NCBI GenBank assembly: GCA_003244145.1
Contig: QHBM01000063.1
Span: forward strand, 22,945-86,944
Direction of reading: 5' to 3'
Source of the DNA: Chthoniobacterales bacterium
Lineage (GTDB): Bacteria > Verrucomicrobiota > Verrucomicrobiia > Chthoniobacterales > UBA10450
Length of the DNA stretch: 64,000 nt
In this document: piece by piece, positions 1 to 64,000 of the stretch
Layout: each line of letters starts with the position of its first letter
Position numbering within the stretch: position 1 is the stretch's first letter
Notes under the pieces: generated by a model
Seen by the model: the letters and a program-made list of their open reading frames with translations, nothing else
Databases searched by the model: none
What the model was told of the DNA's origin: nothing
Translations under genes and position numbers: made by a program

Positions 1-1604
1 TAGCTGATCTTTTGCGTGGGGCTCGAGGCCGCGCCCGCCGCTTCGCCTTCGGCCGCCTCGTGATCGAGACCGCCCGCTTCCATGAAATATTGAATCGCCT
101 GCTCGAAGCTCCATTTCCCCGTGTGCAAATTCACGTCCACTCCGATGCGCGCGGAACGATAGCGCGAGAGCCGCAGGATCTGGCCCTGGGCCGCTGAGTT
201 TTCGGGATAAAGGCCGGTGCGCATCAGCATCTCTTCTCCGTAAAGCGCCCAGCCTTCGACGAAAACGCCATCGCCGTGCTGGCGTCGAATTTCGTTCGTG
301 AGATGATTCGCGATCGAGAGTTGCATGAAATGGCCGGGAATTCCTTCATGCCCAAGGATCGGCCGCGGGTCCTCGATCGCGGCGCGAATGTAAAAGTTCT
401 TCGACTGCGGATTGTAGGTTGGGATGAAGAAAAAGCCCGAGGGATCCTTGTCGTAAACGCCGGGAGGATTCATGAAGCCACCGGGACTGGTCGGCTTGAA
501 AGCTTCGGGCAGCTGGCGAATCTCGAAGCGGCCGAGATAATCCGGGATGGTCACGAGCTTGTGCTCTTTCATGAAACTGATCATCTCCTGCTCGCGGCTT
601 TCGTAGGCGGCGAGGAATGACGCCTGATCTTGCGGAATATTTTTGCTCCGGGCCGGGTTCGGATCGGCCAGGGACGGATCGGGCAGGAGCGATTCGAGCG
701 CGCGATAACGAGCCAGCTCCGCGCGACCGAGCATCGCCACCTGTTGGTCGTCGAGCGGCAGGAGCAGGATGTGTTTGAGATAATAATTGTAGTTGGCCGC
801 GCCCATCGGAGCGAAGGCGACCATGGTCGGGAGCTTCTTCTCGAGGCGATCGGCAAATCCGTGGATGGCGACGAGCGCGGCATCGCGCGCCTTTACCAAA
901 GCGTCGCGTTCGTTAGGCGCGAGATCCCGCGCCAGAGTCATAAGACTGTCGTTGAAAAGCGGATCGATCGCGCGCGCTGAATCGATCGCGAGTTGCGCGA
1001 AAAGTTTTACCGGCTTCTGCAAATTGCGTTCGCCTTGCAGGAGCATCGCCGGCATTTGCTGGAGACGCGCGGTGGCGGCGAGAGCGCGGTTCCGGGGCGT
1101 GTCGTATTCCTTTTTCAGGAGGGAAAAAATTCCGTTCGAACATTCGCCCACGTAGAGCTGCGGATCGGTTTTCTCCGATTGGAGAATACGATTGTTGAAT
1201 TCGAATCCTTCGAGCTGCGCGCGGAAAAGCATCCAATCGATCCGGTCGTCTTTCGACCAACTCGCGGTCGTCATCGCCCGGACCTGGTCGAGCAATTTGC
1301 GAACATGCTGGGCGCGTTCCGAAATCCTCGGCGCGGAATAATCGGTCAGCCGATTGTCCCAGGTGTGGAGGCCGGAGTCGCTGCTGCCGACGGGAAGATT
1401 CTCATTTCGCCACGCGTAGAAATCGTCCGCGATTTTCCGGAGCGCGGCGGCGTTTCCCGCGCCTGGCTTGATCGAAGGCGCTTTGACCGCGGGCGTCTCC
1501 TTCGTGATCAGCGCCTTGTTGGAGACATCGGTTTTCGGCTCCGGAGTGGGCTGGGCGAATAAAGTAGCAGCGGTGAGGACACCAAGAACGGCAATCGATC
1601 TCAT
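1..1604 (-). CDS. Exported DUF885-family zinc metallopeptidase (3' end cut by window edge)
   Basis: Reading from the ATG at 1604 toward 1, 534 codons are open and no stop is reached, so the C-terminus lies outside the window. The N-terminus looks like a short signal peptide (about 18 residues, ending near LFAQP). The body matches the DUF885 family of large, mostly helical zinc peptidases: a HEGIPGHFMQ motif at about residues 419-428 supplies the HExxH-like zinc site, and EGWALYGEEM at about 450-459 supplies the downstream glutamate motif. Family members act on peptides, but the substrate cannot be read from sequence. The gene is the last of four minus-strand genes, 46 nt after the AAA ATPase. 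Family assignment is confident; a functional link to the ATPase is inference. Confidence 0.85.
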   Translation of the reverse strand, partial: MRSIAVLGVLTAATLFAQPTPEPKTDVSNKALITKETPAVKAPSIKPGAGNAAALRKIADDFYAWRNENLPVGSSDSGLHTWDNRLTDYSAPRISERAQHVRKLLDQVRAMTTASWSKDDRIDWMLFRAQLEGFEFNNRILQSEKTDPQLYVGECSNGIFSLLKKEYDTPRNRALAATARLQQMPAMLLQGERNLQKPVKLFAQLAIDSARAIDPLFNDSLMTLARDLAPNERDALVKARDAALVAIHGFADRLEKKLPTMVAFAPMGAANYNYYLKHILLLPLDDQQVAMLGRAELARYRALESLLPDPSLADPNPARSKNIPQDQASFLAAYESREQEMISFMKEHKLVTIPDYLGRFEIRQLPEAFKPTSPGGFMNPPGVYDKDPSGFFFIPTYNPQSKNFYIRAAIEDPRPILGHEGIPGHFMQLSIANHLTNEIRRQHGDGVFVEGWALYGEEMLMRTGLYPENSAAQGQILRLSRYRSARIGVDVNLHTGKWSFEQAIQYFMEAGGLDHEAAEGEAAGAASSPTQKIS

Positions 1605-1650
1605 AGCGTCGATGCAATCACAAGGAGCGGCGGTTTACAAACCGCCGTTT

Positions 1651-3342
1651 TCAGATCACGCCGCCCCGCGGCGCACTCTTTGAACGCGCATCACGCCGGA
1701 CCGGCGAAAGTTTCACGACGTTCTCCGGATCGTAATCAATCAGTTTGAACCAATCCTCCGTCATGTCGGCCGGCGGGAAAATATCGTTCTCCGTGAACTC
1801 CGCGACGAACGAAAGCTGCAAATCGCTTTCGCTGATTCCCTGATCGTCCTGCGTGGCGATGGCGCGCTTGATCGCCATTCCTTTTGCGCGCTCGACGATC
1901 GACGCGATGATCGCGCCGCTCAGAAGATCGCTCCGGTAGAGGATTTCTTTCCGGCCACTCCGCAAGGTGATTTCGAGGAATTTGTTCTCGTCGCGCCGCG
2001 CGAACTGCACTTCGAGAATTCGCTCGATCAGCCGGTCGATCGCGGCGCCGATGTTGCCCGCTTCCTTCGCGAGCGCGCCGTCGTAGGGGAGATCGTTGGT
2101 CAAATAAATCCGGTAGATTTCGCGCGCACCCTCTTTGTTCGGCCGGTTCACTTTGATTTTCCGGTCGATCCGGCCGGGACGCAGAATGGCGGGATCGATG
2201 AGGTCGGCGCGGTTTGAGGCCAGAATGATGACGACGTCGTGAAGCGAATCGATACCATCCATTTCCGAGCAGAACATCGGGACGAGGGTCGAGAGAATAT
2301 TCGAGTAACGCGAGGCGCGGCGGGTCCCGAGAATGCTTTCCGCTTCGTCGATGAACAAAAACGGCAGGTAACCTTCCCGGCGTTTCTCGCGCGCCGTGGA
2401 AAAAATCTCTCGCACGATCCGCTCCGATTCGCCGACCCACATGTTCAGGATCTCGGGGCCTTTGACGTGCATGAAGTATTCCTTCATATCCTCGCCGCTT
2501 TTTTCCCGGAGCTGCTTGGTCAGATTGTAGGCGGTGGCTTTGCCGATGAGCGTCTTGCCGCAACCCGGCGGGCCGTAAAGCAGGAAACCTTTCGGGGTCG
2601 CGTGCTGAAATTTTTCGAAAAGCTCGCCGTGGATAAGCGGCAGCTCGATCGCGTCCTTGATCGCTTGCAGCGCCTGGTCCTGCCCGCCAACCTTTTCCCA
2701 GGGAAGCTCGGGCACGTCGTCGAGATAATGTTCGCGCGATTGCGGATGGGTGAGGACTTCGAGCGCGACCCGGTAATTCGGATCGACCCGCACTTCGTCT
2801 CCAACCTTAAGCGTTGCCTTCATCAGCTCGGCCGAGCGTTGCAGAATCAAAGATTGCAACCCGTGCTCGGAGCCGACCCGGAGCCTATCCGCGCCGATGA
2901 CTTCCGTGATCTTCGTAACCGGTCCGGCCGTCTCGAAACCGAGGTCGCCCACGATCACGTACGCTTCGTTGACCAAAACGCGCGTGCCTTTCTTGAGCTT
3001 CGCCAGGCTGATCCGCGGATCGACGTTGCAATAATAATCAGCGCCGCCCACGACGATGTGCGCGGTTTCCTTGGCCGGATTGTTGAGATAAGTGCCGATG
3101 CGATTGGCGGGCGACGTCACTTTCTTGATGACTTCCTCCAGCTTCTCGATCATCTGGCGCGCCTCGCCGATCGTCTCTTCCTGCGCTTCAATTTGCGAGC
3201 GCAGGACAAACAGTTCGCGCCGACGCCGGTTCTCCGGCGGAATGGAAGCGACCAGGAGATCGAACGCTTCGAGCAGGCTCAGCTCGTGTTTATCCGAGTG
3301 GCCTTCGGGGTTTTCGAATTCTTTACTGCGCTCGTCGTTCAT
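1651..3342 (-). CDS. Mpa/ARC-type proteasomal AAA ATPase (ring unfoldase)
   Basis: 563 residues. The layout is that of the Mpa/ARC family: an N-terminal coiled coil (about 40-76), tandem OB-like beta domains (about 80-200) and one AAA module. Walker A GPPGCGKT is at 257-264, Walker B FLFIDEAE at 328-335, sensor-1 ASNR at 375-378 and the RPGRIDR arginine-finger segment at about 388-394. Family members form hexamers that unfold substrates and feed them to the 20S proteasome. Here the protein ends in SAPRGGVI and lacks the hydrophobic-Tyr-X tail used to dock onto the proteasome, and no Pup, Dop, PafA or 20S subunit gene is in the window. The downstream gene encodes a DUF885 peptidase. It may work with distant proteasome genes or have another partner. 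Confidence 0.9.
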   Translation of the reverse strand: MNDERSKEFENPEGHSDKHELSLLEAFDLLVASIPPENRRRRELFVLRSQIEAQEETIGEARQMIEKLEEVIKKVTSPANRIGTYLNNPAKETAHIVVGGADYYCNVDPRISLAKLKKGTRVLVNEAYVIVGDLGFETAGPVTKITEVIGADRLRVGSEHGLQSLILQRSAELMKATLKVGDEVRVDPNYRVALEVLTHPQSREHYLDDVPELPWEKVGGQDQALQAIKDAIELPLIHGELFEKFQHATPKGFLLYGPPGCGKTLIGKATAYNLTKQLREKSGEDMKEYFMHVKGPEILNMWVGESERIVREIFSTAREKRREGYLPFLFIDEAESILGTRRASRYSNILSTLVPMFCSEMDGIDSLHDVVIILASNRADLIDPAILRPGRIDRKIKVNRPNKEGAREIYRIYLTNDLPYDGALAKEAGNIGAAIDRLIERILEVQFARRDENKFLEITLRSGRKEILYRSDLLSGAIIASIVERAKGMAIKRAIATQDDQGISESDLQLSFVAEFTENDIFPPADMTEDWFKLIDYDPENVVKLSPVRRDARSKSAPRGGVI

Positions 3343-3359
3343 GCGGAGAGGCTGCTCGA

Positions 3360-4175
3360 TTATAAGCCGCGTGCGTCGCGCCGCAAACCGGTCGAAGCCG
3401 GCGGGTCAGCGAGGGAAAACGCATCGCTCGGGTCCGTGGGTGCCGGAAAGATCTGGAAATTGTCGAAGTGGACCGTCCACGGTTTTGAATCCACGCCGGC
3501 AAGGCACAGACCTATTCGCCCTTCGTTCAATCCCTCCATCGAAAATTCCGCCGCGAATTTACCATCGATGAAAACACGGAATCGCTTTCTTTTGGCTTCG
3601 AGCGTGACGCGATTCTTGCGACCAACCCGGAGCAGACCGGCCGGCAGGGTTTGTTCCGGATTCATCATCCATCGCCCGTCCATCCACCAGCTCAACCGCG
3701 CCACATGGTTGTTGGGATCGAGCAGGAGCGCGTAGTATTTGGCGATGCCGCCGTTCACGACGTCCGCGGCTCGAAAAATAAAACCGTAACTCGCGCCCGG
3801 CGGAACGGTCTCGGCGCGCATCCCGCATTCGACGATGAAATCATCGAGTATCACCGTGTCGAACATCGCCGGCAGGATGCCCGCAGACTTTCCGATGATC
3901 TGTCCTTCGCCGTTTGCGTTCAGCACGCTCATTATTCTCGAATCGAAAAGTGGCTGGGCGATCCGCGCCGTACTTTCGAACTTGTAACTGAAGAGCGGTG
4001 CTTCCTTCTCGGACGGAGTCGGCTCTGTCGGAGCGGTTGTAGTTTCGACTGGTGGACTGGCCGGTGGCTCCACGACCGCGGCGCTCGGCGTGGCGGTCGT
4101 TTGTGGCCCGGCTTCGCGTTGCGGCGGGACTCGCTCCCTTAACAAAATCGCTCCGAAGACAATCCCGCAGATCAC
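3360..4175 (-). CDS. Membrane-anchored beta-sandwich (LamG/DUF1080-like) protein
   Basis: About 271 residues from a GTG at 4175. It starts in the middle of a hydrophobic helix, whose first half (WLLAVIAAI) is encoded just upstream in the same frame, before the GTG. A Pro/Thr/Ala-rich linker follows (about 15-60), then a roughly 190-residue beta-rich domain with features such as DNNHVARLSWWMDGRW and FRVFIDGKFAAEFSMEG, typical of concanavalin-like/3-keto-disaccharide-hydrolase-like (DUF1080) jelly rolls. It overlaps the TIR gene by 4 nt (GTGA). The hydrophobic segment being cut by the start codon suggests the two genes were, or are, read as one TIR-TM-sandwich protein. The fold call is moderate; ligand unknown. 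Confidence 0.7.
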   Translation of the reverse strand: MICGIVFGAILLRERVPPQREAGPQTTATPSAAVVEPPASPPVETTTAPTEPTPSEKEAPLFSYKFESTARIAQPLFDSRIMSVLNANGEGQIIGKSAGILPAMFDTVILDDFIVECGMRAETVPPGASYGFIFRAADVVNGGIAKYYALLLDPNNHVARLSWWMDGRWMMNPEQTLPAGLLRVGRKNRVTLEAKRKRFRVFIDGKFAAEFSMEGLNEGRIGLCLAGVDSKPWTVHFDNFQIFPAPTDPSDAFSLADPPASTGLRRDARGL

Positions 4176-4687
4176 AATGGCGGCGATGACTGCGAGCAGC
4201 CAGAAATTTCTCCGAGTGATTGGGCAGACGCGGCAGGTGGAGTGAGAGACACTCGCGCGCTTGGAATCGCGGCCGCGTTCTCAGGTTTTCCGAGCAGGGT
4301 CCTGATGGAGTTCGCGAGGCGGCCGAGATGTTGTTCCAGCGGCGGAGTCAATGCGTCGAGCCAATGGGGAGTGCTGAGATAGTACTTGAGGTCGTCGTTG
4401 AGCAATACCTCCTCGATCCGGAATTGCAGGATGTGCAACTTCGCCTCGACCGCGAGTTGGACTTCGCGCAACACCTGCTCCGACGTGTTGGAGTTTGCGG
4501 AGAAAATCAGCACCATCGCTTTGCTCTGCTGGATCGCGCGGGTGATCTCCCCGGCAAAGGAGCGGCCGGGCTGCACATCGCGCGGCGCGACCCAGCAGCG
4601 GATTCCGGCATTCTCCAGCGCTGCGCAAACCGCGTCCGAGACCGGTTTGTCTCGGGTGGAGTGGGAGATAAAAACGTCGTGCGCCAT
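4172..4687 (-). CDS. TIR-domain protein
   Basis: 171 residues from the ATG at 4687, giving MAHDVFISHSTRD, the classic TIR first strand. In-frame codons upstream to a TTG at 4735 are possible but look unlike a TIR N-terminus. The TIR domain covers about residues 1-135: FISHSTRD (box 1), CWVAPRDVQPG (BB loop) and a glutamate in SEQVLREVQ at the usual NADase position. Bacterial TIR domains either cleave NAD+ (often in defence) or mediate assembly; the sequence does not decide which. The last ~25 residues are unlike any domain, and the other frame over the same DNA encodes a positively charged segment followed by a membrane helix. The gene heads a four-gene minus-strand run. Confidence 0.8.
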   Translation of the reverse strand: MAHDVFISHSTRDKPVSDAVCAALENAGIRCWVAPRDVQPGRSFAGEITRAIQQSKAMVLIFSANSNTSEQVLREVQLAVEAKLHILQFRIEEVLLNDDLKYYLSTPHWLDALTPPLEQHLGRLANSIRTLLGKPENAAAIPSARVSLTPPAASAQSLGEISGCSQSSPPL

Positions 4688-4803
4688 GCGAGCCGGAGGT
4701 CCGGCTTTTGTATCTGTCCCGCGCGGAACAGGCAATCTTCAATGCGGCGAAAAAGAGGTTGAAGGCGGGGAGGGCGCGACCTAACCTGCTTCGCTTTTCG
4801 CGA

Positions 4804-4877
4804 GGAGTCTTAGCTCAATTGGTTAGAGCGCCGCCCTGTCACGGCGGAGGTTGCGGGTTCGAGCCCCGTAGACTCCG
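4804..4877 (+). tRNA. tRNA-Asp (anticodon GTC)
   Basis: A 74-nt cloverleaf. The acceptor stem pairs GGAGTCT (4804-4810) with AGACTCC (4870-4876), with discriminator G at 4877. The D arm contains TAGCTCAATTGG. The anticodon stem CCGCC/GGCGG flanks the loop CTGTCAC, with GTC at 4838-4840. The T arm contains GGTTCGAGCC. CCA is not encoded. Confidence 0.97.
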
Positions 4878-4890
4878 GATTTCTCCCTCT

Positions 4891-7407
4891 TCAATTCCGC
4901 GCGTTGCGCAGAAGTTCATCGACAGCTTCCTCCGCATTTTGAGATGGCTTGATCGAAACTACGAGACTCTTGCTTGTTGGCGTGTTGCTGCGATCAGCCG
5001 TGCTATTGATGGGAACGAGGACGTTGGCTTCGGGGAAGTAAGTCGCGGTGCAGCCGCGCGCGATTTGAAACGGCGCCACCATGAAGTGCCGTGCCACCCG
5101 TTCCTCGCCGTTGAAATGACTCGTTAGATCTACCAGCTGTCCCTGCTGCAGTCCCGCCGCCTTCATGTCCTCCTGATTCATGAAGACAACCCGGCGGCCG
5201 TTGAAGACACCGCGATAACGATCGTTCAGCCCGTAGATTGTGGTATTGAACTGATCGTGGCTGCGGATCGTCATCATGAGATACTGGCCAAGTTCCGGCT
5301 TCAGCGGGATTAGCTCGGAGACGATGAACTGCGCCTTACCAGCCGGCGTGTTGAACTTTCGGTCGTCGCGCGCGGCGTTAGGCAAGTAGAAGATGTCGGC
5401 GCGGATGCGGGCGTTGAAATCCTCGAAGCCAGGAATGACATGATCGATGTGATCGCGGATGCGGTCGTAGTTCGCCACCAGGCCTTTCCAATCAACCATG
5501 CCGCGGCTTCCGAGAGTCGATTCCGCCAGGCGACCAATGATTGCCGGCTCGCTCATCAGGCGATCACTCGCCGGTTCGGCGTGACCGCGCGAAGGACTGA
5601 TGATTCCCATCGAGTCCTCGACGGTGACGAATTGCTCTTCGCTTTCCTGCCGATCAACCTCTGATCGACCTAAGCACGGCAGGATAAGCGCGATCTCGCC
5701 TGTGATGAGATGCGACCGATTGAGCTTAGTCGAGACATGCGCCGTTAGCCGGCATTTCTGCAAAGCCCTCGCTGTGTACTCCGTGTCGGGACTAGCGGCG
5801 AGAAAGTTACCGCCCATTCCGAGAAAGAACTGAATCTTGCCGTCGTGCATCTGCTTGATCGTCTCCACCGTGTCCGTGCCATGATCGCGCGGCGGTGCGA
5901 AGCGAAACTCAGCGCCGAGCTTGTCCATGAACGCATCGTTCATCCGCTCCCAGATACCCATGGTGCGATCGCCTTGCACATTCGAATGGCCGCGGACCGG
6001 GCAGGGCCCCGCGCCTGGTCGCCCGATATGCCCACCGAGAAGGTGGAAGTTCATTATCTCCTGAATGGTAGCAACCGCATTCTTGTGCTGGGTTAATCCC
6101 ATCGCCCAGCAGGTAATCATGCGTTTGGATTGCATGGCGATCTTCGCCGCTTCGCGAATCTGCTCGCGCGTTAAACCACTGCCTTGAGTAATCACGTCCC
6201 AGGGAGTAGCGCGCAGATGCCTAACGAATGGTTCAAAGCCGACGGTGTATAGCTCGATGAATTCGCGATCAAACACTGAGCCAGGGTTCCGGTCCTCCTC
6301 CGCCAGCATCTCCTTCATCATGCCTCGCATCACCGCCATGTCGCCGTTTAACCGCACCGGCAGCCAGAGATCGCTCAGCGGCGTTCCTTTGTTAAACAGC
6401 ATTTTGGCCGCGAACTTGAGAGGGTTCCGGTATTCCTGTGGATTTGGATTCACCACCTCCATCAAGCCCGGTTCCGGCATCGGATTGATGGCCACGATCT
6501 TCGCGCCGTTCTTCTTCGCGCGTTCCAGGTGGGTCATCATGCGCGGATGGTTCGTGCCGGGATTTTGGCCGAGGATGAAAATGCAATCGGTCTTCTCGAA
6601 GTCATCGAGAGTTACGCAGCCTTTACCTACGCCGATGCTTTCGTTAAGCGCTGCGCCGCTCGACTCGTGACACATGTTAGAGCAATCCGGCAGGTTATTG
6701 GTGCCGAATTGCCGCGCGAAGAGCTGATAAAGGAAGGCCGCTTCATTACTCGTCCTTCCGCTGGTATAGAAAGCTGCGGCATTCGGCGTAAGTAAGGCGT
6801 TTAGTTCCCGCGCCATGAGCGCGAATGCTTCATCCCATTCGATCGCCTCATAATGTGTCGCGTCCGCGCGCTTCACCATCGGATGCACCAGCCGGCCCTG
6901 GAGTTCGAGCCAGTTGTCGCTTTGCTTCTGCAGGTCGGCGATCGAATGTTCGCGAAAGAATTCCGGTGTGATCTTCTTCCTGGTCCCTTCACTAGCGAGA
7001 GCTTTGACTCCGTTCTCGCAAAACTCGAATACGTGACGATGATCATCCGGACTTGGCCAGGCGCAGCTCTGACAATCGAAGCCGTCCTTCTTGTTCACTT
7101 TGAGCCAATCAGTTAGCCCGCGCGTGAAACCGGTTTCACGCATCGTAAAACGGACGCTTTCAGTTACGGCCACCATTCCGGCCGCGACACGATGTGGCTC
7201 GCGCAACTTCGCCCGCGCCGGTTCCTCGGGCGGCTCAGCCCCTGGAGTCGGATTGCGATTCGCGCGATCCGCTTCGGGATGCGGTGGCGTGGTCGGCGCC
7301 CCCGCGCCGATCTGGCTTGGCCGCTGGGCGATAGTGTCATGCTCGCGATTCGGATGGTTTTCTTTGTCCGAGCCCTGCGGTGTCGAGTCGCTGTTCTTAT
7401 CGATCAT
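4891..7407 (-). CDS. FdhF/YdeP-family molybdopterin oxidoreductase
   Basis: 838 residues. It resembles the FdhF/YdeP branch of the DMSO-reductase superfamily: CQSC at about 112-115 (instead of a full four-cysteine iron-sulfur motif), a likely Mo ligand cysteine in NMCHESSG (Cys246), a central HLLGGHIGRPGAGPCPVRGH segment, and a C-terminal molybdopterin-dinucleotide-binding domain with RSHDQFNTTIYGLNDRYRG. Relatives are formate-dehydrogenase-like; the E. coli homologue YdeP is linked to acid resistance. Substrate is not determined. The first ~70 residues are a hydrophilic, Pro/Glu-rich extension without predicted fold, so a start near Met78 is possible. There is no twin-arginine signal, so it is probably cytoplasmic. 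It ends 13 nt past tRNA-Asp, with no accessory subunit nearby. Confidence 0.88.
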   Translation of the reverse strand: MIDKNSDSTPQGSDKENHPNREHDTIAQRPSQIGAGAPTTPPHPEADRANRNPTPGAEPPEEPARAKLREPHRVAAGMVAVTESVRFTMRETGFTRGLTDWLKVNKKDGFDCQSCAWPSPDDHRHVFEFCENGVKALASEGTRKKITPEFFREHSIADLQKQSDNWLELQGRLVHPMVKRADATHYEAIEWDEAFALMARELNALLTPNAAAFYTSGRTSNEAAFLYQLFARQFGTNNLPDCSNMCHESSGAALNESIGVGKGCVTLDDFEKTDCIFILGQNPGTNHPRMMTHLERAKKNGAKIVAINPMPEPGLMEVVNPNPQEYRNPLKFAAKMLFNKGTPLSDLWLPVRLNGDMAVMRGMMKEMLAEEDRNPGSVFDREFIELYTVGFEPFVRHLRATPWDVITQGSGLTREQIREAAKIAMQSKRMITCWAMGLTQHKNAVATIQEIMNFHLLGGHIGRPGAGPCPVRGHSNVQGDRTMGIWERMNDAFMDKLGAEFRFAPPRDHGTDTVETIKQMHDGKIQFFLGMGGNFLAASPDTEYTARALQKCRLTAHVSTKLNRSHLITGEIALILPCLGRSEVDRQESEEQFVTVEDSMGIISPSRGHAEPASDRLMSEPAIIGRLAESTLGSRGMVDWKGLVANYDRIRDHIDHVIPGFEDFNARIRADIFYLPNAARDDRKFNTPAGKAQFIVSELIPLKPELGQYLMMTIRSHDQFNTTIYGLNDRYRGVFNGRRVVFMNQEDMKAAGLQQGQLVDLTSHFNGEERVARHFMVAPFQIARGCTATYFPEANVLVPINSTADRSNTPTSKSLVVSIKPSQNAEEAVDELLRNARN

Positions 7408-7474
7408 AGGTCGCGGTAACTATCTCTCCCGAGACATTGCCATCTGTGGACACGCGATTACGATTTCGTTCCGG

Positions 7475-8479
7475 CTACTGCGCTGGAACTACGCCCGGGT
7501 TGTTAGACGCGTCGAAAACCATCAGGCGTTTTGCGAGGCCGGTGGGAATCGGGCCGACAAGTTGATTGTGATCCAATCGCAATACCTGGAGAGATGTCGC
7601 GTCCGTGAAACTCGCCGGGATTGGTCCCGAGAGCTGGTTCCGATTGAGCCGAAGATCCGTGAGCTTTTTGAGTTTGCCTAACTCTTCCGGAACCGGACCC
7701 GACAACTTGTTGTTGGCAAGCATCAGGATACTCAGGTTCGGACTGAGCGTGTTCGGTATTGTTCCGGTTAGTTCGTTGTTGTGGAGGAAGACGTGTTCAA
7801 GCAGCGGTTGGCGCAACAACTGCGCCGGCAGCGCTCCTGATATGTGGTTGTCATCAGCGCGAAATATTTTCAGCTTCGGCGTGTTCCAAATCGCAGGCAG
7901 CGCACCCGACATTTCGTTCGCGTGGACATCGAGATACTCAAGGTTGGGCAGCGCGGCCACCGGATCGGGCAACCGCCCGGTGATCTTGTTTCCCTTCAGC
8001 CATAAGTTCTTGAGCTCGCGGCATTCGCCAAGTTTGTCGGGTAATGCACCGGAGAGTTTGTTGAATGAGAGATGCAGCGTGTGCAGATGTTCCAACTGAC
8101 AGATCGCCGGCGACAGCGGCCCAGTCACGTTGTTGTCATAGATAGTCAACTGGACCACATAGCCCTCGGCATTAGTGGTGACGCCGTGCCACTCACCCAC
8201 CGGCCGGTCGCTGCCCCAGAACTCGCGCTCGATCCAATCAGGCCCGCCAAGCGCCTCATAGAACTCGATCAGAGCCTGCCGTTCGCGGGCGCGGACCGCG
8301 GCATCCTTGGGCTCAGGAAGTAGTGACTTGGCTGTTTCCGTTTTCTGCGCCACAGCGTTTGTGGCGCAGATGAGCGACAAGAGTCCGATCGCAAACAGGC
8401 GGTTCAGGGACAGAAAAATGCGCCGCGTCGATTGGCCGAAGTCAATTCGCCTTTCGGGGTTCTCTTCTTGATCAGACAT
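7475..8479 (-). CDS. Exported plant-type leucine-rich-repeat protein
   Basis: 334 residues from the ATG at 8479 (an upstream in-frame start at 8503 is possible). A hydrophobic stretch at about 20-45 ending in ATNAVAQ fits a signal peptide with a long n-region. An N-terminal cap (ALIEFYEALGGPDW, with GEWHGVTTN) is followed by about eight to nine ~23-residue LRRs of the plant receptor type, for example LHLSFNKLSGALPDKLGE and LRLNRNQLSGPIPASF. Such proteins bind proteins or glycans at the cell surface or in the periplasm. No membrane anchor or enzyme domain follows the repeats. It lies 67 nt upstream of the oxidoreductase on the same strand; a shared function is not evident. Confidence 0.85.
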   Translation of the reverse strand: MSDQEENPERRIDFGQSTRRIFLSLNRLFAIGLLSLICATNAVAQKTETAKSLLPEPKDAAVRARERQALIEFYEALGGPDWIEREFWGSDRPVGEWHGVTTNAEGYVVQLTIYDNNVTGPLSPAICQLEHLHTLHLSFNKLSGALPDKLGECRELKNLWLKGNKITGRLPDPVAALPNLEYLDVHANEMSGALPAIWNTPKLKIFRADDNHISGALPAQLLRQPLLEHVFLHNNELTGTIPNTLSPNLSILMLANNKLSGPVPEELGKLKKLTDLRLNRNQLSGPIPASFTDATSLQVLRLDHNQLVGPIPTGLAKRLMVFDASNNPGVVPAQ

Positions 8480-8624
8480 ACAAACCACCCGCATGCGGCG
8501 CACCTTATGATTTCGCCCTCCGGCAAACCATCATTTATTTTAGCGACTTTGTTCCTGCCGGCCCCAGCTGCCGCACACTGAAATTCATGGAACGATGAAA
8601 ACAGAGGAGTATGAGTATGAAAAA

Positions 8625-9650
8625 ATGAAGGCGGCCCAGATCAGTAAACCTGGCGGAGAATTTGAATTGGTGGAGCGCGACATCCCCGAGCCGGGCGCGC
8701 GACAGGTCCGCGTGAAAGTGGAGGCGTGCGGCATTTGCCACAGCGACCTGCTCGTCAAGGAAGGTCTGTGGCCCGGAATTCAATATCCTCGCGTGCTAGG
8801 ACACGAGATCGGCGGGCGCGTTGATGCAGTCGGCGCTGATGTCGCGGAATGGAAAAAAGGACAACGTGTGGGCGTTGGCTGGCATGGCGGACATTGTTTT
8901 GTCTGCGATCAATGCCGGCGCGGTGATTTCGCGATGTGCATTAACCGAAAGATTACCGGAATCGATTTCGACGGCGGTTATGCCGAGTACCTGATCGCAC
9001 CGGCGGCGGCGCTCGCGGCGATTCCGGATGAATTGCCGGCGGAAGAAGCGGGACCGTTCATGTGCGCCGGCGTCACGGTCTATAACGCGTTGCGCAACTC
9101 GGGCGCGCGGGGCGGCGACGTTGTCGCGGTCCACGGAATCGGGGGACTCGGCCATCTCGGCGTTCAGTATGCACGCCAGATGGGATTCAAGACAGTGGCG
9201 ATCGGCCGAGGGAAAGACAAGGAAGCGCTGGCGAGAAAACTGGGCGCGCATCATTACATCGACACCGAGGCCGGCGATGGCGCCGCGGAATTGCAAAAAC
9301 TCGGCGGCGCGCGCGTGATCCTAGCGACGGCGCCGAATGCAAAAGCGATTTCCGCACTGGTGGAAGGATTGTCGCCGAGCGGCAAACTACTCATTCCCGC
9401 CGCACCGGCAGATCCGCTCACGGTAAGCGTCCTGCCGCTGATCAACGGAAGACGATCAGTGGCAGGCTGGTATTCCGGGACCGCAAGAGATTCGCAGGAT
9501 ACTTTGGAATTCAGTGCGCTGACTGGTGTGCACCCGATGATTGAAGAATATCCGCTGAGCCGCGTGGCCGAGGCCTACGAACAGATGCACAGCGGTAAAG
9601 TGCGCTTCCGCGTTGTCCTCATCATGGGCGATCAAGGATCTTCAGCCTGA
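8625..9650 (+). CDS. Zinc-dependent alcohol dehydrogenase (MDR family)
   Basis: 341 residues from the ATG at 8625 (MKAAQISKPGG, the usual family start), with GAGGAG about 15 nt upstream. An in-frame ATG at 8595 would add ten residues. Catalytic-zinc ligands are in ACGICHSDLL and GHEIGG. The structural-zinc cysteines lie in HCFVCDQCRRGDFAMC. The NAD(P)-binding Rossmann motif is GIGGLGHLGVQ at about residues 170-180. All residues expected for an active enzyme of the AdhP type are visible, so it should oxidise primary alcohols or reduce aldehydes. It stands alone, convergent with the ornithine cyclodeaminase gene. Confidence 0.92.
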   Translation: MKAAQISKPGGEFELVERDIPEPGARQVRVKVEACGICHSDLLVKEGLWPGIQYPRVLGHEIGGRVDAVGADVAEWKKGQRVGVGWHGGHCFVCDQCRRGDFAMCINRKITGIDFDGGYAEYLIAPAAALAAIPDELPAEEAGPFMCAGVTVYNALRNSGARGGDVVAVHGIGGLGHLGVQYARQMGFKTVAIGRGKDKEALARKLGAHHYIDTEAGDGAAELQKLGGARVILATAPNAKAISALVEGLSPSGKLLIPAAPADPLTVSVLPLINGRRSVAGWYSGTARDSQDTLEFSALTGVHPMIEEYPLSRVAEAYEQMHSGKVRFRVVLIMGDQGSSA

Positions 9651-9663
9651 TAGATCCGATTCT

Positions 9664-9695
9664 TGCCCTCCCGCGCCAGAACTATTATGAGGGCA
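9664..9695. terminator. Likely bidirectional terminator hairpin
   Basis: TGCCCTC (9664-9670) pairs perfectly with GAGGGCA (9689-9695) across an 18-nt loop, followed by TGTTTTCG. It sits exactly between the convergent alcohol dehydrogenase and ornithine cyclodeaminase genes. The loop is long, so the call is moderate. Confidence 0.45.
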
Positions 9696-9703
9696 TGTTT
9701 TCG

Positions 9704-10705
9704 TTAGCTTGGGCCCGCGAAGTCGAAGCGAAGCCCGATACCGGCGGCAGAGGCTTTTTCGTAAACCGCGGCCGCAGCCACGGCGTCTTCCATCGCGACG
9801 CCCGTGCTGTCGAAAATAATGATTTCCTTGTCGCTGGTGCGTCCCGGTTTCCGTCGAGCGACAATCTCGGACAACTCCGAGTAAACGTCTTTCTTTCGCA
9901 TCAAGCCCTGGGCGATCGCGTGGTGGGTGTCGCCGATCGCGCAGGATTGTTCGAGGTGATCCGCCACAACTTTGGCCGACGCCATCAGGGCCGGATCGAT
10001 TTCCTGCTTGTGCGCGTCATCCGCGCCCACCGCGGCGATGAACGTACCGGGAGCGACATCTTCTTTGCGCACGAAGAATTTGTCAGCGGTTGTGCAGGTG
10101 ATGCAGACGTGGCTTTTCTGAAGGGCAGCCCGCAGATCGCGGACCGGTTCGATCTCGACCTTCATTTCTTTGCTGAGTTCGAGGGCGAGATCCTGCGCAG
10201 CGGATTGATCGAGATCGAAGGCGTAAATTTTTCGGCAAGGAAGAACCGTTCCCAGCGCGTGAAGCTGCGCCCGCGCCTGCCGGCCGCAGCCGCAGATCGT
10301 GGCGACAGAGGAATCCGGCCGAGCGAGATATTTAGCGGCAACCGCGGAAGCGGCGGCGGTTCGCTTGATCGTGATGTCAATCGAATCGAGGACCGCAAGC
10401 GGCACGCCGTTGTCGCCATCGCATAGAACGATCAGACCCTGGATGGTCGGGAGACTCATTAGCGTTCTGTTACCTGGGAAATTCGTATTGAGTTTCGCAA
10501 CGACATAATTTCTTCGGCCCGGTAACAGTCCGGCTTTTACGTGCAACCCGCCGTGGGCCGCCTTAATCCCGAGAATTCCGGCGGGCGGAATCTTTCCCTC
10601 GCCCGACAATCGGAAGACTTCCTCCACCGCGCCGATGCACTCGCTCAAGCTGAGCAACCGGTCCACGTCGCTGCGATGCAGCAGCAATGTTCCCTCAGAT
10701 TGCAT
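9704..10705 (-). CDS. Ornithine cyclodeaminase / mu-crystallin family protein
   Basis: 333 residues from the ATG at 10705, which lies inside the end of pepE (11-nt overlap, ATG through TGA); an earlier start at 10735 is possible. Family signatures include HVKAGLLPGRRNYVVAKLN, the NAD(H)-binding Rossmann glycine motif in VATICGCGRQARAQL at about residue 140, and AVGADDAHKQEIDP. Members convert ornithine to proline and ammonia, or act as NAD(P)H-dependent imine/amino acid dehydrogenases (alanine dehydrogenase, ketimine reductase). The sequence does not settle the substrate. Translational coupling to peptidase E suggests a role in catabolism of peptide-derived amino acids. Confidence 0.87.
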   Translation of the reverse strand: MQSEGTLLLHRSDVDRLLSLSECIGAVEEVFRLSGEGKIPPAGILGIKAAHGGLHVKAGLLPGRRNYVVAKLNTNFPGNRTLMSLPTIQGLIVLCDGDNGVPLAVLDSIDITIKRTAAASAVAAKYLARPDSSVATICGCGRQARAQLHALGTVLPCRKIYAFDLDQSAAQDLALELSKEMKVEIEPVRDLRAALQKSHVCITCTTADKFFVRKEDVAPGTFIAAVGADDAHKQEIDPALMASAKVVADHLEQSCAIGDTHHAIAQGLMRKKDVYSELSEIVARRKPGRTSDKEIIIFDSTGVAMEDAVAAAAVYEKASAAGIGLRFDFAGPS

Positions 10706-11420
10706 TCGGCGCTCCCACCAGTCCGGATATCTCATCGCCGGCCACGACTTCGACCGGCGTCTGGCCGCGTCGGAAGATTCTCGCGCCTGTTGATCCCTTC
10801 AGCATCACCGACCGATTCTCGACGACTACCCAGGCGCCTTCGCGCATCCCCAGCACTGGCGTTTCGTTTTCCTCGAGGAATTGGAGAATGCGTTCCTCCT
10901 GCGTTTCGCCCATGTGCGTCGAAGCGGGATCGGGATCGAGATAGTGCGGGCTGATCTGAAACGGAACGAGCCCGAGCGCTTCGAACGAGCGCGGTTGAAC
11001 AATCGGCATGTCCTTGGTTGTCTTGATCGTGGGGCCGGCGACGTTCGAGCCCGCGCTGCTGCCGATGTAGGGCGCTCCTGCGTGGACCCGCCGGCGAATC
11101 GGCTCGAGCAGCTCAAGATCCTGGAGCGCTTTCAAGAGACGGAAGGTATTTCCGCCGCCGATGAAGATGGCGTCCGTCTCCGCGATCGCTTGCTTGGGAC
11201 TCCTGGCAGCGTGGGCTGAATCGACCGCGTAGCCCATGGAGGTAAAGCGCTCCTTCGCTTTGGCCGCGTAGCCGTCGCGATCGTGCAAAGCGAATGGAAA
11301 AAACAGGATTGTTCTGGCGCGACCGAGGAAATTCCTGATCTCCTCTTCGACGTGATCGAGGTAGCCGCAGCCGTGAACCGTGGAATTGCTGACGAGCAGG
11401 ATGCGCAGGGACGGGTTCAT
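10695..11420 (-). CDS. pepE: Peptidase E (S51, Asp-dipeptidase type)
   Basis: 241 residues, the usual length for cytosolic dipeptidase E. The nucleophilic serine sits in IGSSAGSNVAGPT (about 120-132), preceded by the GGGNTFRLLKAL loop. The histidine and acidic residues fit QISPHYLDPDPAS and EGAWVVVENR. PepE cleaves dipeptides with N-terminal aspartate; some relatives are cyanophycinases, but the length and GSSAG context favour PepE. The ATG is at 11420. The stop overlaps the start of the ornithine cyclodeaminase gene, so the two probably form one operon. Confidence 0.88.
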   Translation of the reverse strand: MNPSLRILLVSNSTVHGCGYLDHVEEEIRNFLGRARTILFFPFALHDRDGYAAKAKERFTSMGYAVDSAHAARSPKQAIAETDAIFIGGGNTFRLLKALQDLELLEPIRRRVHAGAPYIGSSAGSNVAGPTIKTTKDMPIVQPRSFEALGLVPFQISPHYLDPDPASTHMGETQEERILQFLEENETPVLGMREGAWVVVENRSVMLKGSTGARIFRRGQTPVEVVAGDEISGLVGAPNAI

Positions 11421-11498
11421 TTTGTAAAGAAAGACTTAACTGGTCCGGCGCTCCTCGGGATTCGCCAAGCCAAAACAGTTGGTGGAGAGTGGCGGCTC

Positions 11499-12557
11499 AT
11501 GAGAAAAGCCGGTCTCACCGTCATGCTGTTCTGCGCTGTCGCAATGGCTCGCGCCGGAGAATTTTTGCCCACAGCCGACGGAACAACCTGGCGTTACCAA
11601 TCCACGGAGGAATTTGGCGGACCCGACGCCGCGCCTGCGGTTCATTCGACGGTGAAAGTCAGAACGGGGAGACAGACGTTCGAAGGCAAAGAGTTCATCC
11701 GCTTCGATACTCTTGCGGACGATGTTATTTCCAGGACAGAGCTGGTGACGGTGGACGATCACGGAGTAATCTGTCACGCGCGCGCGGGAAAGGATGGAAA
11801 AATTTCGAAACTCGATCCGCCGCAAACGATCGTTCCGGCCGCGCTCAAGGTCGGAGACTCATGGGACTCGGAGGGCGAAGAAGCGGGCATTGAGATGCAC
11901 CAGCACTTTACCGTGGCTGCCGAGGAAATGGTGATAGTGCCGGCCGGCGGGTTTCGCGCTCTGCATCTCCATTGCGCCGATTCGTCCGTCATGTCGATCG
12001 TGCTCGATCGCTGGTTCGTGCCCGGAATTGGATTCGTGAAGGAAACAACCGTGGTGAGGGGACCCACGGGTGGATTGTTGCAACGCATCACGCTCGAATT
12101 GCAGAAACGTCCTGAGATTGTGGCCAAACTGCCACCGACCCCTGCGCCGGTCGCCCCGACACCGTCACTGTCAACGGCGGCAACGGTCGCTCCGCCTAAC
12201 GAGAAGTCGCCCGCCGTCTCCGGCAAGAAATTGATCGTCGAAGTCTCCAGCGATCCAGCCGGCGGATCCAGGACCGAATTCAAATCCAACGTCGAGAACA
12301 TCTACGTGCGCTGGCATGGTCACGGCCTGCCGGAACACGCCCGGGTGCGGGTCGCCTGGGTCGCGGAAGATGTCGGCGATCTGGTCGAGCCCAATTTCAT
12401 CGTTGACGAAACGGAGACGATCGCTCCGGCTCCCGATTCCAGCGCTCGGTTTACTCTTGCTCGCCCGCCTGATGGGTGGGCCGAGGGAAAGTATCGGGTT
12501 GAATTTTACGTCAACGACGAGCTCGAGGAAACGGTGCGCGTGACGATCAATAAGTAA
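11499..12557 (+). CDS. Exported protein of unknown function, two beta-rich regions
   Basis: 352 residues from the ATG at 11499, preceded by GGAG at a suitable distance; the frame is open further upstream, but only across the pepE antisense region. MRKAGLTVMLFCAVAMARAG is a clear signal peptide. Residues about 20-205 are beta-rich (TADGTTWRYQS, LDRWFVPGIGFVKE), a pattern also seen in DUF3108-like periplasmic proteins, where a status read-out strand ends in a short peptide before the linker. A Pro/Thr/Ala linker (about 210-245) joins a ~100-residue C-terminal domain with VRWHGHGLPEHARVRVAWV and YRVEFYVNDELEETV, like an Ig-type fold. No catalytic motif is recognised. Confidence 0.75.
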   Translation: MRKAGLTVMLFCAVAMARAGEFLPTADGTTWRYQSTEEFGGPDAAPAVHSTVKVRTGRQTFEGKEFIRFDTLADDVISRTELVTVDDHGVICHARAGKDGKISKLDPPQTIVPAALKVGDSWDSEGEEAGIEMHQHFTVAAEEMVIVPAGGFRALHLHCADSSVMSIVLDRWFVPGIGFVKETTVVRGPTGGLLQRITLELQKRPEIVAKLPPTPAPVAPTPSLSTAATVAPPNEKSPAVSGKKLIVEVSSDPAGGSRTEFKSNVENIYVRWHGHGLPEHARVRVAWVAEDVGDLVEPNFIVDETETIAPAPDSSARFTLARPPDGWAEGKYRVEFYVNDELEETVRVTINK

Positions 12558-12576
12558 CGAGCCCGATCCGCTCGTT
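12556..12576 (+). terminator. Hairpin after the exported-protein gene, possible terminator
   Basis: AACGAGC (12556-12562) and GCTCGTT (12570-12576) form a perfect 7-bp stem with a 7-nt loop, overlapping the stop region of the upstream gene. There is no strong U-tract after it. The right arm is also part of a CCTAACGA-type octamer (12572-12579), so the hairpin may reflect that motif instead of termination. Confidence 0.35.
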
Positions 12577-12691
12577 AGGTATTTCGTTCTCAGCGCCCGA
12601 CTGAAAGGCATCCGAAAAAAATTTCCGAAAATGTCTTGAACGCCGAAATCGTTTTCTGTTAGACCCTTCGGGAACCGAAGGAGACAACATT

Positions 12692-15664
12692 ATGATCAAA
12701 ATTGGATTGGCGAAGTTTGGATTTTTCCGAACAACCCTCGCAGTCAGTCTGCCCCTTGTTTTGGTTTCCAGCGCGCTCGCGCAAGATGCCACCCCCACGC
12801 CGGCGGTGAATGCCAACGGCACCCTGGAAGCAACAACCGAACGCGTCTTCGTGACCGGCTCCATTATTCCGACCGCGTCCGAAGTCGGACCGAACCCGGT
12901 CATCAACACCACGCGCGACCTGATCAACAAATCCGGCGAGCGCAATACCGAGGAGCTGTTGCGCAATCTTCCGATCGCGAATGCGAACGGTGTGCCGGTT
13001 TCCAATAACGAGAACGGATCGAACACGGCGGTCGGCGCCGCCACGATCGCGCTCCGCGGATTCGACGCGCGCGCCACGCTTATCTTATTAGATGGCCGCC
13101 GCGTCGCACCCTATCCAACGGGCAACAGACGCATCGTCTTCGTCGACCTGAATACGATTCCGGAAGCGTCGATCGAAAGCATTGAGATCTTGAAAGATGG
13201 CGCGTCGACCACCTATGGCGCCGATGCGGTGGCGGGCGTGGTCAATATCAAGCGCTGGCACGACTTTAAGGGCGCGCAGGCGAAGATCGAGTACGGGAAC
13301 ACGACCGATAGAGATTCGGGGGAATTCAACAGCGCCCTGACCTTCGGCGTGGGCGACGGCAAGACGAACATTTCCGGGACGATCAATTACTACCATCGTA
13401 ATTCGATCTTCAATCATGACCGCGCTTATTCGGCGGTGCCCGCATTTCTGAGCAGCAATGCGAGCCCTTATAACCTCCAGGTGACGAATGCCTCTGTGGC
13501 GGCAGCGGGCGGGACGGTGATTCCGAGCGGGAGCGGAAACCAGTTCGCCAGCGCGCCTAACGGCACGAATGGATTGGCTCCGGCCAGCACTTATCTTTAC
13601 GGAGCCGGTCGCCCCAGGTCCGGTCCCAACGGTTTCAATTTTAACGAATTCTCCCTCTCGTTTCCGGACTCTGAGCGCTACGGAGGTTACGTCGCGATGG
13701 AGCACAAATTCCTTGGCGATGCCATGGTCGTCTACGCCGATGCGATGTATCAAAACGTGAAGACGCACAATGAGCTGGCACCACCTGCGACGGGAAATTT
13801 CCAGACTCCAGGCTTCGTCACGATCGCCGTTCCGCCGCGAGTCGCGAATCCCGCGGGAACAACGCCGTCCGGCGGACCGACCTATGCGGAAACGGGAGTG
13901 ACTCCCGGAGCGTTCAATCCCTTTAACCCGTTCAACCAAATCATCTCGGGCGGAACGCGCGCGCGCCTGGCGGAGTTCGGCAACCGTCTTTTCGATAACG
14001 AAAGTGACGCATTTCTCGGCACGCTCGGCTTTCGCGGCGACAAGTTATTTAACGGCACCTGGGGTTATGACGCTGGCTTTCGCTACAGCCAGATCAAAAA
14101 CACCACCACGGGAACGCAGGTCTCGATTTCGCGCTTCAACCGCATCATGAACCAGGCTGACCCCATATTTACTCCGGGCTCCTCCCAATACATCGGCACG
14201 ACGACCGCGTTTAACCCGTTCGGCGACTTCCGAGTTCCTATTCCGTCTAACGACGCCTCGATCGCATTTGCCCGGATTCATCCGAAAGACACAGATACTT
14301 CGAAACTCGGCACGCTGGACGCGACCCTCTACACCACGGACCTTTTTGATTTGCCAGCCGGCGGAATTGGCTTCGCGCTCGGCGGACAATTCCGGCGTGA
14401 ATCGTTGAACGAAGATCCCGACCAGCTCAACATCATCGGCGATGTCGCTGGTAATTCGGCGATCGCGCCGGCACGCGGCGGACGTAAGTCTTATGCCCTC
14501 TATGTAGAGACGAGCATCCCTGTCTTCAGCGAGAAAAATAGGATCCCCGGATTTTACTCCTTCGATATCTCGGCTGCTGGACGCTATGAAGCTTTCCTCA
14601 ACAACAACACTGACGTAGCGGTGCCGAAAATCGGCGTTAAATGGCAGCCATTCGACAGCTCGCTCACGCTGAGATTTACCTGGGGGCTCGGGTTCCGCGA
14701 ACCGTCGCTGGAGGAATTGTATTCCGCTCCCATCTCGGATATCCAACCGTCTCATGACCCGAAGAACGGGGGTGCCTTCGACCCGGAAACAACAACCCTC
14801 ATCCAGAGCAGCCCAGATCTGGCACCAGAGGATTCGGAGACATTCAGCGGAGGCTTCGTTTACACGCCGAAGTTTATACCCGGCCTAACCATCTCGACCG
14901 ATCTCTGGCAGATCGACCGGACCGGAGTGGTCCAGTCCGCGTTTCTCGATACGGTTCTGGCGCGCGAGCTAGCTGGGACCTTGTTGCCGGGAGAGCGGGT
15001 GGAGCGCCTTCCGGACGGCACCATCACGCGCATCGTCGTATCCAATCGGAACGAAGCGTCCCAGAAGGCAAACGGCGTCGACTTCGGAATTCAGTACGTG
15101 CTGCAAACAGATATCGGCACCTTTACCTCGCTGACGCAATTCACCTATCTCAATTCTTTCGAGGTGCAGCGTGTGGCCGGTGGCCCGATCGAACAACTTG
15201 CCGGTGTTACAACTGATCCAGGCCAGTCCCAGGAGGGTTACTACCGATGGAGAGGCAATAGCATGCTCGATTGGAGTTGGAAAGGCTTCGACCTCGTCGC
15301 TACCGTTCGCTATATAAACGGCTTTATTGAGCAGGATGCCGACCTGAACACCCGTAACGTGGACAGGCGATGGTTTTTCGATCTTCAAGCCTCCTACGAT
15401 TTCAGCGCGCTCGTCAATAAATCGACGGCTACGACCACGAACTATTCCAAGAACGACAAGGGTTCTAGCCCCCTCTCTTCAGTCCAGATGAGCGTTTGGG
15501 ACCGCCTCTTGGACGGCACCGTAATCACGGCGGGGGTCAAGAACCTATTCGACACCGATCCGCCCTTCGCCTCCGGCCAGGGTGGAAATGGGTCCGGCTA
15601 TCCAGGGTTCACCTACGATTCGACGGGCCGTTTCGTTTACGTCCGCCTAACGAAGAAGTTTTAA
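12692..15664 (+). CDS. TonB-dependent outer-membrane receptor
   Basis: 990 residues. AAGGAG stands about 9 nt before the ATG. A signal peptide ends near SSALAQD (about residue 30). A variable TonB-box region (ERVFVTGSIIPTAS) is followed by the plug (about 60-190: NLPIANANG, ALRGFDARATLILLDGRRV, SIEILKDGASTTYGADAVAGVVNI), then a ~750-residue beta-barrel ending in FVYVRLTKKF, whose terminal Phe is the BAM signal. Such receptors import siderophores, cobalamin, glycans or other large ligands using TonB energy. No SusD partner, ABC transporter or enzyme neighbour points to the ligand. The gene stands alone, convergent with ddl. Confidence 0.93.
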   Translation: MIKIGLAKFGFFRTTLAVSLPLVLVSSALAQDATPTPAVNANGTLEATTERVFVTGSIIPTASEVGPNPVINTTRDLINKSGERNTEELLRNLPIANANGVPVSNNENGSNTAVGAATIALRGFDARATLILLDGRRVAPYPTGNRRIVFVDLNTIPEASIESIEILKDGASTTYGADAVAGVVNIKRWHDFKGAQAKIEYGNTTDRDSGEFNSALTFGVGDGKTNISGTINYYHRNSIFNHDRAYSAVPAFLSSNASPYNLQVTNASVAAAGGTVIPSGSGNQFASAPNGTNGLAPASTYLYGAGRPRSGPNGFNFNEFSLSFPDSERYGGYVAMEHKFLGDAMVVYADAMYQNVKTHNELAPPATGNFQTPGFVTIAVPPRVANPAGTTPSGGPTYAETGVTPGAFNPFNPFNQIISGGTRARLAEFGNRLFDNESDAFLGTLGFRGDKLFNGTWGYDAGFRYSQIKNTTTGTQVSISRFNRIMNQADPIFTPGSSQYIGTTTAFNPFGDFRVPIPSNDASIAFARIHPKDTDTSKLGTLDATLYTTDLFDLPAGGIGFALGGQFRRESLNEDPDQLNIIGDVAGNSAIAPARGGRKSYALYVETSIPVFSEKNRIPGFYSFDISAAGRYEAFLNNNTDVAVPKIGVKWQPFDSSLTLRFTWGLGFREPSLEELYSAPISDIQPSHDPKNGGAFDPETTTLIQSSPDLAPEDSETFSGGFVYTPKFIPGLTISTDLWQIDRTGVVQSAFLDTVLARELAGTLLPGERVERLPDGTITRIVVSNRNEASQKANGVDFGIQYVLQTDIGTFTSLTQFTYLNSFEVQRVAGGPIEQLAGVTTDPGQSQEGYYRWRGNSMLDWSWKGFDLVATVRYINGFIEQDADLNTRNVDRRWFFDLQASYDFSALVNKSTATTTNYSKNDKGSSPLSSVQMSVWDRLLDGTVITAGVKNLFDTDPPFASGQGGNGSGYPGFTYDSTGRFVYVRLTKKF

Positions 15665-15710
15665 CGCGTTTCTCTGCTAGTTCTGACCGTCGTCGCGGCG
15701 AGCGAGGGAC

Positions 15711-16748
<1,038 letters not shown>

Positions 16749-16772
16749 TCAGGAAAATATCATGGTTAAACC

Positions 16773-19598
16773 TTAGGTGGGAGGGCGAAATCCGAATTGC
16801 GCCTGCAACTCTCCCCAGAGCCAATCGACAAACCAATCTTTCTGAATTGATCCGGCTCGAGCGCGGGCCAGGGCTTCCGCCTTCTCGACGCTCCCATTCA
16901 AACAGTAGAGATAGGTGAGCAGGAAGAAGTCGTTGATGTTGGTGAAGCCGCGATCGTTTTCGGCTTCGAGCAGTTGAATGGCGGTCGCGAGGTCCCGGCG
17001 GGCCAGCGCGCCCGCGACCAGATCGTGTGTTGCCTCGGCGGGCAAAGCCTGGGCGTCAGCGGCCAATCGCTCCGCGAGCGCGAGGCGAAACTCGTCGCTG
17101 TTCTGGACCGCGAGAACCGGCGTGCGCAGCCGCGAATTGCGCAGGTAGAGATCAAGCTCCGCTAACCAGTTGCTTCCGCTCATTTCCGAGCGATATCGTG
17201 TTTCGCGAAAGAGAAAGAGCTGCTCGAGCGATTTCTTCTGTTCGTTAGGACAAATCTGGCGAATGAGCGCGGAAGCAAGAAAGCGTTGCAGGGCGGCCGA
17301 GTGTTCGAGATAACTGGACCCGAACTGGTAAGCAGCTGCGACGTCGGGCTGCGCGTCGCTCAGGCGCTTGGGATAGAAATCATTCAACGGCTCAGCCCCC
17401 TTCGTCATCCGGTCGATTTCCTCGGCATCCATCACGAATGAAGCGGACATCTGCTCAGGCAACTCGAGGCCGATTCGCACCAAATCGGATCCCGAGCTCC
17501 GATCGGTCCAGAGTTTGCGAACGAGCTCCTCGTTCGTGGGAGAAAGCGGGGGTTTGATTCCAATCATGATCCATTCCAAGTCGGAGGCCGCCCAGAGGGA
17601 CGCGTTCGGAAAGACGTTATGGAACGCGCGAAGGATTGCTTTGGTCTCGTCGCCGGTTAGCTGGTAAATCGGCAACCAGAAGCTGGCGATTCCGCCATCC
17701 TTCAACCGGCCGTTCAGGAGCGAGAAGAATTGTTCCGTGTAGAGGTTGACCGTTCCTGCTGTCTTCAATGGTGGCGGTTCCGCGGTGATGATGTCGTAGC
17801 GATCCGGACAGGCTTGGAGAAAAAATCGGCCATCCTGGACAAAGGTCGCGACGCGCGGATCTCGCAATGGATTTGAGTAACCGGGCCCGGAATACAAGTC
17901 GGCGAGATCGAAGACCTCCTTTGAGATATCGACTATGTCGAGATGCTTCAGCCGCGCATCGTGCGTAAAGGCATCGGCGGTCACGCCCACGCCGTAGCCC
18001 ACTAACAGCGCATTCTCACTGTCGGGGCGAAGTGCCAGCGGCAGGTAGGCAAACAAACGCATATAACGCTGGCCGCGTGGCAGCGTTCCCGACATCGAAT
18101 AGGAGTTTGTGACGAGCCGATAGTAGTAAGGTTCCCCGAAGAGATCGCGGCGCAGGAGTTGAAAAGTGTCCGCTGTGCCTTCAATCTTTTTGAGGAGGAC
18201 GGAACCGTCCTCTTCGTAGGAGCGGCGGGCATTCGCGAAATGAATTTCGTCGCGATGGTAGGGAAAGATCGACAGGATTAGGACAAAGGCCGCGCTAAGC
18301 GCAAGCGTTGCGATTCCAAAGAGCCGTCGCAAGGACCAGCTCTGCCTTTGGCTCGTGAGCAGAGCCAGTCCTGCGTAAAGGCTCGCGCAAAAGATCAAAC
18401 TCGACTGGAATCCTAGCCAGGGCAGAAGCACGAAACCCGTGAGCAGCGGCCCGCAGGCAGCGCCAATGGTGTTGAACAAAATGGTGAGGCCCGTGCTGTT
18501 CATCCAGCCTGGCACCTCGGATTGGACACTGGTCACGATGAGGAGGAGCAGAGTGCCGGAGAGAAGCGCGACGGGGAACATCAGGGCCAATGAGAGTTGC
18601 CCGATCTGCCGGACGATCGCGGGGTCCGACGCAGGATTGTTTGGTGGAAGAAGCGGCACTGGAAAAAACAAATAAGAGAGAAGCGTCGTGCTGGCCGCCA
18701 GGAGCAGAAGCACGGGCAAGAGTCGCCGTCGCGTCTCGACGCGATTTGGAATTATGCTCGAGATGATTCCGCCGAGAGCGATTCCGGCTAAGACGACGGC
18801 GAGCATGATGGAAAAGGCGGTGGAGGTTGAGGCGACGTAGAGACGCAGGAAGCGGAACCAAATTACTTCGAGCCCGAGAAGAACGGCGCCGGCTCCCATG
18901 CTTACGGCAAGCAGACGCCATGGCGGTTGTTTACCTAACGAAAGCTTCCATAGAAAGCGTGGTGGAATCTGCCCAGGTGGCAACGGCTCGCCCCCGGTGA
19001 ATATCCATGCCATCGCTGCTGCGACGCAGCTTAACGCAGCGGCCGTCAACGCAGTCCCCACGAGTCCGCAGGTCCGGACCAGATAAGCTTCGCCGAGCAG
19101 CGCGCCGACCATTGCCCCCAGCGTGTTGACTCCATAAAGAAGGCCAAGGCTGCGGCCGAACTCCCGGTGCTTTAGAAGCGGATCCTCCAGCAGGATGGGA
19201 AGGGTTAGCCCCATCGCGGTCGTCGGAACTAACAGAATCAAGAACGAGACCGCGACGCGGATGGCGTTGAGGAATTGCTGGTGATTCCAGAAAGCCTGGA
19301 AGACAGGTCGCATCCATTCTCCGAGCAGCGGAAGCCCAAACACCAGAGTGCAGCCAAAGATCGCGACCACTACTTCCAATCCTGCGTAGAGACGCAGCGG
19401 CCGGAGCCGGCCGAGCGTGGTCGAGGCGGCGATGGCGCTTCCCAGAGCGAGGCCCGCCATAAAGCTCGAAAGAATCAGAGCCGCGGACCAAACCGAATTA
19501 CCGAAAGCCAAACCGCTCAGCCGGAGCCACAGGGTTTGAAAGAGAAGCGCGCTACTTCCGGAAAGAAAGAGAATGCCCGAAACGATTGCAATACGCAC
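16773..19598 (-). CDS. Fused membrane transporter-like / spermidine-synthase-like protein
   Basis: 941 residues. The N-terminal half (about 1-450) holds a dozen or so hydrophobic helices like the membrane part of fused MFS/spermidine synthases. The middle (about 500-730) is a SpeE-like Rossmann fold: ALLVGYGVGVTADAF binds the aminopropyl donor or SAM, HLDIVDISKEVFDLA carries the acidic ribose contact, and DIITAEPPP is the post-strand-4 motif. The last ~200 residues are helical and TPR-like. Membrane-bound spermidine-synthase homologues are common in soil bacteria; true polyamine synthesis is unproven and no SAM decarboxylase lies nearby. It starts at the ATG at 19598 and is followed 48 nt later by ddl. 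Confidence 0.85.
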   Translation of the reverse strand: MRIAIVSGILFLSGSSALLFQTLWLRLSGLAFGNSVWSAALILSSFMAGLALGSAIAASTTLGRLRPLRLYAGLEVVVAIFGCTLVFGLPLLGEWMRPVFQAFWNHQQFLNAIRVAVSFLILLVPTTAMGLTLPILLEDPLLKHREFGRSLGLLYGVNTLGAMVGALLGEAYLVRTCGLVGTALTAAALSCVAAAMAWIFTGGEPLPPGQIPPRFLWKLSLGKQPPWRLLAVSMGAGAVLLGLEVIWFRFLRLYVASTSTAFSIMLAVVLAGIALGGIISSIIPNRVETRRRLLPVLLLLAASTTLLSYLFFPVPLLPPNNPASDPAIVRQIGQLSLALMFPVALLSGTLLLLIVTSVQSEVPGWMNSTGLTILFNTIGAACGPLLTGFVLLPWLGFQSSLIFCASLYAGLALLTSQRQSWSLRRLFGIATLALSAAFVLILSIFPYHRDEIHFANARRSYEEDGSVLLKKIEGTADTFQLLRRDLFGEPYYYRLVTNSYSMSGTLPRGQRYMRLFAYLPLALRPDSENALLVGYGVGVTADAFTHDARLKHLDIVDISKEVFDLADLYSGPGYSNPLRDPRVATFVQDGRFFLQACPDRYDIITAEPPPLKTAGTVNLYTEQFFSLLNGRLKDGGIASFWLPIYQLTGDETKAILRAFHNVFPNASLWAASDLEWIMIGIKPPLSPTNEELVRKLWTDRSSGSDLVRIGLELPEQMSASFVMDAEEIDRMTKGAEPLNDFYPKRLSDAQPDVAAAYQFGSSYLEHSAALQRFLASALIRQICPNEQKKSLEQLFLFRETRYRSEMSGSNWLAELDLYLRNSRLRTPVLAVQNSDEFRLALAERLAADAQALPAEATHDLVAGALARRDLATAIQLLEAENDRGFTNINDFFLLTYLYCLNGSVEKAEALARARAGSIQKDWFVDWLWGELQAQFGFRPPT

Positions 19599-19706
19599 CT
19601 GTCAAAGCCCTGGATGTTGCGCCGAATCCTATGCGCTCTATCCGAAGACGACCATACCTATCTTCAACGTGGTTTGCGCTGCGTCGTCGCCGTTGTAAGG
19701 TCACTC

Positions 19707-19991
19707 ATGAGAACGTTGGCGTCCGCGTCTGTGGTAAGTTTCATCGCGACTGGGCTACTCGCCGGTGCCGCGCTTGGGGCCAAGCCAGATGAGCGAAGCC
19801 CGGACGCAAAGGAACGCACCGTCTTTGTGACCGGTTCGCTCATTCCGAAACGGCTCAAATTGAAACGAATCGGCACTACTACCGTCTCGCCGGTCCGGAT
19901 CATCGATCGGAATGAAATCGATTGGACAGGACGGCAAACGACACAGGGAGCGTTGATCGCCGATCCTTCGGTTCGGGCGGTAGGTCGCTGA
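19707..19991 (+). CDS. Secreted TonB-receptor plug-like mini-protein
   Basis: 94 residues from the ATG at 19707. The N-terminal 23-25 residues form a signal peptide (VVSFIATGLLAGAALGAK). The mature part has RTVFVTGSLIPKR, nearly the same as RVFVTGSIIPTA at the start of the plug in the 990-residue receptor at 12692. It continues SPVRIIDRNEIDWTGRQ, like the first helix and strand of a plug, and stops there with no barrel. The stop is 5 nt before the metG stop on the opposite strand. It is either a truncated receptor remnant or a genuine short periplasmic protein using the TonB-box/plug entry sequence; the clean signal peptide and stop fit the second view. Confidence 0.6.
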   Translation: MRTLASASVVSFIATGLLAGAALGAKPDERSPDAKERTVFVTGSLIPKRLKLKRIGTTTVSPVRIIDRNEIDWTGRQTTQGALIADPSVRAVGR

Positions 19992-19996
19992 TGTGG

Positions 19997-21712
19997 CTAC
20001 AGCTTCTTCTCGGCGCCGCCAAACCGCTCGGCCCATTCAGCTACCTGGCTATCCTCGATCTTGGCGAATAGCACTTCAGGAACAGTGATCGCGGCGCCAG
20101 GAGTAAGTTGAGATAACCTATCGGCCACGTTTCTTGGCCAGATGAGCGGTGAATCCGTGTTGTTAAGCGCGCGCGTGATCTTGGCCGACGTTTCTGGTAT
20201 GAACGGTTGGGCGAGTGACGCGAACAGGAGCGCAAGATTAAGCGCGTAACGAATCGATACTCCCGCCGAGGCAGGGTCCGTTTTGATTTTCATCCAGGGC
20301 TCCGCTCTTTGCAGATACTCATTACCGATTACCCACATCGATCTGAGCTCGCTCGTTGATTTGCGAAAATCGAGGGCTTCCATGTAGCCGGTCAGGCTTG
20401 TTAGCTTTTGCTCGAGAGCCTGAGTCGTCTCGATTTCGAGAGGGCCATACTCGCCCTGGTCTGGAATCCGCCCTTCAAAGCGGGCCGTGCAGAATTTCGC
20501 GATCCGATTCACGAAATTACCCAGAACGTCGGCAAGATCGTGGTTGATCGTGGCCTGGAAGTGTTCCCATGTGAAGTTGGAGTCCGCTGGTTCCGGCGCG
20601 TTGGCCAGGAGATACCAACGCCAGTAGTCGGCTGGAAGTAACTCCAAGGCCTGGTCCATGAAAATGCCGCGGTTGCCGGAGGTGGAGAACTTGCCTCCAT
20701 AGTAGTTCATCCAGTTAAGGCCTTTGATGTAGTCCACTACCTTCCACGGCTCCTCAGAGCCGAACAAAGTCACAGGAAAACCTACGGTATGGAATGGGAC
20801 GTTATCCTTGCCCATGACCTGGACGTAACGCACATCGCCTGCGCCTTCGTCCTCTCTCCACCAGCGCTTCCAGTTATTCTTGGTCGCGTCCGCCCACTCC
20901 ATGGTGGCGCCGATGTATTCAATGGGGGCATCGAACCAGACGTAGAAGACCTTGCCTTCAAAGCCGGGCCGCACTTTTCCTTCGTAAGCGACGGGAATTC
21001 CCCAACTGAGATCGCGGGTGATGCTGCGGTCGTTCAGACCCTCATCGAGCCATTTGCGAGCGATGGAAGTGACAAGCAGCGGCCAGTCCTTTCGCGAGTC
21101 GATCCATTCCCGCAGACGACCAACCATGAGCGATTGCTTCAGAAAGAGGTGGTTCGAGTCGCGTATCTCAATATTGGTCGAACCGGAGATGGCGGAGTGC
21201 GGATTGATTAGATCGGCCGGGTCGAGGACGCGAGTGCAGTTCTCGCATTGATCGCCGCGCGCGCTCTCGTAGCCGCAATGCGGGCAGGTGCCGACCACGT
21301 AGCGGTCGGGCAAAAATCGTTTGTCATCGATCGAGTAAACCTGCCGTGTGCTCCGCTCTTCGAGAAGGCCGTTCTGATCGAGCTGGTGATAGAAGTGCTG
21401 GGTGATCTCATGGTTCTGCGGAGAATGGGAACGACCGAAGTGATCGAAGGATAGCCCAAACCGACTGCCCAGATCCTTCTGGACCGAATGCATCCTGGCG
21501 CAATACTCATCGATCGGCATCCCGGCTTCATGGGCGGCGAGCTCGGCGGGGGTGCCGTGTTCGTCCGTCGCGCAAATGAAGAGGACCTCACGTCCTCGAG
21601 CCCGCTGAAAACGAGCGTAGGCATCAGCTGGAAGCATCGAGCCGACAAGATTGCCGAGATGCTTCACTCCGTTGATGTACGGAAGGGCCGAGGTGATGAG
21701 GTAGCGGCTCAT
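19997..21712 (-). CDS. metG: Methionyl-tRNA synthetase
   Basis: 571 residues. The HIGH-like motif is in [19 protein letters not shown] at the N-terminus. A zinc knuckle [17 protein letters not shown] is at about 150-166. The KMSKS-equivalent loop is [11 protein letters not shown] at about 345. It has the short form without the C-terminal EMAP/dimerisation domain. It charges tRNA-Met and is essential. It is convergent with the plug-like mini-protein, with only 5 nt between stops. The next gene on the same strand upstream begins at 22141. Confidence 0.95.
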
Positions 21713-21832
21713 TCAGTTATTCGCCCGTATTTCTCACGAGCGCCGGGTAGTGCATGCGCGCAAACTAATTTGCTCGCGCCGCCTTGTGAAGCGTTCGTTT
21801 TCGAGACGAACGCTCGCTCGTCCTCTTGAACT

Positions 21833-22141
21833 TTATTTCATCAACTGCGCCAGGGCTTGCGCCATAGAAACAATCGGCCAGGCGGAGACGCCGACGATGA
21901 CAGCGAAGAGAAGAACTTCGGCGACGTAACTGCGGGTCGTTTCCGCTCCGAGAAATTCGTTGCTGAGATCGCGAAAACCGGGAGCAAAGACCGGCCGAGC
22001 CAGCTTGTGGCTGGGGCCGGCTCCGCTCGCGGGGGCCTGAAAGTGGCAGTCGGTTAACGGATGATTTGAATGCAGCCGCGACGCAGAACTTTCTTCGCCG
22101 AGGCGGCCGTGTTGTCGTGATATTTGGTAGTTAGGTTTCAT
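21833..22141 (-). CDS. Small single-pass membrane protein, unknown function
   Basis: 102 residues from the ATG at 22141. The first ~65 residues are hydrophilic and show no domain. The C-terminal third has one strong hydrophobic helix (EVLLFAVIVGVSAWPIVSMAQAL), which would anchor the protein with its N-terminus in the cytoplasm or periplasm. It lies 120 nt upstream of metG on the same strand. The sharp membrane segment supports a real gene, but no family is recognised. Confidence 0.6.
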   Translation of the reverse strand: MKPNYQISRQHGRLGEESSASRLHSNHPLTDCHFQAPASGAGPSHKLARPVFAPGFRDLSNEFLGAETTRSYVAEVLLFAVIVGVSAWPIVSMAQALAQLMK

Positions 22142-22455
22142 AAAATGGGATCAGAGTTCGAGCTCTGCGAAATTGGAAAAACTGAAGCATGCAAGGCAAT
22201 GCCAGCAGCGGGTTTTACTTTCGGAAGCTCCTCGAAGAGCTTCGGGTTCCGGCGAAGTGCCGGGGAATTAATCTGAGTTGGAAACTAAACGATAGGCTAT
22301 TGACCGCGGAAGAGTGAGAGGCGCCTTCTTAAAAGCTGGCCCGAACAATCTTAACGCGATGAGAAGATTCCATTATCGTTTTGGATGTCAATAAGAGCGG
22401 CCGCGGCACTCCCCATAAAGCCCTCTATCGATGTCGTTTGCGGGTAGAAAAAAAT
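22142..22455. other. 314-bp intergenic region with small hairpins
   Basis: No open frame with coding character is seen. It contains three short inverted repeats: CAGAG/CTCTG near 22152-22167, GAAGCTC (22224-22230)/GAGCTTC (22237-22243) with a 6-nt loop, and CCGGC/GCCGG near 22249-22263. They lie between the methyltransferase stop and the small membrane protein start, so they may belong to the leader of the latter or terminate the former. Confidence 0.5.
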
Positions 22456-23121
22456 TTACGCCGAACCGAGCCAGCGCCCCACCCAGGTCCCCCAGCCGTA
22501 AAATCCCAGCGGCTGCAAACGCCCTTGGCCGACCAACTCATCGACCTGTGCGCGGGTCGGTCCACCCTTGTCGGTGGCGCTTATGTAATCGTCGATCACG
22601 ACCCAGCAATTTTGCGCGAGCCTGTCGCCGTAGCAGTCTATATCCCGCCGGACATACGCGTCGGCATCGAAGATAAACAGGCCGATCTCCCCAGGACTCG
22701 TCATGCCTCGGACTGTGGCGATCGTTCTCTCATCGAAAGAGGATCCGTTGATCAAGGTGACGGCATCGAGTAATCCGGCACGCGACAGATTTTTTTTGAG
22801 GTCCCTAAAAATGTCTCTGGTTGCGAGGCGGTGATCTTTAAGCGGGCCGCCTGGTTCAATGCCGATGATTTTCTTTTGCTTCGCCGAGTCGCGCGCACCG
22901 AGACCCGCGGCGATGGTGGACGCGCCCAAAAACGAACCGATCTCGAGGATGCTTCCTTCGCCCGTTTTCGCGAAGTGGTAGATCAAGACCAGCACATCGA
23001 TCGAGAGCATGGAATGATCGGCGGCTTTCATGAGTTGATGATGCAAAGCCTTTTGATACCGAATCTCGATCAGCCTCTGCATGAGCTCGAGGCAATCGGC
23101 GGTGGGCGTCTCGGCGCTCAT
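22456..23121 (-). CDS. Class I SAM-dependent methyltransferase (Methyltransf_24 type)
   Basis: 221 residues from the ATG at 23121, 4 nt after the stop of the upstream permease; a TTG at 23133 would overlap it. Motif I is SILEIGSFLGASTIAAG (about 60-76), with the acidic post-motif in IIGIEPGG and motif III near GLFIFDADAY. The fold resembles cephalosporin-hydroxylase/Methyltransf_24 proteins that act on small molecules or glycans. Substrate is unknown. Tight spacing to the APC permease suggests cotranscription, though a biochemical link is not obvious. Confidence 0.78.
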   Translation of the reverse strand: MSAETPTADCLELMQRLIEIRYQKALHHQLMKAADHSMLSIDVLVLIYHFAKTGEGSILEIGSFLGASTIAAGLGARDSAKQKKIIGIEPGGPLKDHRLATRDIFRDLKKNLSRAGLLDAVTLINGSSFDERTIATVRGMTSPGEIGLFIFDADAYVRRDIDCYGDRLAQNCWVVIDDYISATDKGGPTRAQVDELVGQGRLQPLGFYGWGTWVGRWLGSA

Positions 23122-23125
23122 GTGG

Positions 23126-25042
23126 TTAACCAAAGATCACCAAACGAATCGAGTCTGGTAATTGTTGCGCGACATTAGTCACGACGCTGCCACCGAGGAG
23201 CTTGGCCAGAGTGTTGCGCTGCGATGCGCCGATGATCAGGTAATCGACACCCATCGTGGCGGAGAGATCGAGAATGGTGGAGGCGGCGTCCTCACTCACC
23301 GCGTAAACCGGGAGCACACAGATTCCGCGCTCGGCCCCGATCTTCATCATGAGGGACATGATCGCGTTGGCTTCGGGATCGTCCTGCCATTTGGCGCGCC
23401 CGAGTTGGCCGCCGCCGCCATAGAAGACGGCGATCTCCTTCACATACAGCACGCAAAGCGTGGCCTTGCGCAGTTGCGCTTCGTCGAGTGCGAAGCTGAG
23501 CACGGAAGTTATCCCGCGCGCAGCGACCATGATTTTCTGACCTTCCTGGAGGCGCGGCTGCATCGTTGCCACCAGATCGGGCGAGACCATCGCCGCGACC
23601 TGATGCGTTACGGTCATTGTCGTCAGTCCCTGTCGTTTTTGGGTGTAGGCGCGCAAGGCCAGGCCTACCCCGAGCACACAAATGACGAAGAAGAGCGCGT
23701 CCGGTTTCGTGTGGGCGAGGCTCAACTCGACACAGAATAGAATGACGAACGTCACGCCAAAAAGACCGCGGTCGTACCAGGTGAAACCGATCTCGCGATT
23801 CATCGCGCACGATCCAAGATTCACGGCAATCGCTCCGACGACACCGATGGCGTAGAGACCCGCCAGCGATTCGAAATTGGTGGCTGTGAGTAAAACAATG
23901 GAGGGCAAGCCGACGGCAATGAGAAGCGGATAAAGCGGCACGCCATGACGGTTCAATTTCTTAAACTGCCGCGGCATTTCGCGATCGCGCGCTGTCATGT
24001 AGAGCAGCCCGACCATGGCGACGATCGCCGTGTTCGCGGCGCTCAACAGGAGCAGAAGAAAAACGATCCCGACGACCCAACCGAACGCCTGTCCGAACGC
24101 CGGACCGAATGACGCGCTGCCAAATTGTTCGCCAATGAACCGCAGCATGTCCTCTTTTCGCGAGACCAGCACCGTGGTGATTTCGTCGCGACTCATCGGT
24201 CCCATGGTTTTCCCGATCACGTTCGGCAGCGAAAGCATGGCCCAGCCGAGCAACGCCGTACCGAAAACCACTTCGAGCGCGACCGGTGTAATCGCTTTGA
24301 GCGATTCGCGGCGGACACTTGGCTTGTCGGGAGTCGAGCCCGGATCGAGCTTCATCACGCCAGTGAGATTTGCAATCGCTTCCACGCCCGAGAGCGCGAG
24401 GATCACACCGACGAATTGAACCCAGAGCGCGCCCAGGCTCTCGTGCCGCGGCTCCAGAAATTTCGTGGTCAGATGTGGAAGAGCGAGGGCGATCAATGCG
24501 AGGACCACGATCACAGTTGGCAGAGCCAGTCCGACCGCGAGACTGCCGGAATGCTTCGGACCGAACCAGTTCAACGCACCGAGGAAGACCAGCACCAGGA
24601 TCGTGGTCAGCGCGATGTGATCCTTAAGAAATTTTAGCCAAACGATCTGTTCGGCGCCGGCCATGATATAGGTCAGTCCCGACCAGCCGCTGAGCGCGGC
24701 GGTGACGGTCAGGTCCGCCACCAGGAGGAGAGCGCCGACCACCGCAAGCAGGCGGCCTTGTGAGCGCGCGGCGGAATAGACGCCGCCCCCTTCCGGGAAA
24801 TACCGGCAGATGACCGCGTAGTTGATCCCGACCAGACCGGTCAAGGCGCAGACGGCCAGGATAATCGGCAGCGATGCAAATCCGGCCGCGACGAAGGCGA
24901 GACCGATGACGTAGGCCTTGCTCGTGCCCCAATCGCCATAGAGCAACGCCGCGGCGCGCTTCCAGTCCACGTTGCGTGGCCGATGGACCGCCCCTGTCTC
25001 CGTGAGAATTAGATCAGCCATCGCCCGTGGCGGACTGTCCAT
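23126..25042 (-). CDS. APC-superfamily permease with C-terminal USP-like domain (paralogue 1)
   Basis: About 638 residues from the ATG at 25042; another ATG at 25021 aligns best with the paralogue and could be the start. About twelve membrane helices fill residues 20-480, beginning with the signature AALLYGDWGTSKAYVIGLAF. A cytoplasmic tail (about 490-638) resembles the universal-stress-protein fold, including DYLIIGASQRNTLAKLLGGSV, close to the G-2x-G-9x-G nucleotide loop. Members move amino acids, polyamines or K+. It is divergent from a close paralogue at 25346, and the riboswitch between them faces only that paralogue. The methyltransferase gene follows immediately. Confidence 0.87.
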   Translation of the reverse strand: MDSPPRAMADLILTETGAVHRPRNVDWKRAAALLYGDWGTSKAYVIGLAFVAAGFASLPIILAVCALTGLVGINYAVICRYFPEGGGVYSAARSQGRLLAVVGALLLVADLTVTAALSGWSGLTYIMAGAEQIVWLKFLKDHIALTTILVLVFLGALNWFGPKHSGSLAVGLALPTVIVVLALIALALPHLTTKFLEPRHESLGALWVQFVGVILALSGVEAIANLTGVMKLDPGSTPDKPSVRRESLKAITPVALEVVFGTALLGWAMLSLPNVIGKTMGPMSRDEITTVLVSRKEDMLRFIGEQFGSASFGPAFGQAFGWVVGIVFLLLLLSAANTAIVAMVGLLYMTARDREMPRQFKKLNRHGVPLYPLLIAVGLPSIVLLTATNFESLAGLYAIGVVGAIAVNLGSCAMNREIGFTWYDRGLFGVTFVILFCVELSLAHTKPDALFFVICVLGVGLALRAYTQKRQGLTTMTVTHQVAAMVSPDLVATMQPRLQEGQKIMVAARGITSVLSFALDEAQLRKATLCVLYVKEIAVFYGGGGQLGRAKWQDDPEANAIMSLMMKIGAERGICVLPVYAVSEDAASTILDLSATMGVDYLIIGASQRNTLAKLLGGSVVTNVAQQLPDSIRLVIFG

Positions 25043-25118
25043 CGTGGGCTGAGGGAGGGGCAAGCTCTTTCTTGACGCCGCTCTTTCCTAGTCAGAAGCT
25101 TTCGCCAGTTCTTTGTTC

Positions 25119-25264
25119 TGCTTAATGGCGCGCCCGGTGCGCGCCAGCGGGGGACCCAACTTCTGTCCGCCTTTGCGGGTAGATCGGGGCGCACGATGCC
25201 GCGGCATCGGGAGCATTTAATGGCTCTAGCCCGACAGCTAACCTCGTCAGCTTCATTAAAGTGC
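25119..25264 (+). promoter_or_regulatory. c-di-AMP riboswitch (ydaO/yuaA type)
   Basis: The stretch carries the conserved words of this class in order: GCTTAATG (25120-25127) pairing with CATTAAAG at the 3' end (P1), a GGCGCGC/GCGCGCC stem, GCGGGGGACCCAAC (25147-25160), GCGGGTAGATCGG, a GGAGC/GGCTC helix and CCCGACAGCTAACCTCGTC (25230-25248). That last block is nearly invariant in ydaO RNAs. The RNA lies just upstream of the plus-strand permease. In known cases c-di-AMP binding turns off expression of K+, osmolyte or amino-acid transporters and cell-wall enzymes. A CCCC/GGGG hairpin at about 25281-25302 could be the expression platform. Recognition is from memory of the consensus, not a covariance search. 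Confidence 0.85.
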
Positions 25265-25345
25265 AAGGTTCAGGTCCAATCCCCGCTCTTGCTGAAGTGG
25301 GGCCACGTCGCCGCACGACGCCGCCTCGGTTCCGAGTCGAAGCAA

Positions 25346-27175
25346 TTGATAGCAACTAACGTTAAGCGACCGCGCAATGTGAACGTGCCCCGCGCGGCTG
25401 CGATCTTGTACGGGGACTGGGGCACGAGCAAAGCGTACGTCATCGGCCTCGCCTTCGCGGTCGGGGGTTACGCGTCGTTCTGGCTGATCGGCGCGATGTG
25501 CATCCTGACTGCGCTGGTCGGGATCAACTACATCATCATCTGCCGGCTCTATCCGGATGGCGGCGGCGTTTACGCGAGTGTTCGGCATCGCAGCGAAGTC
25601 ATTTCCATCGTCGGCGCGTTTCTCCTCATCGCCGATTATTTGGTCACCGCGGCGATCAGCGCGCTCTCCGCCTTTCAATATCTCGGAGTGCCGCATCCGG
25701 AAAAATTCGCGGCCGCGGCCATTCTTATCATTGGCCTGTTGAATTTGCTCGGGCCGAAGCACACAGGCGGTCTGGCGTTTTTGATTTCGATTCCGACCGC
25801 GATCGTCGTCGTCGTTCTCGGATTGTTCAGTCTGCCGCACATGGGGGACGCCATCGGACACCTCCAACCATTGCATGGCGGCTTTTGGTCGAACTGGGGC
25901 GGCTTCGTCGGAATCGTGCTTGCGCTTTCCGGCGTGGAAGCGATCGCGAACGCCACCGGCGTGATGCGTCTCGATCCCGGCAGCACTGAAGCCCAGCCAT
26001 CCGTGCGCAAGACTTCCACGCCTGCGCTGGTCTGGGTCATGGTGGAAGTTTGCATTTTCACCGCGCTGCTCGGACTCGCGATGCACGCGCTCGGCGGGTT
26101 ACAGACCGCGAACGGCGAAGTCAACGCGCCCGGAGCGGAAGGCGTGCGCGACTACATGCTGCGTTACATGGGCGAGACATTCGTGGGCGGTGCGCTCGGT
26201 CCGGCGATTGGCCACGCCTTCGGTTTCGCCGTCAGCATCACTTTTGGTTTGCTTCTGCTCTCCGCCGTCAACACCGCGATCGTCGATCTGATCACGATCC
26301 AATTCCTCATGGCGCGCGATCGCGAGCTGCCGTCGATTTTCCAACGTCTCAACAAATGGGGCGTGCCGAGCATCGGCATGCTTCTCGCCACCATCGTTCC
26401 GATGCTCCTCGTCATTCTCGTGAAGGACATGGTCGGACTCGCCGATCTCTATGCGGTCGGCGTCGTCGGCGCCATTGCCACCAATCTCGGCGCGACCGCG
26501 ACCGATTGGAAGTTGCCGATCAAAACCTGGGAACGGACCCTGATGTTCGGAACGTTCATCGTCATGGCCGCGATTGAAATGTCGCTCCTGATCGATAAAC
26601 CGAACGCGCGCTATTTCGCTGTCACTATTCTCGCCGTCGGATTAATCCTGCGCGGCCTCGTGCAGGAACGCCGGGCCAAGAAAGAAGCAAAACCGCCCGA
26701 GAAAATTCCGGTGGTGGTCGTCCCTTCGCCGGCCGCGCCCGCGGTAACGTCGGTCTCCGACCGGCGGTCCGATTCCGAATCGCTTCTCTGCGCGATCCGC
26801 GGCACCGGCCGCACGCTCGACTTCGCCCTGCGCGAAGCGCGCGAGACTGGGCGCCGGCTCTATTTGCTCTTCGTGCGCGAGCAACCGTTCATGACCGAGC
26901 AGGACGCCAAACGCAAATGGCAGGACGACGAAGAAGCGAGCGCCATCTTTGCCGAAGCGAAACAAAAGGCCGGCGATCATCAACCGCTCTTCGCCTACGC
27001 CGTTAGTCCTTCCGCCGCCGAAACGATTGTCGATATCGCCGCCACCCTCGGGGCCTCGCGCCTGATTCTCGGCGCGCCCAAACGAAATGCCCTTCTCAAT
27101 TTGCTTCGCGGCAACGTCATTCGGGAGGTGTCCAGCTTACTTCCTGAAGAAATCGACCTGCTCGTTTACGCCTGA
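25346..27175 (+). CDS. APC-superfamily permease with USP-like tail (paralogue 2), under c-di-AMP riboswitch
   Basis: About 609 residues. Longer in-frame starts (25196, 25220) fall inside the riboswitch and are rejected. The TTG at 25346 is chosen because it aligns with the paralogue just before VKRPRNV; a GTG further on is possible. The membrane part begins with AAILYGDWGTSKAYVIGLAF, identical in most positions to paralogue 1. The tail (about 460-609) has FVREQPFMTE and ASRLILGAPKRNALLNLLRG, USP-like. Riboswitch control suggests the cargo is K+, a compatible solute or an amino acid that affects turgor; the class of cargo is inference. Confidence 0.85.
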   Translation: MIATNVKRPRNVNVPRAAAILYGDWGTSKAYVIGLAFAVGGYASFWLIGAMCILTALVGINYIIICRLYPDGGGVYASVRHRSEVISIVGAFLLIADYLVTAAISALSAFQYLGVPHPEKFAAAAILIIGLLNLLGPKHTGGLAFLISIPTAIVVVVLGLFSLPHMGDAIGHLQPLHGGFWSNWGGFVGIVLALSGVEAIANATGVMRLDPGSTEAQPSVRKTSTPALVWVMVEVCIFTALLGLAMHALGGLQTANGEVNAPGAEGVRDYMLRYMGETFVGGALGPAIGHAFGFAVSITFGLLLLSAVNTAIVDLITIQFLMARDRELPSIFQRLNKWGVPSIGMLLATIVPMLLVILVKDMVGLADLYAVGVVGAIATNLGATATDWKLPIKTWERTLMFGTFIVMAAIEMSLLIDKPNARYFAVTILAVGLILRGLVQERRAKKEAKPPEKIPVVVVPSPAAPAVTSVSDRRSDSESLLCAIRGTGRTLDFALREARETGRRLYLLFVREQPFMTEQDAKRKWQDDEEASAIFAEAKQKAGDHQPLFAYAVSPSAAETIVDIAATLGASRLILGAPKRNALLNLLRGNVIREVSSLLPEEIDLLVYA

Positions 27176-27189
27176 GCCGAAGCATCTTG

Positions 27190-27420
27190 TTATTTTCGCG
27201 CGATGCTGGCGGCCGCGTGCCGGATGATCATCAATCCTTTCGCGCCGATTTTGTAATGGCCGGCCGAGTCCCGGGACGCTCCGATCCGGCACCCGATAAG
27301 AGTGACGGCGCGTTCGTGCTGGGCCGCCTTCGCGTTGTTGTGCAGTCGCTCGTGCCACGCTGGCGAAACGCTCAGCGCCAGCGCCGAAAGAAACGCGACG
27401 CAGACCCAGCTCGCTACTTT
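27190..27420 (-). pseudogene. Possible degraded small exported-protein gene
   Basis: One minus frame is open from about 27438 to the TAA at 27190-27192. It reads like a hydrophobic leader (FLSALALSVSPAW) followed by HERLHNNAKAAQHERAVTLI, a His-rich pattern resembling small exported proteins. But there is no ATG, GTG or TTG at a sensible place, and the frame begins inside the ATP-grasp gene. It could be a relic that lost its start. Weak call. Confidence 0.28.
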
Positions 27421-27421
27421 G

Positions 27422-28438
27422 CTACCCCCGCGCTGTTTTCATCCCATTCCGGATAATCTTATCGATCAATTGCGGGTAGCCTAACCCCGCTTTCTCGGCC
27501 GACAGCGCGAAGTCTTCGTCCGCGGCCAGAATTGGATTCGGGTTCGCCTCGATGAAATAAACTTCGTTGTTCGCGGTGAGCCGCAGATCGATGCGCGCAT
27601 AGCCCTCGATCGTGAGCAGACTGTAAATGCGCCGGCATGTTTGCTCGATCTGCGCGACCAGCGCCGGATCAAGCTCGGCGAATTGATTCTGCAGACCCCA
27701 GCGCTTGCGATATTCCTCGTCCCATTTCGCCCGATAGGTCGCGATTCTCGGTTCGTTAGGCGGCACCTCGCGGAAGACCAACTCGCGGATCGGAAACACC
27801 GCCGGCCGCAAGTTGCCCATCAGAGCCACATAGAGTTCGCGGCCCTCGATGTATTCCTCCGCGATCACATCCGCGTCGTGCTTCTCGTGAATGAAGGCCA
27901 CGCGTTCCTTGAACTGCTCATCGCTCTCGACGAACGACGCCTGCGAAATGCCATAGGACGCTTCCTCCTTTACCGGCTTAACGAGGAGCGGAAACTTCGG
28001 CCGCTTCAATCGCGCGATGCGCTGGCCGCGCGGGATGACCACGAAGTTCGGCACGTGGATGTGGTGATAGCCGAGGATTTTTTTCGAGATCCCCTTGTGT
28101 TTGCAAAGGACGAGCCCGGTCGCTCCGCATCCGGTAAACGGCACGCCTTGCATCTCGAGCAGCGAGACGATGTTCTGGTCGAACCCGCGGTTGTTCTTGA
28201 ATTGGTCGGCGAGATTGAAAATAACGTCGGGCGCGAAGTTCTCGAGCTTCTGCCGCACCAGATCGAGATCGTCGAAAATAGCGAGATGCTCGGCCGTGTG
28301 GCCGAGCGTGCCGAGCGCGGCGAAGACATCCTTCTCGGTTTTCCAATCCTCCGTCTTCATCTCCGCGCTAAGATCCTGGTCGATCTTGGTCGGCCGGACG
28401 GCGTCGAACAGAGCAAGGACTTTGAGTTTTTTCTTCAC
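27422..28438 (-). CDS. ATP-grasp ligase of the D-Ala-D-Ala ligase-like type
   Basis: 338 residues from a GTG at 28438. ATP-grasp features include FPLLVKPVKEEASYGIS (about 150-166), VIAEEYIEGRELYVALMG (about 193-210) and the metal-binding C-terminus YARIDLRLTANNEVYFIEAN. It lacks the Ddl N-terminal FGGxSxE motif, so it is unlikely to make cell-wall D-Ala-D-Ala. It starts 2 nt after the stop of the metallopeptidase gene, so the two are almost certainly cotranslated. Such ligase-peptidase pairs are known in bacterial peptide-modification clusters; the amide bond it makes is unknown. Confidence 0.82.
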   Translation of the reverse strand: MKKKLKVLALFDAVRPTKIDQDLSAEMKTEDWKTEKDVFAALGTLGHTAEHLAIFDDLDLVRQKLENFAPDVIFNLADQFKNNRGFDQNIVSLLEMQGVPFTGCGATGLVLCKHKGISKKILGYHHIHVPNFVVIPRGQRIARLKRPKFPLLVKPVKEEASYGISQASFVESDEQFKERVAFIHEKHDADVIAEEYIEGRELYVALMGNLRPAVFPIRELVFREVPPNEPRIATYRAKWDEEYRKRWGLQNQFAELDPALVAQIEQTCRRIYSLLTIEGYARIDLRLTANNEVYFIEANPNPILAADEDFALSAEKAGLGYPQLIDKIIRNGMKTARG

Positions 28439-28440
28439 GT

Positions 28441-29484
28441 TTACTTTGTGCGTTTGAATTTGCCGGTGAAGAGATAATTCATCACCAGCGTGGTGATGAA
28501 AGAGGTAACACGAAAGTCCTGCTGCGGATCGTCGTTAAGGACATGGAGGTCGAGCTGGTCGCAGCGCTCCGTCAGTCTGACCAGGAGTTTGTTCACGCGA
28601 AATTTTCTTTCATTTGTCCATTCACAAACCGCATTCATAAGCCGCCGCCGCCGCAGACGCAGATATCTGCTCGCCGTGATTCCGGCCGGCGCGGCAAAGA
28701 GCTGGCGTAGATCGGCGTCGTAGAAATCCGGGTAGGTATCTTCGTAGAGCTTCCGTTTTCGCGCATAATAGGTCTTGAGCTTGAGATTCAGGCAATCGTA
28801 ATCGGCCGGGCGATATTCCGGCGCGTGCACCGGCGGTTTCCCCGCAAGCGAACGCATCAGCTCATCGACGTATTCGAGTTTTTCGAGCGCCTTCCAGCCC
28901 GCGTAACGCGTGCGCCAGTCGAGCTCCGGTGTGAGCCAGACCGCGAACGTCTCCGCGAAATCTTCGTCGGGATGGCTCTGCGCATACCAGTCGTCGAGAT
29001 TCATCACGTAGCTGCGGCTGAATGGCTGCGGATGATAAAAGTCCGGCGTCTGATCGCGCGAGGTGCGTCCGAAATGTTCCTGCCACTTTTTCTTTTTCGG
29101 CAACCGGTAAGCGTAGCTGTAAGCGTGCGCCGCCTCGTGACGGATCAGTTTCATGAACCAATCTTTCGTCCCGCCTTCGACTTCGAGCATCATCGTTTTT
29201 TCGAGTGCGCGCAGCCGGTCGTGCACCAGAAAAAACGGCACGAAGATCGCCGGAATGCCGACCGGCACGAACCATTCATCGCCGATATGACACGGTGGAT
29301 GAAACGCGAGCCCCTTGGCCGAAAGCTCGTCGTGGAATTGCCGGATCAACGGCTCCAGCGCCGTGCCCTCGAGGCGCAGCCCGAGTTTGGAGATGCGGCG
29401 TTCGAGCAATTCCGGGTCGCTGAGTGATGCCCAATCGGCCGCTTCCATGTCGCGCACCGTATCAGCCGTGCGGGGCCGTGTCAT
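28441..29484 (-). CDS. Putative zinc metallopeptidase paired with ATP-grasp ligase
   Basis: 347 residues. The zinc site is HEAAHAYSYAY (about 114-124), with a likely third ligand in DEDFAETFAVWL (about 173-184). No signal peptide is present, so it is cytoplasmic. The C-terminal ~110 residues are basic and helical. The motif set fits a poorly characterised 'putative zinc-binding metallopeptidase' family. It is the first gene of a two-gene unit with the ATP-grasp ligase (2-nt gap): one enzyme could trim a peptide that the other extends or caps. This pairing is inferred from position only. Confidence 0.75.
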   Translation of the reverse strand: MTRPRTADTVRDMEAADWASLSDPELLERRISKLGLRLEGTALEPLIRQFHDELSAKGLAFHPPCHIGDEWFVPVGIPAIFVPFFLVHDRLRALEKTMMLEVEGGTKDWFMKLIRHEAAHAYSYAYRLPKKKKWQEHFGRTSRDQTPDFYHPQPFSRSYVMNLDDWYAQSHPDEDFAETFAVWLTPELDWRTRYAGWKALEKLEYVDELMRSLAGKPPVHAPEYRPADYDCLNLKLKTYYARKRKLYEDTYPDFYDADLRQLFAAPAGITASRYLRLRRRRLMNAVCEWTNERKFRVNKLLVRLTERCDQLDLHVLNDDPQQDFRVTSFITTLVMNYLFTGKFKRTK

Positions 29485-29544
29485 GTCTTCACACCGTTGT
29501 TGATTGCGCGTGACCGTTCGCTGCGAAGCATGGGATGATGCGGC

Positions 29545-29746
29545 GTGGGGAAGATCCGACGCGGTGGTTATCTTTTTTATCTGGTGGAAAGGCGATCACC
29601 CGCCGCGCCATGTTCGCGTCTATGATAACGATGGCAAATTCCTCGGACGAATTATTCTGGAGACGAAAGCGCCGCTCGAAGATTGGAGTCCGCCACGAAG
29701 AGTGGTAAAGATACTTGAAAAATTGGAGGAAGAAGGACGCTTGTGA
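29545..29746 (+). pseudogene. DUF4160-like gene with a single-base frameshift in a T-run
   Basis: From the GTG at 29545 the frame reads (V/M)GKIRRGGYLF, then breaks. Removing one T from the six-T run at 29573-29578 joins it to IWWKGDHPPRHVRVYDNDG and on to LEEEGRL, giving an uninterrupted ~66-residue DUF4160-like protein that ends at 29746. DUF4160 proteins are commonly paired with DUF2442, proposed as toxin-antitoxin-like modules. The stop overlaps the next start (GTGA). It is either a real inactivating insertion, a sequencing error or a slippage site. Confidence 0.65.
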
Positions 29747-30069
29747 AAACGCTCAACCCGCTCAAAGCGCCGTTCGGCAAAGGCAAATTTTCGCCGTTCG
29801 CAACGTCCGTTACTTGCAATGGGAAGACGCCTTCGAAGTCGATTTCGACGACGGTCTGTCATTTCTCGAGCCGCATAGTTCAATTCGCGCGGCGAATCAC
29901 ATCGCCAAAACTGCAAAGGTCCAGTCTGTCCAAGTCGAGGATGAAACTAAGATCTGGCTTCTTCGTCCACTACGACAGAGGTCGAACTGCCGAAGTCTCG
30001 TGGTCGTTCATTCGGGAGCGGTCCCCCCGAAACGGCTCGCGCTCGCGCGTCTCCGAAAACTCGCCTTAG
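29743..30069 (+). pseudogene. DUF2442-like gene, central part out of frame (two compensating indels)
   Basis: The frame from the GTG at 29743 begins KTLNPLKAPFGKGKF and ends FFVHYDRGRTAEVSWSF, both matching the intact copy at 50942. Between about 29799 and 29945 the matching protein (RNVRYLQWEDAFEVDFDDG, NHIAKTAKVQ) is in another frame. Comparison with the intact copy shows one base missing near 29799 and one extra A near 29944. The ORF stays open, but about 48 codons are scrambled, so the product is probably non-functional. It carries an 8-residue C-terminal extension compared with the other copy. Confidence 0.7.
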
Positions 30070-30155
30070 AGATTGCTGCGTCGAAGGCCGAGTCTGCTGT
30101 CTTGACTCATTTGCCCTAACGAGTCAATACTCGCCGCCCAACGGAGGAATAACCA

Positions 30156-31433
30156 ATGTTACATCTCGATACGGGCAATACCGCCTTCATGCTCCTGTGC
30201 GCCAGCCTGGTCATGTTGATGACGCCGGGGCTGGCCTTCTTCTACGGCGGACTCGTCGGAAGAAAGAACGTCCTCGCCATCATGATGCAGAGCTTCGTCT
30301 CGATGGGCTGGACCACGGTCCTATGGTGGGCCTTCGGCTTCTCGCTCTGTTTCTCGGGCGACCAGAAGAGCGGCACCGATTTCTTTGGCATTGTCGGTAA
30401 CCTGAATTGGGCGGCTCTGCGCGGCATTACTCTGACAACGCCGTCACCTAACGACACCATTCCCATGCTCGTCTTCTGCGCTTACCAGATGATGTTCGCC
30501 ATTATCACGCCGGCGCTCATCACGGGAGCATTCGCGAACCGCATCACTTTCAAGGCTTACATGCTCTTTCTCACGGCTTGGCTGATCCTGGTTTACTTTC
30601 CCTTTGTTCACATGGTTTGGGGCGGCGGCATGCTGGCGGAGTGGGGGGTAAAAGATTTTGCCGGCGGAATCGTCGTGCACAACATCGCGGGCGTCGCGGC
30701 GCTCGCGTCTATTCTTTACGTCGGCAAACGCAAGATCGTGGACCGCGGTCCGCATAGCATTCCGCTCGTCGCTCTCGGCACCGGCTTGCTCTGGTTTGGT
30801 TGGTACGGGTTCAACGCCGGATCAGAATTTCGCGTCGATGGGATTACGGCCGTCGCGTTTGTCAATACCGACCTGGCCGCCTCCTTTGCCGCCATCGCCT
30901 GGATGGTGGTGGACTGGCGCGTCTCGAAGAAACCAAAATTCCTCGGGCTGCTCACCGGCGCCGTGGCAGGGCTCGCCACCATCACGCCCGCGGCGGGTTA
31001 CGTCTCGCCCGCGACCGCGGCCATCATCGGGATCACCGCCGGGGTCGTCTGCTATTACGCTTGCGCGCTCAAGAACAAGCTCGGCTGGGACGATGCCCTC
31101 GATGTCTGGGGCGTGCACGGCGTGGGCGGTCTTCTCGGCATCGTGCTTCTCGGCGTCTTCGCCTCGACCGCGTGGAATCCGGCGGCAAACGGCGGCGTCA
31201 ACGGATTGCTCGCCGGCGATACAACTTTTTTTCTGAAGCAACTGGGCGCGGGATTGTTCTCGTCTCTCTGGGCGTTCGTTTTCACTTTCGGGATGCTCTG
31301 GATCATCGATCGCATCACCGTGGTGCGGGTCGAGGATGCGCACGAGGCACTCGGCCTCGATGCCGCGATCCACGGCGAGAGCGCTTACGAGGAAATGGAC
31401 GTCGCGGCTATTCGCCCCGGTCAACCCCTCTGA
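30156..31433 (+). CDS. amt: Ammonium transporter (Amt family)
   Basis: 425 residues with eleven predicted helices. CGGAGG lies about 8 nt before the ATG. Typical segments are MLMTPGLAFFYGGLVGRKN near the N-terminus, DFAGGIVVHNIAGVAAL (about 165-181, with the first pore His region), WFGWYGFNAGSE and DDALDVWGVHGVGGLLGIV (about 310-328, second pore His). It imports ammonium/ammonia across the inner membrane. No glnK (PII) gene follows, as it often does; instead an outer-membrane porin-like gene starts 39 nt later in the same direction. Confidence 0.95.
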   Translation: MLHLDTGNTAFMLLCASLVMLMTPGLAFFYGGLVGRKNVLAIMMQSFVSMGWTTVLWWAFGFSLCFSGDQKSGTDFFGIVGNLNWAALRGITLTTPSPNDTIPMLVFCAYQMMFAIITPALITGAFANRITFKAYMLFLTAWLILVYFPFVHMVWGGGMLAEWGVKDFAGGIVVHNIAGVAALASILYVGKRKIVDRGPHSIPLVALGTGLLWFGWYGFNAGSEFRVDGITAVAFVNTDLAASFAAIAWMVVDWRVSKKPKFLGLLTGAVAGLATITPAAGYVSPATAAIIGITAGVVCYYACALKNKLGWDDALDVWGVHGVGGLLGIVLLGVFASTAWNPAANGGVNGLLAGDTTFFLKQLGAGLFSSLWAFVFTFGMLWIIDRITVVRVEDAHEALGLDAAIHGESAYEEMDVAAIRPGQPL

Positions 31434-31472
31434 TTGTGGCACCAACGCGCGCTTGATCAGTTGACCGAAAGA

Positions 31473-32756
31473 ATGGTTCATCCGTGGCTCAAAAAGGACT
31501 TCGCCCGCTTGCTCTGCGTAAGATTCACGCGGTTCGTTGCGGCCCTTTTGATTTCGGTCGCGGCAAGCGAAGTAGTCGGGCAAACCCTCACTCCGTCGGA
31601 GGAAGAAGTTCAGGATAAGGTCATCCAACAAGAAGAGGCGAAGTCGCGTTTGGCCATTTCCAGCTGGGTCCAGAGTGGTATCACGGCTAATCCGGACAGC
31701 CCGCGAGATAATCAAAACTTCGGCCGTTTTTTCGACGACCGCGCGAACGAGCCGCTGCTGAATCAGGTCGTGCTCAACTTTGAGCGGGCCCTCGTGCCCA
31801 AGCCCGGCGAGTTCGATTGGGGTTTCAAGCTCCAGGTCATGTATGGCAGCGACGCGCGCTTCATTCATTCGCTAGGTTTGCTTGACCACGCCGGCTCTTC
31901 TTCGCTCCTGCAACCCGACATCGTCGAAGCGTATCTCAATTTGCACTTCCCCATTCTCAGCGAGGGCGGCGTTGATGTGAAGCTGGGTAAGTTCGTTACC
32001 ATGGAAGGAGCGGAAACCATCGACCCGCGCACCAACTTCTTTTACTCGCACACCTATATCTTTAATTTCGGGATTCCGCTTAACCACACCGGCGCGCTCG
32101 CCACCTGGCACGCGACTTCGCACGTCAATCTGGTGGCCGGCCTAACGAGAGGTGTGAACACCAGCATTAAGGACAACAACGATTCGCTCGCGTTTCACGG
32201 CGGGATCGGCCTGGACTTGAACGAAAGCAAGCTTGTCATTTCCGCGGCCACCCACATCGGTCCCGAGACGGCGCACGACGATCACAATCCGCGCTACCTC
32301 AGCACCATCACCACCACCTGGAAGATCACCGACAAACTTACCTCCATCACTGATCTGAATTATGCGCGCGACGCCGGCGCCGATGCGGATGCCTATGGCG
32401 TGGCCCAGTATTTTACCTACACCGTTAATAGCTGGCTCGCAGTCGGCGTCCGCGGCGAGGTCTTTCGGGATGATAAAGGGTTTTACGTCGTCTCGTTCGC
32501 CAACTACCACGACCCGATGCGGCTCCTCGCGGGAGAACCGAGCATCGACCCGCGCACCGTTGGCGGCGGCAATACCACCTATGGCGCGATTACCCTCGGC
32601 CTGAATATCAAGCCGCCGGTGCCCAAACCCGCAGCCAGCGTGACCATCCGCCCCGAGCTGCGTTTCGATCGCGCCCTAAATGGATCGCATCCCTTTAACG
32701 ACTCCAGCGATCGCAATCAATTCACCGGCGCTCTCGACGTGATCGTCGTTTTCTAG
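31473..32756 (+). CDS. Outer-membrane beta-barrel porin (BBP2-like), downstream of amt
   Basis: 427 residues from the ATG at 31473 (a TTG at 31434 is less likely). A signal peptide covers about 12-38 (FVAALLISVAASEVVGQ). The remainder alternates polar and hydrophobic strands as in a barrel, with LNFERALVPKPGEFDWGFKLQVMYG, KLGKFVTMEGAE and the ending LDVIVVF with C-terminal Phe. The pattern matches the BBP2/'outer membrane beta-barrel' family of putative porins seen beside amt in several phyla. Position suggests it lets ammonium or small nitrogen compounds cross the outer membrane. Confidence 0.82.
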   Translation: MVHPWLKKDFARLLCVRFTRFVAALLISVAASEVVGQTLTPSEEEVQDKVIQQEEAKSRLAISSWVQSGITANPDSPRDNQNFGRFFDDRANEPLLNQVVLNFERALVPKPGEFDWGFKLQVMYGSDARFIHSLGLLDHAGSSSLLQPDIVEAYLNLHFPILSEGGVDVKLGKFVTMEGAETIDPRTNFFYSHTYIFNFGIPLNHTGALATWHATSHVNLVAGLTRGVNTSIKDNNDSLAFHGGIGLDLNESKLVISAATHIGPETAHDDHNPRYLSTITTTWKITDKLTSITDLNYARDAGADADAYGVAQYFTYTVNSWLAVGVRGEVFRDDKGFYVVSFANYHDPMRLLAGEPSIDPRTVGGGNTTYGAITLGLNIKPPVPKPAASVTIRPELRFDRALNGSHPFNDSSDRNQFTGALDVIVVF

Positions 32757-32782
32757 TTTCACCGCGTCCCGTTCCGATTTGA

Positions 32783-33013
32783 TTACAACTTGGAATTCTT
32801 GATCGGTGGTTCCGACTTCACTTGCGGCGTGCGGGTCGGGCGCGAGCAAAGCTTTGACGTGTCTCTCCAGCCCGCTCGCAGCCACGGCGCCCACATCAGG
32901 AAAATATACCGGGCACTCCAGAACGTATCCATCGCCTTTTTGTTTAACCGCGCGCCGGCCGCTCTGGTTGCGCGGAATAAAATACGGAACCATTCTTGCT
33001 CGCGGGGTTTCAT
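32783..33013 (-). CDS. Small ORF of uncertain reality
   Basis: 76 residues from the ATG at 33013 (MKPREQEWFRILFRATR and later FWSARYIFLMWAPWLRAG). It is basic with one short hydrophobic patch. A second minus frame over the same DNA (start near 33059, with RNQSGRRAVKQKGDGYVLE) is also open and equally protein-like, so at most one is real. There is no family match and no strong ribosome-binding site. Without either gene, 32757-33067 would be a 311-bp empty intergenic region. Confidence 0.3.
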   Translation of the reverse strand: MKPREQEWFRILFRATRAAGARLNKKAMDTFWSARYIFLMWAPWLRAGWRDTSKLCSRPTRTPQVKSEPPIKNSKL

Positions 33014-33067
33014 CTTTTGCGCGTAGTTGCACGAAGGCGCGGTCAAATACGGAGGACAACTTGTTAT

Positions 33068-33367
33068 ATGCACGAATGCTTTCCTAACTCGGAGTGCGGC
33101 GGCGATGCGCGATTGGTGCGCTCGGAAGTTTCGGTCGACGATCACGGGAGCCGGCTCCAGTCGCGCCATTCCAGGAAAGGCAAACTGGTCCTGCTTCTCT
33201 TCGGCTGCGCCCTGTTCAGCTACGGTTGCGCCAACGACGACAACACGTCTGGTCAACATCGACACCGGCACCGGCACGGACAGGAAGAAGTTATCGAAAA
33301 CCTGGATCGTCCGGATAGTTCGAATCCGTCGCCCCCGTCGGATGTCTACGACGTTAGACCACGCTAA
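33068..33367 (+). CDS. Possible small lipoprotein with His/Arg-rich segment
   Basis: 99 residues from the ATG at 33068. A hydrophobic run LVLLLFGCALFSYGCAND at about 41-58 resembles a lipoprotein signal with a weak lipobox, followed by QHRHRHRHG and an acidic/proline-rich tail (NLDRPDSSNPSPPSD). A real start is probably closer to the hydrophobic run, but no ATG exists there; TTG 33113 or GTG 33116 are options. The alternating His/Arg segment could bind metal. Function unknown. Confidence 0.42.
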   Translation: MHECFPNSECGGDARLVRSEVSVDDHGSRLQSRHSRKGKLVLLLFGCALFSYGCANDDNTSGQHRHRHRHGQEEVIENLDRPDSSNPSPPSDVYDVRPR

Positions 33368-33476
33368 GCGCCCGGCCGCCGTAGCCACTTTGGCGGAGGA
33401 GGCTTAGGCGTTCTGTCCTTCTTCATCCTTACTAAAAGCTTGCCTTTCGTCGCCGGGTTCAGCAAAGGATCGTCCT

Positions 33477-33953
33477 GTGCTGGGTGGAACTGAACAAACG
33501 GCCGTGCGTCTCGGCGCTGCGCTCCTCATCGGGGCCATTCTTGGTTTGAACCGCGAGTTGCACGGCAAGCCCGCCGGCTTGCGCACCCATGCCCTGGTTA
33601 GTCTCGGCGCGGCCGTCGCCACGATCGTCGCTCTCGAATCCCCGATGCGTTCGATGCCGATCGACCCCAATGCCATCGGCCGTGTGGTTCAGGGCATCCT
33701 GACGGGCGTGGGCTTCCTGGGCGCGGGAGTGATTTTGCGTGATCCCATCGGTCACGTCACCGGGCTTACCACAGCGGCCACAATTTGGATGTGCGCCGTT
33801 CTCGGCATTGTCTGTGGACTCGGTTACTGGACTCTCCTGGGAGTCGCCGCCGTCTTCACCACGGTTATTCTCTTGCTCGGCCGGCCGGTAGAGCGTTTGG
33901 CCGAGCGGTTGTTCAAGAAGCATGTGAACGCTCCGCCTGACCACAGTGTGTAG
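33477..33953 (+). CDS. MgtC/SapB-family membrane protein
   Basis: 158 residues from a GTG at 33477. Four to five hydrophobic helices with the family motif LLIGAILGLNRELHGKPAGLRTHALV (split here: GAILGLNRE, then AGLRTH) and GVGFLGAGVILRDP, then LTTAATIWMCAVLGI. It lacks the C-terminal ACT-like domain of Salmonella MgtC. Family members inhibit F-type ATPase and help survival in low Mg2+ or inside macrophages; in soil bacteria the role is unclear. Its stop (33951-33953) overlaps the preferred start of the next gene. Confidence 0.88.
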   Translation: MLGGTEQTAVRLGAALLIGAILGLNRELHGKPAGLRTHALVSLGAAVATIVALESPMRSMPIDPNAIGRVVQGILTGVGFLGAGVILRDPIGHVTGLTTAATIWMCAVLGIVCGLGYWTLLGVAAVFTTVILLLGRPVERLAERLFKKHVNAPPDHSV

Positions 33954-34935
33954 AGATCAGAGGTTCGCCACGGCGAATCCGTCCTCTGGCGGATCAGAGA
34001 TCGAACGAGCTGTAACGCTCGCGGTCCTTCTGCTCTTAACCCTGCCGCTTGCTGCGCTATTCGCGCAAACACCGACGCCAACATCCGCTCCGCCGCGCAC
34101 GCAGGTGGTGTTGCTCGGCACCGGAAATCCTTCCGCTAACCCCGATCGTTCGGGTCCGTCGGTCGCCGTCGTGGTCAATGATGCTTCTTACATCGTTGAT
34201 TTTGGTCCCGGCGTTGTCCGCCGCTCGACCGCTGCTTTCCGCAACGGCGTCACCGGCCTCGCGCTTCCGAAACTCAAGACTGCTTTCGCCACTCACCTGC
34301 ACTCCGATCACACCGTCGGTTACCCCGACCTCATCTTTACTCCCTGGGTGATGGGGAGAAAAGAACCGCTCGAAGTTTATGGTCCCACCGGAATCAAAGC
34401 CATGACCGATCACATCCTCGCGGCTTATAGCGAAGACATCGCCATTCGCACCGACGGATTGGAGCAGGGCAACCGCACCGGTTACAAAGTGAACGCACAT
34501 GAGATCAAGCCGGGCGTCGTCTATAAGGACGAGAACGTCACCGTCAAAGCTTTCCCCGTGCACCACGGCTCCTGGCGCGAAGCCTACGGCTATCGGTTCG
34601 AGACACCCGACAAAGTCATCGTGATTTCCGGCGATTGCTCGCCAAGCCAGAGTGTGATCGAGAACTGCAACGGCTGCGACGTGCTTCTGCACGAGGCGTA
34701 CACCCAGCTCGGCTACGACGCGAGCGACGCCGACTGGCGGAAGTACATGACCAGCTTCCACACCTCGGCGAAAGAGTTGGCCGCGCTCGCGACCAAGGCG
34801 AAGCCAAAACTACTCGTGCTCTACCACCAGATGTTTCTCGGTGGCGAGAAGGATACGGAAGAAGGCTTACTAAGAGAGGTGCGACAGGGCTACGACGGCA
34901 AAGTCGTCTCCGCTCACGACCTGGACGTTTATTAG
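33946..34935 (+). CDS. Exported metallo-beta-lactamase-fold hydrolase (RNase Z-like)
   Basis: 329 residues from a GTG at 33946, which overlaps the MgtC stop. Zinc ligands are in THLHSDHTVGYPDL (about 119-132), PVHHGSW, SGDCS and LYHQM, the arrangement of RNase Z/AtsA-type MBL enzymes. A hydrophobic signal (LAVLLLLTLPLAALFAQ) ends near residue 41, so the enzyme is periplasmic and unlikely to process tRNA. The first ~20 residues are encoded by a REP-like repeat (33957-33998), and no other start lies between the repeat and the signal helix, so the repeat seems to have supplied a new N-terminus. Confidence 0.85.
   Translation: MCRDQRFATANPSSGGSEIERAVTLAVLLLLTLPLAALFAQTPTPTSAPPRTQVVLLGTGNPSANPDRSGPSVAVVVNDASYIVDFGPGVVRRSTAAFRNGVTGLALPKLKTAFATHLHSDHTVGYPDLIFTPWVMGRKEPLEVYGPTGIKAMTDHILAAYSEDIAIRTDGLEQGNRTGYKVNAHEIKPGVVYKDENVTVKAFPVHHGSWREAYGYRFETPDKVIVISGDCSPSQSVIENCNGCDVLLHEAYTQLGYDASDADWRKYMTSFHTSAKELAALATKAKPKLLVLYHQMFLGGEKDTEEGLLREVRQGYDGKVVSAHDLDVY
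33957..33998. repeat. REP-like palindromic repeat, copy A
   Basis: A 42-nt element with two adjacent inverted repeats: TTCGCC-AC-GGCGAA (perfect) and TCCG...CGGA. It matches the element at 49867-49908 with one difference. Flanking GATCAGAG words extend the symmetry. This copy is inside the 5' coding part of the MBL-fold gene. Confidence 0.8.
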
Positions 34936-35024
34936 ATTAGCAGCCACGCCACGACCGCATAGGCGACGGCGACTTTGTAAACATTGCGCCGCTTTAGCTC
35001 GGTGAAGAAGTTGCGCGGGTTCAC
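34932..35024 (-). pseudogene. N-terminal relic of a TolB/TPR array gene
   Basis: From a GTG at 35024, overlapping the stop of the preceding array gene by 4 nt like its intact relatives, it reads (V/M)NPRNFFTELKRRN followed by a hydrophobic helix and stops after 30 codons at 34932. The first 30 residues are those of an array member; the remaining ~650 codons are gone, replaced by the MBL-fold gene on the opposite strand (4-nt overlap of ends). It is the 3' boundary of the array. Confidence 0.85.
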
Positions 35025-37069
35025 GGCTTCTTCTCTTCACAGAGCTTTTGAAAGCGCGGATCATTTCGGAGCGGATCGAACATTGGATCGAGCCGGAGGA
35101 GCGCGGGAGTGAGCGGCAAAGGGATTCTGAATCTGGCGCCACCCCACATAGAAAGCAGTTTTTGTAACGCGGTAATGGCGCGATCCGTTTCGCCTGTCTG
35201 CGCTGCCACCCGGACGAAGGTCTCAATCGTTCGGGGCGCAATATTCGTATCCTTCTCCATCGGATTTGCGGCTACAACGCGTTCGGCCAGGGCCATGGCT
35301 TCGGCTTTGTCACCGAGCGCCATGTTGGTCAGCGCGAGGTCGCTGACCAAGTTATAATTTTCCGGTTGCTCTTTGAGAAAGGATTCGAGCTCGCTGCGCG
35401 CCTGCCGCCAGGTTTCCTTTGCGTCTGTGTGTTGGCCGGCGACGTCCTGGGTCCAGCCTAAACAGAAGCGCAACTCGCCGTTAAGATACCCCAATGCTGG
35501 ATTCGGTTCCGCCAACGCTTCCTTGAGTCGAACGATAATTTGATCCGTCCGGCGCGCCAGGATCGCCTGATAGATTTGTATTTCCAACACCTGAGTCTGG
35601 TCCGGATTCGGGTGCAGCGGTGCGAGCAACGCAGCAGCCTGCGGAAGGTCGCCTTGCATTAGGGCAACCCCCGCCTTCAAAGCCGACGCATAGGGATCGT
35701 CCGGCGTGATATTCAAAACCTGATCAAGTTTTCGGAGCGTTTCGGGGAAACGACGACGAGCGATATAGGAAAAGGCACGCTGGGTAAGCATGGCAACATT
35801 GCGTGGGTCGACCCGTTCTGCTTCGTTGAAATAAGCGTCACACCGATCCCAACGGCCCTTGCTGCGTGAGGCGCGAGCGAGCTCTTGAAGAATCCGGCCA
35901 TTATTTGGCAGGAGTTGGCGTGCCTGCTCAAAGTAACGCACCGCCGTGTCGTAATCCTTCATGCAATTTGAGTAGTATTCGCCCCTTGCGAAGAGGGCTT
36001 CACCAAGATCAGGTTGAAGACTGCTGGCGGTTTCGGCTGCGTGTCGTATCTCTTCGCGCAAAGCGACGGTCGGTTGAAGATTCAGGGTAGCGTACCCAAA
36101 CGCTGTGGCCGAGGCGAGTTCCGCCCAGGCGAGGGCGAACCTCGGATCCAGCTGCACCGCTTGCCTAAGATACTTCTGCGCGCCTAGAGCGTTGGCTGGT
36201 GTGCTTTCCGATTTCATTGCGAACGCAAGCCCACGCAGGTAGGCATCGTAAGCCTCAGGATTGTCTGTCGGTTTGGCGGCGATGACTTGCTCTTCCGGAC
36301 CCGTGAGTTTCGCGCGTAACTGGTCGGCGATAGCTCTGGCTACTTCACTCTCGACTGAAAAGATGTCGTTCAGCTTGCGATCAAAAGTCTCCGCCCAAAG
36401 ATGGGAATCGTTCGCTGCTTTGATCAGCTGAACGTTCACCCGCACCGAGTCGCCGTTCTTCTGTACGCTTCCTTCCACGATGTTCGCGACCCCGAGCTGT
36501 CTTGCGATCTCGCGCAGATTTTCCGGCGCGCTCTTATAACGCTGAGTCGATGTCCGCGAGATGACTTTGAGATCGGCGATCTTGGATAAGCGAGACAGAA
36601 TCTCGTCCTGAATGCCGTCGGCGAAATAGGCGTTGGCCTTGTCTTCGCTCCGGTTTTCAAACGGCAGTACCGCGACACTTTTCGGGGAAATTGTTTCGCC
36701 GATTTCGGTCCGAAACGGAACACGTTGGTAAATCAGCATCGCAATAACCAACAAGAGCACGCCGATAATAATGAAATCGAGAATCCGGCCCGTCGCGCGA
36801 CGCGCCGATCGGACTTCGGCCGGATTGAGATCTTCGGAACGAACAATACCCTCAGGCGTGAACTCGTAGAGCCAGGCGAGACACATCGCGATGGGGAAAC
36901 CAAGCGCCAGCGCAATGACGACAAAGCGAATCGCCGCATTTGGAATGTCGAAGAACGGGAAGACCTGCGTCGTGAGCTGAGTGAGGAACCACGCCACGAC
37001 TCCGTAGGCGACCGCCGCGCGGTAAACATTGCGCCGCTTCAGCTCGGCGAAGAAGTTGCGCGGATTCAT
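35021..37069 (-). CDS. TolB-like/TPR membrane protein, array member 7
   Basis: 682 residues from the ATG at 37069. Order: MNPRNFFAELKRRN head, two membrane helices (about 15-33 and 42-62), a third helix at about 100-117, the TolB/FlgO-like domain (about 130-270: KSVAVLPFENRSEDKANAYF, GIQDEILSRL, VANIVEGSVQK) and then TPR-like helical pairs to the end, closing with LDPMFDPLRNDPRFQKL. The tail therefore faces the side opposite the two-helix loop. Its start lies 13 nt after the relic at 37083, in the same junction sequence as between members 3 and 4. Function of the family is not established; protein-protein scaffolding or envelope sensing is a guess. Confidence 0.88.
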   Translation of the reverse strand: MNPRNFFAELKRRNVYRAAVAYGVVAWFLTQLTTQVFPFFDIPNAAIRFVVIALALGFPIAMCLAWLYEFTPEGIVRSEDLNPAEVRSARRATGRILDFIIIGVLLLVIAMLIYQRVPFRTEIGETISPKSVAVLPFENRSEDKANAYFADGIQDEILSRLSKIADLKVISRTSTQRYKSAPENLREIARQLGVANIVEGSVQKNGDSVRVNVQLIKAANDSHLWAETFDRKLNDIFSVESEVARAIADQLRAKLTGPEEQVIAAKPTDNPEAYDAYLRGLAFAMKSESTPANALGAQKYLRQAVQLDPRFALAWAELASATAFGYATLNLQPTVALREEIRHAAETASSLQPDLGEALFARGEYYSNCMKDYDTAVRYFEQARQLLPNNGRILQELARASRSKGRWDRCDAYFNEAERVDPRNVAMLTQRAFSYIARRRFPETLRKLDQVLNITPDDPYASALKAGVALMQGDLPQAAALLAPLHPNPDQTQVLEIQIYQAILARRTDQIIVRLKEALAEPNPALGYLNGELRFCLGWTQDVAGQHTDAKETWRQARSELESFLKEQPENYNLVSDLALTNMALGDKAEAMALAERVVAANPMEKDTNIAPRTIETFVRVAAQTGETDRAITALQKLLSMWGGARFRIPLPLTPALLRLDPMFDPLRNDPRFQKLCEEKKP

Positions 37070-37082
37070 GACCTCGAACGCG

Positions 37083-37286
37083 TTACTTGTTAGGTCCTAT
37101 CTGCTCTTTGCCGGCAAGGAGTTGCTGGAAGCCTGGATCGTTACGTATGAGATCCCAGACCGGATCGATCTTCAATCGCTGGATCGAAACAACCATGCCA
37201 GCGGGAAGGAAAAGGACCTGGCGAAGCGTCTTGACTGCTTCCGCTGTTTCACCGGTGCGCGCTTGGATTTCGGTGAAGAAATTCAT
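37083..37286 (-). pseudogene. C-terminal relic of an array gene (member-3-like)
   Basis: 67 codons from an ATG overlapping the stop of member 6 (ATGA, 37283-37286). From about residue 5 onward it matches the C-terminus of member 3: TLRQVLFLPAGMVVSIQRLK and PVWDLIRNDPGFQQLL against TLRQVLLLPAGMVVSIERLK and PVWDPIRNDPGFQQLL. The TM, TolB-like and most TPR codons are missing. The frame is intact and the overlap intact, so it could still be translated as a short peptide. It marks deletion of an ancestral copy. Confidence 0.85.
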
Positions 37287-39127
37287 CGGCAGGTGAACGC
37301 GTCGGAGCCGTGTTCCGGCGTTGGAGAACACAGGTCCGGCCAGCGGTTTTTCTTCCAGTAGTCGACCAGCCCTATGCGTTTGGCGAAGCCTTGGAAGGCC
37401 GGGCTTTGGCGAGCCTTGCGCGACCAGGCGTCGGGACACCAAAGGAAATTGAGGTAGGCGTCGGAGAGGCCAGTGGAACTGTGCTCAAAATCCTCGAAGG
37501 AGCGCGCGGGTTCGCCCACCCTGAGCAGCATACTCGAGACATACTGATCGTCCGGTCGTTCCGCGATCACCTGTAAGGCCGCGGCGCGCTCCGCTTCGCT
37601 CATGTAAGCGCCGCGATAGATGGTTTCCAATTGGGCCGAGGTAAAAGTCGTGCCCATGGTCGCCAGCGCTCGCGCCAATTGCTCGGCGCCGCGGTCGTAA
37701 TCGCCGTGCAGCGCGGAGATCTGAGAAAGAGTCAGGCCGCCCAAGGGCAAGCCGAGGGCTTGGGCACGCTCGGCCGCACTGGTCGCCGCGGCGTTGTCGC
37801 CGGCCAGGAAGCGAAGCATAGACTTATAATACAAGGCCAGGGCGTTGGCAGGATCGCGGCTCAAAACTTTATCGATGATCACTTCCGCCTCGGTCGAGCG
37901 TCCCGTGGCCGCGAGTTCGTTAGCCGTCCAATAATTGGCGGTAAAATCCTCCGGTTCCAACACTACCGCACGCGCGGCCGGTGCGACCATCTCGACATAG
38001 CGACGACGCGAGAAGGCGACATAGCTCAGCGCGATGTGGGCCTCGGCATCGTCTGGATCGAGCGCGATGGCGCGATGCGCGGCCGACTCGGATAGGTTTA
38101 GGTTCGTTGGCCAGTCACTCCCGCGGACGTACTGCGGCAGAACGGCGTAGGCGATGGCGAGCTTCGCCCAGGCGCGCGCAAACTTTGGATCGAGGGCGGT
38201 AACCTTTTCCAGTTTCGCAATCGCGCGGGGGAGGTTATCGCCGACCCGCGCATTGACCATGGTCTGCGCCTCAATGAACAGCGCATAAGCTTCAGCGTTG
38301 TTAGTCGACTTATCGACCAATCGTTGCTGACCGTCTTCGCCAAGAACAACCTTTAGTTGTGTAGCAATATCTCGCGCACAGGATTCCTGCAGATTGAAGA
38401 CATCCGCGAGCTTGCCGTCGTAAGTGTTCGACCATTCCTGCACCCCATTCGAGGTCTGCAACAACGTGGTCGTGATGCGAAGCTGCTCTCCCTGGTTACG
38501 GACGGACCCTTGAAGGATGTGCGCGACTCCTAGGTCGGCGCCGACCGTTTTCAAGTCGACGTCCTTGCCTCTGTAGTGAAACGATGAGGCCCGACCGACG
38601 ACTTTCAAATTTTTGATGCGCGCGAGTGCGTTAAGGATTTCCTCCGCCATGCCGTCGGAGAAAGACTCCTGGTCGTGCTTCGAGGAAAGGTCGCTGAAAG
38701 GCAGCACGGCGATGGATTTTCCCGGAATCGGGGTTGCCACTGCCGCGGGCGCGACCGCTTTGTCGTCGTCGCGATGAAGGACGAATTGATTGGCCAGCAA
38801 CAGGACCACTGCCAGGGCCAGGATGGCGATGATCCAGCGATCAAGCTTCCGGCCAGTCTGGCGGGTGATCGACTCGGCAGGCGCGATCTCGCTCTCGCGT
38901 TGGAGGCCGTGCGGAGTCCATTCGTAGAACCAGGAAAAGAGCATCGCGAAAGGAAACCCGAGGCACGCTGCGACGACGATCCGGCGCACCACCCACTCGG
39001 CGATGTGGAAGAAGGGAAACACTTGCGTCGCCACCTGCACCAACAACCATGCACTTGCTGCGTAAAAGGCCGCGGCCCGCAGGACATTGCGCCGCTTCAG
39101 CTCGGCGAAGAAGTTGCGCGGGTTCAT
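37283..39127 (-). CDS. TolB-like/TPR membrane protein, array member 6 (divergent type)
   Basis: 614 residues. The head (MNPRNFFAELKRRN) and membrane helices follow the array pattern, but the TolB-like domain is of a different branch: VLPFSDLSSKHDQESFSDGM, ARIKNLKVVGRASSFHYRG, and AHILQGSVRNQGEQLR, like those in adenylate-cyclase-associated TolB/TPR proteins. The end (AFQGFAKRIGLVDYWKKNRW) also differs from the LDPxFDPLR closure of its neighbours. It thus looks like a separate lineage, or a chimera, whose N-terminal 60 codons were matched to the array. ATG at 39127 overlaps the stop of member 5 by 4 nt. Confidence 0.87.
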   Translation of the reverse strand: MNPRNFFAELKRRNVLRAAAFYAASAWLLVQVATQVFPFFHIAEWVVRRIVVAACLGFPFAMLFSWFYEWTPHGLQRESEIAPAESITRQTGRKLDRWIIAILALAVVLLLANQFVLHRDDDKAVAPAAVATPIPGKSIAVLPFSDLSSKHDQESFSDGMAEEILNALARIKNLKVVGRASSFHYRGKDVDLKTVGADLGVAHILQGSVRNQGEQLRITTTLLQTSNGVQEWSNTYDGKLADVFNLQESCARDIATQLKVVLGEDGQQRLVDKSTNNAEAYALFIEAQTMVNARVGDNLPRAIAKLEKVTALDPKFARAWAKLAIAYAVLPQYVRGSDWPTNLNLSESAAHRAIALDPDDAEAHIALSYVAFSRRRYVEMVAPAARAVVLEPEDFTANYWTANELAATGRSTEAEVIIDKVLSRDPANALALYYKSMLRFLAGDNAAATSAAERAQALGLPLGGLTLSQISALHGDYDRGAEQLARALATMGTTFTSAQLETIYRGAYMSEAERAAALQVIAERPDDQYVSSMLLRVGEPARSFEDFEHSSTGLSDAYLNFLWCPDAWSRKARQSPAFQGFAKRIGLVDYWKKNRWPDLCSPTPEHGSDAFTCR

Positions 39128-41178
39128 GGCTGTTGTTCCTGGCAGAGTTTCTCAAAACGAGGATCGCCGCGGAGCGGATCGAAATCTGGATCAAGACGCA
39201 GGAGTGCCGGCGTGAGCGGCGCTTCTCCCGGGCCATCGTAGGAAATTTGCAGCAAGTGTTGGAGCAACGCGATGGCGCGGTCTTTTTCGCCGAATCGCGT
39301 TAGCACGCGGGCTTTTATCTCTTCCACGGTTCCATGATTGCGCGCGTCGTTTGCCGTCAATCCGAGGGATTGATCGATCCCGCTTAAGGCGGCATCGCGC
39401 TCTCCCAGTCCCGCGAGAGCGCTAGCGCGCAGAGTAATAGGAAGCGCATTGTCGGGTTGCTCCTTCAAAGCGGCTTCTGCCGCGTCACGCGCCTTGAGAA
39501 ACATGGCTCGGGCTTTTGTCTTATCCCCCGACAGTTCCAGAAGGTTCGCGAAACCCATAAGGTCAGGGAGGTCGGAAAGGTTCACCACCGCTTGCTTCCC
39601 CAGGGCTTGGAAGTACGGCAGCGCGATGGCGGGCGTCCGCCGGAGTATCGCTTGATTCACGATTGCGTTGAGGCCGTCACGATCGGGGCCCGGGTGTAGT
39701 TGATCGACAATCGTCTGTGCTTGATCCAGTTGCCCGGTTGCTTGGAAGGCTTGGGCTTTTAAATCGAGGAGACCGACGTCACCCGGCCAGATCTGGAGCG
39801 CGTCGTCCAGCATCCGAAGCGCGGTCGCAAAGTCGCGCATCGCGAGGCGACCCCCGACAGCCGACTTGCGCAGGTAGAGATCTCGCGGATTCAAACTGAT
39901 CGCTTTGTCCAGGTATTCGGCGCTTTTTTTCCATTCTCCGAGCCGCGCCGAATCCCATCCCAGATCCTGCACGATATCGGCGTTGCTGGGCCAACTCAGG
40001 TGCAGTTGTTCCAGGATGTCGCGAGCGCCTCGGTAATCGAGCAGGACCCAATACTGGAAATCTGCTCGGGCCAGTTGCGTCTCCGGCAATTGCGGTTGCA
40101 GACGGACAGCCTCGGCCACGGAATTTGCCGCCGCCGTGCGCCGGGCCTCCGAGCGGTCCATGTAATGGAAATAGATCATGGAGTGCGCGCGACCAAGCTC
40201 TGCCCAGGCGAGCGCGAATTTGGGGTCGATCCGCACGGCTTCCTCAAAGGAATGCACCGCGGCGTTCAATGAATTTTCCGTTACAGCGCCAAGTTGCCCG
40301 AGGCCCCGCAAATAGGCGTCGTAAGCTGGGGGATTGTTCGTCGGCTTTTGCGCCAGCAGTTGCTGTTCAGCCCCGGTGAGCTTTGCATTGAGAGCAGACG
40401 CGATGCTTTCGGCCACCTCAGCCTCGACGCCGAAAATGTCGTCCAGTTTACGGTTGTAACTCTCCGCCCATAGATGTTCATCGGTGGCGACGCGAATCAG
40501 CTGCACGTTGATGTGGACCGAATTCGCGATCTTCTGGACACTCCCTTCGAGCAGGTTTGCGACGCCGAGTTGTCTGCCTACTTCGCGCAAGTTCTCCGGG
40601 GCGCTCTTATATTTCTGGGTCGAAGTGCGCGAGATGACTTTGAGCGCCGCGATCTTGGACAGTCGCGTCAGAATTTCATCCTGGATACCGTCGGCGAAGT
40701 AGGCGTTCTCCTTGTCGCTGCTCAGGTTTTCGAAGGGCAGAACTGCGATCGATTTACTGTTGGCGGTAGCTGCCGATTCGTTCGTCGCAATTGTTGGGTG
40801 TAACTGCGCTGCCTCCCTTCGTGCCGTGAGCACGAATTTATCGAAAGCAAAATAACCGAGCGCTAGCAACAACACGGCAATGATCATGTGGTTCATGCGC
40901 CGCGCGGTCTGCGGCGCGATCGATTGCTCCGGCGGAACGTCCTCGTCGCGCTTCAGGCCTTGGGGAGTTAATTCAAAGACCCAGCTGAAAATCAGCGCCG
41001 GGAAAAAACCAAGAGCGAGCGTGATGATCAATCCGCGCAATACCCAGCCCGGCACATCAAATGTCGGAAGGACCGTGCTGGCGACTTGAGTAAGCAGCCA
41101 TGCGCCCACGAGATACAACCCGGCCATGCGGACGACATTGCGTCGCTTTAGTTCAGCGAAAAAGTTGCGCGGATTCAC
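39124..41178 (-). CDS. TolB-like/TPR membrane protein, array member 5
   Basis: 684 residues from a GTG at 41178 that overlaps the stop of member 4 (GTGA). The TM head is near-identical to that of member 4 (RRNVVRMAGLYLVGAWLLTQ), whereas the TolB-like domain (KSIAVLPFENLSSDKENAYF to AESYNRKLDD) is near-identical to that of member 2, at the DNA level: 40498-40733 against 46458-46693 shows five mismatches in 236 nt by eye. The TPR section resembles member 2 as well. The gene therefore appears to be a mosaic. It closes with ALLRLDPDFDPLRGDPRFEK. Confidence 0.88.
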   Translation of the reverse strand: MNPRNFFAELKRRNVVRMAGLYLVGAWLLTQVASTVLPTFDVPGWVLRGLIITLALGFFPALIFSWVFELTPQGLKRDEDVPPEQSIAPQTARRMNHMIIAVLLLALGYFAFDKFVLTARREAAQLHPTIATNESAATANSKSIAVLPFENLSSDKENAYFADGIQDEILTRLSKIAALKVISRTSTQKYKSAPENLREVGRQLGVANLLEGSVQKIANSVHINVQLIRVATDEHLWAESYNRKLDDIFGVEAEVAESIASALNAKLTGAEQQLLAQKPTNNPPAYDAYLRGLGQLGAVTENSLNAAVHSFEEAVRIDPKFALAWAELGRAHSMIYFHYMDRSEARRTAAANSVAEAVRLQPQLPETQLARADFQYWVLLDYRGARDILEQLHLSWPSNADIVQDLGWDSARLGEWKKSAEYLDKAISLNPRDLYLRKSAVGGRLAMRDFATALRMLDDALQIWPGDVGLLDLKAQAFQATGQLDQAQTIVDQLHPGPDRDGLNAIVNQAILRRTPAIALPYFQALGKQAVVNLSDLPDLMGFANLLELSGDKTKARAMFLKARDAAEAALKEQPDNALPITLRASALAGLGERDAALSGIDQSLGLTANDARNHGTVEEIKARVLTRFGEKDRAIALLQHLLQISYDGPGEAPLTPALLRLDPDFDPLRGDPRFEKLCQEQQP

Positions 41179-42989
41179 AACTTTGCTTCTTCCTTCGATC
41201 CTATCACCTTCTGCACGAGCGCTTGGAAGCGAGGCTCTGCGCGCAAGGAATCAAGCATCGGATCCACTTTGATCAGGACGATGTCGTAGCCCTCACGCTT
41301 GATGTAGCTTTGCTCGAGTGACTGCAGCGCCTGTTCTTTGTCGCCCAGACTGAGATAAAGAAGAGCGCGCCAGAAGACATCCACATACCGGTGCTTCTCC
41401 AATTCGTCCAAATCCCTGAGCGCTTGCCGTGCTTCCTCCGGTCGACCCATCATCGCGGCCAGCTGTCCCGCCAGCGCGATTGGCTCTGGACTGTTACTTG
41501 CCGTGCGCGATTTGGCGTACTCCGCGGCCGCGCCTTTCAGATCACCACTTACCTGCAGCATCTCGCCGTAATGCCAGTGCACGTAGGAAAACGCAGGGTC
41601 GATCGCGAGCGCTTTCTCGAAGCTCGCTTTGGCTTCCAGAAAACGCCGGGCCGAGCCGTAGACCCTGCCTTGATCGGACAGATTCACAGCCGAGAAGGGG
41701 TCGAGTTCAGTTCCCAACTTACTTTCGGCGATAGCTTCAGCGAACTGCCCCTGCGACTCGAGCGTTCCGCTGAACCAGTGGTGGGCGCCCGCATAATTCG
41801 GATTCAGCTCGATGGCACGCTTAAACTCCCGCGTCGCTTCGGCGAAGTCGATGTCGTAATCCATCGCGATCTTGGCTAGCGCATTATGCGCTTCGGCCAG
41901 GTTAGGGTTTAGCTCCAAGGCTTTCAGCGCAGCGACCCTGGATTGCGGACGACTTTCGCTGGGGTCGACACCGGTGTATCGGGGAAGGAGAATGTAAGCT
42001 TCGCTCAAGCCAGCGTAGGCCGCGGCGTAATTTGGATCCCGTGCGATCGCCTGATGGAAGAATTCGATCGCTCGCGGCAGGTTATCGTCGCGGCGCAAGG
42101 CAAGGAAGTGGCGTCCCTGCACAAAGAAGTCGTGCGCCACCGGATCTTCCGTGGGCTGACTCGACATTGCCGTCATTTCCGAACCGGTGAGCTTCGCCCG
42201 CAAAGTGTCAGCTATCGTCTTCGCGACCTCGCTTTCGACAATAAAAAGATCCGTCAGCTTCCGATCATAGATTTCCGCCCAAAGATGGGCATCGGTTACG
42301 GCATTGATCAGCTGCACATTGATCCGCACCTGATCGTTGGATCTTTGCACGCTCCCTTCGAGGATGTTCGTCACTCCCAGCTGTTTCGCGATCTCGCGCA
42401 AGTCTGAAGGGGCGCTCTTGAAACGTTGGGTGGAGGTGCGCGAAATGACCTTCAAGTCGGCCACCTTGGCGAGCCGGGTGAGGATTTCATCCTGAATGCC
42501 TTCTGCGAAAAAGGCGTTGTCCGGATCACGACTCAAATTGTTGAAGGGCAAGACAGCGATCGATTTGGCGTTGGCGACGGGTTGAGATTCGTTAGGCCCC
42601 GGTGCCGTTTGTGATTTTGCTGTCTCGCGCCGCGGCCCGAGCACGAACTTGTCGACCGCGAAATATCCGAGCGCGAGGACCAGCACGGCGATGATCATGC
42701 GATTCATGCGTCGCGCCGTTTGCGGGGCGATCGATTCCTCCGGCCTAACGTCTTCATCGCGCTTCAGGCCGTGCGGCGTCAGTTCGAATGCCCAGCTGAA
42801 GATCAACGTGGGAAGAAATCCTATTGCGAGCAAGATGACGATACTGCGCGGCAGCCAGTCGGGCGCGCCGAACATTGGCAGGACGGTGCTCGCCACCTGC
42901 ACGAGCAGCCATGCGCCGACCAGATACAAGCCAACCATGCGGACGACATTGCGGCGCTTTAGTTCAGCGAAGAAGTTGCGTGAGTTCAT
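41175..42989 (-). CDS. TolB-like/TPR membrane protein, array member 4
   Basis: 604 residues, the shortest intact member together with 6. ATG at 42989, 13 nt after the stop of member 3. Head MNSRNFFAELKRRN, helices at about 17-33, 42-62 and 97-113, TolB-like domain with NNLSRDPDNAFFAEGIQDEI and TNILEGSVQRSNDQVR. The TPR tail includes a canonical Pro-containing run (AIELNPNYAGAHHWFSG, ALAIDPAFSYVHWHYGEML). It ends VDPMLDSLRAEPRFQALVQK and a basic/acidic tip. The TPR count, about six to seven, is lower than in members 1-3. Confidence 0.88.
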   Translation of the reverse strand: MNSRNFFAELKRRNVVRMVGLYLVGAWLLVQVASTVLPMFGAPDWLPRSIVILLAIGFLPTLIFSWAFELTPHGLKRDEDVRPEESIAPQTARRMNRMIIAVLVLALGYFAVDKFVLGPRRETAKSQTAPGPNESQPVANAKSIAVLPFNNLSRDPDNAFFAEGIQDEILTRLAKVADLKVISRTSTQRFKSAPSDLREIAKQLGVTNILEGSVQRSNDQVRINVQLINAVTDAHLWAEIYDRKLTDLFIVESEVAKTIADTLRAKLTGSEMTAMSSQPTEDPVAHDFFVQGRHFLALRRDDNLPRAIEFFHQAIARDPNYAAAYAGLSEAYILLPRYTGVDPSESRPQSRVAALKALELNPNLAEAHNALAKIAMDYDIDFAEATREFKRAIELNPNYAGAHHWFSGTLESQGQFAEAIAESKLGTELDPFSAVNLSDQGRVYGSARRFLEAKASFEKALAIDPAFSYVHWHYGEMLQVSGDLKGAAAEYAKSRTASNSPEPIALAGQLAAMMGRPEEARQALRDLDELEKHRYVDVFWRALLYLSLGDKEQALQSLEQSYIKREGYDIVLIKVDPMLDSLRAEPRFQALVQKVIGSKEEAKL

Positions 42990-43002
42990 GACTTCGGGCC
43001 TG

Positions 43003-45099
43003 TTACTTGTTAGGTCCCACTAGTTCCTTGCCGACAAGGAGTTGTTGGAAGCCAGGATCGTTGCGGATCGGGTCCCAGACCGGATCGATCTTTAATCGCT
43101 CGATCGAAACCACCATGCCGGCGGGGAGGAGAAGGACCTGCCGAAGCGTCTCGACCGCTCCGCTCGCGTCGCCGATGCGCGCCTCGATCTCTGCCAAATT
43201 CGCGAGAAATTCCGGACCTTCCACCGCATCCTTTTCCGGCGGCATCGACTCGGCGGCCTTCCGGGCCAAAGTGAGAGCTTCGGAGTTGCGTTGCAGCGCC
43301 ACGTCAATCCAGCTCAGCTGGACCAAAAACTGAGGATCATCCGGCTGCTCGCGCAAGCTGGTCTCAACCAAGCTATGGGCGCGTTCGATTTCGTCACGGG
43401 CCGCGGACGTATCGCCGGCCAGGACATGAATCGCCGCTCGGGCGGAAAGAGCGTCCCGCTCCGCCGTGGAGGTGCCGCTCTTCTTGCCCCATGCTTCGAG
43501 AGCAGCCGCGTAGTCTCGCATAAGCACGTAAACATAGGGCCCCTGCCCGATGACGTTTGAAACTTCTCCACCAAACTTATAGGAGACGGCTATCAGTGAG
43601 TCCGCCGGAAAAGTGGCCAGAGTTCGTTTAGCCTTTGCGATATCGCCAGTTCCATTAAGGCGACTTAGGAGCACATCAATCATTCCAGACAAGTTGTGCG
43701 GTTCCAACGCGACGGAGCGTGAGCCGGCGCGGTTCGCTTCCTCCCACATTCGTAACCTGCAGAAAGACGCTCCGATTTGTGTCGGAATCAGAGCATCCCG
43801 CGGGTCGAGCCGCTCACATTTAGCCAGCTCGGACAAATGCCGCTGCCACTGACCTTGACGGCGATGGACATGAGCGGCGTAATTCAACGCCTGGACATTA
43901 TTTGGTTGCAACTCCTGGGCGCGCTGGAATTCGCCGAGAGCTTGATCGAACTGCCGCCTGGCAAGATAATAGTATAAGCCCAGCGCGATATGTCCCTGTG
44001 CGAGCTCCGGCGCTAACGCCACCGCCTGCTCCGCCGTGCTCTTGACCTTTAGTAAGTCTGCGTCGTTCAGATGTTGGAAATACCAATGACGCCAAACCTC
44101 GTTCTCAGCCAGGCGTGCGATGGCCAGAGGGAAGTGAGGATCACGCGCGATCGCCTGTCGATACCAGGTAGCGGCCTGGTCGTAGGTTTCCAACTTCCGT
44201 GACGCTTGGGCTTGGTGTTCCTCGTATTCCCCTTTTAAGAAAAGGTCATAAGCCTCGGGATCGTGCGTCGGCGCCGCCGCGAGCTTGTCCGCTTCGTTAG
44301 GCGAGAGCTTCGCCTGTAATGCGTCCGCGATTTCCTGCGAGACTTCACTTTCCACCGCGAAGATATCTTTAATGTCACGGTCATAACTCCTGGCCCACAG
44401 ATGGGTATCGGAGCGCGCGTCGATCAGCTGCACATTCACACGCACTTTCCCGTCTGCTCGTTGCACACTTCCTTCCAGCACGGTCGCGACGCCTAATTGT
44501 TGCGACACCGTCTTCAGGTCCTCTGGCTTACTCTTGTATTTCGCCGTCGAGATCCGAGAGATGACTTTTAGGTCAGCGATGCTGGCCAGCTTCGTCAGAA
44601 TCTCATCCTGGATGCCATCGGCAAAGTAAGCGTTGCTCTTCTCGTCGCTTAGATTCTCAAACGGCAACACCGCGATCGACTTGGCCGGGATTGCTGTCGC
44701 CCCGTTGGATGTTTTCTGGGATCCAGCGATTAGTCCGAAACGCTCGGCGGCCAGGTAAGCAATAGCAACGAGCAGGAGTGCGCCCAGGAGATAGTTGAGC
44801 TTGCGGTCAATCCCGCGCCACTCCCGCCGTGCTTTTGGCGCTTCGCCACTGACCGGCAGCTCGCCAGTAAGCACGATGCCCTCCGACGTGATGTCGAACA
44901 GCCATGATAAGATGAGCGTTATGGGCAATCCGGCGACAACGATTAACACGATGATCCGCTGCGCCACCGCGGAGACTTCAAAGATAGGAAAGACCTGGGT
45001 AACAATCTGGACGACCAGCCACCCAGCTACCGCATACGCAGCGCCCACCTTATAGACATGGCGCCGCTTAAGTTCGGCGAAAAAGCTGCCGATATTCAC
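43003..45099 (-). CDS. TolB-like/TPR membrane protein, array member 3
   Basis: 698 residues from a GTG at 45099, overlapping the stop of member 2 by 4 nt. The head is MNIGSFFAELKRRHVYKVG. Instead of the 'ELTPxGxKR' loop it has FDITSEGIVLTGELPVSGE. The TolB-like domain uses SIADLKVISRISTAKYKSKP and VATVLEGSVQRADGKVR. About ten helical-pair repeats follow, including GEFQRAQELQPNNVQALNYA. It ends WDPIRNDPGFQQLLVGKE. This C-terminus has a truncated twin at 37083-37286, so the member was duplicated once with its downstream junction. Confidence 0.88.
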   Translation of the reverse strand: MNIGSFFAELKRRHVYKVGAAYAVAGWLVVQIVTQVFPIFEVSAVAQRIIVLIVVAGLPITLILSWLFDITSEGIVLTGELPVSGEAPKARREWRGIDRKLNYLLGALLLVAIAYLAAERFGLIAGSQKTSNGATAIPAKSIAVLPFENLSDEKSNAYFADGIQDEILTKLASIADLKVISRISTAKYKSKPEDLKTVSQQLGVATVLEGSVQRADGKVRVNVQLIDARSDTHLWARSYDRDIKDIFAVESEVSQEIADALQAKLSPNEADKLAAAPTHDPEAYDLFLKGEYEEHQAQASRKLETYDQAATWYRQAIARDPHFPLAIARLAENEVWRHWYFQHLNDADLLKVKSTAEQAVALAPELAQGHIALGLYYYLARRQFDQALGEFQRAQELQPNNVQALNYAAHVHRRQGQWQRHLSELAKCERLDPRDALIPTQIGASFCRLRMWEEANRAGSRSVALEPHNLSGMIDVLLSRLNGTGDIAKAKRTLATFPADSLIAVSYKFGGEVSNVIGQGPYVYVLMRDYAAALEAWGKKSGTSTAERDALSARAAIHVLAGDTSAARDEIERAHSLVETSLREQPDDPQFLVQLSWIDVALQRNSEALTLARKAAESMPPEKDAVEGPEFLANLAEIEARIGDASGAVETLRQVLLLPAGMVVSIERLKIDPVWDPIRNDPGFQQLLVGKELVGPNK

Positions 45100-47126
45100 G
45101 GCTGTTTTTCCTGGCAGAGCTTCTCGAATCGCGGGTCGCTGCGGAGCGAATCGAAAGCCGGATCAAGGCGAAGCAATGCCGGAGTTAGCGGCACCGCGGC
45201 GAAGCCATCGTAAGGTATGTCCAATAGGTGCTGCAATAAGGGTATCGCATGATCTTTGTCACCGAGCCGGGTCAGAATGCGCGCCTTTATTTCCAGGGTG
45301 GTGCCGCTGAGACGCGCGTCGTTTTCCACCAGCGCGCTCACTTTATCGATGGCAGTGAGCGCGGCCTCTCTTTCTCCCAGTCCTGCCAAAGCATAGGCAC
45401 GCACAAAAAGGGAGTATTGGTTATCGGTGGGGGCCAGGTCGCGAGCCCTGGTAAATATTGCCCGTGCCCTGGCCTTATCCCCGGACTGCTCCACGAGGTC
45501 CGCGAACGAAAGGAGGTATCCCATCTCCTGCGGAGTGAGATTGGATTTGCTCTCAAGAGTTTCATAACATTTGAACGCAACGCCCGGCGTCCGCCGCAGC
45601 ATTGCCTGATAGGCGATGACACCCAGGGTGTCGACGAAGCTCTCGCCCGGCACTAAGCGATTGACGATGAGCTGCGCTTCATCCAACTGGCCGCGCCCTT
45701 GGAGAAGCGCGGTTTTCAACGTCAGGATCGCGGGATCGTCTGGCCATGCTTGAAGGGCCTCATCCAACTTCCGGGTCGCAGTCGCGAAATCGCGCAGCGC
45801 CATCCATACCTCGCAGCCGGTCGCCCGCAAATAAAGATCGCGCGGATTCAGCGCGATTGCTTCATCGAGGTAATGGGCACTTTTTTTCCATTCTCCCAGA
45901 CGGGCCGAAATCCATCCTAGAACCTGAAGGATCTCGGCGTTACTCGGCCATGTCCGGTGCAATTGCTCCAGCATGTCGCGCGCACTTTTGTAGTCGAGCA
46001 GGACCCAATAGTAGAAATCGGCGCGAGCCAGCTGCGTTTCCGGCAGTTCCGGTTTAAGTCGGACAGCTTCGGCCAGAGACTTTTCTGCGGCGACCTTGGT
46101 AGAGGCTGCTTTGTCGAGGTCATTGAAATAGGTCAATGAATGGGTGCGGGAGAGGGCAGCCCACGCCAGCGCGAATTGTGGGTCGAGCCGGACGGCTTCA
46201 TCAAACGAATGCACGGCGGCCTTCAATGCCTCCGGGTCGGTGGTGCGTGCCATATTCGGCAGACCTCGCAAGTAAGCATCATAAGCCGCGGGGTTACTTG
46301 TAGGTCTGTCTGCCAAGTCTTGTTTTTCGGCGCCGGTGAGCTTTGCGTTTAATTGGTCGGCGATCGCGCCGGCCACCTCGCCCTCGACTACAAAAACATC
46401 ATCTAATTTTCGATTGTAGCTTTCTGCCCATATATGCTCGTCAGTCGCGACCCGGATCAGCTGCACGTTGATGTGGACCGAATTCGCGATCTTCTGGACA
46501 CTGCCTTCGAGCAGGTTTGCGACGCCGAGTTGTCTGCCTACTTCGCGTAAGTTCTCCGGAGCGCTCTTATATTTCTGGGTCGAAGTGCGCGAGATGACTT
46601 TGAGCGCCGCGATCTTGGACAGTCGCGTCAGGATTTCATCCTGGATACCGTCGGCGAAGTAGGCGTTCTCCTTGTCGCTGCTCAGATTTTCGAATGGCAA
46701 CACCGCAATCGATTTCTCGGAGATCGCTGGCAATACCGGAGCGATCGCAGCCGCCGGCGTCGTGCTCGCTGGTTTCGAACGCAGGAATTGGAACGCCAGC
46801 AAGCCGGCCGCGATCACCGCCACGCTGACGATCAGAGCCGCGAACTTTCGTTTACTCCATTGCGGAATGACCTCATCAGGTGACACATCTTCGGTCCGCT
46901 TCATTCCTTCCGGCGTCATCTCGAACGCCCACGCGATGATAAGAGCGATGGGAAACCCCAGCGCGATCACGGCGACGACCGCTTTCATCACCCACGCGGG
47001 CGCTTCAAAGGTAGGAAATAGAATTGACGCCGCTTGAATCAGCAACCACGCGACAATCGCGTACGCAACCGCCACCTTGTAGACGTTGCGCCGCTTCAGC
47101 TCGGAAAAGAAATTGCCGCCGTTCAT
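45096..47126 (-). CDS. TolB-like/TPR membrane protein, array member 2
   Basis: 676 residues from the ATG at 47126, one base after the stop of member 1; an upstream-extended frame overlaps member 1 and is rejected because MNGGNFFSELKRRN is the family start. Helices at about 17-33, 43-63 and 91-108. The TolB-like domain is the donor or recipient of the 236-nt stretch shared with member 5. Its TPRs (EAVRLDPQFALAWAALSRTH, LDEAIALNPRDLYLRA) parallel those of member 5 throughout. It ends LDPAFDSLRSDPRFEKLCQE. Confidence 0.88.
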   Translation of the reverse strand: MNGGNFFSELKRRNVYKVAVAYAIVAWLLIQAASILFPTFEAPAWVMKAVVAVIALGFPIALIIAWAFEMTPEGMKRTEDVSPDEVIPQWSKRKFAALIVSVAVIAAGLLAFQFLRSKPASTTPAAAIAPVLPAISEKSIAVLPFENLSSDKENAYFADGIQDEILTRLSKIAALKVISRTSTQKYKSAPENLREVGRQLGVANLLEGSVQKIANSVHINVQLIRVATDEHIWAESYNRKLDDVFVVEGEVAGAIADQLNAKLTGAEKQDLADRPTSNPAAYDAYLRGLPNMARTTDPEALKAAVHSFDEAVRLDPQFALAWAALSRTHSLTYFNDLDKAASTKVAAEKSLAEAVRLKPELPETQLARADFYYWVLLDYKSARDMLEQLHRTWPSNAEILQVLGWISARLGEWKKSAHYLDEAIALNPRDLYLRATGCEVWMALRDFATATRKLDEALQAWPDDPAILTLKTALLQGRGQLDEAQLIVNRLVPGESFVDTLGVIAYQAMLRRTPGVAFKCYETLESKSNLTPQEMGYLLSFADLVEQSGDKARARAIFTRARDLAPTDNQYSLFVRAYALAGLGEREAALTAIDKVSALVENDARLSGTTLEIKARILTRLGDKDHAIPLLQHLLDIPYDGFAAVPLTPALLRLDPAFDSLRSDPRFEKLCQEKQP

Positions 47127-47127
47127 T

Positions 47128-49206
47128 TCACTTTGCAGGTGCAGCGACGATTTTTTCGAACCGGGGATCTTTGCGCAGCGGATCCCAAAGAGGGTTAAGG
47201 CGAAGATCGGCCTGAGTGATTCCAGCGGGCACTTCAAGAAGGTGCGGAATCGCAGCGATCGCTGCGTCGGCATCGCCGAAAAGCGCCTGAATCTGCGCAA
47301 GGGTGCCTTCGGCGCCCGGCTTGCTGACTGCGTCGGCGCCATAGTCTTGCACGGCACACTGCGCCTGCGTCAAAGCCTTCTCTTTCTCGCCGAGACCGGC
47401 ATAGGCGAGAGCGAGGGTCGAAGGCAACCCATTCGCCTCAGGCGCGACCACAGTGTCGGGGGTCGGTTTGATCGATTGGATTGCTCGAGTGAATGTGCGC
47501 ACCGCATCGTCTTGATGTCCCGTCCACTGCTGACAAAAGCCCAGCTGAACCAAAGCGCTCAAGGTGATCGAATCGAACGCTTGTCCGGCGGCAATGGAGC
47601 GAAGTTTCTTTTCGATAGCGTCTATCGCATTATCGAAACGGCGCTCGTAAAACGCCTGATTGAGTCGCGTAATGAGGACAAAGTCATCTGTCGAATCATG
47701 GGGGATGCGGGCGATTTCCTGGGCCGCTTCGGTTAGTCGGCCTTCGCTTTGTAAGACGAGAGCTTTGTTGGCGTGCGCTGACTCGGAATCCGGTGAAATC
47801 TCGAGCGCGCGATCGAGCGTAGCGTTCGCCGCATCAAAGCGGCGAAGATAGTTGTAGAACTCGCCGCCCATGCTGCCGAGCAATGAGATGTCGCGTGGAT
47901 CCAGCTCGAGGGCTTTCTTGTAATTCTTCTCCGCTTCGTCCCAGCGGCCGAGACGGCGCAAAACAAAAGCCAGATTCTCCAGGACGTAGGAGTTATTAGG
48001 CAACTTTGCTTGTGCCTGTTTGTATGCTACTGCCGCTCCTTCGAAATCGCGCAAAACACGGTAGCGATATGCACCCTGCGCAGTCCACGATTCTCCCGAA
48101 TCGGGAGCGAGCGACTTGGCTCGATCAGCGGCTTCCTTTACCGCCTCTGGGGTGTTGGTGTTTCTGTCAACACCGTTGAAGTAAAGGAAACTGCGGACGA
48201 CGCCAAGGCGTGCCCAGGCGAGGCCGAACTTTGGATCCAATCGAACCGCGTCAGCGTAGTTTTGCGCGGCCTCTTGATATGCTCCGTAACTATATTGAGT
48301 ATGCTCGATCGTTATTCCACGGAGGTAGGCATCGTAGGCAGCGACGTTTTCAGTGGGCTTGTCTGCGATCGCTTTTTCTTCAGCACCGGTAAGCTTGACT
48401 TTGAGTTGTTCGGCGATCGCGCCGGCCACTTCGCCTTCCACCGCAAAGATATTCTGTAAGTCGCGATCGTAACTTTCGGCCCACAGATGCGCGTCGGTGG
48501 CCACTTTGATTAACTGCACGTTAATGTGCACCGCGTTGCCAGCTTTCTGAACGCTGCCTTCGAGCAAGTTCGCCACCCCCAGCTGTCTTCCGACTTCGCG
48601 CAAATTGTCCGGCGCGCTCTGATATTTTTGCGTGGAAGTGCGCGAGATAACTTTCAGATCCGCGATCTTGGACAACCGGGTAAGGATTTCATCCTGAATG
48701 CCGTTAGCAAAATAGGAGTTCGCTTTTTCGTCGCTCAAATTTTCAAACGGCAACACGGCAATCGATTTCTCGGGGATCGCTGGCGAAACTGGCGCGGCCG
48801 CCTCTTTCTCTCGCACCGCGTTTTGCGAAGCCACTTCGGGCGCGGCCGAGCGTTTTGTTCCGGGGTAATGCCACCACCAATACGCGCCGACTCCGGCCGT
48901 CGCGATTAGCAATCCGATCGCGCCCAGCGCCCACGCGTAACGCAAATTCTTCGCCGCCGCGGCTCCCGTTCCTTCAGGTGTTTTCTCGATCCCCGCGGGC
49001 GTGACGTCGAACGCCCACGCCAGGACCAGCGCCACCGGAAAGCCGACGCCGAGCAACACGATCAGCACCGGCAGGATAAATTCCGGCGCGTGAAACGCCG
49101 GCAGCACCGTCGCCGCGATCTGCACCGCCAGCCAGGCCACGATCGCATAGCCAATCGCGACGCGATAAACGCGCCGTTGCTTCAATTGGCTGACGAACGA
49201 GCTCAT
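47128..49206 (-). CDS. TolB-like/TPR membrane protein, array member 1 (first gene)
   Basis: 692 residues from the ATG at 49206 (MSSFVSQLKQRRVYRV). The head differs most from the others and lacks the NFF word. Helices at about 15-32, 39-61 and 89-110. TolB-like domain about 148-280 (ENLSDEKANSYFANGIQDEI, VANLLEGSVQKAGNAVH). TPRs follow, with ALELDPRDISLLGSMGGEFY. It ends LNPLWDPLRKDPRFEKI. As the 5'-most gene it probably carries the promoter for the whole run, in the 243 bp up to 49449, which also holds palindromic repeats. Its divergence suggests it is the oldest or an independently acquired member. Confidence 0.88.
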   Translation of the reverse strand: MSSFVSQLKQRRVYRVAIGYAIVAWLAVQIAATVLPAFHAPEFILPVLIVLLGVGFPVALVLAWAFDVTPAGIEKTPEGTGAAAAKNLRYAWALGAIGLLIATAGVGAYWWWHYPGTKRSAAPEVASQNAVREKEAAAPVSPAIPEKSIAVLPFENLSDEKANSYFANGIQDEILTRLSKIADLKVISRTSTQKYQSAPDNLREVGRQLGVANLLEGSVQKAGNAVHINVQLIKVATDAHLWAESYDRDLQNIFAVEGEVAGAIAEQLKVKLTGAEEKAIADKPTENVAAYDAYLRGITIEHTQYSYGAYQEAAQNYADAVRLDPKFGLAWARLGVVRSFLYFNGVDRNTNTPEAVKEAADRAKSLAPDSGESWTAQGAYRYRVLRDFEGAAVAYKQAQAKLPNNSYVLENLAFVLRRLGRWDEAEKNYKKALELDPRDISLLGSMGGEFYNYLRRFDAANATLDRALEISPDSESAHANKALVLQSEGRLTEAAQEIARIPHDSTDDFVLITRLNQAFYERRFDNAIDAIEKKLRSIAAGQAFDSITLSALVQLGFCQQWTGHQDDAVRTFTRAIQSIKPTPDTVVAPEANGLPSTLALAYAGLGEKEKALTQAQCAVQDYGADAVSKPGAEGTLAQIQALFGDADAAIAAIPHLLEVPAGITQADLRLNPLWDPLRKDPRFEKIVAAPAK

Positions 49207-49316
49207 TAAACGGCGCTGCCGTTGCCTTTGTAGCGGGGTGCGGAGATCACGGCGAGCACGGAATGTCGCCTCCGCCCCCGGTCTGGACGTCAATTTGCGC
49301 GGCGGTTGGACAAATA

Positions 49317-49447
49317 ATTGTAGGGCAAGCGCACCCTCGGCACGCCGTAGCCTTGGCGAAGGTCGGCGCTTGCCGAACCAGGAAAACGGCGACCGCCCGC
49401 CCTACAATCCGGAAGGAACCTGGCAACCGATGCGGTTGCCCTACAAT
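49317..49447. repeat. Cluster of nested palindromes with ATTGTAGGGC ends
   Basis: ATTGTAGGGC at 49317-49326 is inverted relative to GCCCTACAAT at 49399-49408 and 49438-49447. Inside, GGCAAGCGC (49324-49332) pairs with GCGCTTGCC (49366-49374), and GGCAACCG (49422-49429) pairs with CGGTTGCC (49433-49440) across a 3-nt loop. It looks like two or three fused short interspersed palindromic elements or a MITE-like unit, upstream of the array. Confidence 0.7.
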
Positions 49448-49449
49448 GC

Positions 49450-49734
49450 TTAGGGTTTCGGCGTCGCGGTCGCGGTCGGTGTTGGCGTGGGTCCGGGCTT
49501 CTTTTCGGGGGCCGTTCTTGCATCCAAAACATGCGACGCGTCGGATGATGGCGTTGGGATGAGGCGTGGGGTCGGTGAAGCGGCGGGTCTGGTGTTCGTT
49601 GCGTTCGAGTGTGATTTTGTTTTTTTGGGCTCTTTTTCCTTTTGCGGTGATGGCGTTGGGGCGGGGGATGGGTCCGCGCCTGCCAGGGACGCGAACACAA
49701 CACAGCAAGTTAAAACTAAAAGGGTTCTGATCAT
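49450..49734 (-). CDS. Small exported Pro/Thr-rich protein
   Basis: 94 residues from the ATG at 49734. MIRTLLVLTCCVVFASLAGA is a signal peptide. The mature part is low-complexity: alternating Pro, Thr, Ser, Lys and Ala (PAPTPSPQKEKEPKKTK, PTPTPTATATP). No fold or catalytic motif. It is probably a secreted or periplasmic disordered protein. It has the same strand as the array but lies upstream of it, separated by the palindrome cluster. Confidence 0.6.
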   Translation of the reverse strand: MIRTLLVLTCCVVFASLAGADPSPAPTPSPQKEKEPKKTKSHSNATNTRPAASPTPRLIPTPSSDASHVLDARTAPEKKPGPTPTPTATATPKP

Positions 49735-49866
49735 TTATTGCTTTCCAGGTTGTTAGACGTTGTAGGGGTCTTATTGGGTTGGTTGTCGTTTGAGCAGAGA
49801 AAACGGCAGGGTCGCCGCAATGGAGCAACCCGGTGAGTGTGACCGTAGGCGGGTAGGGGACAGAGG

Positions 49867-49908
49867 TCAGAGGTTCGCCACGGCGAATCCGTCCTTTGGC
49901 GGATCAGA
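49867..49908. repeat. REP-like palindromic repeat, copy B
   Basis: The same 42-nt double-hairpin element as at 33957-33998, with CCTTTGG in place of CCTCTGG. It lies in the intergenic DNA 61 bp before the first antitoxin-like gene, so its presence in coding sequence at copy A is secondary. Confidence 0.8.
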
Positions 49909-49969
49909 AGTCAGGGAAATGCTGGGGATGGCGACTCGCCATCGCGAACTTTTCTGATATTCTCCCGAT

Positions 49970-50176
49970 ATGAGTCTCACCGAGATCAAGACCGCGGTGC
50001 GCGAACTTTCATCGAAAGAATTGGCCGAGCTCGCGGCGTTCATCTCCAAGCAGGACAACGCCATCTGGGACAAGCAGATGGAAAAGGATGCCGCGAGTGG
50101 CAAGCTCGACTTCCTGTTTGACGAAGCTGAGCGCGAGCGCACCGCCGGCCAACTTCGCGAGTGCTCATCAATGTGA
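49970..50176 (+). CDS. Antitoxin-like protein without adjacent toxin
   Basis: 68 residues. TEIKTAVRELSSKELAELAA resembles the N-terminal helix-loop-helix of small 'addiction module' antitoxins whose C-terminal ~35 residues (KDAASGKLDFLFDEAERER) wrap a RelE/ParE toxin. No such toxin follows; the next gene is an unrelated HicB-like antitoxin 13 nt downstream. It may be an orphan antitoxin or one that lost its toxin. Confidence 0.7.
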   Translation: MSLTEIKTAVRELSSKELAELAAFISKQDNAIWDKQMEKDAASGKLDFLFDEAERERTAGQLRECSSM

Positions 50177-50189
50177 TACGTTGCCGCGC

Positions 50190-50384
50190 ATGAAATTCCC
50201 GACCGTAATCGACCGCGACGAAGACGGCATGTGGGTCGTCGAGTGTCCCGCAATTCCGGGCTGTGTCAGTCAGGGACGAACGCGTGAAGAAGCGATGGAG
50301 AATATCAAGGAAGCGATCGCGCTTTGTCTTGAAGTCCGGACCGAGCGCGGCATGCCGCTTACTTTTGAGACCGCGCAAGTATGA
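50190..50384 (+). CDS. HicB-like antitoxin, no HicA nearby
   Basis: 64 residues from the ATG at 50190. The partial RNase H-like HicB fold is seen in IDRDEDGMWVVECPAIPGC, then QGRTREEAMENIKEAIALCL. The C-terminal DNA-binding domain of long HicB proteins is missing, as in short HicB antitoxins. HicA, the usual ~60-residue mRNA interferase, is absent on either side. The stop overlaps the DUF433 start by 4 nt. Confidence 0.82.
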   Translation: MKFPTVIDRDEDGMWVVECPAIPGCVSQGRTREEAMENIKEAIALCLEVRTERGMPLTFETAQV

Positions 50385-50599
50385 CTGCGGGATCTATCAT
50401 CACCAGCGATCCCAAAATCCTCAACGGCACGCCCGTCTTTAAAGGCACGCGCGTCCCAGTCCGCGTCCTGTTCGATTACCTCTCGGATGGACTTTCGCTC
50501 GAATACTTTCTCGAAACCTTTCCCTCAGTAACCCGGAAACTGGCGACTGATGTTTTGCGGCTTGGTCAGGAGCGGATCGAGCACGAAGTGGTCGCGTGA
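50381..50599 (+). CDS. DUF433 antitoxin-like protein
   Basis: 72 residues. ITSDPKILNGTPVFKGTRVP is the DUF433 signature, followed by a helix-turn-helix-like SLEYFLETFPSVTRKLATDV. DUF433 proteins act as antitoxins for DUF5615 PIN-like toxins in VapBC-like modules. Overlaps by 4 nt with hicB-like (ATGA) and with the next gene (GTGA). Confidence 0.88.
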   Translation: MTAGSIITSDPKILNGTPVFKGTRVPVRVLFDYLSDGLSLEYFLETFPSVTRKLATDVLRLGQERIEHEVVA

Positions 50600-50919
50600 G
50601 GATTCTGCTCGACGAGTCGGTTCCTGTTCAGATTCGAAATGCCCTTGGCGGTCATGAAGTAGCGAGCGCCGTCGAAATGGGCTGGCGCGGGATCAGCAAT
50701 GGTGACCTGCTGGATCGCGCCGAAGCCGATGGGTTTCAATTGTTGATCGTCGCCGACAAGAATTTCCAGCATCAGCAAAACTTGAAAGACCGACAGATCG
50801 CGATCCTCGAACTCTGGACAAATCATCGGCCGACACTCGAAAATCACTTTGAGCGGATCCGTGGAGCGGCCGAGTCCGCCACCAGCGGCCAGTTAATTGT
50901 CCTCGATGAACAAACCTAG
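50596..50919 (+). CDS. DUF5615 PIN-like toxin (VapC-like)
   Basis: 107 residues from a GTG at 50596. MRILLDESVPVQIRNAL gives the first acidic residue of a Mut7-C/PIN-like site, and LLIVADKNFQHQQNL the next (Asp and Asn/Gln). Family members are putative ribonucleases. With DUF433 it forms a complete toxin-antitoxin pair. The DUF4160 remnant starts directly at its stop codon. Confidence 0.87.
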   Translation: MRILLDESVPVQIRNALGGHEVASAVEMGWRGISNGDLLDRAEADGFQLLIVADKNFQHQQNLKDRQIAILELWTNHRPTLENHFERIRGAAESATSGQLIVLDEQT

Positions 50920-50945
50920 AATTGGAGAAAGAAGGCCGCTTGTGA
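50919..50945 (+). pseudogene. Nine-codon tail of a DUF4160-like gene
   Basis: The frame reads ELEKEGRL and stop, matching the last codons of the DUF4160-like gene at 29545-29746 (LEEEGRL), including the GTGA overlap with the next start. The rest of the gene is replaced by the DUF433-DUF5615 genes, so the toxin-antitoxin block, or a deletion, has cut it. Confidence 0.7.
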
Positions 50946-51244
50946 AAACGCTCAATTCGCTCAAGGCGCCATTCGGGAAAGGGAAATTCTCCCCGATCCG
51001 CAACATCCGTTACCTGCAATGGGAAGACGCGTTCGAAGTCGATTTCGACGATGGCCTTTCATTTCTCGAGCCGCATAATTCGATCCGTGCGGCGAATCAC
51101 ATCGCCAAAAACGCGAAGGTTCAGTCTGTGGAGGTCGAGGATGAACTGCGCTCCGGCTTCTTTGTTCACTACGACAAAGGGCAGACTGCAGAAGTCTCTT
51201 GGTCTTTCATTCGTGAGCGCCCGCCCCGGAACGGCTCGCGCTAG
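50942..51244 (+). CDS. DUF2442-like protein, intact copy
   Basis: 100 residues from a GTG at 50942. The core is RNIRYLQWEDAFEVDFDDG then LEPHNSIRAANHIAKNAKV, as in DUF2442. Such proteins pair with DUF4160 and are proposed antitoxin-like. Here the partner is only a nine-codon tail. The protein is intact, whereas its relative at 29743 has a scrambled centre. Confidence 0.75.
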   Translation: MKTLNSLKAPFGKGKFSPIRNIRYLQWEDAFEVDFDDGLSFLEPHNSIRAANHIAKNAKVQSVEVEDELRSGFFVHYDKGQTAEVSWSFIRERPPRNGSR

Positions 51245-51484
51245 TCCATCGTTGGCGATTGCGTTGCGATCGGGATCAGTCTTTGATTCTCGCTCGTTTT
51301 TGGAAACGACGAATTGCAAGCTCTGGAACGGAAATCACGGACTGCCTCCATTTTCTTCTCCATCGACTGGCTTGCCCTCTGCCGCCGACCTGAACGTCCA
51401 ATTACGGCGAACGCAGAATTCTCAAGTCGACAGCGAAGCGCTATCGACATTGCGGATAATGCTTTCGGCTGTTAAAAGAATCTT

Positions 51485-52462
51485 GTGATCGCCCGCCGAA
51501 ACGTACCGCAATCCGAGGAGCTCTGGCCCGAACCGCCGATTGGGTCGCCAGTCACAGAACTCCTTGGTGGTCTCGCTCCGGCGTACAGCACGCCGTGGGG
51601 AGCAGCGTACTGCTGCAATAGCCTGTCATGGTTGCGCGCGATCCCCGACGCATCAATTGATCTTGTGCTGACCTCCCCGCCTTACGCGCTCGAGTTCAAG
51701 AAGGAATACGGGAATGTTGCCAAGGCGAAGTACGTTGAATGGCTGAAGCCTTTCGGCAATGAGATTCATCGGATCCTGAAGCCGGAAGGAAGCTTTGTTC
51801 TCAACATCGGCGGGAGCTACAATCAAGGAAGTCCGACTCGATCGCTCTACCATTTCAAAGCGCTCATCATGCTTTGCGAAGAAGTCGGATTTCATCTTGC
51901 TCAAGAGTGTTTCTGGCATAACCCGGCGAAGCTGCCATCGCCGGCTGAGTGGGTGACTGTCCGTCGCCAGCGCGTCAAAGACGCCGTCGAATATGTTTGG
52001 TGGTTGAGTAAGACACCATTCCCGAAGGCAAATAATAGGAATGTGCTAAACGAGTATAGCGCTGATATGAAGCGGCTGTTGAAACGTGGGTACAAACCGA
52101 AACAGCGCCCGAGCGGCCACATCATCACGGCGAAATTCGGTTCGGATCAGGGCGGCGCGATACCGTCGAGTTTGATCGAGCGTGGTAACAACGAAAGTAA
52201 TTCGGAATATATTCGCGCGTGCGCCGAAGCGGGATACAAGGCGCATCCTGCGAGATTCCCGCGAGCTCTTCCTGAATTCTTTATCAAACTGCTAACGGAC
52301 GAGGGGGCGATTGTTCTCGATCCATTCGCCGGAAGTAACATGACCGGAGCGACAGCGGAAAACCTCCGGCGACGTTGGCTTGCCGCCGAGATTAAGGAGC
52401 CTTACCTCCTTGCCTCACGCGTCCGGTTTCCGTCGATTGCGAGAGACCGAGCAAAAGCATGA
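51485..52462 (+). CDS. Type II DNA methyltransferase, beta class, probable N4-cytosine (PvuII-like)
   Basis: 325 residues from a GTG at 51485. Catalytic motif IV TSPPY (63-67) precedes the AdoMet motif I DPFAGSN (279-285), the beta-class order; SPPY favours N4-methylcytosine. Segments such as [31 protein letters not shown] and [20 protein letters not shown] recall M.PvuII (CAGCTG) closely, from memory. The recognition site is inferred, not shown. The stop overlaps the start of the next gene (ATGA), which is the expected place for the cognate nuclease. Confidence 0.88.
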
Positions 52463-53454
52463 CCCTCAATGACCTCGAAGATGTACTCCGGAGAGTGTAT
52501 CTGGAAGGCGCAGCTCCGAAGCCCCTGCACCTTCTTCCCGCGCTCCGAGAGGTAAGGGCTGGAAAGTTGATTGGCGAGGCTGCGAAGGGAGTACAAACCA
52601 GTGCGGCTAACCTCCGCCGCGTCGTGGAAGCCAGCGATCCTGTCGCGCATTTATTGGGAGCACCCGCCGCGGATCACAGCGCAAAAGCCGATAAAGTTCG
52701 CGCCACGATCGGTCAACTTATCATCGGGAACCTGGCCGAACGCGTTTTTGAGGATACTTACCGACGCACCGTCGGTAGCACTGAATTGCAGTTACAAGAT
52801 GATCGTTCCGGAGGTGGCGATACGGATTACCTCGTCCGCAACGGGCAGGGTCGCCAAGTTTTTCGTCTCAATATCAAGTTTCATGGCTCACAGTTTCGTA
52901 AAGCACAGGAACTCGTAGGTCTCGCGCCGGAAGATTGCTTTGCACTCGCCACTTACAAAATCTACAGCGCCTTGCAAAAGCAGGAACGCGAACATCTGCC
53001 CTATATCTTCGTCGTTGTGGGCGTGCCGAATCTGACTGGAGCGGTTGTCGGCGCAGCGATCCCACCAGAGCTGATCGAGTTTGCCACGATGGCGCGCCAT
53101 GCTCCCCGCCTCGAAGGCAAGCGCAAGGTAGAAGACGCAATCGTAAGCGCACTGACATCGCGACCGGCGGACTTCGGCCTGTCGCAGACTCTCGATGGCT
53201 TTCTGGAGCAAATTCGCAACGCAGTGTGGCGAGTTCTTTCGGCGCGTCGCGCCGATGAGCTACTGCGCAAACAATTGTTTGAGCGTGCGTACGCGTTGCG
53301 TGTTCGCGGTTTCGCCATGAACTATCGAGGCGCCGAATTGGACATGCATTTCTCGATCTCAACTGACCTGCACCCTTTAGAAGACATGCTGCGCATATTG
53401 CGCGACGATGGGCTTCATGCACTCAGCGTTTACCTAGAACGCGGGACTTACTAA
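52459..53454 (+). CDS. Putative cognate restriction endonuclease (PD-(D/E)xK-like)
   Basis: 331 residues. A helix with Glu residues ([16 protein letters not shown], about 88-103) is followed by [12 protein letters not shown] (Asp121/Asp123) and [13 protein letters not shown], with Lys140 in an N-x-K end, fitting a PD-(D/E)xK active site with Asn in place of the usual acidic residue. A helical domain covers the rest. The 4-nt overlap with a methyltransferase is strong evidence for a restriction role. Sequence relation to R.PvuII (only ~157 residues) is not seen, so it is a different nuclease type. Confidence 0.65.
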
Positions 53455-53526
53455 GCGCGTCATGTGTGCTGCAAGAGCGACCAAATAAGCCACAACCCAC
53501 GGCTCGCTCTTTCGATAAGTTGTCCC

Positions 53527-53832
53527 TCAGGCGCCCGCCCGCCGAAAGTGGCTCAAAGCCCGCGACATCACATCTTGAGTCCAATCGATTTTCTCCCGCT
53601 CGCAATACTGCAACAGATCAATAACCAGACTACAGACTGCATCCTCCGGTGCCTCGGTCAGGTCGAAGGTGCCTCCTATCTCCTGCAACATCCTGTCTCC
53701 TTCTGTCATCTCAGCAAGAATCTCAGGGTTGCATATCAGGACATGAGCCTTCAGCGCCAGTTCGGCGGCCGCCGCTCCTTCGTTATCGATCACGTCCGTT
53801 CGCTTCTCAACGGCTGGGTTTGTTCTGGGCAT
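53527..53832 (-). CDS. Small cytosolic protein of unknown function
   Basis: 101 residues from the ATG at 53832 (MPRTNPAVEKRTDV). The middle is Glu/Ala-rich, and the C-terminal ALEDAV-like helix (LLQYCEREKIDWTQDVMSRALSHF split around Cys) resembles a common small-protein helix pair in phage- and island-associated hypotheticals. It lies convergent with the restriction-modification pair. No family was recognised with certainty. Confidence 0.6.
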   Translation of the reverse strand: MPRTNPAVEKRTDVIDNEGAAAAELALKAHVLICNPEILAEMTEGDRMLQEIGGTFDLTEAPEDAVCSLVIDLLQYCEREKIDWTQDVMSRALSHFRRAGA

Positions 53833-53939
53833 GGCGATGTTTACCACGCCGTTGCTTTCGAAGCCATGAAATTGCGCGTCAATGCGATGCCGATGGAGGC
53901 TAATTCGTCAGCAGAATCACGCTCGTAATGGTGTGAACT

Positions 53940-54608
53940 TCATTGCTGTGGCCGAGGCCCGTGCGGGAGTTTTTTTGCTGGAGTCGGGTGAGGCTCAGGT
54001 TCGGGGCGCGGGATGATTCGCGAGTAGTGCTGGGGATGTTGCAAGCGGTTGTAGAGTTCCGCTTTGTTTTCCTCCCACCGGTAAGGGGGGTCACCCTTGA
54101 CTGGTCCCCAGACCAAACGTCCGCAGTTCCGCCAGTTATCCAGCAGAATGCCCTGCTCAAAAGGCTGCCCTCGGGCGGTGACCACGATGACGTTGTGCTC
54201 GTCGAAATTTCCCGGAGCACATTCGGCCCAATGTAACTCGAGCGTTCGCAGCTTCAGCGCATCCAATCGAAGCAAGAGCTCGTTGGCATATTGATAACAG
54301 TGCCCGGCTTTTCTTGCTCCGACGTGGATAAGAAAACTTTGCATGGTCGGCGGCCACACCATCCGCCACTCGGCGGCGAGCTGCCGGCCCGTGGTGTAGG
54401 CGGTGAAGGCGACGCGCCGGGTTTCGTCGGGATTAACACTGGGGGAGAGTCGAAGGAGGCCTGCCGTCAGAGCCGGGTCGTGGTCGGAAGTGGCCTCGAC
54501 GGCGTCGCCCCCAAACAAACTTGCCCTGGTGGAAGGCGCACAGACGGCGAGCGCCATCGCGGTCGCGCCGGCGACAATGGCGGCGTTGAAGCAGCGACGA
54601 GTAAACAT
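53940..54608 (-). CDS. Exported protein of unknown function
   Basis: 222 residues from the ATG at 54608; longer starts add only low-complexity Arg-rich sequence. FTRRCFNAAIVAGATAMALA is a signal peptide with twin-Arg, but not a clear Tat motif. The mature part (about 35-190) has GHCYQYANELLLRLDAL, LHWAECAPGNFDEHNVIVV and GILLDNWRNCGRLVWGPV, which look like a conserved cysteine/histidine/aspartate site of a papain-like or similar fold; this is a guess. The tail is Pro/His-rich. Confidence 0.6.
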   Translation of the reverse strand: MFTRRCFNAAIVAGATAMALAVCAPSTRASLFGGDAVEATSDHDPALTAGLLRLSPSVNPDETRRVAFTAYTTGRQLAAEWRMVWPPTMQSFLIHVGARKAGHCYQYANELLLRLDALKLRTLELHWAECAPGNFDEHNVIVVTARGQPFEQGILLDNWRNCGRLVWGPVKGDPPYRWEENKAELYNRLQHPQHYSRIIPRPEPEPHPTPAKKLPHGPRPQQ

Positions 54609-54751
54609 CACACCCTTTTGTTTAGCACTCACGGCAGCAAGGTCACGTTCGATGAGGAATTCGCTGAACTCGCGTCCTCTAAAATTCCGTGACCGCGTTC
54701 GCACGGCGGACATGCTTTGACGCCGCCGCGCGCGAATACTAAAAGATTCGC

Positions 54752-55699
54752 GTGAACAAAGGTGTCGCGCGCCGCTCCAACTCCGGGCCGTGGCTCGTTG
54801 CTCTCGGCGCGGCTTTATGGGGGACCGAGAGCGCATGGCGTATTCCCCTCAACGATCTTTTCGACGCGGACGTGATCGTGTTCTGGGAGCACGTCCTCAT
54901 CCTGTTGATGTTTCTGCCCATCCTTTTTTCGCAGCGCGGCGGGATTCGCAAGATCGACAAGCGGAGCTGGGGCTTTCTCCTCTTCTCCGGGTTTGCCGGC
55001 TCGGCCGTGGGCACGATTTTCTTCACCCTCGCTTTGAAAAACGGCAACCCGACTGTCGTGAACGTGATCCTAAATATTCAGCCGGTCATTTCCACCCTGG
55101 GCGCTTTTCTGCTTTTTCAGGATCGGCTTACTTCGCGGTTCTTCGTTTATGCCAGCATCGCAGTCGTGGCCGGCATGTTCCTGTCGGTGGAATACCCGAC
55201 ATTGATCGGCGTTTCTTTTGCGCGAGCCGGGCTCAACCTCGGCACCGGCTACGCGCTCATCTGCGCGGTGTTCTGGGGACTTTCCACCGTGGCCGGGCGC
55301 GGAATCATGGTCGACGTGCCGCTTCGGCTCGCCGCCAGTTTGCGGATCGTGGTCGGGCTCGTCTGCATGACGTGCATCCTTCTCGCGTATGGGAAACTCA
55401 AGGGCGCGTCGCTCTGGCCCGTCGCGGCCCAAGCCCATCCCGCCACTGCGATCGTCGCGCTCCTTCTTCTCGCGTCGATCTCGGGTGCCATTCCTCTGCT
55501 CGTCTACTTTGAGGGGCTGCGCCTAACGCGCGCCTCTACCGCCGGCTATTTTGAAATGATGCAAACGCTCGCGGCCGTTTGCATCACCTGGGGTTTCTTT
55601 CACGCCGCGCTCCACGCCCACCAAATTATCGCCGCCATCATCCTGATCGCCGCGGTCGCCATGGTGCAAAAAGCGCAGGCCGCAATCGAGAGCCAGTAA
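54752..55699 (+). CDS. DMT-superfamily transporter with two EamA domains
   Basis: 315 residues from a GTG at 54752. Ten hydrophobic helices in two EamA halves, the first with PWLVALGAALWGTESAWRIP (N-terminal) and the second with YALICAVFWGLSTVAGRGIM (about residues 165-184). Members export amino acids, nucleobases or other metabolites; substrate unknown. It is transcribed divergently from the exported protein gene at 54608 and convergent with the PerM fusion. Confidence 0.87.
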   Translation: MNKGVARRSNSGPWLVALGAALWGTESAWRIPLNDLFDADVIVFWEHVLILLMFLPILFSQRGGIRKIDKRSWGFLLFSGFAGSAVGTIFFTLALKNGNPTVVNVILNIQPVISTLGAFLLFQDRLTSRFFVYASIAVVAGMFLSVEYPTLIGVSFARAGLNLGTGYALICAVFWGLSTVAGRGIMVDVPLRLAASLRIVVGLVCMTCILLAYGKLKGASLWPVAAQAHPATAIVALLLLASISGAIPLLVYFEGLRLTRASTAGYFEMMQTLAAVCITWGFFHAALHAHQIIAAIILIAAVAMVQKAQAAIESQ

Positions 55700-55771
55700 G
55701 GGAAGGGGGATCGACCGCACCCGCCCCGCTGAGTTCGGGCATCCCGCGCGCCGAGACCCGGCCGCGGATAA

Positions 55772-58192
55772 TTAAGAAACGAGAGAGGGAATCTCTACGA
55801 CATCGCCGTCGATCATAGGAGCGCGGCGGGCGATTTCTTCGGTGATATCGTTGGCGTATTCCTGGAGAAGGCGCGTTTCCCGGGCGGTGAACTGGCGCGG
55901 TTTGACGTCGAGGATGCAGAGAGAACCGATGGGCTGGCCGCTGGCCGCGCGAATGGGTGCTCCGGCGTAGAAGCGCAGGCCGCGCTCGCGCAGGAGCGGG
56001 TTGTTCGCGAAGCGCCGGTCGCGCGCCAGATCTTCGAGGACCAGCAACTCGTTGCTGGCGACGACGTGGCCGCAAATCGAGATGTCGCGTGCGATGTGGC
56101 GCGCCTGGGCCAGTTCGGCGGGGAGGCCGCTCTGGCTCTTGAAGATTTGCCGCTCGCGATCGATGAGGGTGAGGAGCGCGATCGGCACTTCGAAGATGCG
56201 CGCGACTTTCGCGGTGATGCGGTCGAAGACTCGGTCGTCGTCGTTGCTCTCGAGCAGGCCGGACTCCGCGAGTGCGGCGAGCCGGTCGTCGTCGTCCGCG
56301 GGGATGGGTGCGGGCATCATCGAGTCGCTTAGCGGCTGGGCAAAGGTAGAGATCTGGGCCAGGGCGTCAGCGAGGGTAACGACCGTCTCGTCGGCGCCGG
56401 AATCGCGCAACCGCTTGGTCGCCTCGGCGACGCGCTCGGTCGCTCCCCAAAGGCCGACGACGATCTTAAGACGGGGGAAGCGCGCGCGCAGTTTCGTGCA
56501 AAGAAAGCGCGCATGAATGACGGTGGAAGGAGCGAGAACGGAAATGCAGACGGCGTCGGCGTGATCGGCTGCGACGAGGTCGAGCAACTCGTTGGCTGGA
56601 AGTGCGGCGGAGGCATTATGCGCCTCGAAGTTTTGTTCGCGGAGCAATTGCGTGAGCATGGCGCCGGCGAACTCGTCGCGTTCGGCGCGGGCAGGCAGGC
56701 AGTAAACGCGGCAGTGCGCGATGGGCGCAATATCCGGCAGATGAGCGGTGTCGATTTGCTCCTCCTTGATTTGATCGGCGACGGCGGGACGCAAGGCGAG
56801 ATCGTCGAGGACCACGCGCAGATTTTGGCGGATCTCAGCGAGCTGTTCCTGGTCGATGCGTGCCTGGCGGGCATCGGTCTCGGCGGAGGAGATGACGGGG
56901 ATGAGCACGGAATCGTAAAGCGCGGCGAGGGAGTGTTCTTTCAAATACGCCTCCACCAGTTCGGTCTCATCCTGTTCCCCGGCCGAGAGCAAGCGGCGGT
57001 AGCAATCCTCGGCGGCAGTGAGCGGTTCTTCGTCGCTGAGCAAGACGCTGAGAAAGGCGAGCCGTGGGACGTGCCGGCCCATGACGACGAGACAAACGGT
57101 GAGCGGCGTGGCGAGGACAAGACCGAGCGGTCCCCAAAGCCACGTCCAGAAAACAGCGGCGACGATGAGCGCGATGGAGGAAACGCCGGTGTGCTTCCCG
57201 TAAAGGAGAGGCTCGAGGACGTTATTGAGGAGCAACTCAATCCCACCGAAGAGCGCGACGGTTAACACCGGCATCCTCCAGCCGGGAGAGATGGCGAGGG
57301 CGAGGAGCGTAGGCAGAATAGTCGCGACCCACGGACCGATGTAGGGGATGAAGCGGAGCACGATGCTGAGCGCGCCCCAAAGCGCGGCATTCGGCACGCC
57401 GATAAAATAAAGCCCGACGGTGATGCAGACGCCGTAGGTCACGTTTACCAGCAACTGCATCCGGAGATAACGCGCGACGCGATCGGCGGCATCGTCCATC
57501 GCGCGGGTGGTGGCGCTGATTCGCCCCTGGCCGACGAGCCGGATGAGGCGGTTGCGCAAATCCTCTCGTTGAAAAAGCATGCAGATCACGAGCACGAGCA
57601 CCAGCGCCGCGGTGCCGAGCGGCCCGAGCAGCGGAGTGATGATGGTCTGGATCAGCTCGAGGAGGTTTGCCTTCGAAGTCTCCACCACTTTGACGGTAAC
57701 GGGATTGGGAGGCGGATTCGGCGGGGATGAAATCGCGGTTTCGGGTTTGCCGGGTTCTTGGGTGATCGTCGGAGCCACGGGGCCAGTGCCGCCCGGCAGT
57801 TCCTGTTTCAATTCATCAACCGTCTGGGAAAATTTGGTGAATGCGGCGCTCTTCGGAGTGCGAAAGGCATGGAGCTTCTGGACGATGTTGCCTTTGTATT
57901 CGGGTAACTTCGTCGCGAGATCGACCAGTTGCCGAGTGACGAGCCAGCCCGCGGCGCCGGTGGCCGAGAAGATGAGAATGACCACGAACAGGACCGCCAC
58001 GATGCGACCGAGCCAGCGTTCGAGCCGGGTGACGAGGGGCGAAAGGAGAAAGGTCAGGAGCGCGGAAAGCGCGAGTGGGATGAGAAGTTCGCGTCCGAAA
58101 TAGAGCGCCACGATCACGAAAACGGTGAGGGCAAGGGTCCAAAGACCGACGAGCGCATCCGAGGCCGCGATCTTATTTTTTGGCGTCGGCAT
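55772..58192 (-). CDS. PerM/AI-2E-type membrane protein fused to a B12-binding-like domain and a GAF domain
   Basis: 806 residues. About 1-385: PerM (AI-2E exporter family) with the typical PNAALWGALSIVLRFIPYIGP and LGLVLATPLTVCLVVMGRH segments. About 385-490: helical linker (EEPLTAAEDCYRRLLSAGEQ). About 495-610: a Rossmann-like B12-binding fold (FAGAMLTQLLREQNFEAHNA, DAVCISVLAPS) lacking the DxHxxG cobalamin motif (Asp is followed by Glu). About 635-795: a GAF domain with VFDRITAKVARIFEVPIALL, HIARDISICGHVV and CILDVKPRQFTARE. Such a fusion would let a cytoplasmic sensory module control a PerM-type membrane channel. Ligand and cargo are unknown. Confidence 0.85.
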   Translation of the reverse strand: MPTPKNKIAASDALVGLWTLALTVFVIVALYFGRELLIPLALSALLTFLLSPLVTRLERWLGRIVAVLFVVILIFSATGAAGWLVTRQLVDLATKLPEYKGNIVQKLHAFRTPKSAAFTKFSQTVDELKQELPGGTGPVAPTITQEPGKPETAISSPPNPPPNPVTVKVVETSKANLLELIQTIITPLLGPLGTAALVLVLVICMLFQREDLRNRLIRLVGQGRISATTRAMDDAADRVARYLRMQLLVNVTYGVCITVGLYFIGVPNAALWGALSIVLRFIPYIGPWVATILPTLLALAISPGWRMPVLTVALFGGIELLLNNVLEPLLYGKHTGVSSIALIVAAVFWTWLWGPLGLVLATPLTVCLVVMGRHVPRLAFLSVLLSDEEPLTAAEDCYRRLLSAGEQDETELVEAYLKEHSLAALYDSVLIPVISSAETDARQARIDQEQLAEIRQNLRVVLDDLALRPAVADQIKEEQIDTAHLPDIAPIAHCRVYCLPARAERDEFAGAMLTQLLREQNFEAHNASAALPANELLDLVAADHADAVCISVLAPSTVIHARFLCTKLRARFPRLKIVVGLWGATERVAEATKRLRDSGADETVVTLADALAQISTFAQPLSDSMMPAPIPADDDDRLAALAESGLLESNDDDRVFDRITAKVARIFEVPIALLTLIDRERQIFKSQSGLPAELAQARHIARDISICGHVVASNELLVLEDLARDRRFANNPLLRERGLRFYAGAPIRAASGQPIGSLCILDVKPRQFTARETRLLQEYANDITEEIARRAPMIDGDVVEIPSLVS

Positions 58193-58427
58193 GAGAAGTA
58201 AAGATGCGGAGGGCCTGGCATTCAGCGCGTGCTGGCAACCCAGCCGCCCCGATTGATCTCCGAGCCCTCTGCAAGGAGAAATCGTGCGCTGCGAGCGCCG
58301 TGGGCGTGCGGCGTTTCAGAATTGGAAGACAAAACCGCGCCGCGACGGCGTAATTATCTTTCAGGAACCTTTCCAGAGGCGGAAGATTCCCGAATCCAAT
58401 CGCGGTCCATTCAACATCTAAATTCAT

Positions 58428-60848
58428 ATGATGACTGATCTTCGTTTCGCTCTGCGGCAGCTTCGCAAATCGCCGGGGTTCACCCTTCTCGCGGTGATCA
58501 CGCTCACGCTCGGGATCGGGCTCAACACGGCGATCTTTAGTTTGATCAACGATCTCTTCCTGCGCGGACTCCCGTTCCGCGACGCCAATCGTCTCGTCCA
58601 TCTCTATGCCAATCCGAAGCAGCTAGGCGTCAATCAGTTTCCGATCTCGGCCCCGCGTTACATGCTTTATCGCGACGGCCAGACTATTTTCGACGGGTTC
58701 GCGGCCGAGAACGGTCTCGGCGCCACCCTGACCGGTTTGGGTGATCCCGTTCAGATCGCGGTCTTCAAAGTCACCGCGAACTGGTTCGACGTTCTCGGCG
58801 TGACTCCGATTCGTGGCCGCAATTTTCTTCCCCAGGAAGAGGAAGGCGCCGACGTCGCGCTGGTCACGGAGAAATTCTGGCAGAATCGCATGGGTGGCGA
58901 CCCGAACGTGCTTGGCCGCAGTGTCACGCTCGACGGCGTGGCGCACACGATCGTGGGCGTGATTCCGAACCTGCCGGCGAATTGGGTCGGCCCGCAGGGC
59001 AATGAAGTCTGGACGACGAAGCCGTTCGTCATCCCGGGTTTCTCGCACGAACGCATGATGCGCGGCACCGCGTTTCTGCGCGTCATCGGACGAATGAAAC
59101 CCGGCCAGACGATGGACCAGGTGCGCGCGGCGCTGCCCGCGCTCGACCAAAGTTATAAGACGCAATTCCCAGGAAAGATCGATGCGGAGCTTCCGACCTT
59201 CATCAAAGATTTGCGCGAAGACGTAAGCGGCGATCTGCGCCCGGCGTTTGCGACGTTGCTCGCCGCGGTTGCGTTCGTGTTGTTGATCGCGTGCAGCAAC
59301 GTGGCCAATCTCTTGCTCGTTAGGTTCAGCGGCCGCCGGCGCGAAATCGCGCTGCGCATGGCCATCGGAGCGTCGCGCGCGAGCGTCATGCGTCTTTTTG
59401 TTTTCGAAAGTCTGCTCGTGAGCGTGCTGGCCGGGATCGTCGGTGCGGCGTTCGCCTGGCAAGTCGTCCCGCTCGTGCCGAAAATGGCGGCGAACTTTCT
59501 CCCGCTTCCGGAGAACTATCACGTCGGTCTCTCGCTTCCGTTGCTCGGATTCACCATTGCGTTGTCGATCCTGACCGGGTTGCTCATGGGCGTTTATCCC
59601 GCCCTGCAAAGTTCGCGCGCTGATCTAATCGATGGTTTGAAGGAGGGCGGCCGCGGCACTGCCGGCAGCATGAAGCAACAACGCTTCCGCAAAATCCTGG
59701 TCGGCGCGCAGGTCGCGCTCTCGGTGACGTTGCTCGCAGGCGCGGCGCTGGTCATCACCAGTTTTATTCGCCTCAGTCACACCGACCTCGGATTCAATCC
59801 GACTAATCTCTGGGTCGGCTTCGTCACCATGCCGCAGGCGACCTATCCCGACGTCGCCGCGCGCGCGCGTTTCGGCGATCGGGTGGATAAGACGCTGAAA
59901 ACTGTTTTCGAATTGAAAAACTCTACGGTGAGCGGCGACTTCCCGCTGGCTGGCGGCAATCAAACCCTTTACACCCGGCCTGAGGGCAACGTGTTGCCGG
60001 TGCCGCAACGCGCGGCCGCGCCATCACACGATGTGGCCCCGGGATGGTTCAAAACCTGGGACGTGCCGATTTTGTCCGGACGCGAATTCGACGAACACGA
60101 CGTGGCCGATCATCCCAACGTCGTGTTGATCAGCGCCGCGGGTGCAAAAAAGAATTTTCCGAACGAGAACGCGGTTGGAAAAACGCTCCTGGTCACGAGC
60201 GGCAGTGTGCCGGTGGAGATCATCGGCATTGTCGGCGATGTGCGCTCCAATCGCGTGGCGGAACAGAACGACATGGAATTTTATCGGCCGTGGGCGCAGG
60301 AAAATTTTCCGTTCATGACGATAACGGTGAGGAGCCATCTCAAACCCGATGCGGTAACCAAGCTCGTGCAGGCGACGGTGAATACGATCGATCCGACGCT
60401 GGCCATCGCTCAACCGCAATCGATGGATACGATCGTCGCGCAGGCACTAGGACAGGCGAAATTGATGATGACGTTGCTCGGGATTTTCGCGGGCGTGGCG
60501 CTGTTGCTGGCAACGGTCGGGATTTATGGCGCGGTCGCTTACACGGTGGAGCAACGCACGGGCGAGATCGGGGTGCGGATGGCGCTGGGCGCGCAAACCA
60601 TGGATGTGATGCAACTCGTAGTGATGCAGGGAATGACGCCCGTAGTGTTCGGATTGGTCGTGGGATTAGCGGCGGCGCTGGCGCTCGGTCGCTTGATCGC
60701 GGCGCAGCTCTACCAGGTCTCGGCGCATAATCCGGTGTTGTTGCTCGGGACGGCGACAGTGCTGGCGTTGGCCGCGCTGCTCGCGTGTTTGTTTCCCGCG
60801 CGACGCGCGACGTTGCTGAATCCAGTGCAGGCGTTGCGCGCGGAGTAG
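58428..60848 (+). CDS. ADOP-family ABC-type permease (duplicated FtsX domains)
   Basis: 806 residues. MMTDLRFALRQLRKSPGFTLL is the diagnostic ADOP start. Layout: first helix, a ~200-residue MacB-like periplasmic domain (about 50-265), three helices of FtsX repeat 1 (about 275-405, with VANLLLVRFSGRRREIALRM), another helix and periplasmic domain (about 425-660), then FtsX repeat 2 (about 670-800, AVAYTVEQRTGEIGVRMALG). Permeases of this type partner with LolD-like ATPases for macrolide/peptide export or lipoprotein handling. No ATPase gene is in the window, which is common for these orphan permeases. Confidence 0.92.
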   Translation: MMTDLRFALRQLRKSPGFTLLAVITLTLGIGLNTAIFSLINDLFLRGLPFRDANRLVHLYANPKQLGVNQFPISAPRYMLYRDGQTIFDGFAAENGLGATLTGLGDPVQIAVFKVTANWFDVLGVTPIRGRNFLPQEEEGADVALVTEKFWQNRMGGDPNVLGRSVTLDGVAHTIVGVIPNLPANWVGPQGNEVWTTKPFVIPGFSHERMMRGTAFLRVIGRMKPGQTMDQVRAALPALDQSYKTQFPGKIDAELPTFIKDLREDVSGDLRPAFATLLAAVAFVLLIACSNVANLLLVRFSGRRREIALRMAIGASRASVMRLFVFESLLVSVLAGIVGAAFAWQVVPLVPKMAANFLPLPENYHVGLSLPLLGFTIALSILTGLLMGVYPALQSSRADLIDGLKEGGRGTAGSMKQQRFRKILVGAQVALSVTLLAGAALVITSFIRLSHTDLGFNPTNLWVGFVTMPQATYPDVAARARFGDRVDKTLKTVFELKNSTVSGDFPLAGGNQTLYTRPEGNVLPVPQRAAAPSHDVAPGWFKTWDVPILSGREFDEHDVADHPNVVLISAAGAKKNFPNENAVGKTLLVTSGSVPVEIIGIVGDVRSNRVAEQNDMEFYRPWAQENFPFMTITVRSHLKPDAVTKLVQATVNTIDPTLAIAQPQSMDTIVAQALGQAKLMMTLLGIFAGVALLLATVGIYGAVAYTVEQRTGEIGVRMALGAQTMDVMQLVVMQGMTPVVFGLVVGLAAALALGRLIAAQLYQVSAHNPVLLLGTATVLALAALLACLFPARRATLLNPVQALRAE

Positions 60849-60945
60849 GGGTAGGGGCGATTGACCCCAATCGCCCGCAGGCGGTTCGTCAGCCTCGCCG
60901 TACCCGGGCTGATTCAGGTAATGCCCCGCAATTAACGAGGGATTG

Positions 60946-61052
60946 CTACGGGATATTATAGATCTCGACCAATCCAACGCCGGGGGAGGTTATCGCTGCC
61001 GCCAACGAATCGCGGGTGGCATCAGTCCTTTGCTCATACCCCCGAGCTTTTC
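60946..61052 (-). pseudogene. Relic of an adhesin-type C-terminus
   Basis: One frame, open from about 61050 to the TAG at 60946-60948, ends AITSPGVGLVEIYNIP, matching the closing strand of the neighbouring adhesin (GTGVVEIYFIQ). No start or upstream domain remains in frame. It lies 100 nt beyond the adhesin stop and is most simply the 3' end of a former second copy of the C-terminal module. Confidence 0.6.
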
Positions 61053-61054
61053 CA

Positions 61055-64000
61055 CTACTGAATGAAATAAATTTCCACCACTCCAGTGCCGGTAGCTTCA
61101 GGCTTACCCCTCACCTGCGCGGTGTATTGCCCGGGCGGGATCGTCTGGATAAGGGCTGCCTCCAAAGCGTTGCTCGGTTGCAGTCCGGTTGCTTCTAGCT
61201 CCTGCTGCTGGTCCGTCATCCAGTCGTCATTCTCCCGGACGATCGCGCCGTTCTGGTCCCTTAGTTGAAGGGTCGTGTCGGCCAAGGCGTTGGTGATACC
61301 GAAAGCCAACAGGGAAGGACCCACCGCGCGAATCACGACTCTGACCGATCCGTTCTGCACAATAAACCCGGCCGTCAGCAGTCCGTCACCCGGCTGAACC
61401 AAACCTCTCGTCCCCACGTTGACGAGCCGGGCAGGCGACGCCGCGCTGAGATCGAAGGCGTCGACCAGACCTGTCCCAACACTGTTACCCGAACCGTGCA
61501 CCACCGCCGTGTATTGGCCGGGGGCAAGGTTGGCGATAATCGCGGACTCCAGGTCTTTGGTCGGTGCGAGTCCGCTGGCGCTAATCTCCGCGGACTGATC
61601 GCTGGTAATGAGACCTCCCACCTGAGTGGTTTTCCAATCGTCATTCGAGGCAACCTTCACATTATTCCCATTATTCGCATCAAAGATATCCAAGGTCGGA
61701 TTTGCCAGGAAATCAGTGATCCCAAAGCCCTCCAGGAACGGGCCGAGTGCACGCACCAATATTTTCTTCGTCGAGCCGGCCGGCCCTTGCACGATGAAAC
61801 CTTGGATCAGGGCATTGGGATCCTTGCCGACAGGGAGTCGGGTCGAAACATTAACGGCGAGACCCGGCGTCCCCGACGGTGTCGGAGTAGGTGTCGGAGT
61901 AGGTGTGGCTGTTGGGGTTGCAGTAGGTGTGGCTGTTGGGGTTGCAGTAGGCGTAGCGGTAGGTGTTGCCGTAGGGGTCGCTGTAGGAGTAGGCGTTGGC
62001 GTTGGTGTTGGTGTTGGTGTTGGCCCACCAGTTTGCACTTCGAGGGCGCCAATGTCGCTACCATCGCCTCCGACCGCGTTAGCTACGCTTGGATTGTCAA
62101 CTATCCTCTTCGATCCGCGCTGATCGGTCGCCAGTCCGAACGATTTCCCGGCGTCGATGGCCACGCTGTTGGCTGTAAGAGTGAAAGTGTCAGTCGGTCC
62201 GCCGTTGTTGGATGGCGGCCCGAGCACACCGGCGGGCAAAAGCGAGACATCCGTGCCTTTGATATCTCCAGTCGCGGTAAAGCCGGTGCTGTGATCGCCG
62301 GTGCCTAACAAGTTGTAGCCGCCGGAAATGAATGCGCCGTCCACATCCGCGCCGCCGCCACCGTTTGCGCTGTTGTTTGCACTGATGGTGTCGCTCACCG
62401 TGGCGCTGCCTCCGCTGATGTTCGCGATCCCGCCACTGGCTCGGCCGGGCGAACCGTTCCCACTGGAGCCAGTGCCTCCGCTGCTGTTACCGCCCGCGTT
62501 GCTGCTTATCGTGCAGGCCGTCATAGTCAACTGGCCCGCATTGCCGACGGCCCCTCCATTTCCCGCGCCACCGTTTCCACCAATGGTACTATCGGCGCCG
62601 TTACCGCCGCGAGCGATGTTAGCGTAGAAAGAACAATTGGTAATCGTCAGAGCATGAGCCGTCTCATTGAAGACCGCGCCGCCCTGGCCCGCCCCGCCGT
62701 TGGCGCCGGTCGTTCTGCCCACTGCGGACACGGCGTTACCGCCTGTGGCCATATTTACGGAAAACGTGCAACGATTCAGCGTGAGAATGCCGGCGCTATA
62801 AATCGCGCCCCCCTGTCCTGTTCCGCCAGAGCCGCTGGAGCCGTGCAGTTGGGTACCGTTGCCGCCTGCCGCGCTATTTGCGGTGAACATGCAGTCGTTC
62901 ACGGTCAAATCCGCCGTATTGGAAATCCCGCCGCCCATGCCTGGCTGTCCGATCGATCCGCTCGCGATTCCATCTCGAATCGTCAACGAGGAGACCGTGC
63001 TCGCGCCGCCTGTGAAATTGAAAACGCGGGTAGCGCCGTTGCCACTTACCGCCAGCGTCCGCGCGCCGGGTCCCTGAATATTAACAGAATCCGAAATCGA
63101 CAGCGGCCCAAGCACCAGGGTGATTATCCCGGTGACGTTGCCCCCGAAGGTAACGGAGTTACCTCCAGCCACGCCATTAGCCGTATTGATGGCTTCGCGC
63201 AGGGTGCAATCGCCGAAGCTACAGGAACCATCGTCATGGTCGTCCGTCGTCGTAACAACAAAAGTGGTTCCAGTTTGGGCCGCATCCATTTCGACCGCGC
63301 CGATATCGCTGCCATCGCCGCCGCTGGCATTGGGAATGTTCGCATTATCGATCGGGCGCGGAAAACCGCGTTGATCGGTCGTGACACTGAAGTTCTTGCC
63401 TTTGTCCAAGGCCGGGCTGCCGGTGAGCAAAGCCATCGTTTCCGTAGGACCGCCGTTGTCCTGTAGCGGGCCCAGCTTGGGGTCGGTGTTTATCTGGTCG
63501 CCGGTAGCGGTAAGGAAGCCGCCGGCATTGTCACTGCTTAAGTTGTAACCATGCGACGTAACGCTTGCGCCCAGACCAGTGTTGATGAGATTGGCGCCCG
63601 GCGTGGTGTTCGCGCTGTAGAGAATCGTATCTTCAAGGGTCAGCGGTGCCCGGCCATTAGCCGTCCCGAGGTTGTAGATTCCGCCGCCATTGGGCGCCCC
63701 ATTATCGCCCAGGGTGCTGGCAGTAACGGTGAGACTTGATATATAACCATCCCCGTTCCCGACGTTGTAGATTCCGCCTCCAACGGCCGCATTGTTCTTG
63801 GAGAGCGTAGAGTTAACTATCTTCAAAACGCCGTCGTAGTTCGCGACTCCACCGCCGTTGCTGTTCGCGGTATTGTTGGCCAGGGTGCAATTGACGATCG
63901 TGGTCGTCCCGAGCGCACTGTAAATTGCTCCGCCTACGGATTGGGAAGCGCTATTATTATAGAAAAAGCTATTGCGCGCCACGATCGTTGGTGACGAGCC
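61055..64000 (-). CDS. Beta-helix adhesin with choice-of-anchor Q domains (5' end outside window)
   Basis: At least 981 codons, open to the window edge at 64000. Residues (window numbering from 64000) about 1-245 and 255-640: parallel beta-helix/polymorphic-membrane-protein-like repeats (GGAIYSALGTTTIVNCTLAN, GGGIYNVGNG), each ending in a choice-of-anchor-Q closure such as SPALDKGKNF and GGDGSDIGAVEMD or GALEVQ. Then a Pro/Thr/Ala hexamer linker of about 48 residues and two copies of a C-terminal ~130-residue module (ALIQGFIVQGPAGSTKKILV, LTAGFIVQNGSVRVVIRAVG), each ending in a TGLV/GVV strand. It is a large secreted or surface protein, probably exported via its missing N-terminus. Confidence 0.88.
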   Translation of the reverse strand, partial: GSSPTIVARNSFFYNNSASQSVGGAIYSALGTTTIVNCTLANNTANSNGGGVANYDGVLKIVNSTLSKNNAAVGGGIYNVGNGDGYISSLTVTASTLGDNGAPNGGGIYNLGTANGRAPLTLEDTILYSANTTPGANLINTGLGASVTSHGYNLSSDNAGGFLTATGDQINTDPKLGPLQDNGGPTETMALLTGSPALDKGKNFSVTTDQRGFPRPIDNANIPNASGGDGSDIGAVEMDAAQTGTTFVVTTTDDHDDGSCSFGDCTLREAINTANGVAGGNSVTFGGNVTGIITLVLGPLSISDSVNIQGPGARTLAVSGNGATRVFNFTGGASTVSSLTIRDGIASGSIGQPGMGGGISNTADLTVNDCMFTANSAAGGNGTQLHGSSGSGGTGQGGAIYSAGILTLNRCTFSVNMATGGNAVSAVGRTTGANGGAGQGGAVFNETAHALTITNCSFYANIARGGNGADSTIGGNGGAGNGGAVGNAGQLTMTACTISSNAGGNSSGGTGSSGNGSPGRASGGIANISGGSATVSDTISANNSANGGGGADVDGAFISGGYNLLGTGDHSTGFTATGDIKGTDVSLLPAGVLGPPSNNGGPTDTFTLTANSVAIDAGKSFGLATDQRGSKRIVDNPSVANAVGGDGSDIGALEVQTGGPTPTPTPTPTPTPTATPTATPTATPTATPTATPTATPTATPTPTPTPTPSGTPGLAVNVSTRLPVGKDPNALIQGFIVQGPAGSTKKILVRALGPFLEGFGITDFLANPTLDIFDANNGNNVKVASNDDWKTTQVGGLITSDQSAEISASGLAPTKDLESAIIANLAPGQYTAVVHGSGNSVGTGLVDAFDLSAASPARLVNVGTRGLVQPGDGLLTAGFIVQNGSVRVVIRAVGPSLLAFGITNALADTTLQLRDQNGAIVRENDDWMTDQQQELEATGLQPSNALEAALIQTIPPGQYTAQVRGKPEATGTGVVEIYFIQ
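61879..62023 (-). repeat. Hexanucleotide repeats encoding a PT/AT-rich linker
   Basis: Coding-strand repeats of six-base units give PTPTPT and PTATPT runs of about 48 residues between the second choice-of-anchor Q domain and the C-terminal modules. Such repeats can change length by slippage in six-base steps without shifting frame. Confidence 0.85.

Follow-up and report, generated by a model that had tools for sequence, protein, structure and literature searches.

Why would a bacterium keep two closely related permeases back to back and place a riboswitch before only one of them? This is the question raised by a divergent gene pair in the window (the whole 64,000-nucleotide stretch of Chthoniobacterales DNA that was analysed), in which one gene, here called P, is read on the plus strand behind a c-di-AMP aptamer and its paralogue, M, is read on the minus strand. 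What do the two proteins carry? Does the switch reach M? How could the leader RNA act on P? The answer that we consider probable from sequence comparison is that the two paralogues import K+ and form the cell's K+ uptake locus, with the c-di-AMP switch placed on P and M escaping it.

The two proteins are 44% identical, both match AA_permease_2 and Usp in Pfam, and their first membrane helix is near-identical (RAAA[IL]LYGDWGTSKAYVIGLAF). An earlier reading of the letters (the sequence-only reading) had described paralogous divergent permeases with a similar membrane start and USP-like tails, and all of this holds. An assembly artefact can be ruled out because the pair recurs, with a divergent M less than 0.7 kb from the riboswitch, in 13 genomes belonging to five genera. 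The start of P is placed at TTG 25346 since six relatives have a stop codon immediately 5' of that TTG; comparison with relatives rules out ATG 25196, which lies inside the aptamer. For M, comparison with about 30 relatives gives ATG 25021 and excludes TTG 25063, a choice that also follows from this TTG being the likely -35 box of M's promoter. When the whole window was compared with all 4227 Rfam families, the sole riboswitch was RF00379 at 25109-25268 (+), with a score of 54.1 bits, above the cutoff of 38, and E 8.9e-10; it is also the single RF00379 match in the 3.6-Mb assembly. Both-side changes are seen in 14 of 31 aptamer pairs among 22 relatives. The riboswitch had been drawn at 25064-25350 and assigned to the plus-strand permease alone; the location and the assignment were right, and the true match is shorter. 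By its family, the aptamer would bind c-di-AMP and lower expression.

Table 1. Features of the M-P locus and of related loci; positions are those of the window unless another locus is named
Feature	Position	Strand	Description	Basis
M	23126..25021	-	paralogue of P (631 aa) with an ATG start and its own promoter; no riboswitch in front	
Putative promoter of M	25035..25063	-	-35 TTGCCC (25058-25063), 17 nt, -10-like GGACAG (25035-25040)	CTTGYC conservation
Putative promoter of P	25072..25100	+	-35 TTGACG (25072-25077), 17 nt, -10-like GAAGCT (25095-25100)	TTGAC conservation
Aptamer of the c-di-AMP riboswitch (ydaO type, RF00379), flanks included	25109..25268	+		cmscan and covariation
Leader hairpin H2	25263..25292	+	between aptamer and start codon	covariation in relatives
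Leader hairpin H3	25294..25332	+	ends 13 nt before TTG start, no U-tract	covariation
P	25346..27175	+	609-aa probable KimA/KUP-type K+ importer, USP-like cytosolic tail, TTG start, behind riboswitch	
K+/H+-site residues in P			D24, Y31, T101, S105, S195, E198, Y369; D97 for KimA D117	
Short KdpD	L163:2258-3385; similar ORFs L158:2185-3327, L164:13723-14850			L163 Pfam-tested

What kind of transporters are these? A phmmer search with M finds KimA (6s3k, E 1.6e-8), and when a profile built from 34 P and M proteins was searched, KimA alone among solved structures matched the membrane part (E 4.4e-12), at an identity to P and M of about 17%. P was modelled with AlphaFold (mean pLDDT 80, with a low-confidence linker between tail and membrane part), and the first fold matches of the model in the PDB are three KimA entries, 8b70, 8b71 and 6s3k, with TM-scores to the query of 0.56-0.60 and E 5.7e-19 for the top match, 8b70. 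The residues of KimA involved in K+ binding, gating and H+ coupling have been assigned (PMC6994465, PMC10284832). Across the 34 proteins (23 P and 11 M) the equivalents of D36, Y43, T121, S125, E233 and Y377 are invariant, and that of T230 is Ser in all of them (S195 of P); T230A is tolerated in KimA (PMC6994465). D24 and Y31 of P were mapped through the KUP motif (a D and, seven residues on, a Y) and the Kup alignment, because the HMMER alignment to KimA begins after D36. The motif LYGDWGTS is invariant in P and M and aligns with VYGDIGTS in TM1 of Kup; against genuine Kup proteins of sister species, hhalign places YGDWGTSKAY on YGDIGTSPLY (E 1.7e-6). PF02705 (K_trans) has no match in P or M at E up to 1. 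Given the KimA-like fold and residues, the YGD motif and the unmatched PF02705, the most fitting description of the family is a branch of the KUP group that is KimA-like and has a USP tail. P and M probably import K+ by symport with H+, in the manner of KimA/KUP.

Could c-di-AMP also act on the proteins themselves? In KimA, c-di-AMP binding to the cytosolic domain is already known as a second layer of control (PMC10284832). The tails of P and M match USP in the 34-sequence profile, the tail model has a USP fold, and the KdpD USP domain bound to c-di-AMP (7ji4) is rank 11 among its structural matches. Searched alone, the tail matched USPs, with KimA absent among the best 50 listed. There is no residue alignment beyond KimA 506, which leaves the pocket residues Pro479, Val506, His579, Gln581 and Ser582 unmapped in the tail. 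From the USP fold and the match to KdpD, nucleotide binding by the tails is plausible, but the ATP-type USP motif G-2x-G-9x-G-(S/T) is incomplete in the aligned tails, which keep its first and third Gly and have K, Q, R, H, E or another residue in place of the second. At the position of KimA Arg337, numbered from the KimA alignment and PMC10284832, the window's M has Arg (MPRQF) and its P has Ser330; Arg is found there in 9 of 11 M proteins (and in most M proteins of a second comparison) versus 3 of 23 P. Arg337 is a loop residue contacting c-di-AMP (PMC10284832). This Arg and the likeness of the tail to 7ji4 would suit a split in which P is controlled at the RNA level and M by c-di-AMP on its tail and TM8-9 loop, making M neither constitutive nor unregulated. 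However, Arg337 is non-essential for KimA inhibition (PMC10284832). The Tyr118 equivalent is kept by P and not by M, and the pocket residues of the KimA cytosolic domain could not be aligned to the tails. An Arg after the Pro, as in MPR, is common in APC loops, which counts against the split as well. We regard the split as doubtful, and its fuller version as rather unlikely: that the pair divides c-di-AMP control, P through its leader RNA including the TTG and M through a KimA-type Arg and USP tail, the two being in some species the sole K+ uptake systems.

Is K+ the cargo, or could amino acids take its place? The sequence-only reading had proposed an osmosis-linked cargo, either K+ or amino acids. 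On the amino-acid reading, P and M would be APC amino-acid or osmolyte permeases with c-di-AMP control serving osmotic balance, as might be expected from the best Pfam match being AA_permease_2, from the many amino-acid transporters ranked after KimA in the fold search with P, and from one riboswitch of the order (L089) that precedes an ordinary AA_permease_2 protein. Against this, all K+-binding and H+-coupling residues of KimA are kept in P and M, both carry the KUP motif YGDxGTS, KimA heads the structural matches, and the pair is embedded among kdp and kup in the genus: kdpABC is located between M and P in G124-G127, and kup in G128 and G130. With the K+/H+ site intact, KimA the nearest structure and K+ genes linked, amino-acid cargo is disfavoured and we consider it unlikely; of the two cargoes proposed, K+ is the one upheld and most likely that of both proteins. 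In sister species, the kdpABC operon beside M ends in a short KdpD with a sensor domain and USP and no kinase (Table 1). An ammonium transporter followed by a BBP2 porin lies at window 30156-32756, and amt adjoins P in sister species too. At 16773-19598 the window also encodes a protein of 941 aa in which a spermidine-synthase domain is combined with numerous hydrophobic stretches.

Which other K+ systems does the genus have? TrkH is absent from all eight species, Kup is present in two of the eight and KdpA in four. No Trk/Ktr, Kup or Kdp was found in the window genome (88% complete) or in its sister G129 (97% complete), so M and P are the sole recognised K+ uptake candidates of these two. A diadenylate cyclase is present in 8/8 species; the window genome has a single one, of CdaA type with a CdaA_N domain. 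Five of the eight species keep P without a riboswitch detectable in a scan whose stricter filters can lose weak matches. These five can thus dispense with the switch, and each of them has Kdp or Kup, in numbers too small for a test.

How are the two transcripts kept apart? A TTGAC -35 box stands upstream of the aptamer at a near-constant distance in most of about 39 loci, and its position puts the start of the P transcript at about 25107. M has a conserved element of its own, CTTGYC / TTGYC(A/C) with a 17-nt spacer, which is present also where M is far from P. Both -10 boxes are poor, that of P being weak enough to be missed by a consensus scan, and the promoters are accordingly given as putative. 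Their -35 boxes are separated by 8 bp in the window, and therefore the aptamer cannot belong to M's transcript. This same spacing would let polymerases compete, and the riboswitch might affect M as well as P, by way of promoter overlap or antisense transcription. This is very improbable, since no part of the aptamer falls within the transcription unit of M, whose promoter element is unchanged where M is far from P. The proposal that the genes are an induced/constitutive set is half borne out: M is outside the switch with its own conserved promoter, and it may stay on at high c-di-AMP.

How, then, might the leader act on P? Two hairpins between aptamer and start codon, H2 and H3, are common to 27 relatives. 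They covary over 17 pairs, with 96% of cells paired and 38 cells with both-side changes, a level that no shuffle reached and that is destroyed when the partners are slid; in the window itself the H2 pairing has a shifted register relative to the relatives. A terminator scan found no intrinsic terminator in 24950-25420, and the window has no U-tract after H3. Folding of the leader is no more stable than that of shuffled sequences (z -0.3). Pairing of the 3' strand of H2 with the start-codon region was tried as a switch and rejected, the pairing energies of its own partners being no better than those of shuffled ones (540 of 2000 shuffles did as well). In the window's family, P directly behind the riboswitch starts with TTG in 21/21 cases, and P elsewhere has ATG at the equivalent place in 9/9; farther out, in other families, a P gene that immediately follows the riboswitch has an ATG start. 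Porin genes in first position in other genomes also start with TTG in nearly all cases. TTG tracks the position behind the leader, and the weak start codon thus belongs to the leader, which points to a tuning of translation. The leader may act through translation, Rho or a weak terminator. Separately, the aptamer 5' strand GCUUAA (25119-25126) is complementary to UUAAGC (25365-25375), which spans codons 7-8 of P. This pairing is part of the minimum-energy fold, and most, not all, P genes of the family that directly follow a riboswitch keep it; since it was spotted post hoc and depends on AAG/AAA usage, it is a lead only. One locus (L013:6050-6130) has a leader that has lost H2 but retains the aptamer, the TTG start and a portion of H3.

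How widespread is this arrangement? Among 213 genomes of the order, 51 carry a total of 55 riboswitches, counted with stricter filters that may lose weak matches. P follows directly in 26 of the 55, and in six more one gene stands between. Three of these intervening genes were tested, and each encodes a BBP2 porin (L030:4586-5998, L022:2317-3726, L041:3648-5099), which suggests that K+ takes a common route across the outer and inner membranes. In Chthoniobacter flavus (L078) and G025, riboswitch, P and M follow one another on one strand; M can therefore also sit inside the switched unit. The same riboswitch precedes canonical Kup in two loci (L095, L099), which also speaks for K+ as the cargo of P and M. 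In a tandem duplication (L032:1466-7612), M is followed by two copies of P, and a separate riboswitch precedes each copy. Four genomes have the riboswitch before a Band_7/SPFH protein (L087:100-1398, L088:1734-3038, L090:1774-3174, L105:1-1377); we know of no such target class for the c-di-AMP riboswitch.

Taken together with known systems, the reading of P and M as switched and unswitched K+ importers can be put as follows. From its own promoter, P would be transcribed with a leader carrying the c-di-AMP aptamer and the two further hairpins. With sufficient K+, c-di-AMP from the CdaA-type cyclase would bind the aptamer and turn P off, and when K+ and c-di-AMP fall P would be made. M, read oppositely from its separate promoter and outside the switch, would supply a base level of K+ uptake, in a role that can be likened to that of KtrCD beside KimA and KtrAB in Bacillus subtilis, where KtrCD is the unswitched partner of the riboswitch-controlled KimA (PMC5573677). 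Like KimA (YdaO) of B. subtilis, P has an APC fold, a cytosolic tail, RF00379 upstream and the K+/H+ residues (PMC5573677, PMC6994465, PMC10284832). Unlike KimA, which has lost the YGD motif of the KUP family (PMC6994465), the distantly related P and M keep it, and P is without Arg337; unlike B. subtilis kimA, P has a leader without an intrinsic terminator and a divergent unswitched paralogue adjoining. With KUP/K_trans the proteins share the TM1 motif [VIL][YF]GDxGTS and the Kup profile match, whereas they lack a PF02705 match and a USP-like tail replaces K_trans_C. The pair resembles riboswitch-controlled KtrAB and constitutive KtrCD in having one importer with and another without a switch (PMC5573677), but P and M are of an unrelated transporter family and form a divergent gene pair. 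The kdpFABC operon of Bacillus thuringiensis is likewise a K+ uptake locus behind RF00379, an OFF switch there with an intrinsic terminator and U-tract (PMC6488665); in the P leader, no terminator was found. An intrinsic terminator is the typical expression platform in Bacillus and does not define the RF00379 aptamer family. What is new here? Riboswitch-controlled KimA and c-di-AMP binding to its cytosolic domain were known already, and c-di-AMP riboswitches before K+ transporters had been predicted in Verrucomicrobia (stated in PMC6488665). No paper on the M-P pair was found in the literature searched, which included few subscription journals. The new elements are the divergent split paralogue pair with its K+ island, the covarying two-hairpin leader without intrinsic terminator and, in the window's family, the invariant TTG only directly behind that leader.

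The c-di-AMP/K+ control scheme of Firmicutes would thus extend to soil Verrucomicrobiota, which are abundant and for the most part uncultured, and proteins that carry the label 'amino acid permease' would form a family of probable K+ importers. In species with seemingly no other K+ uptake, the pair would allow one to test directly what a cell gains by placing one importer in the switch and one out of it, and Chthoniobacter flavus, a cultured relative with the riboswitch-P-M tandem, provides a testable system.
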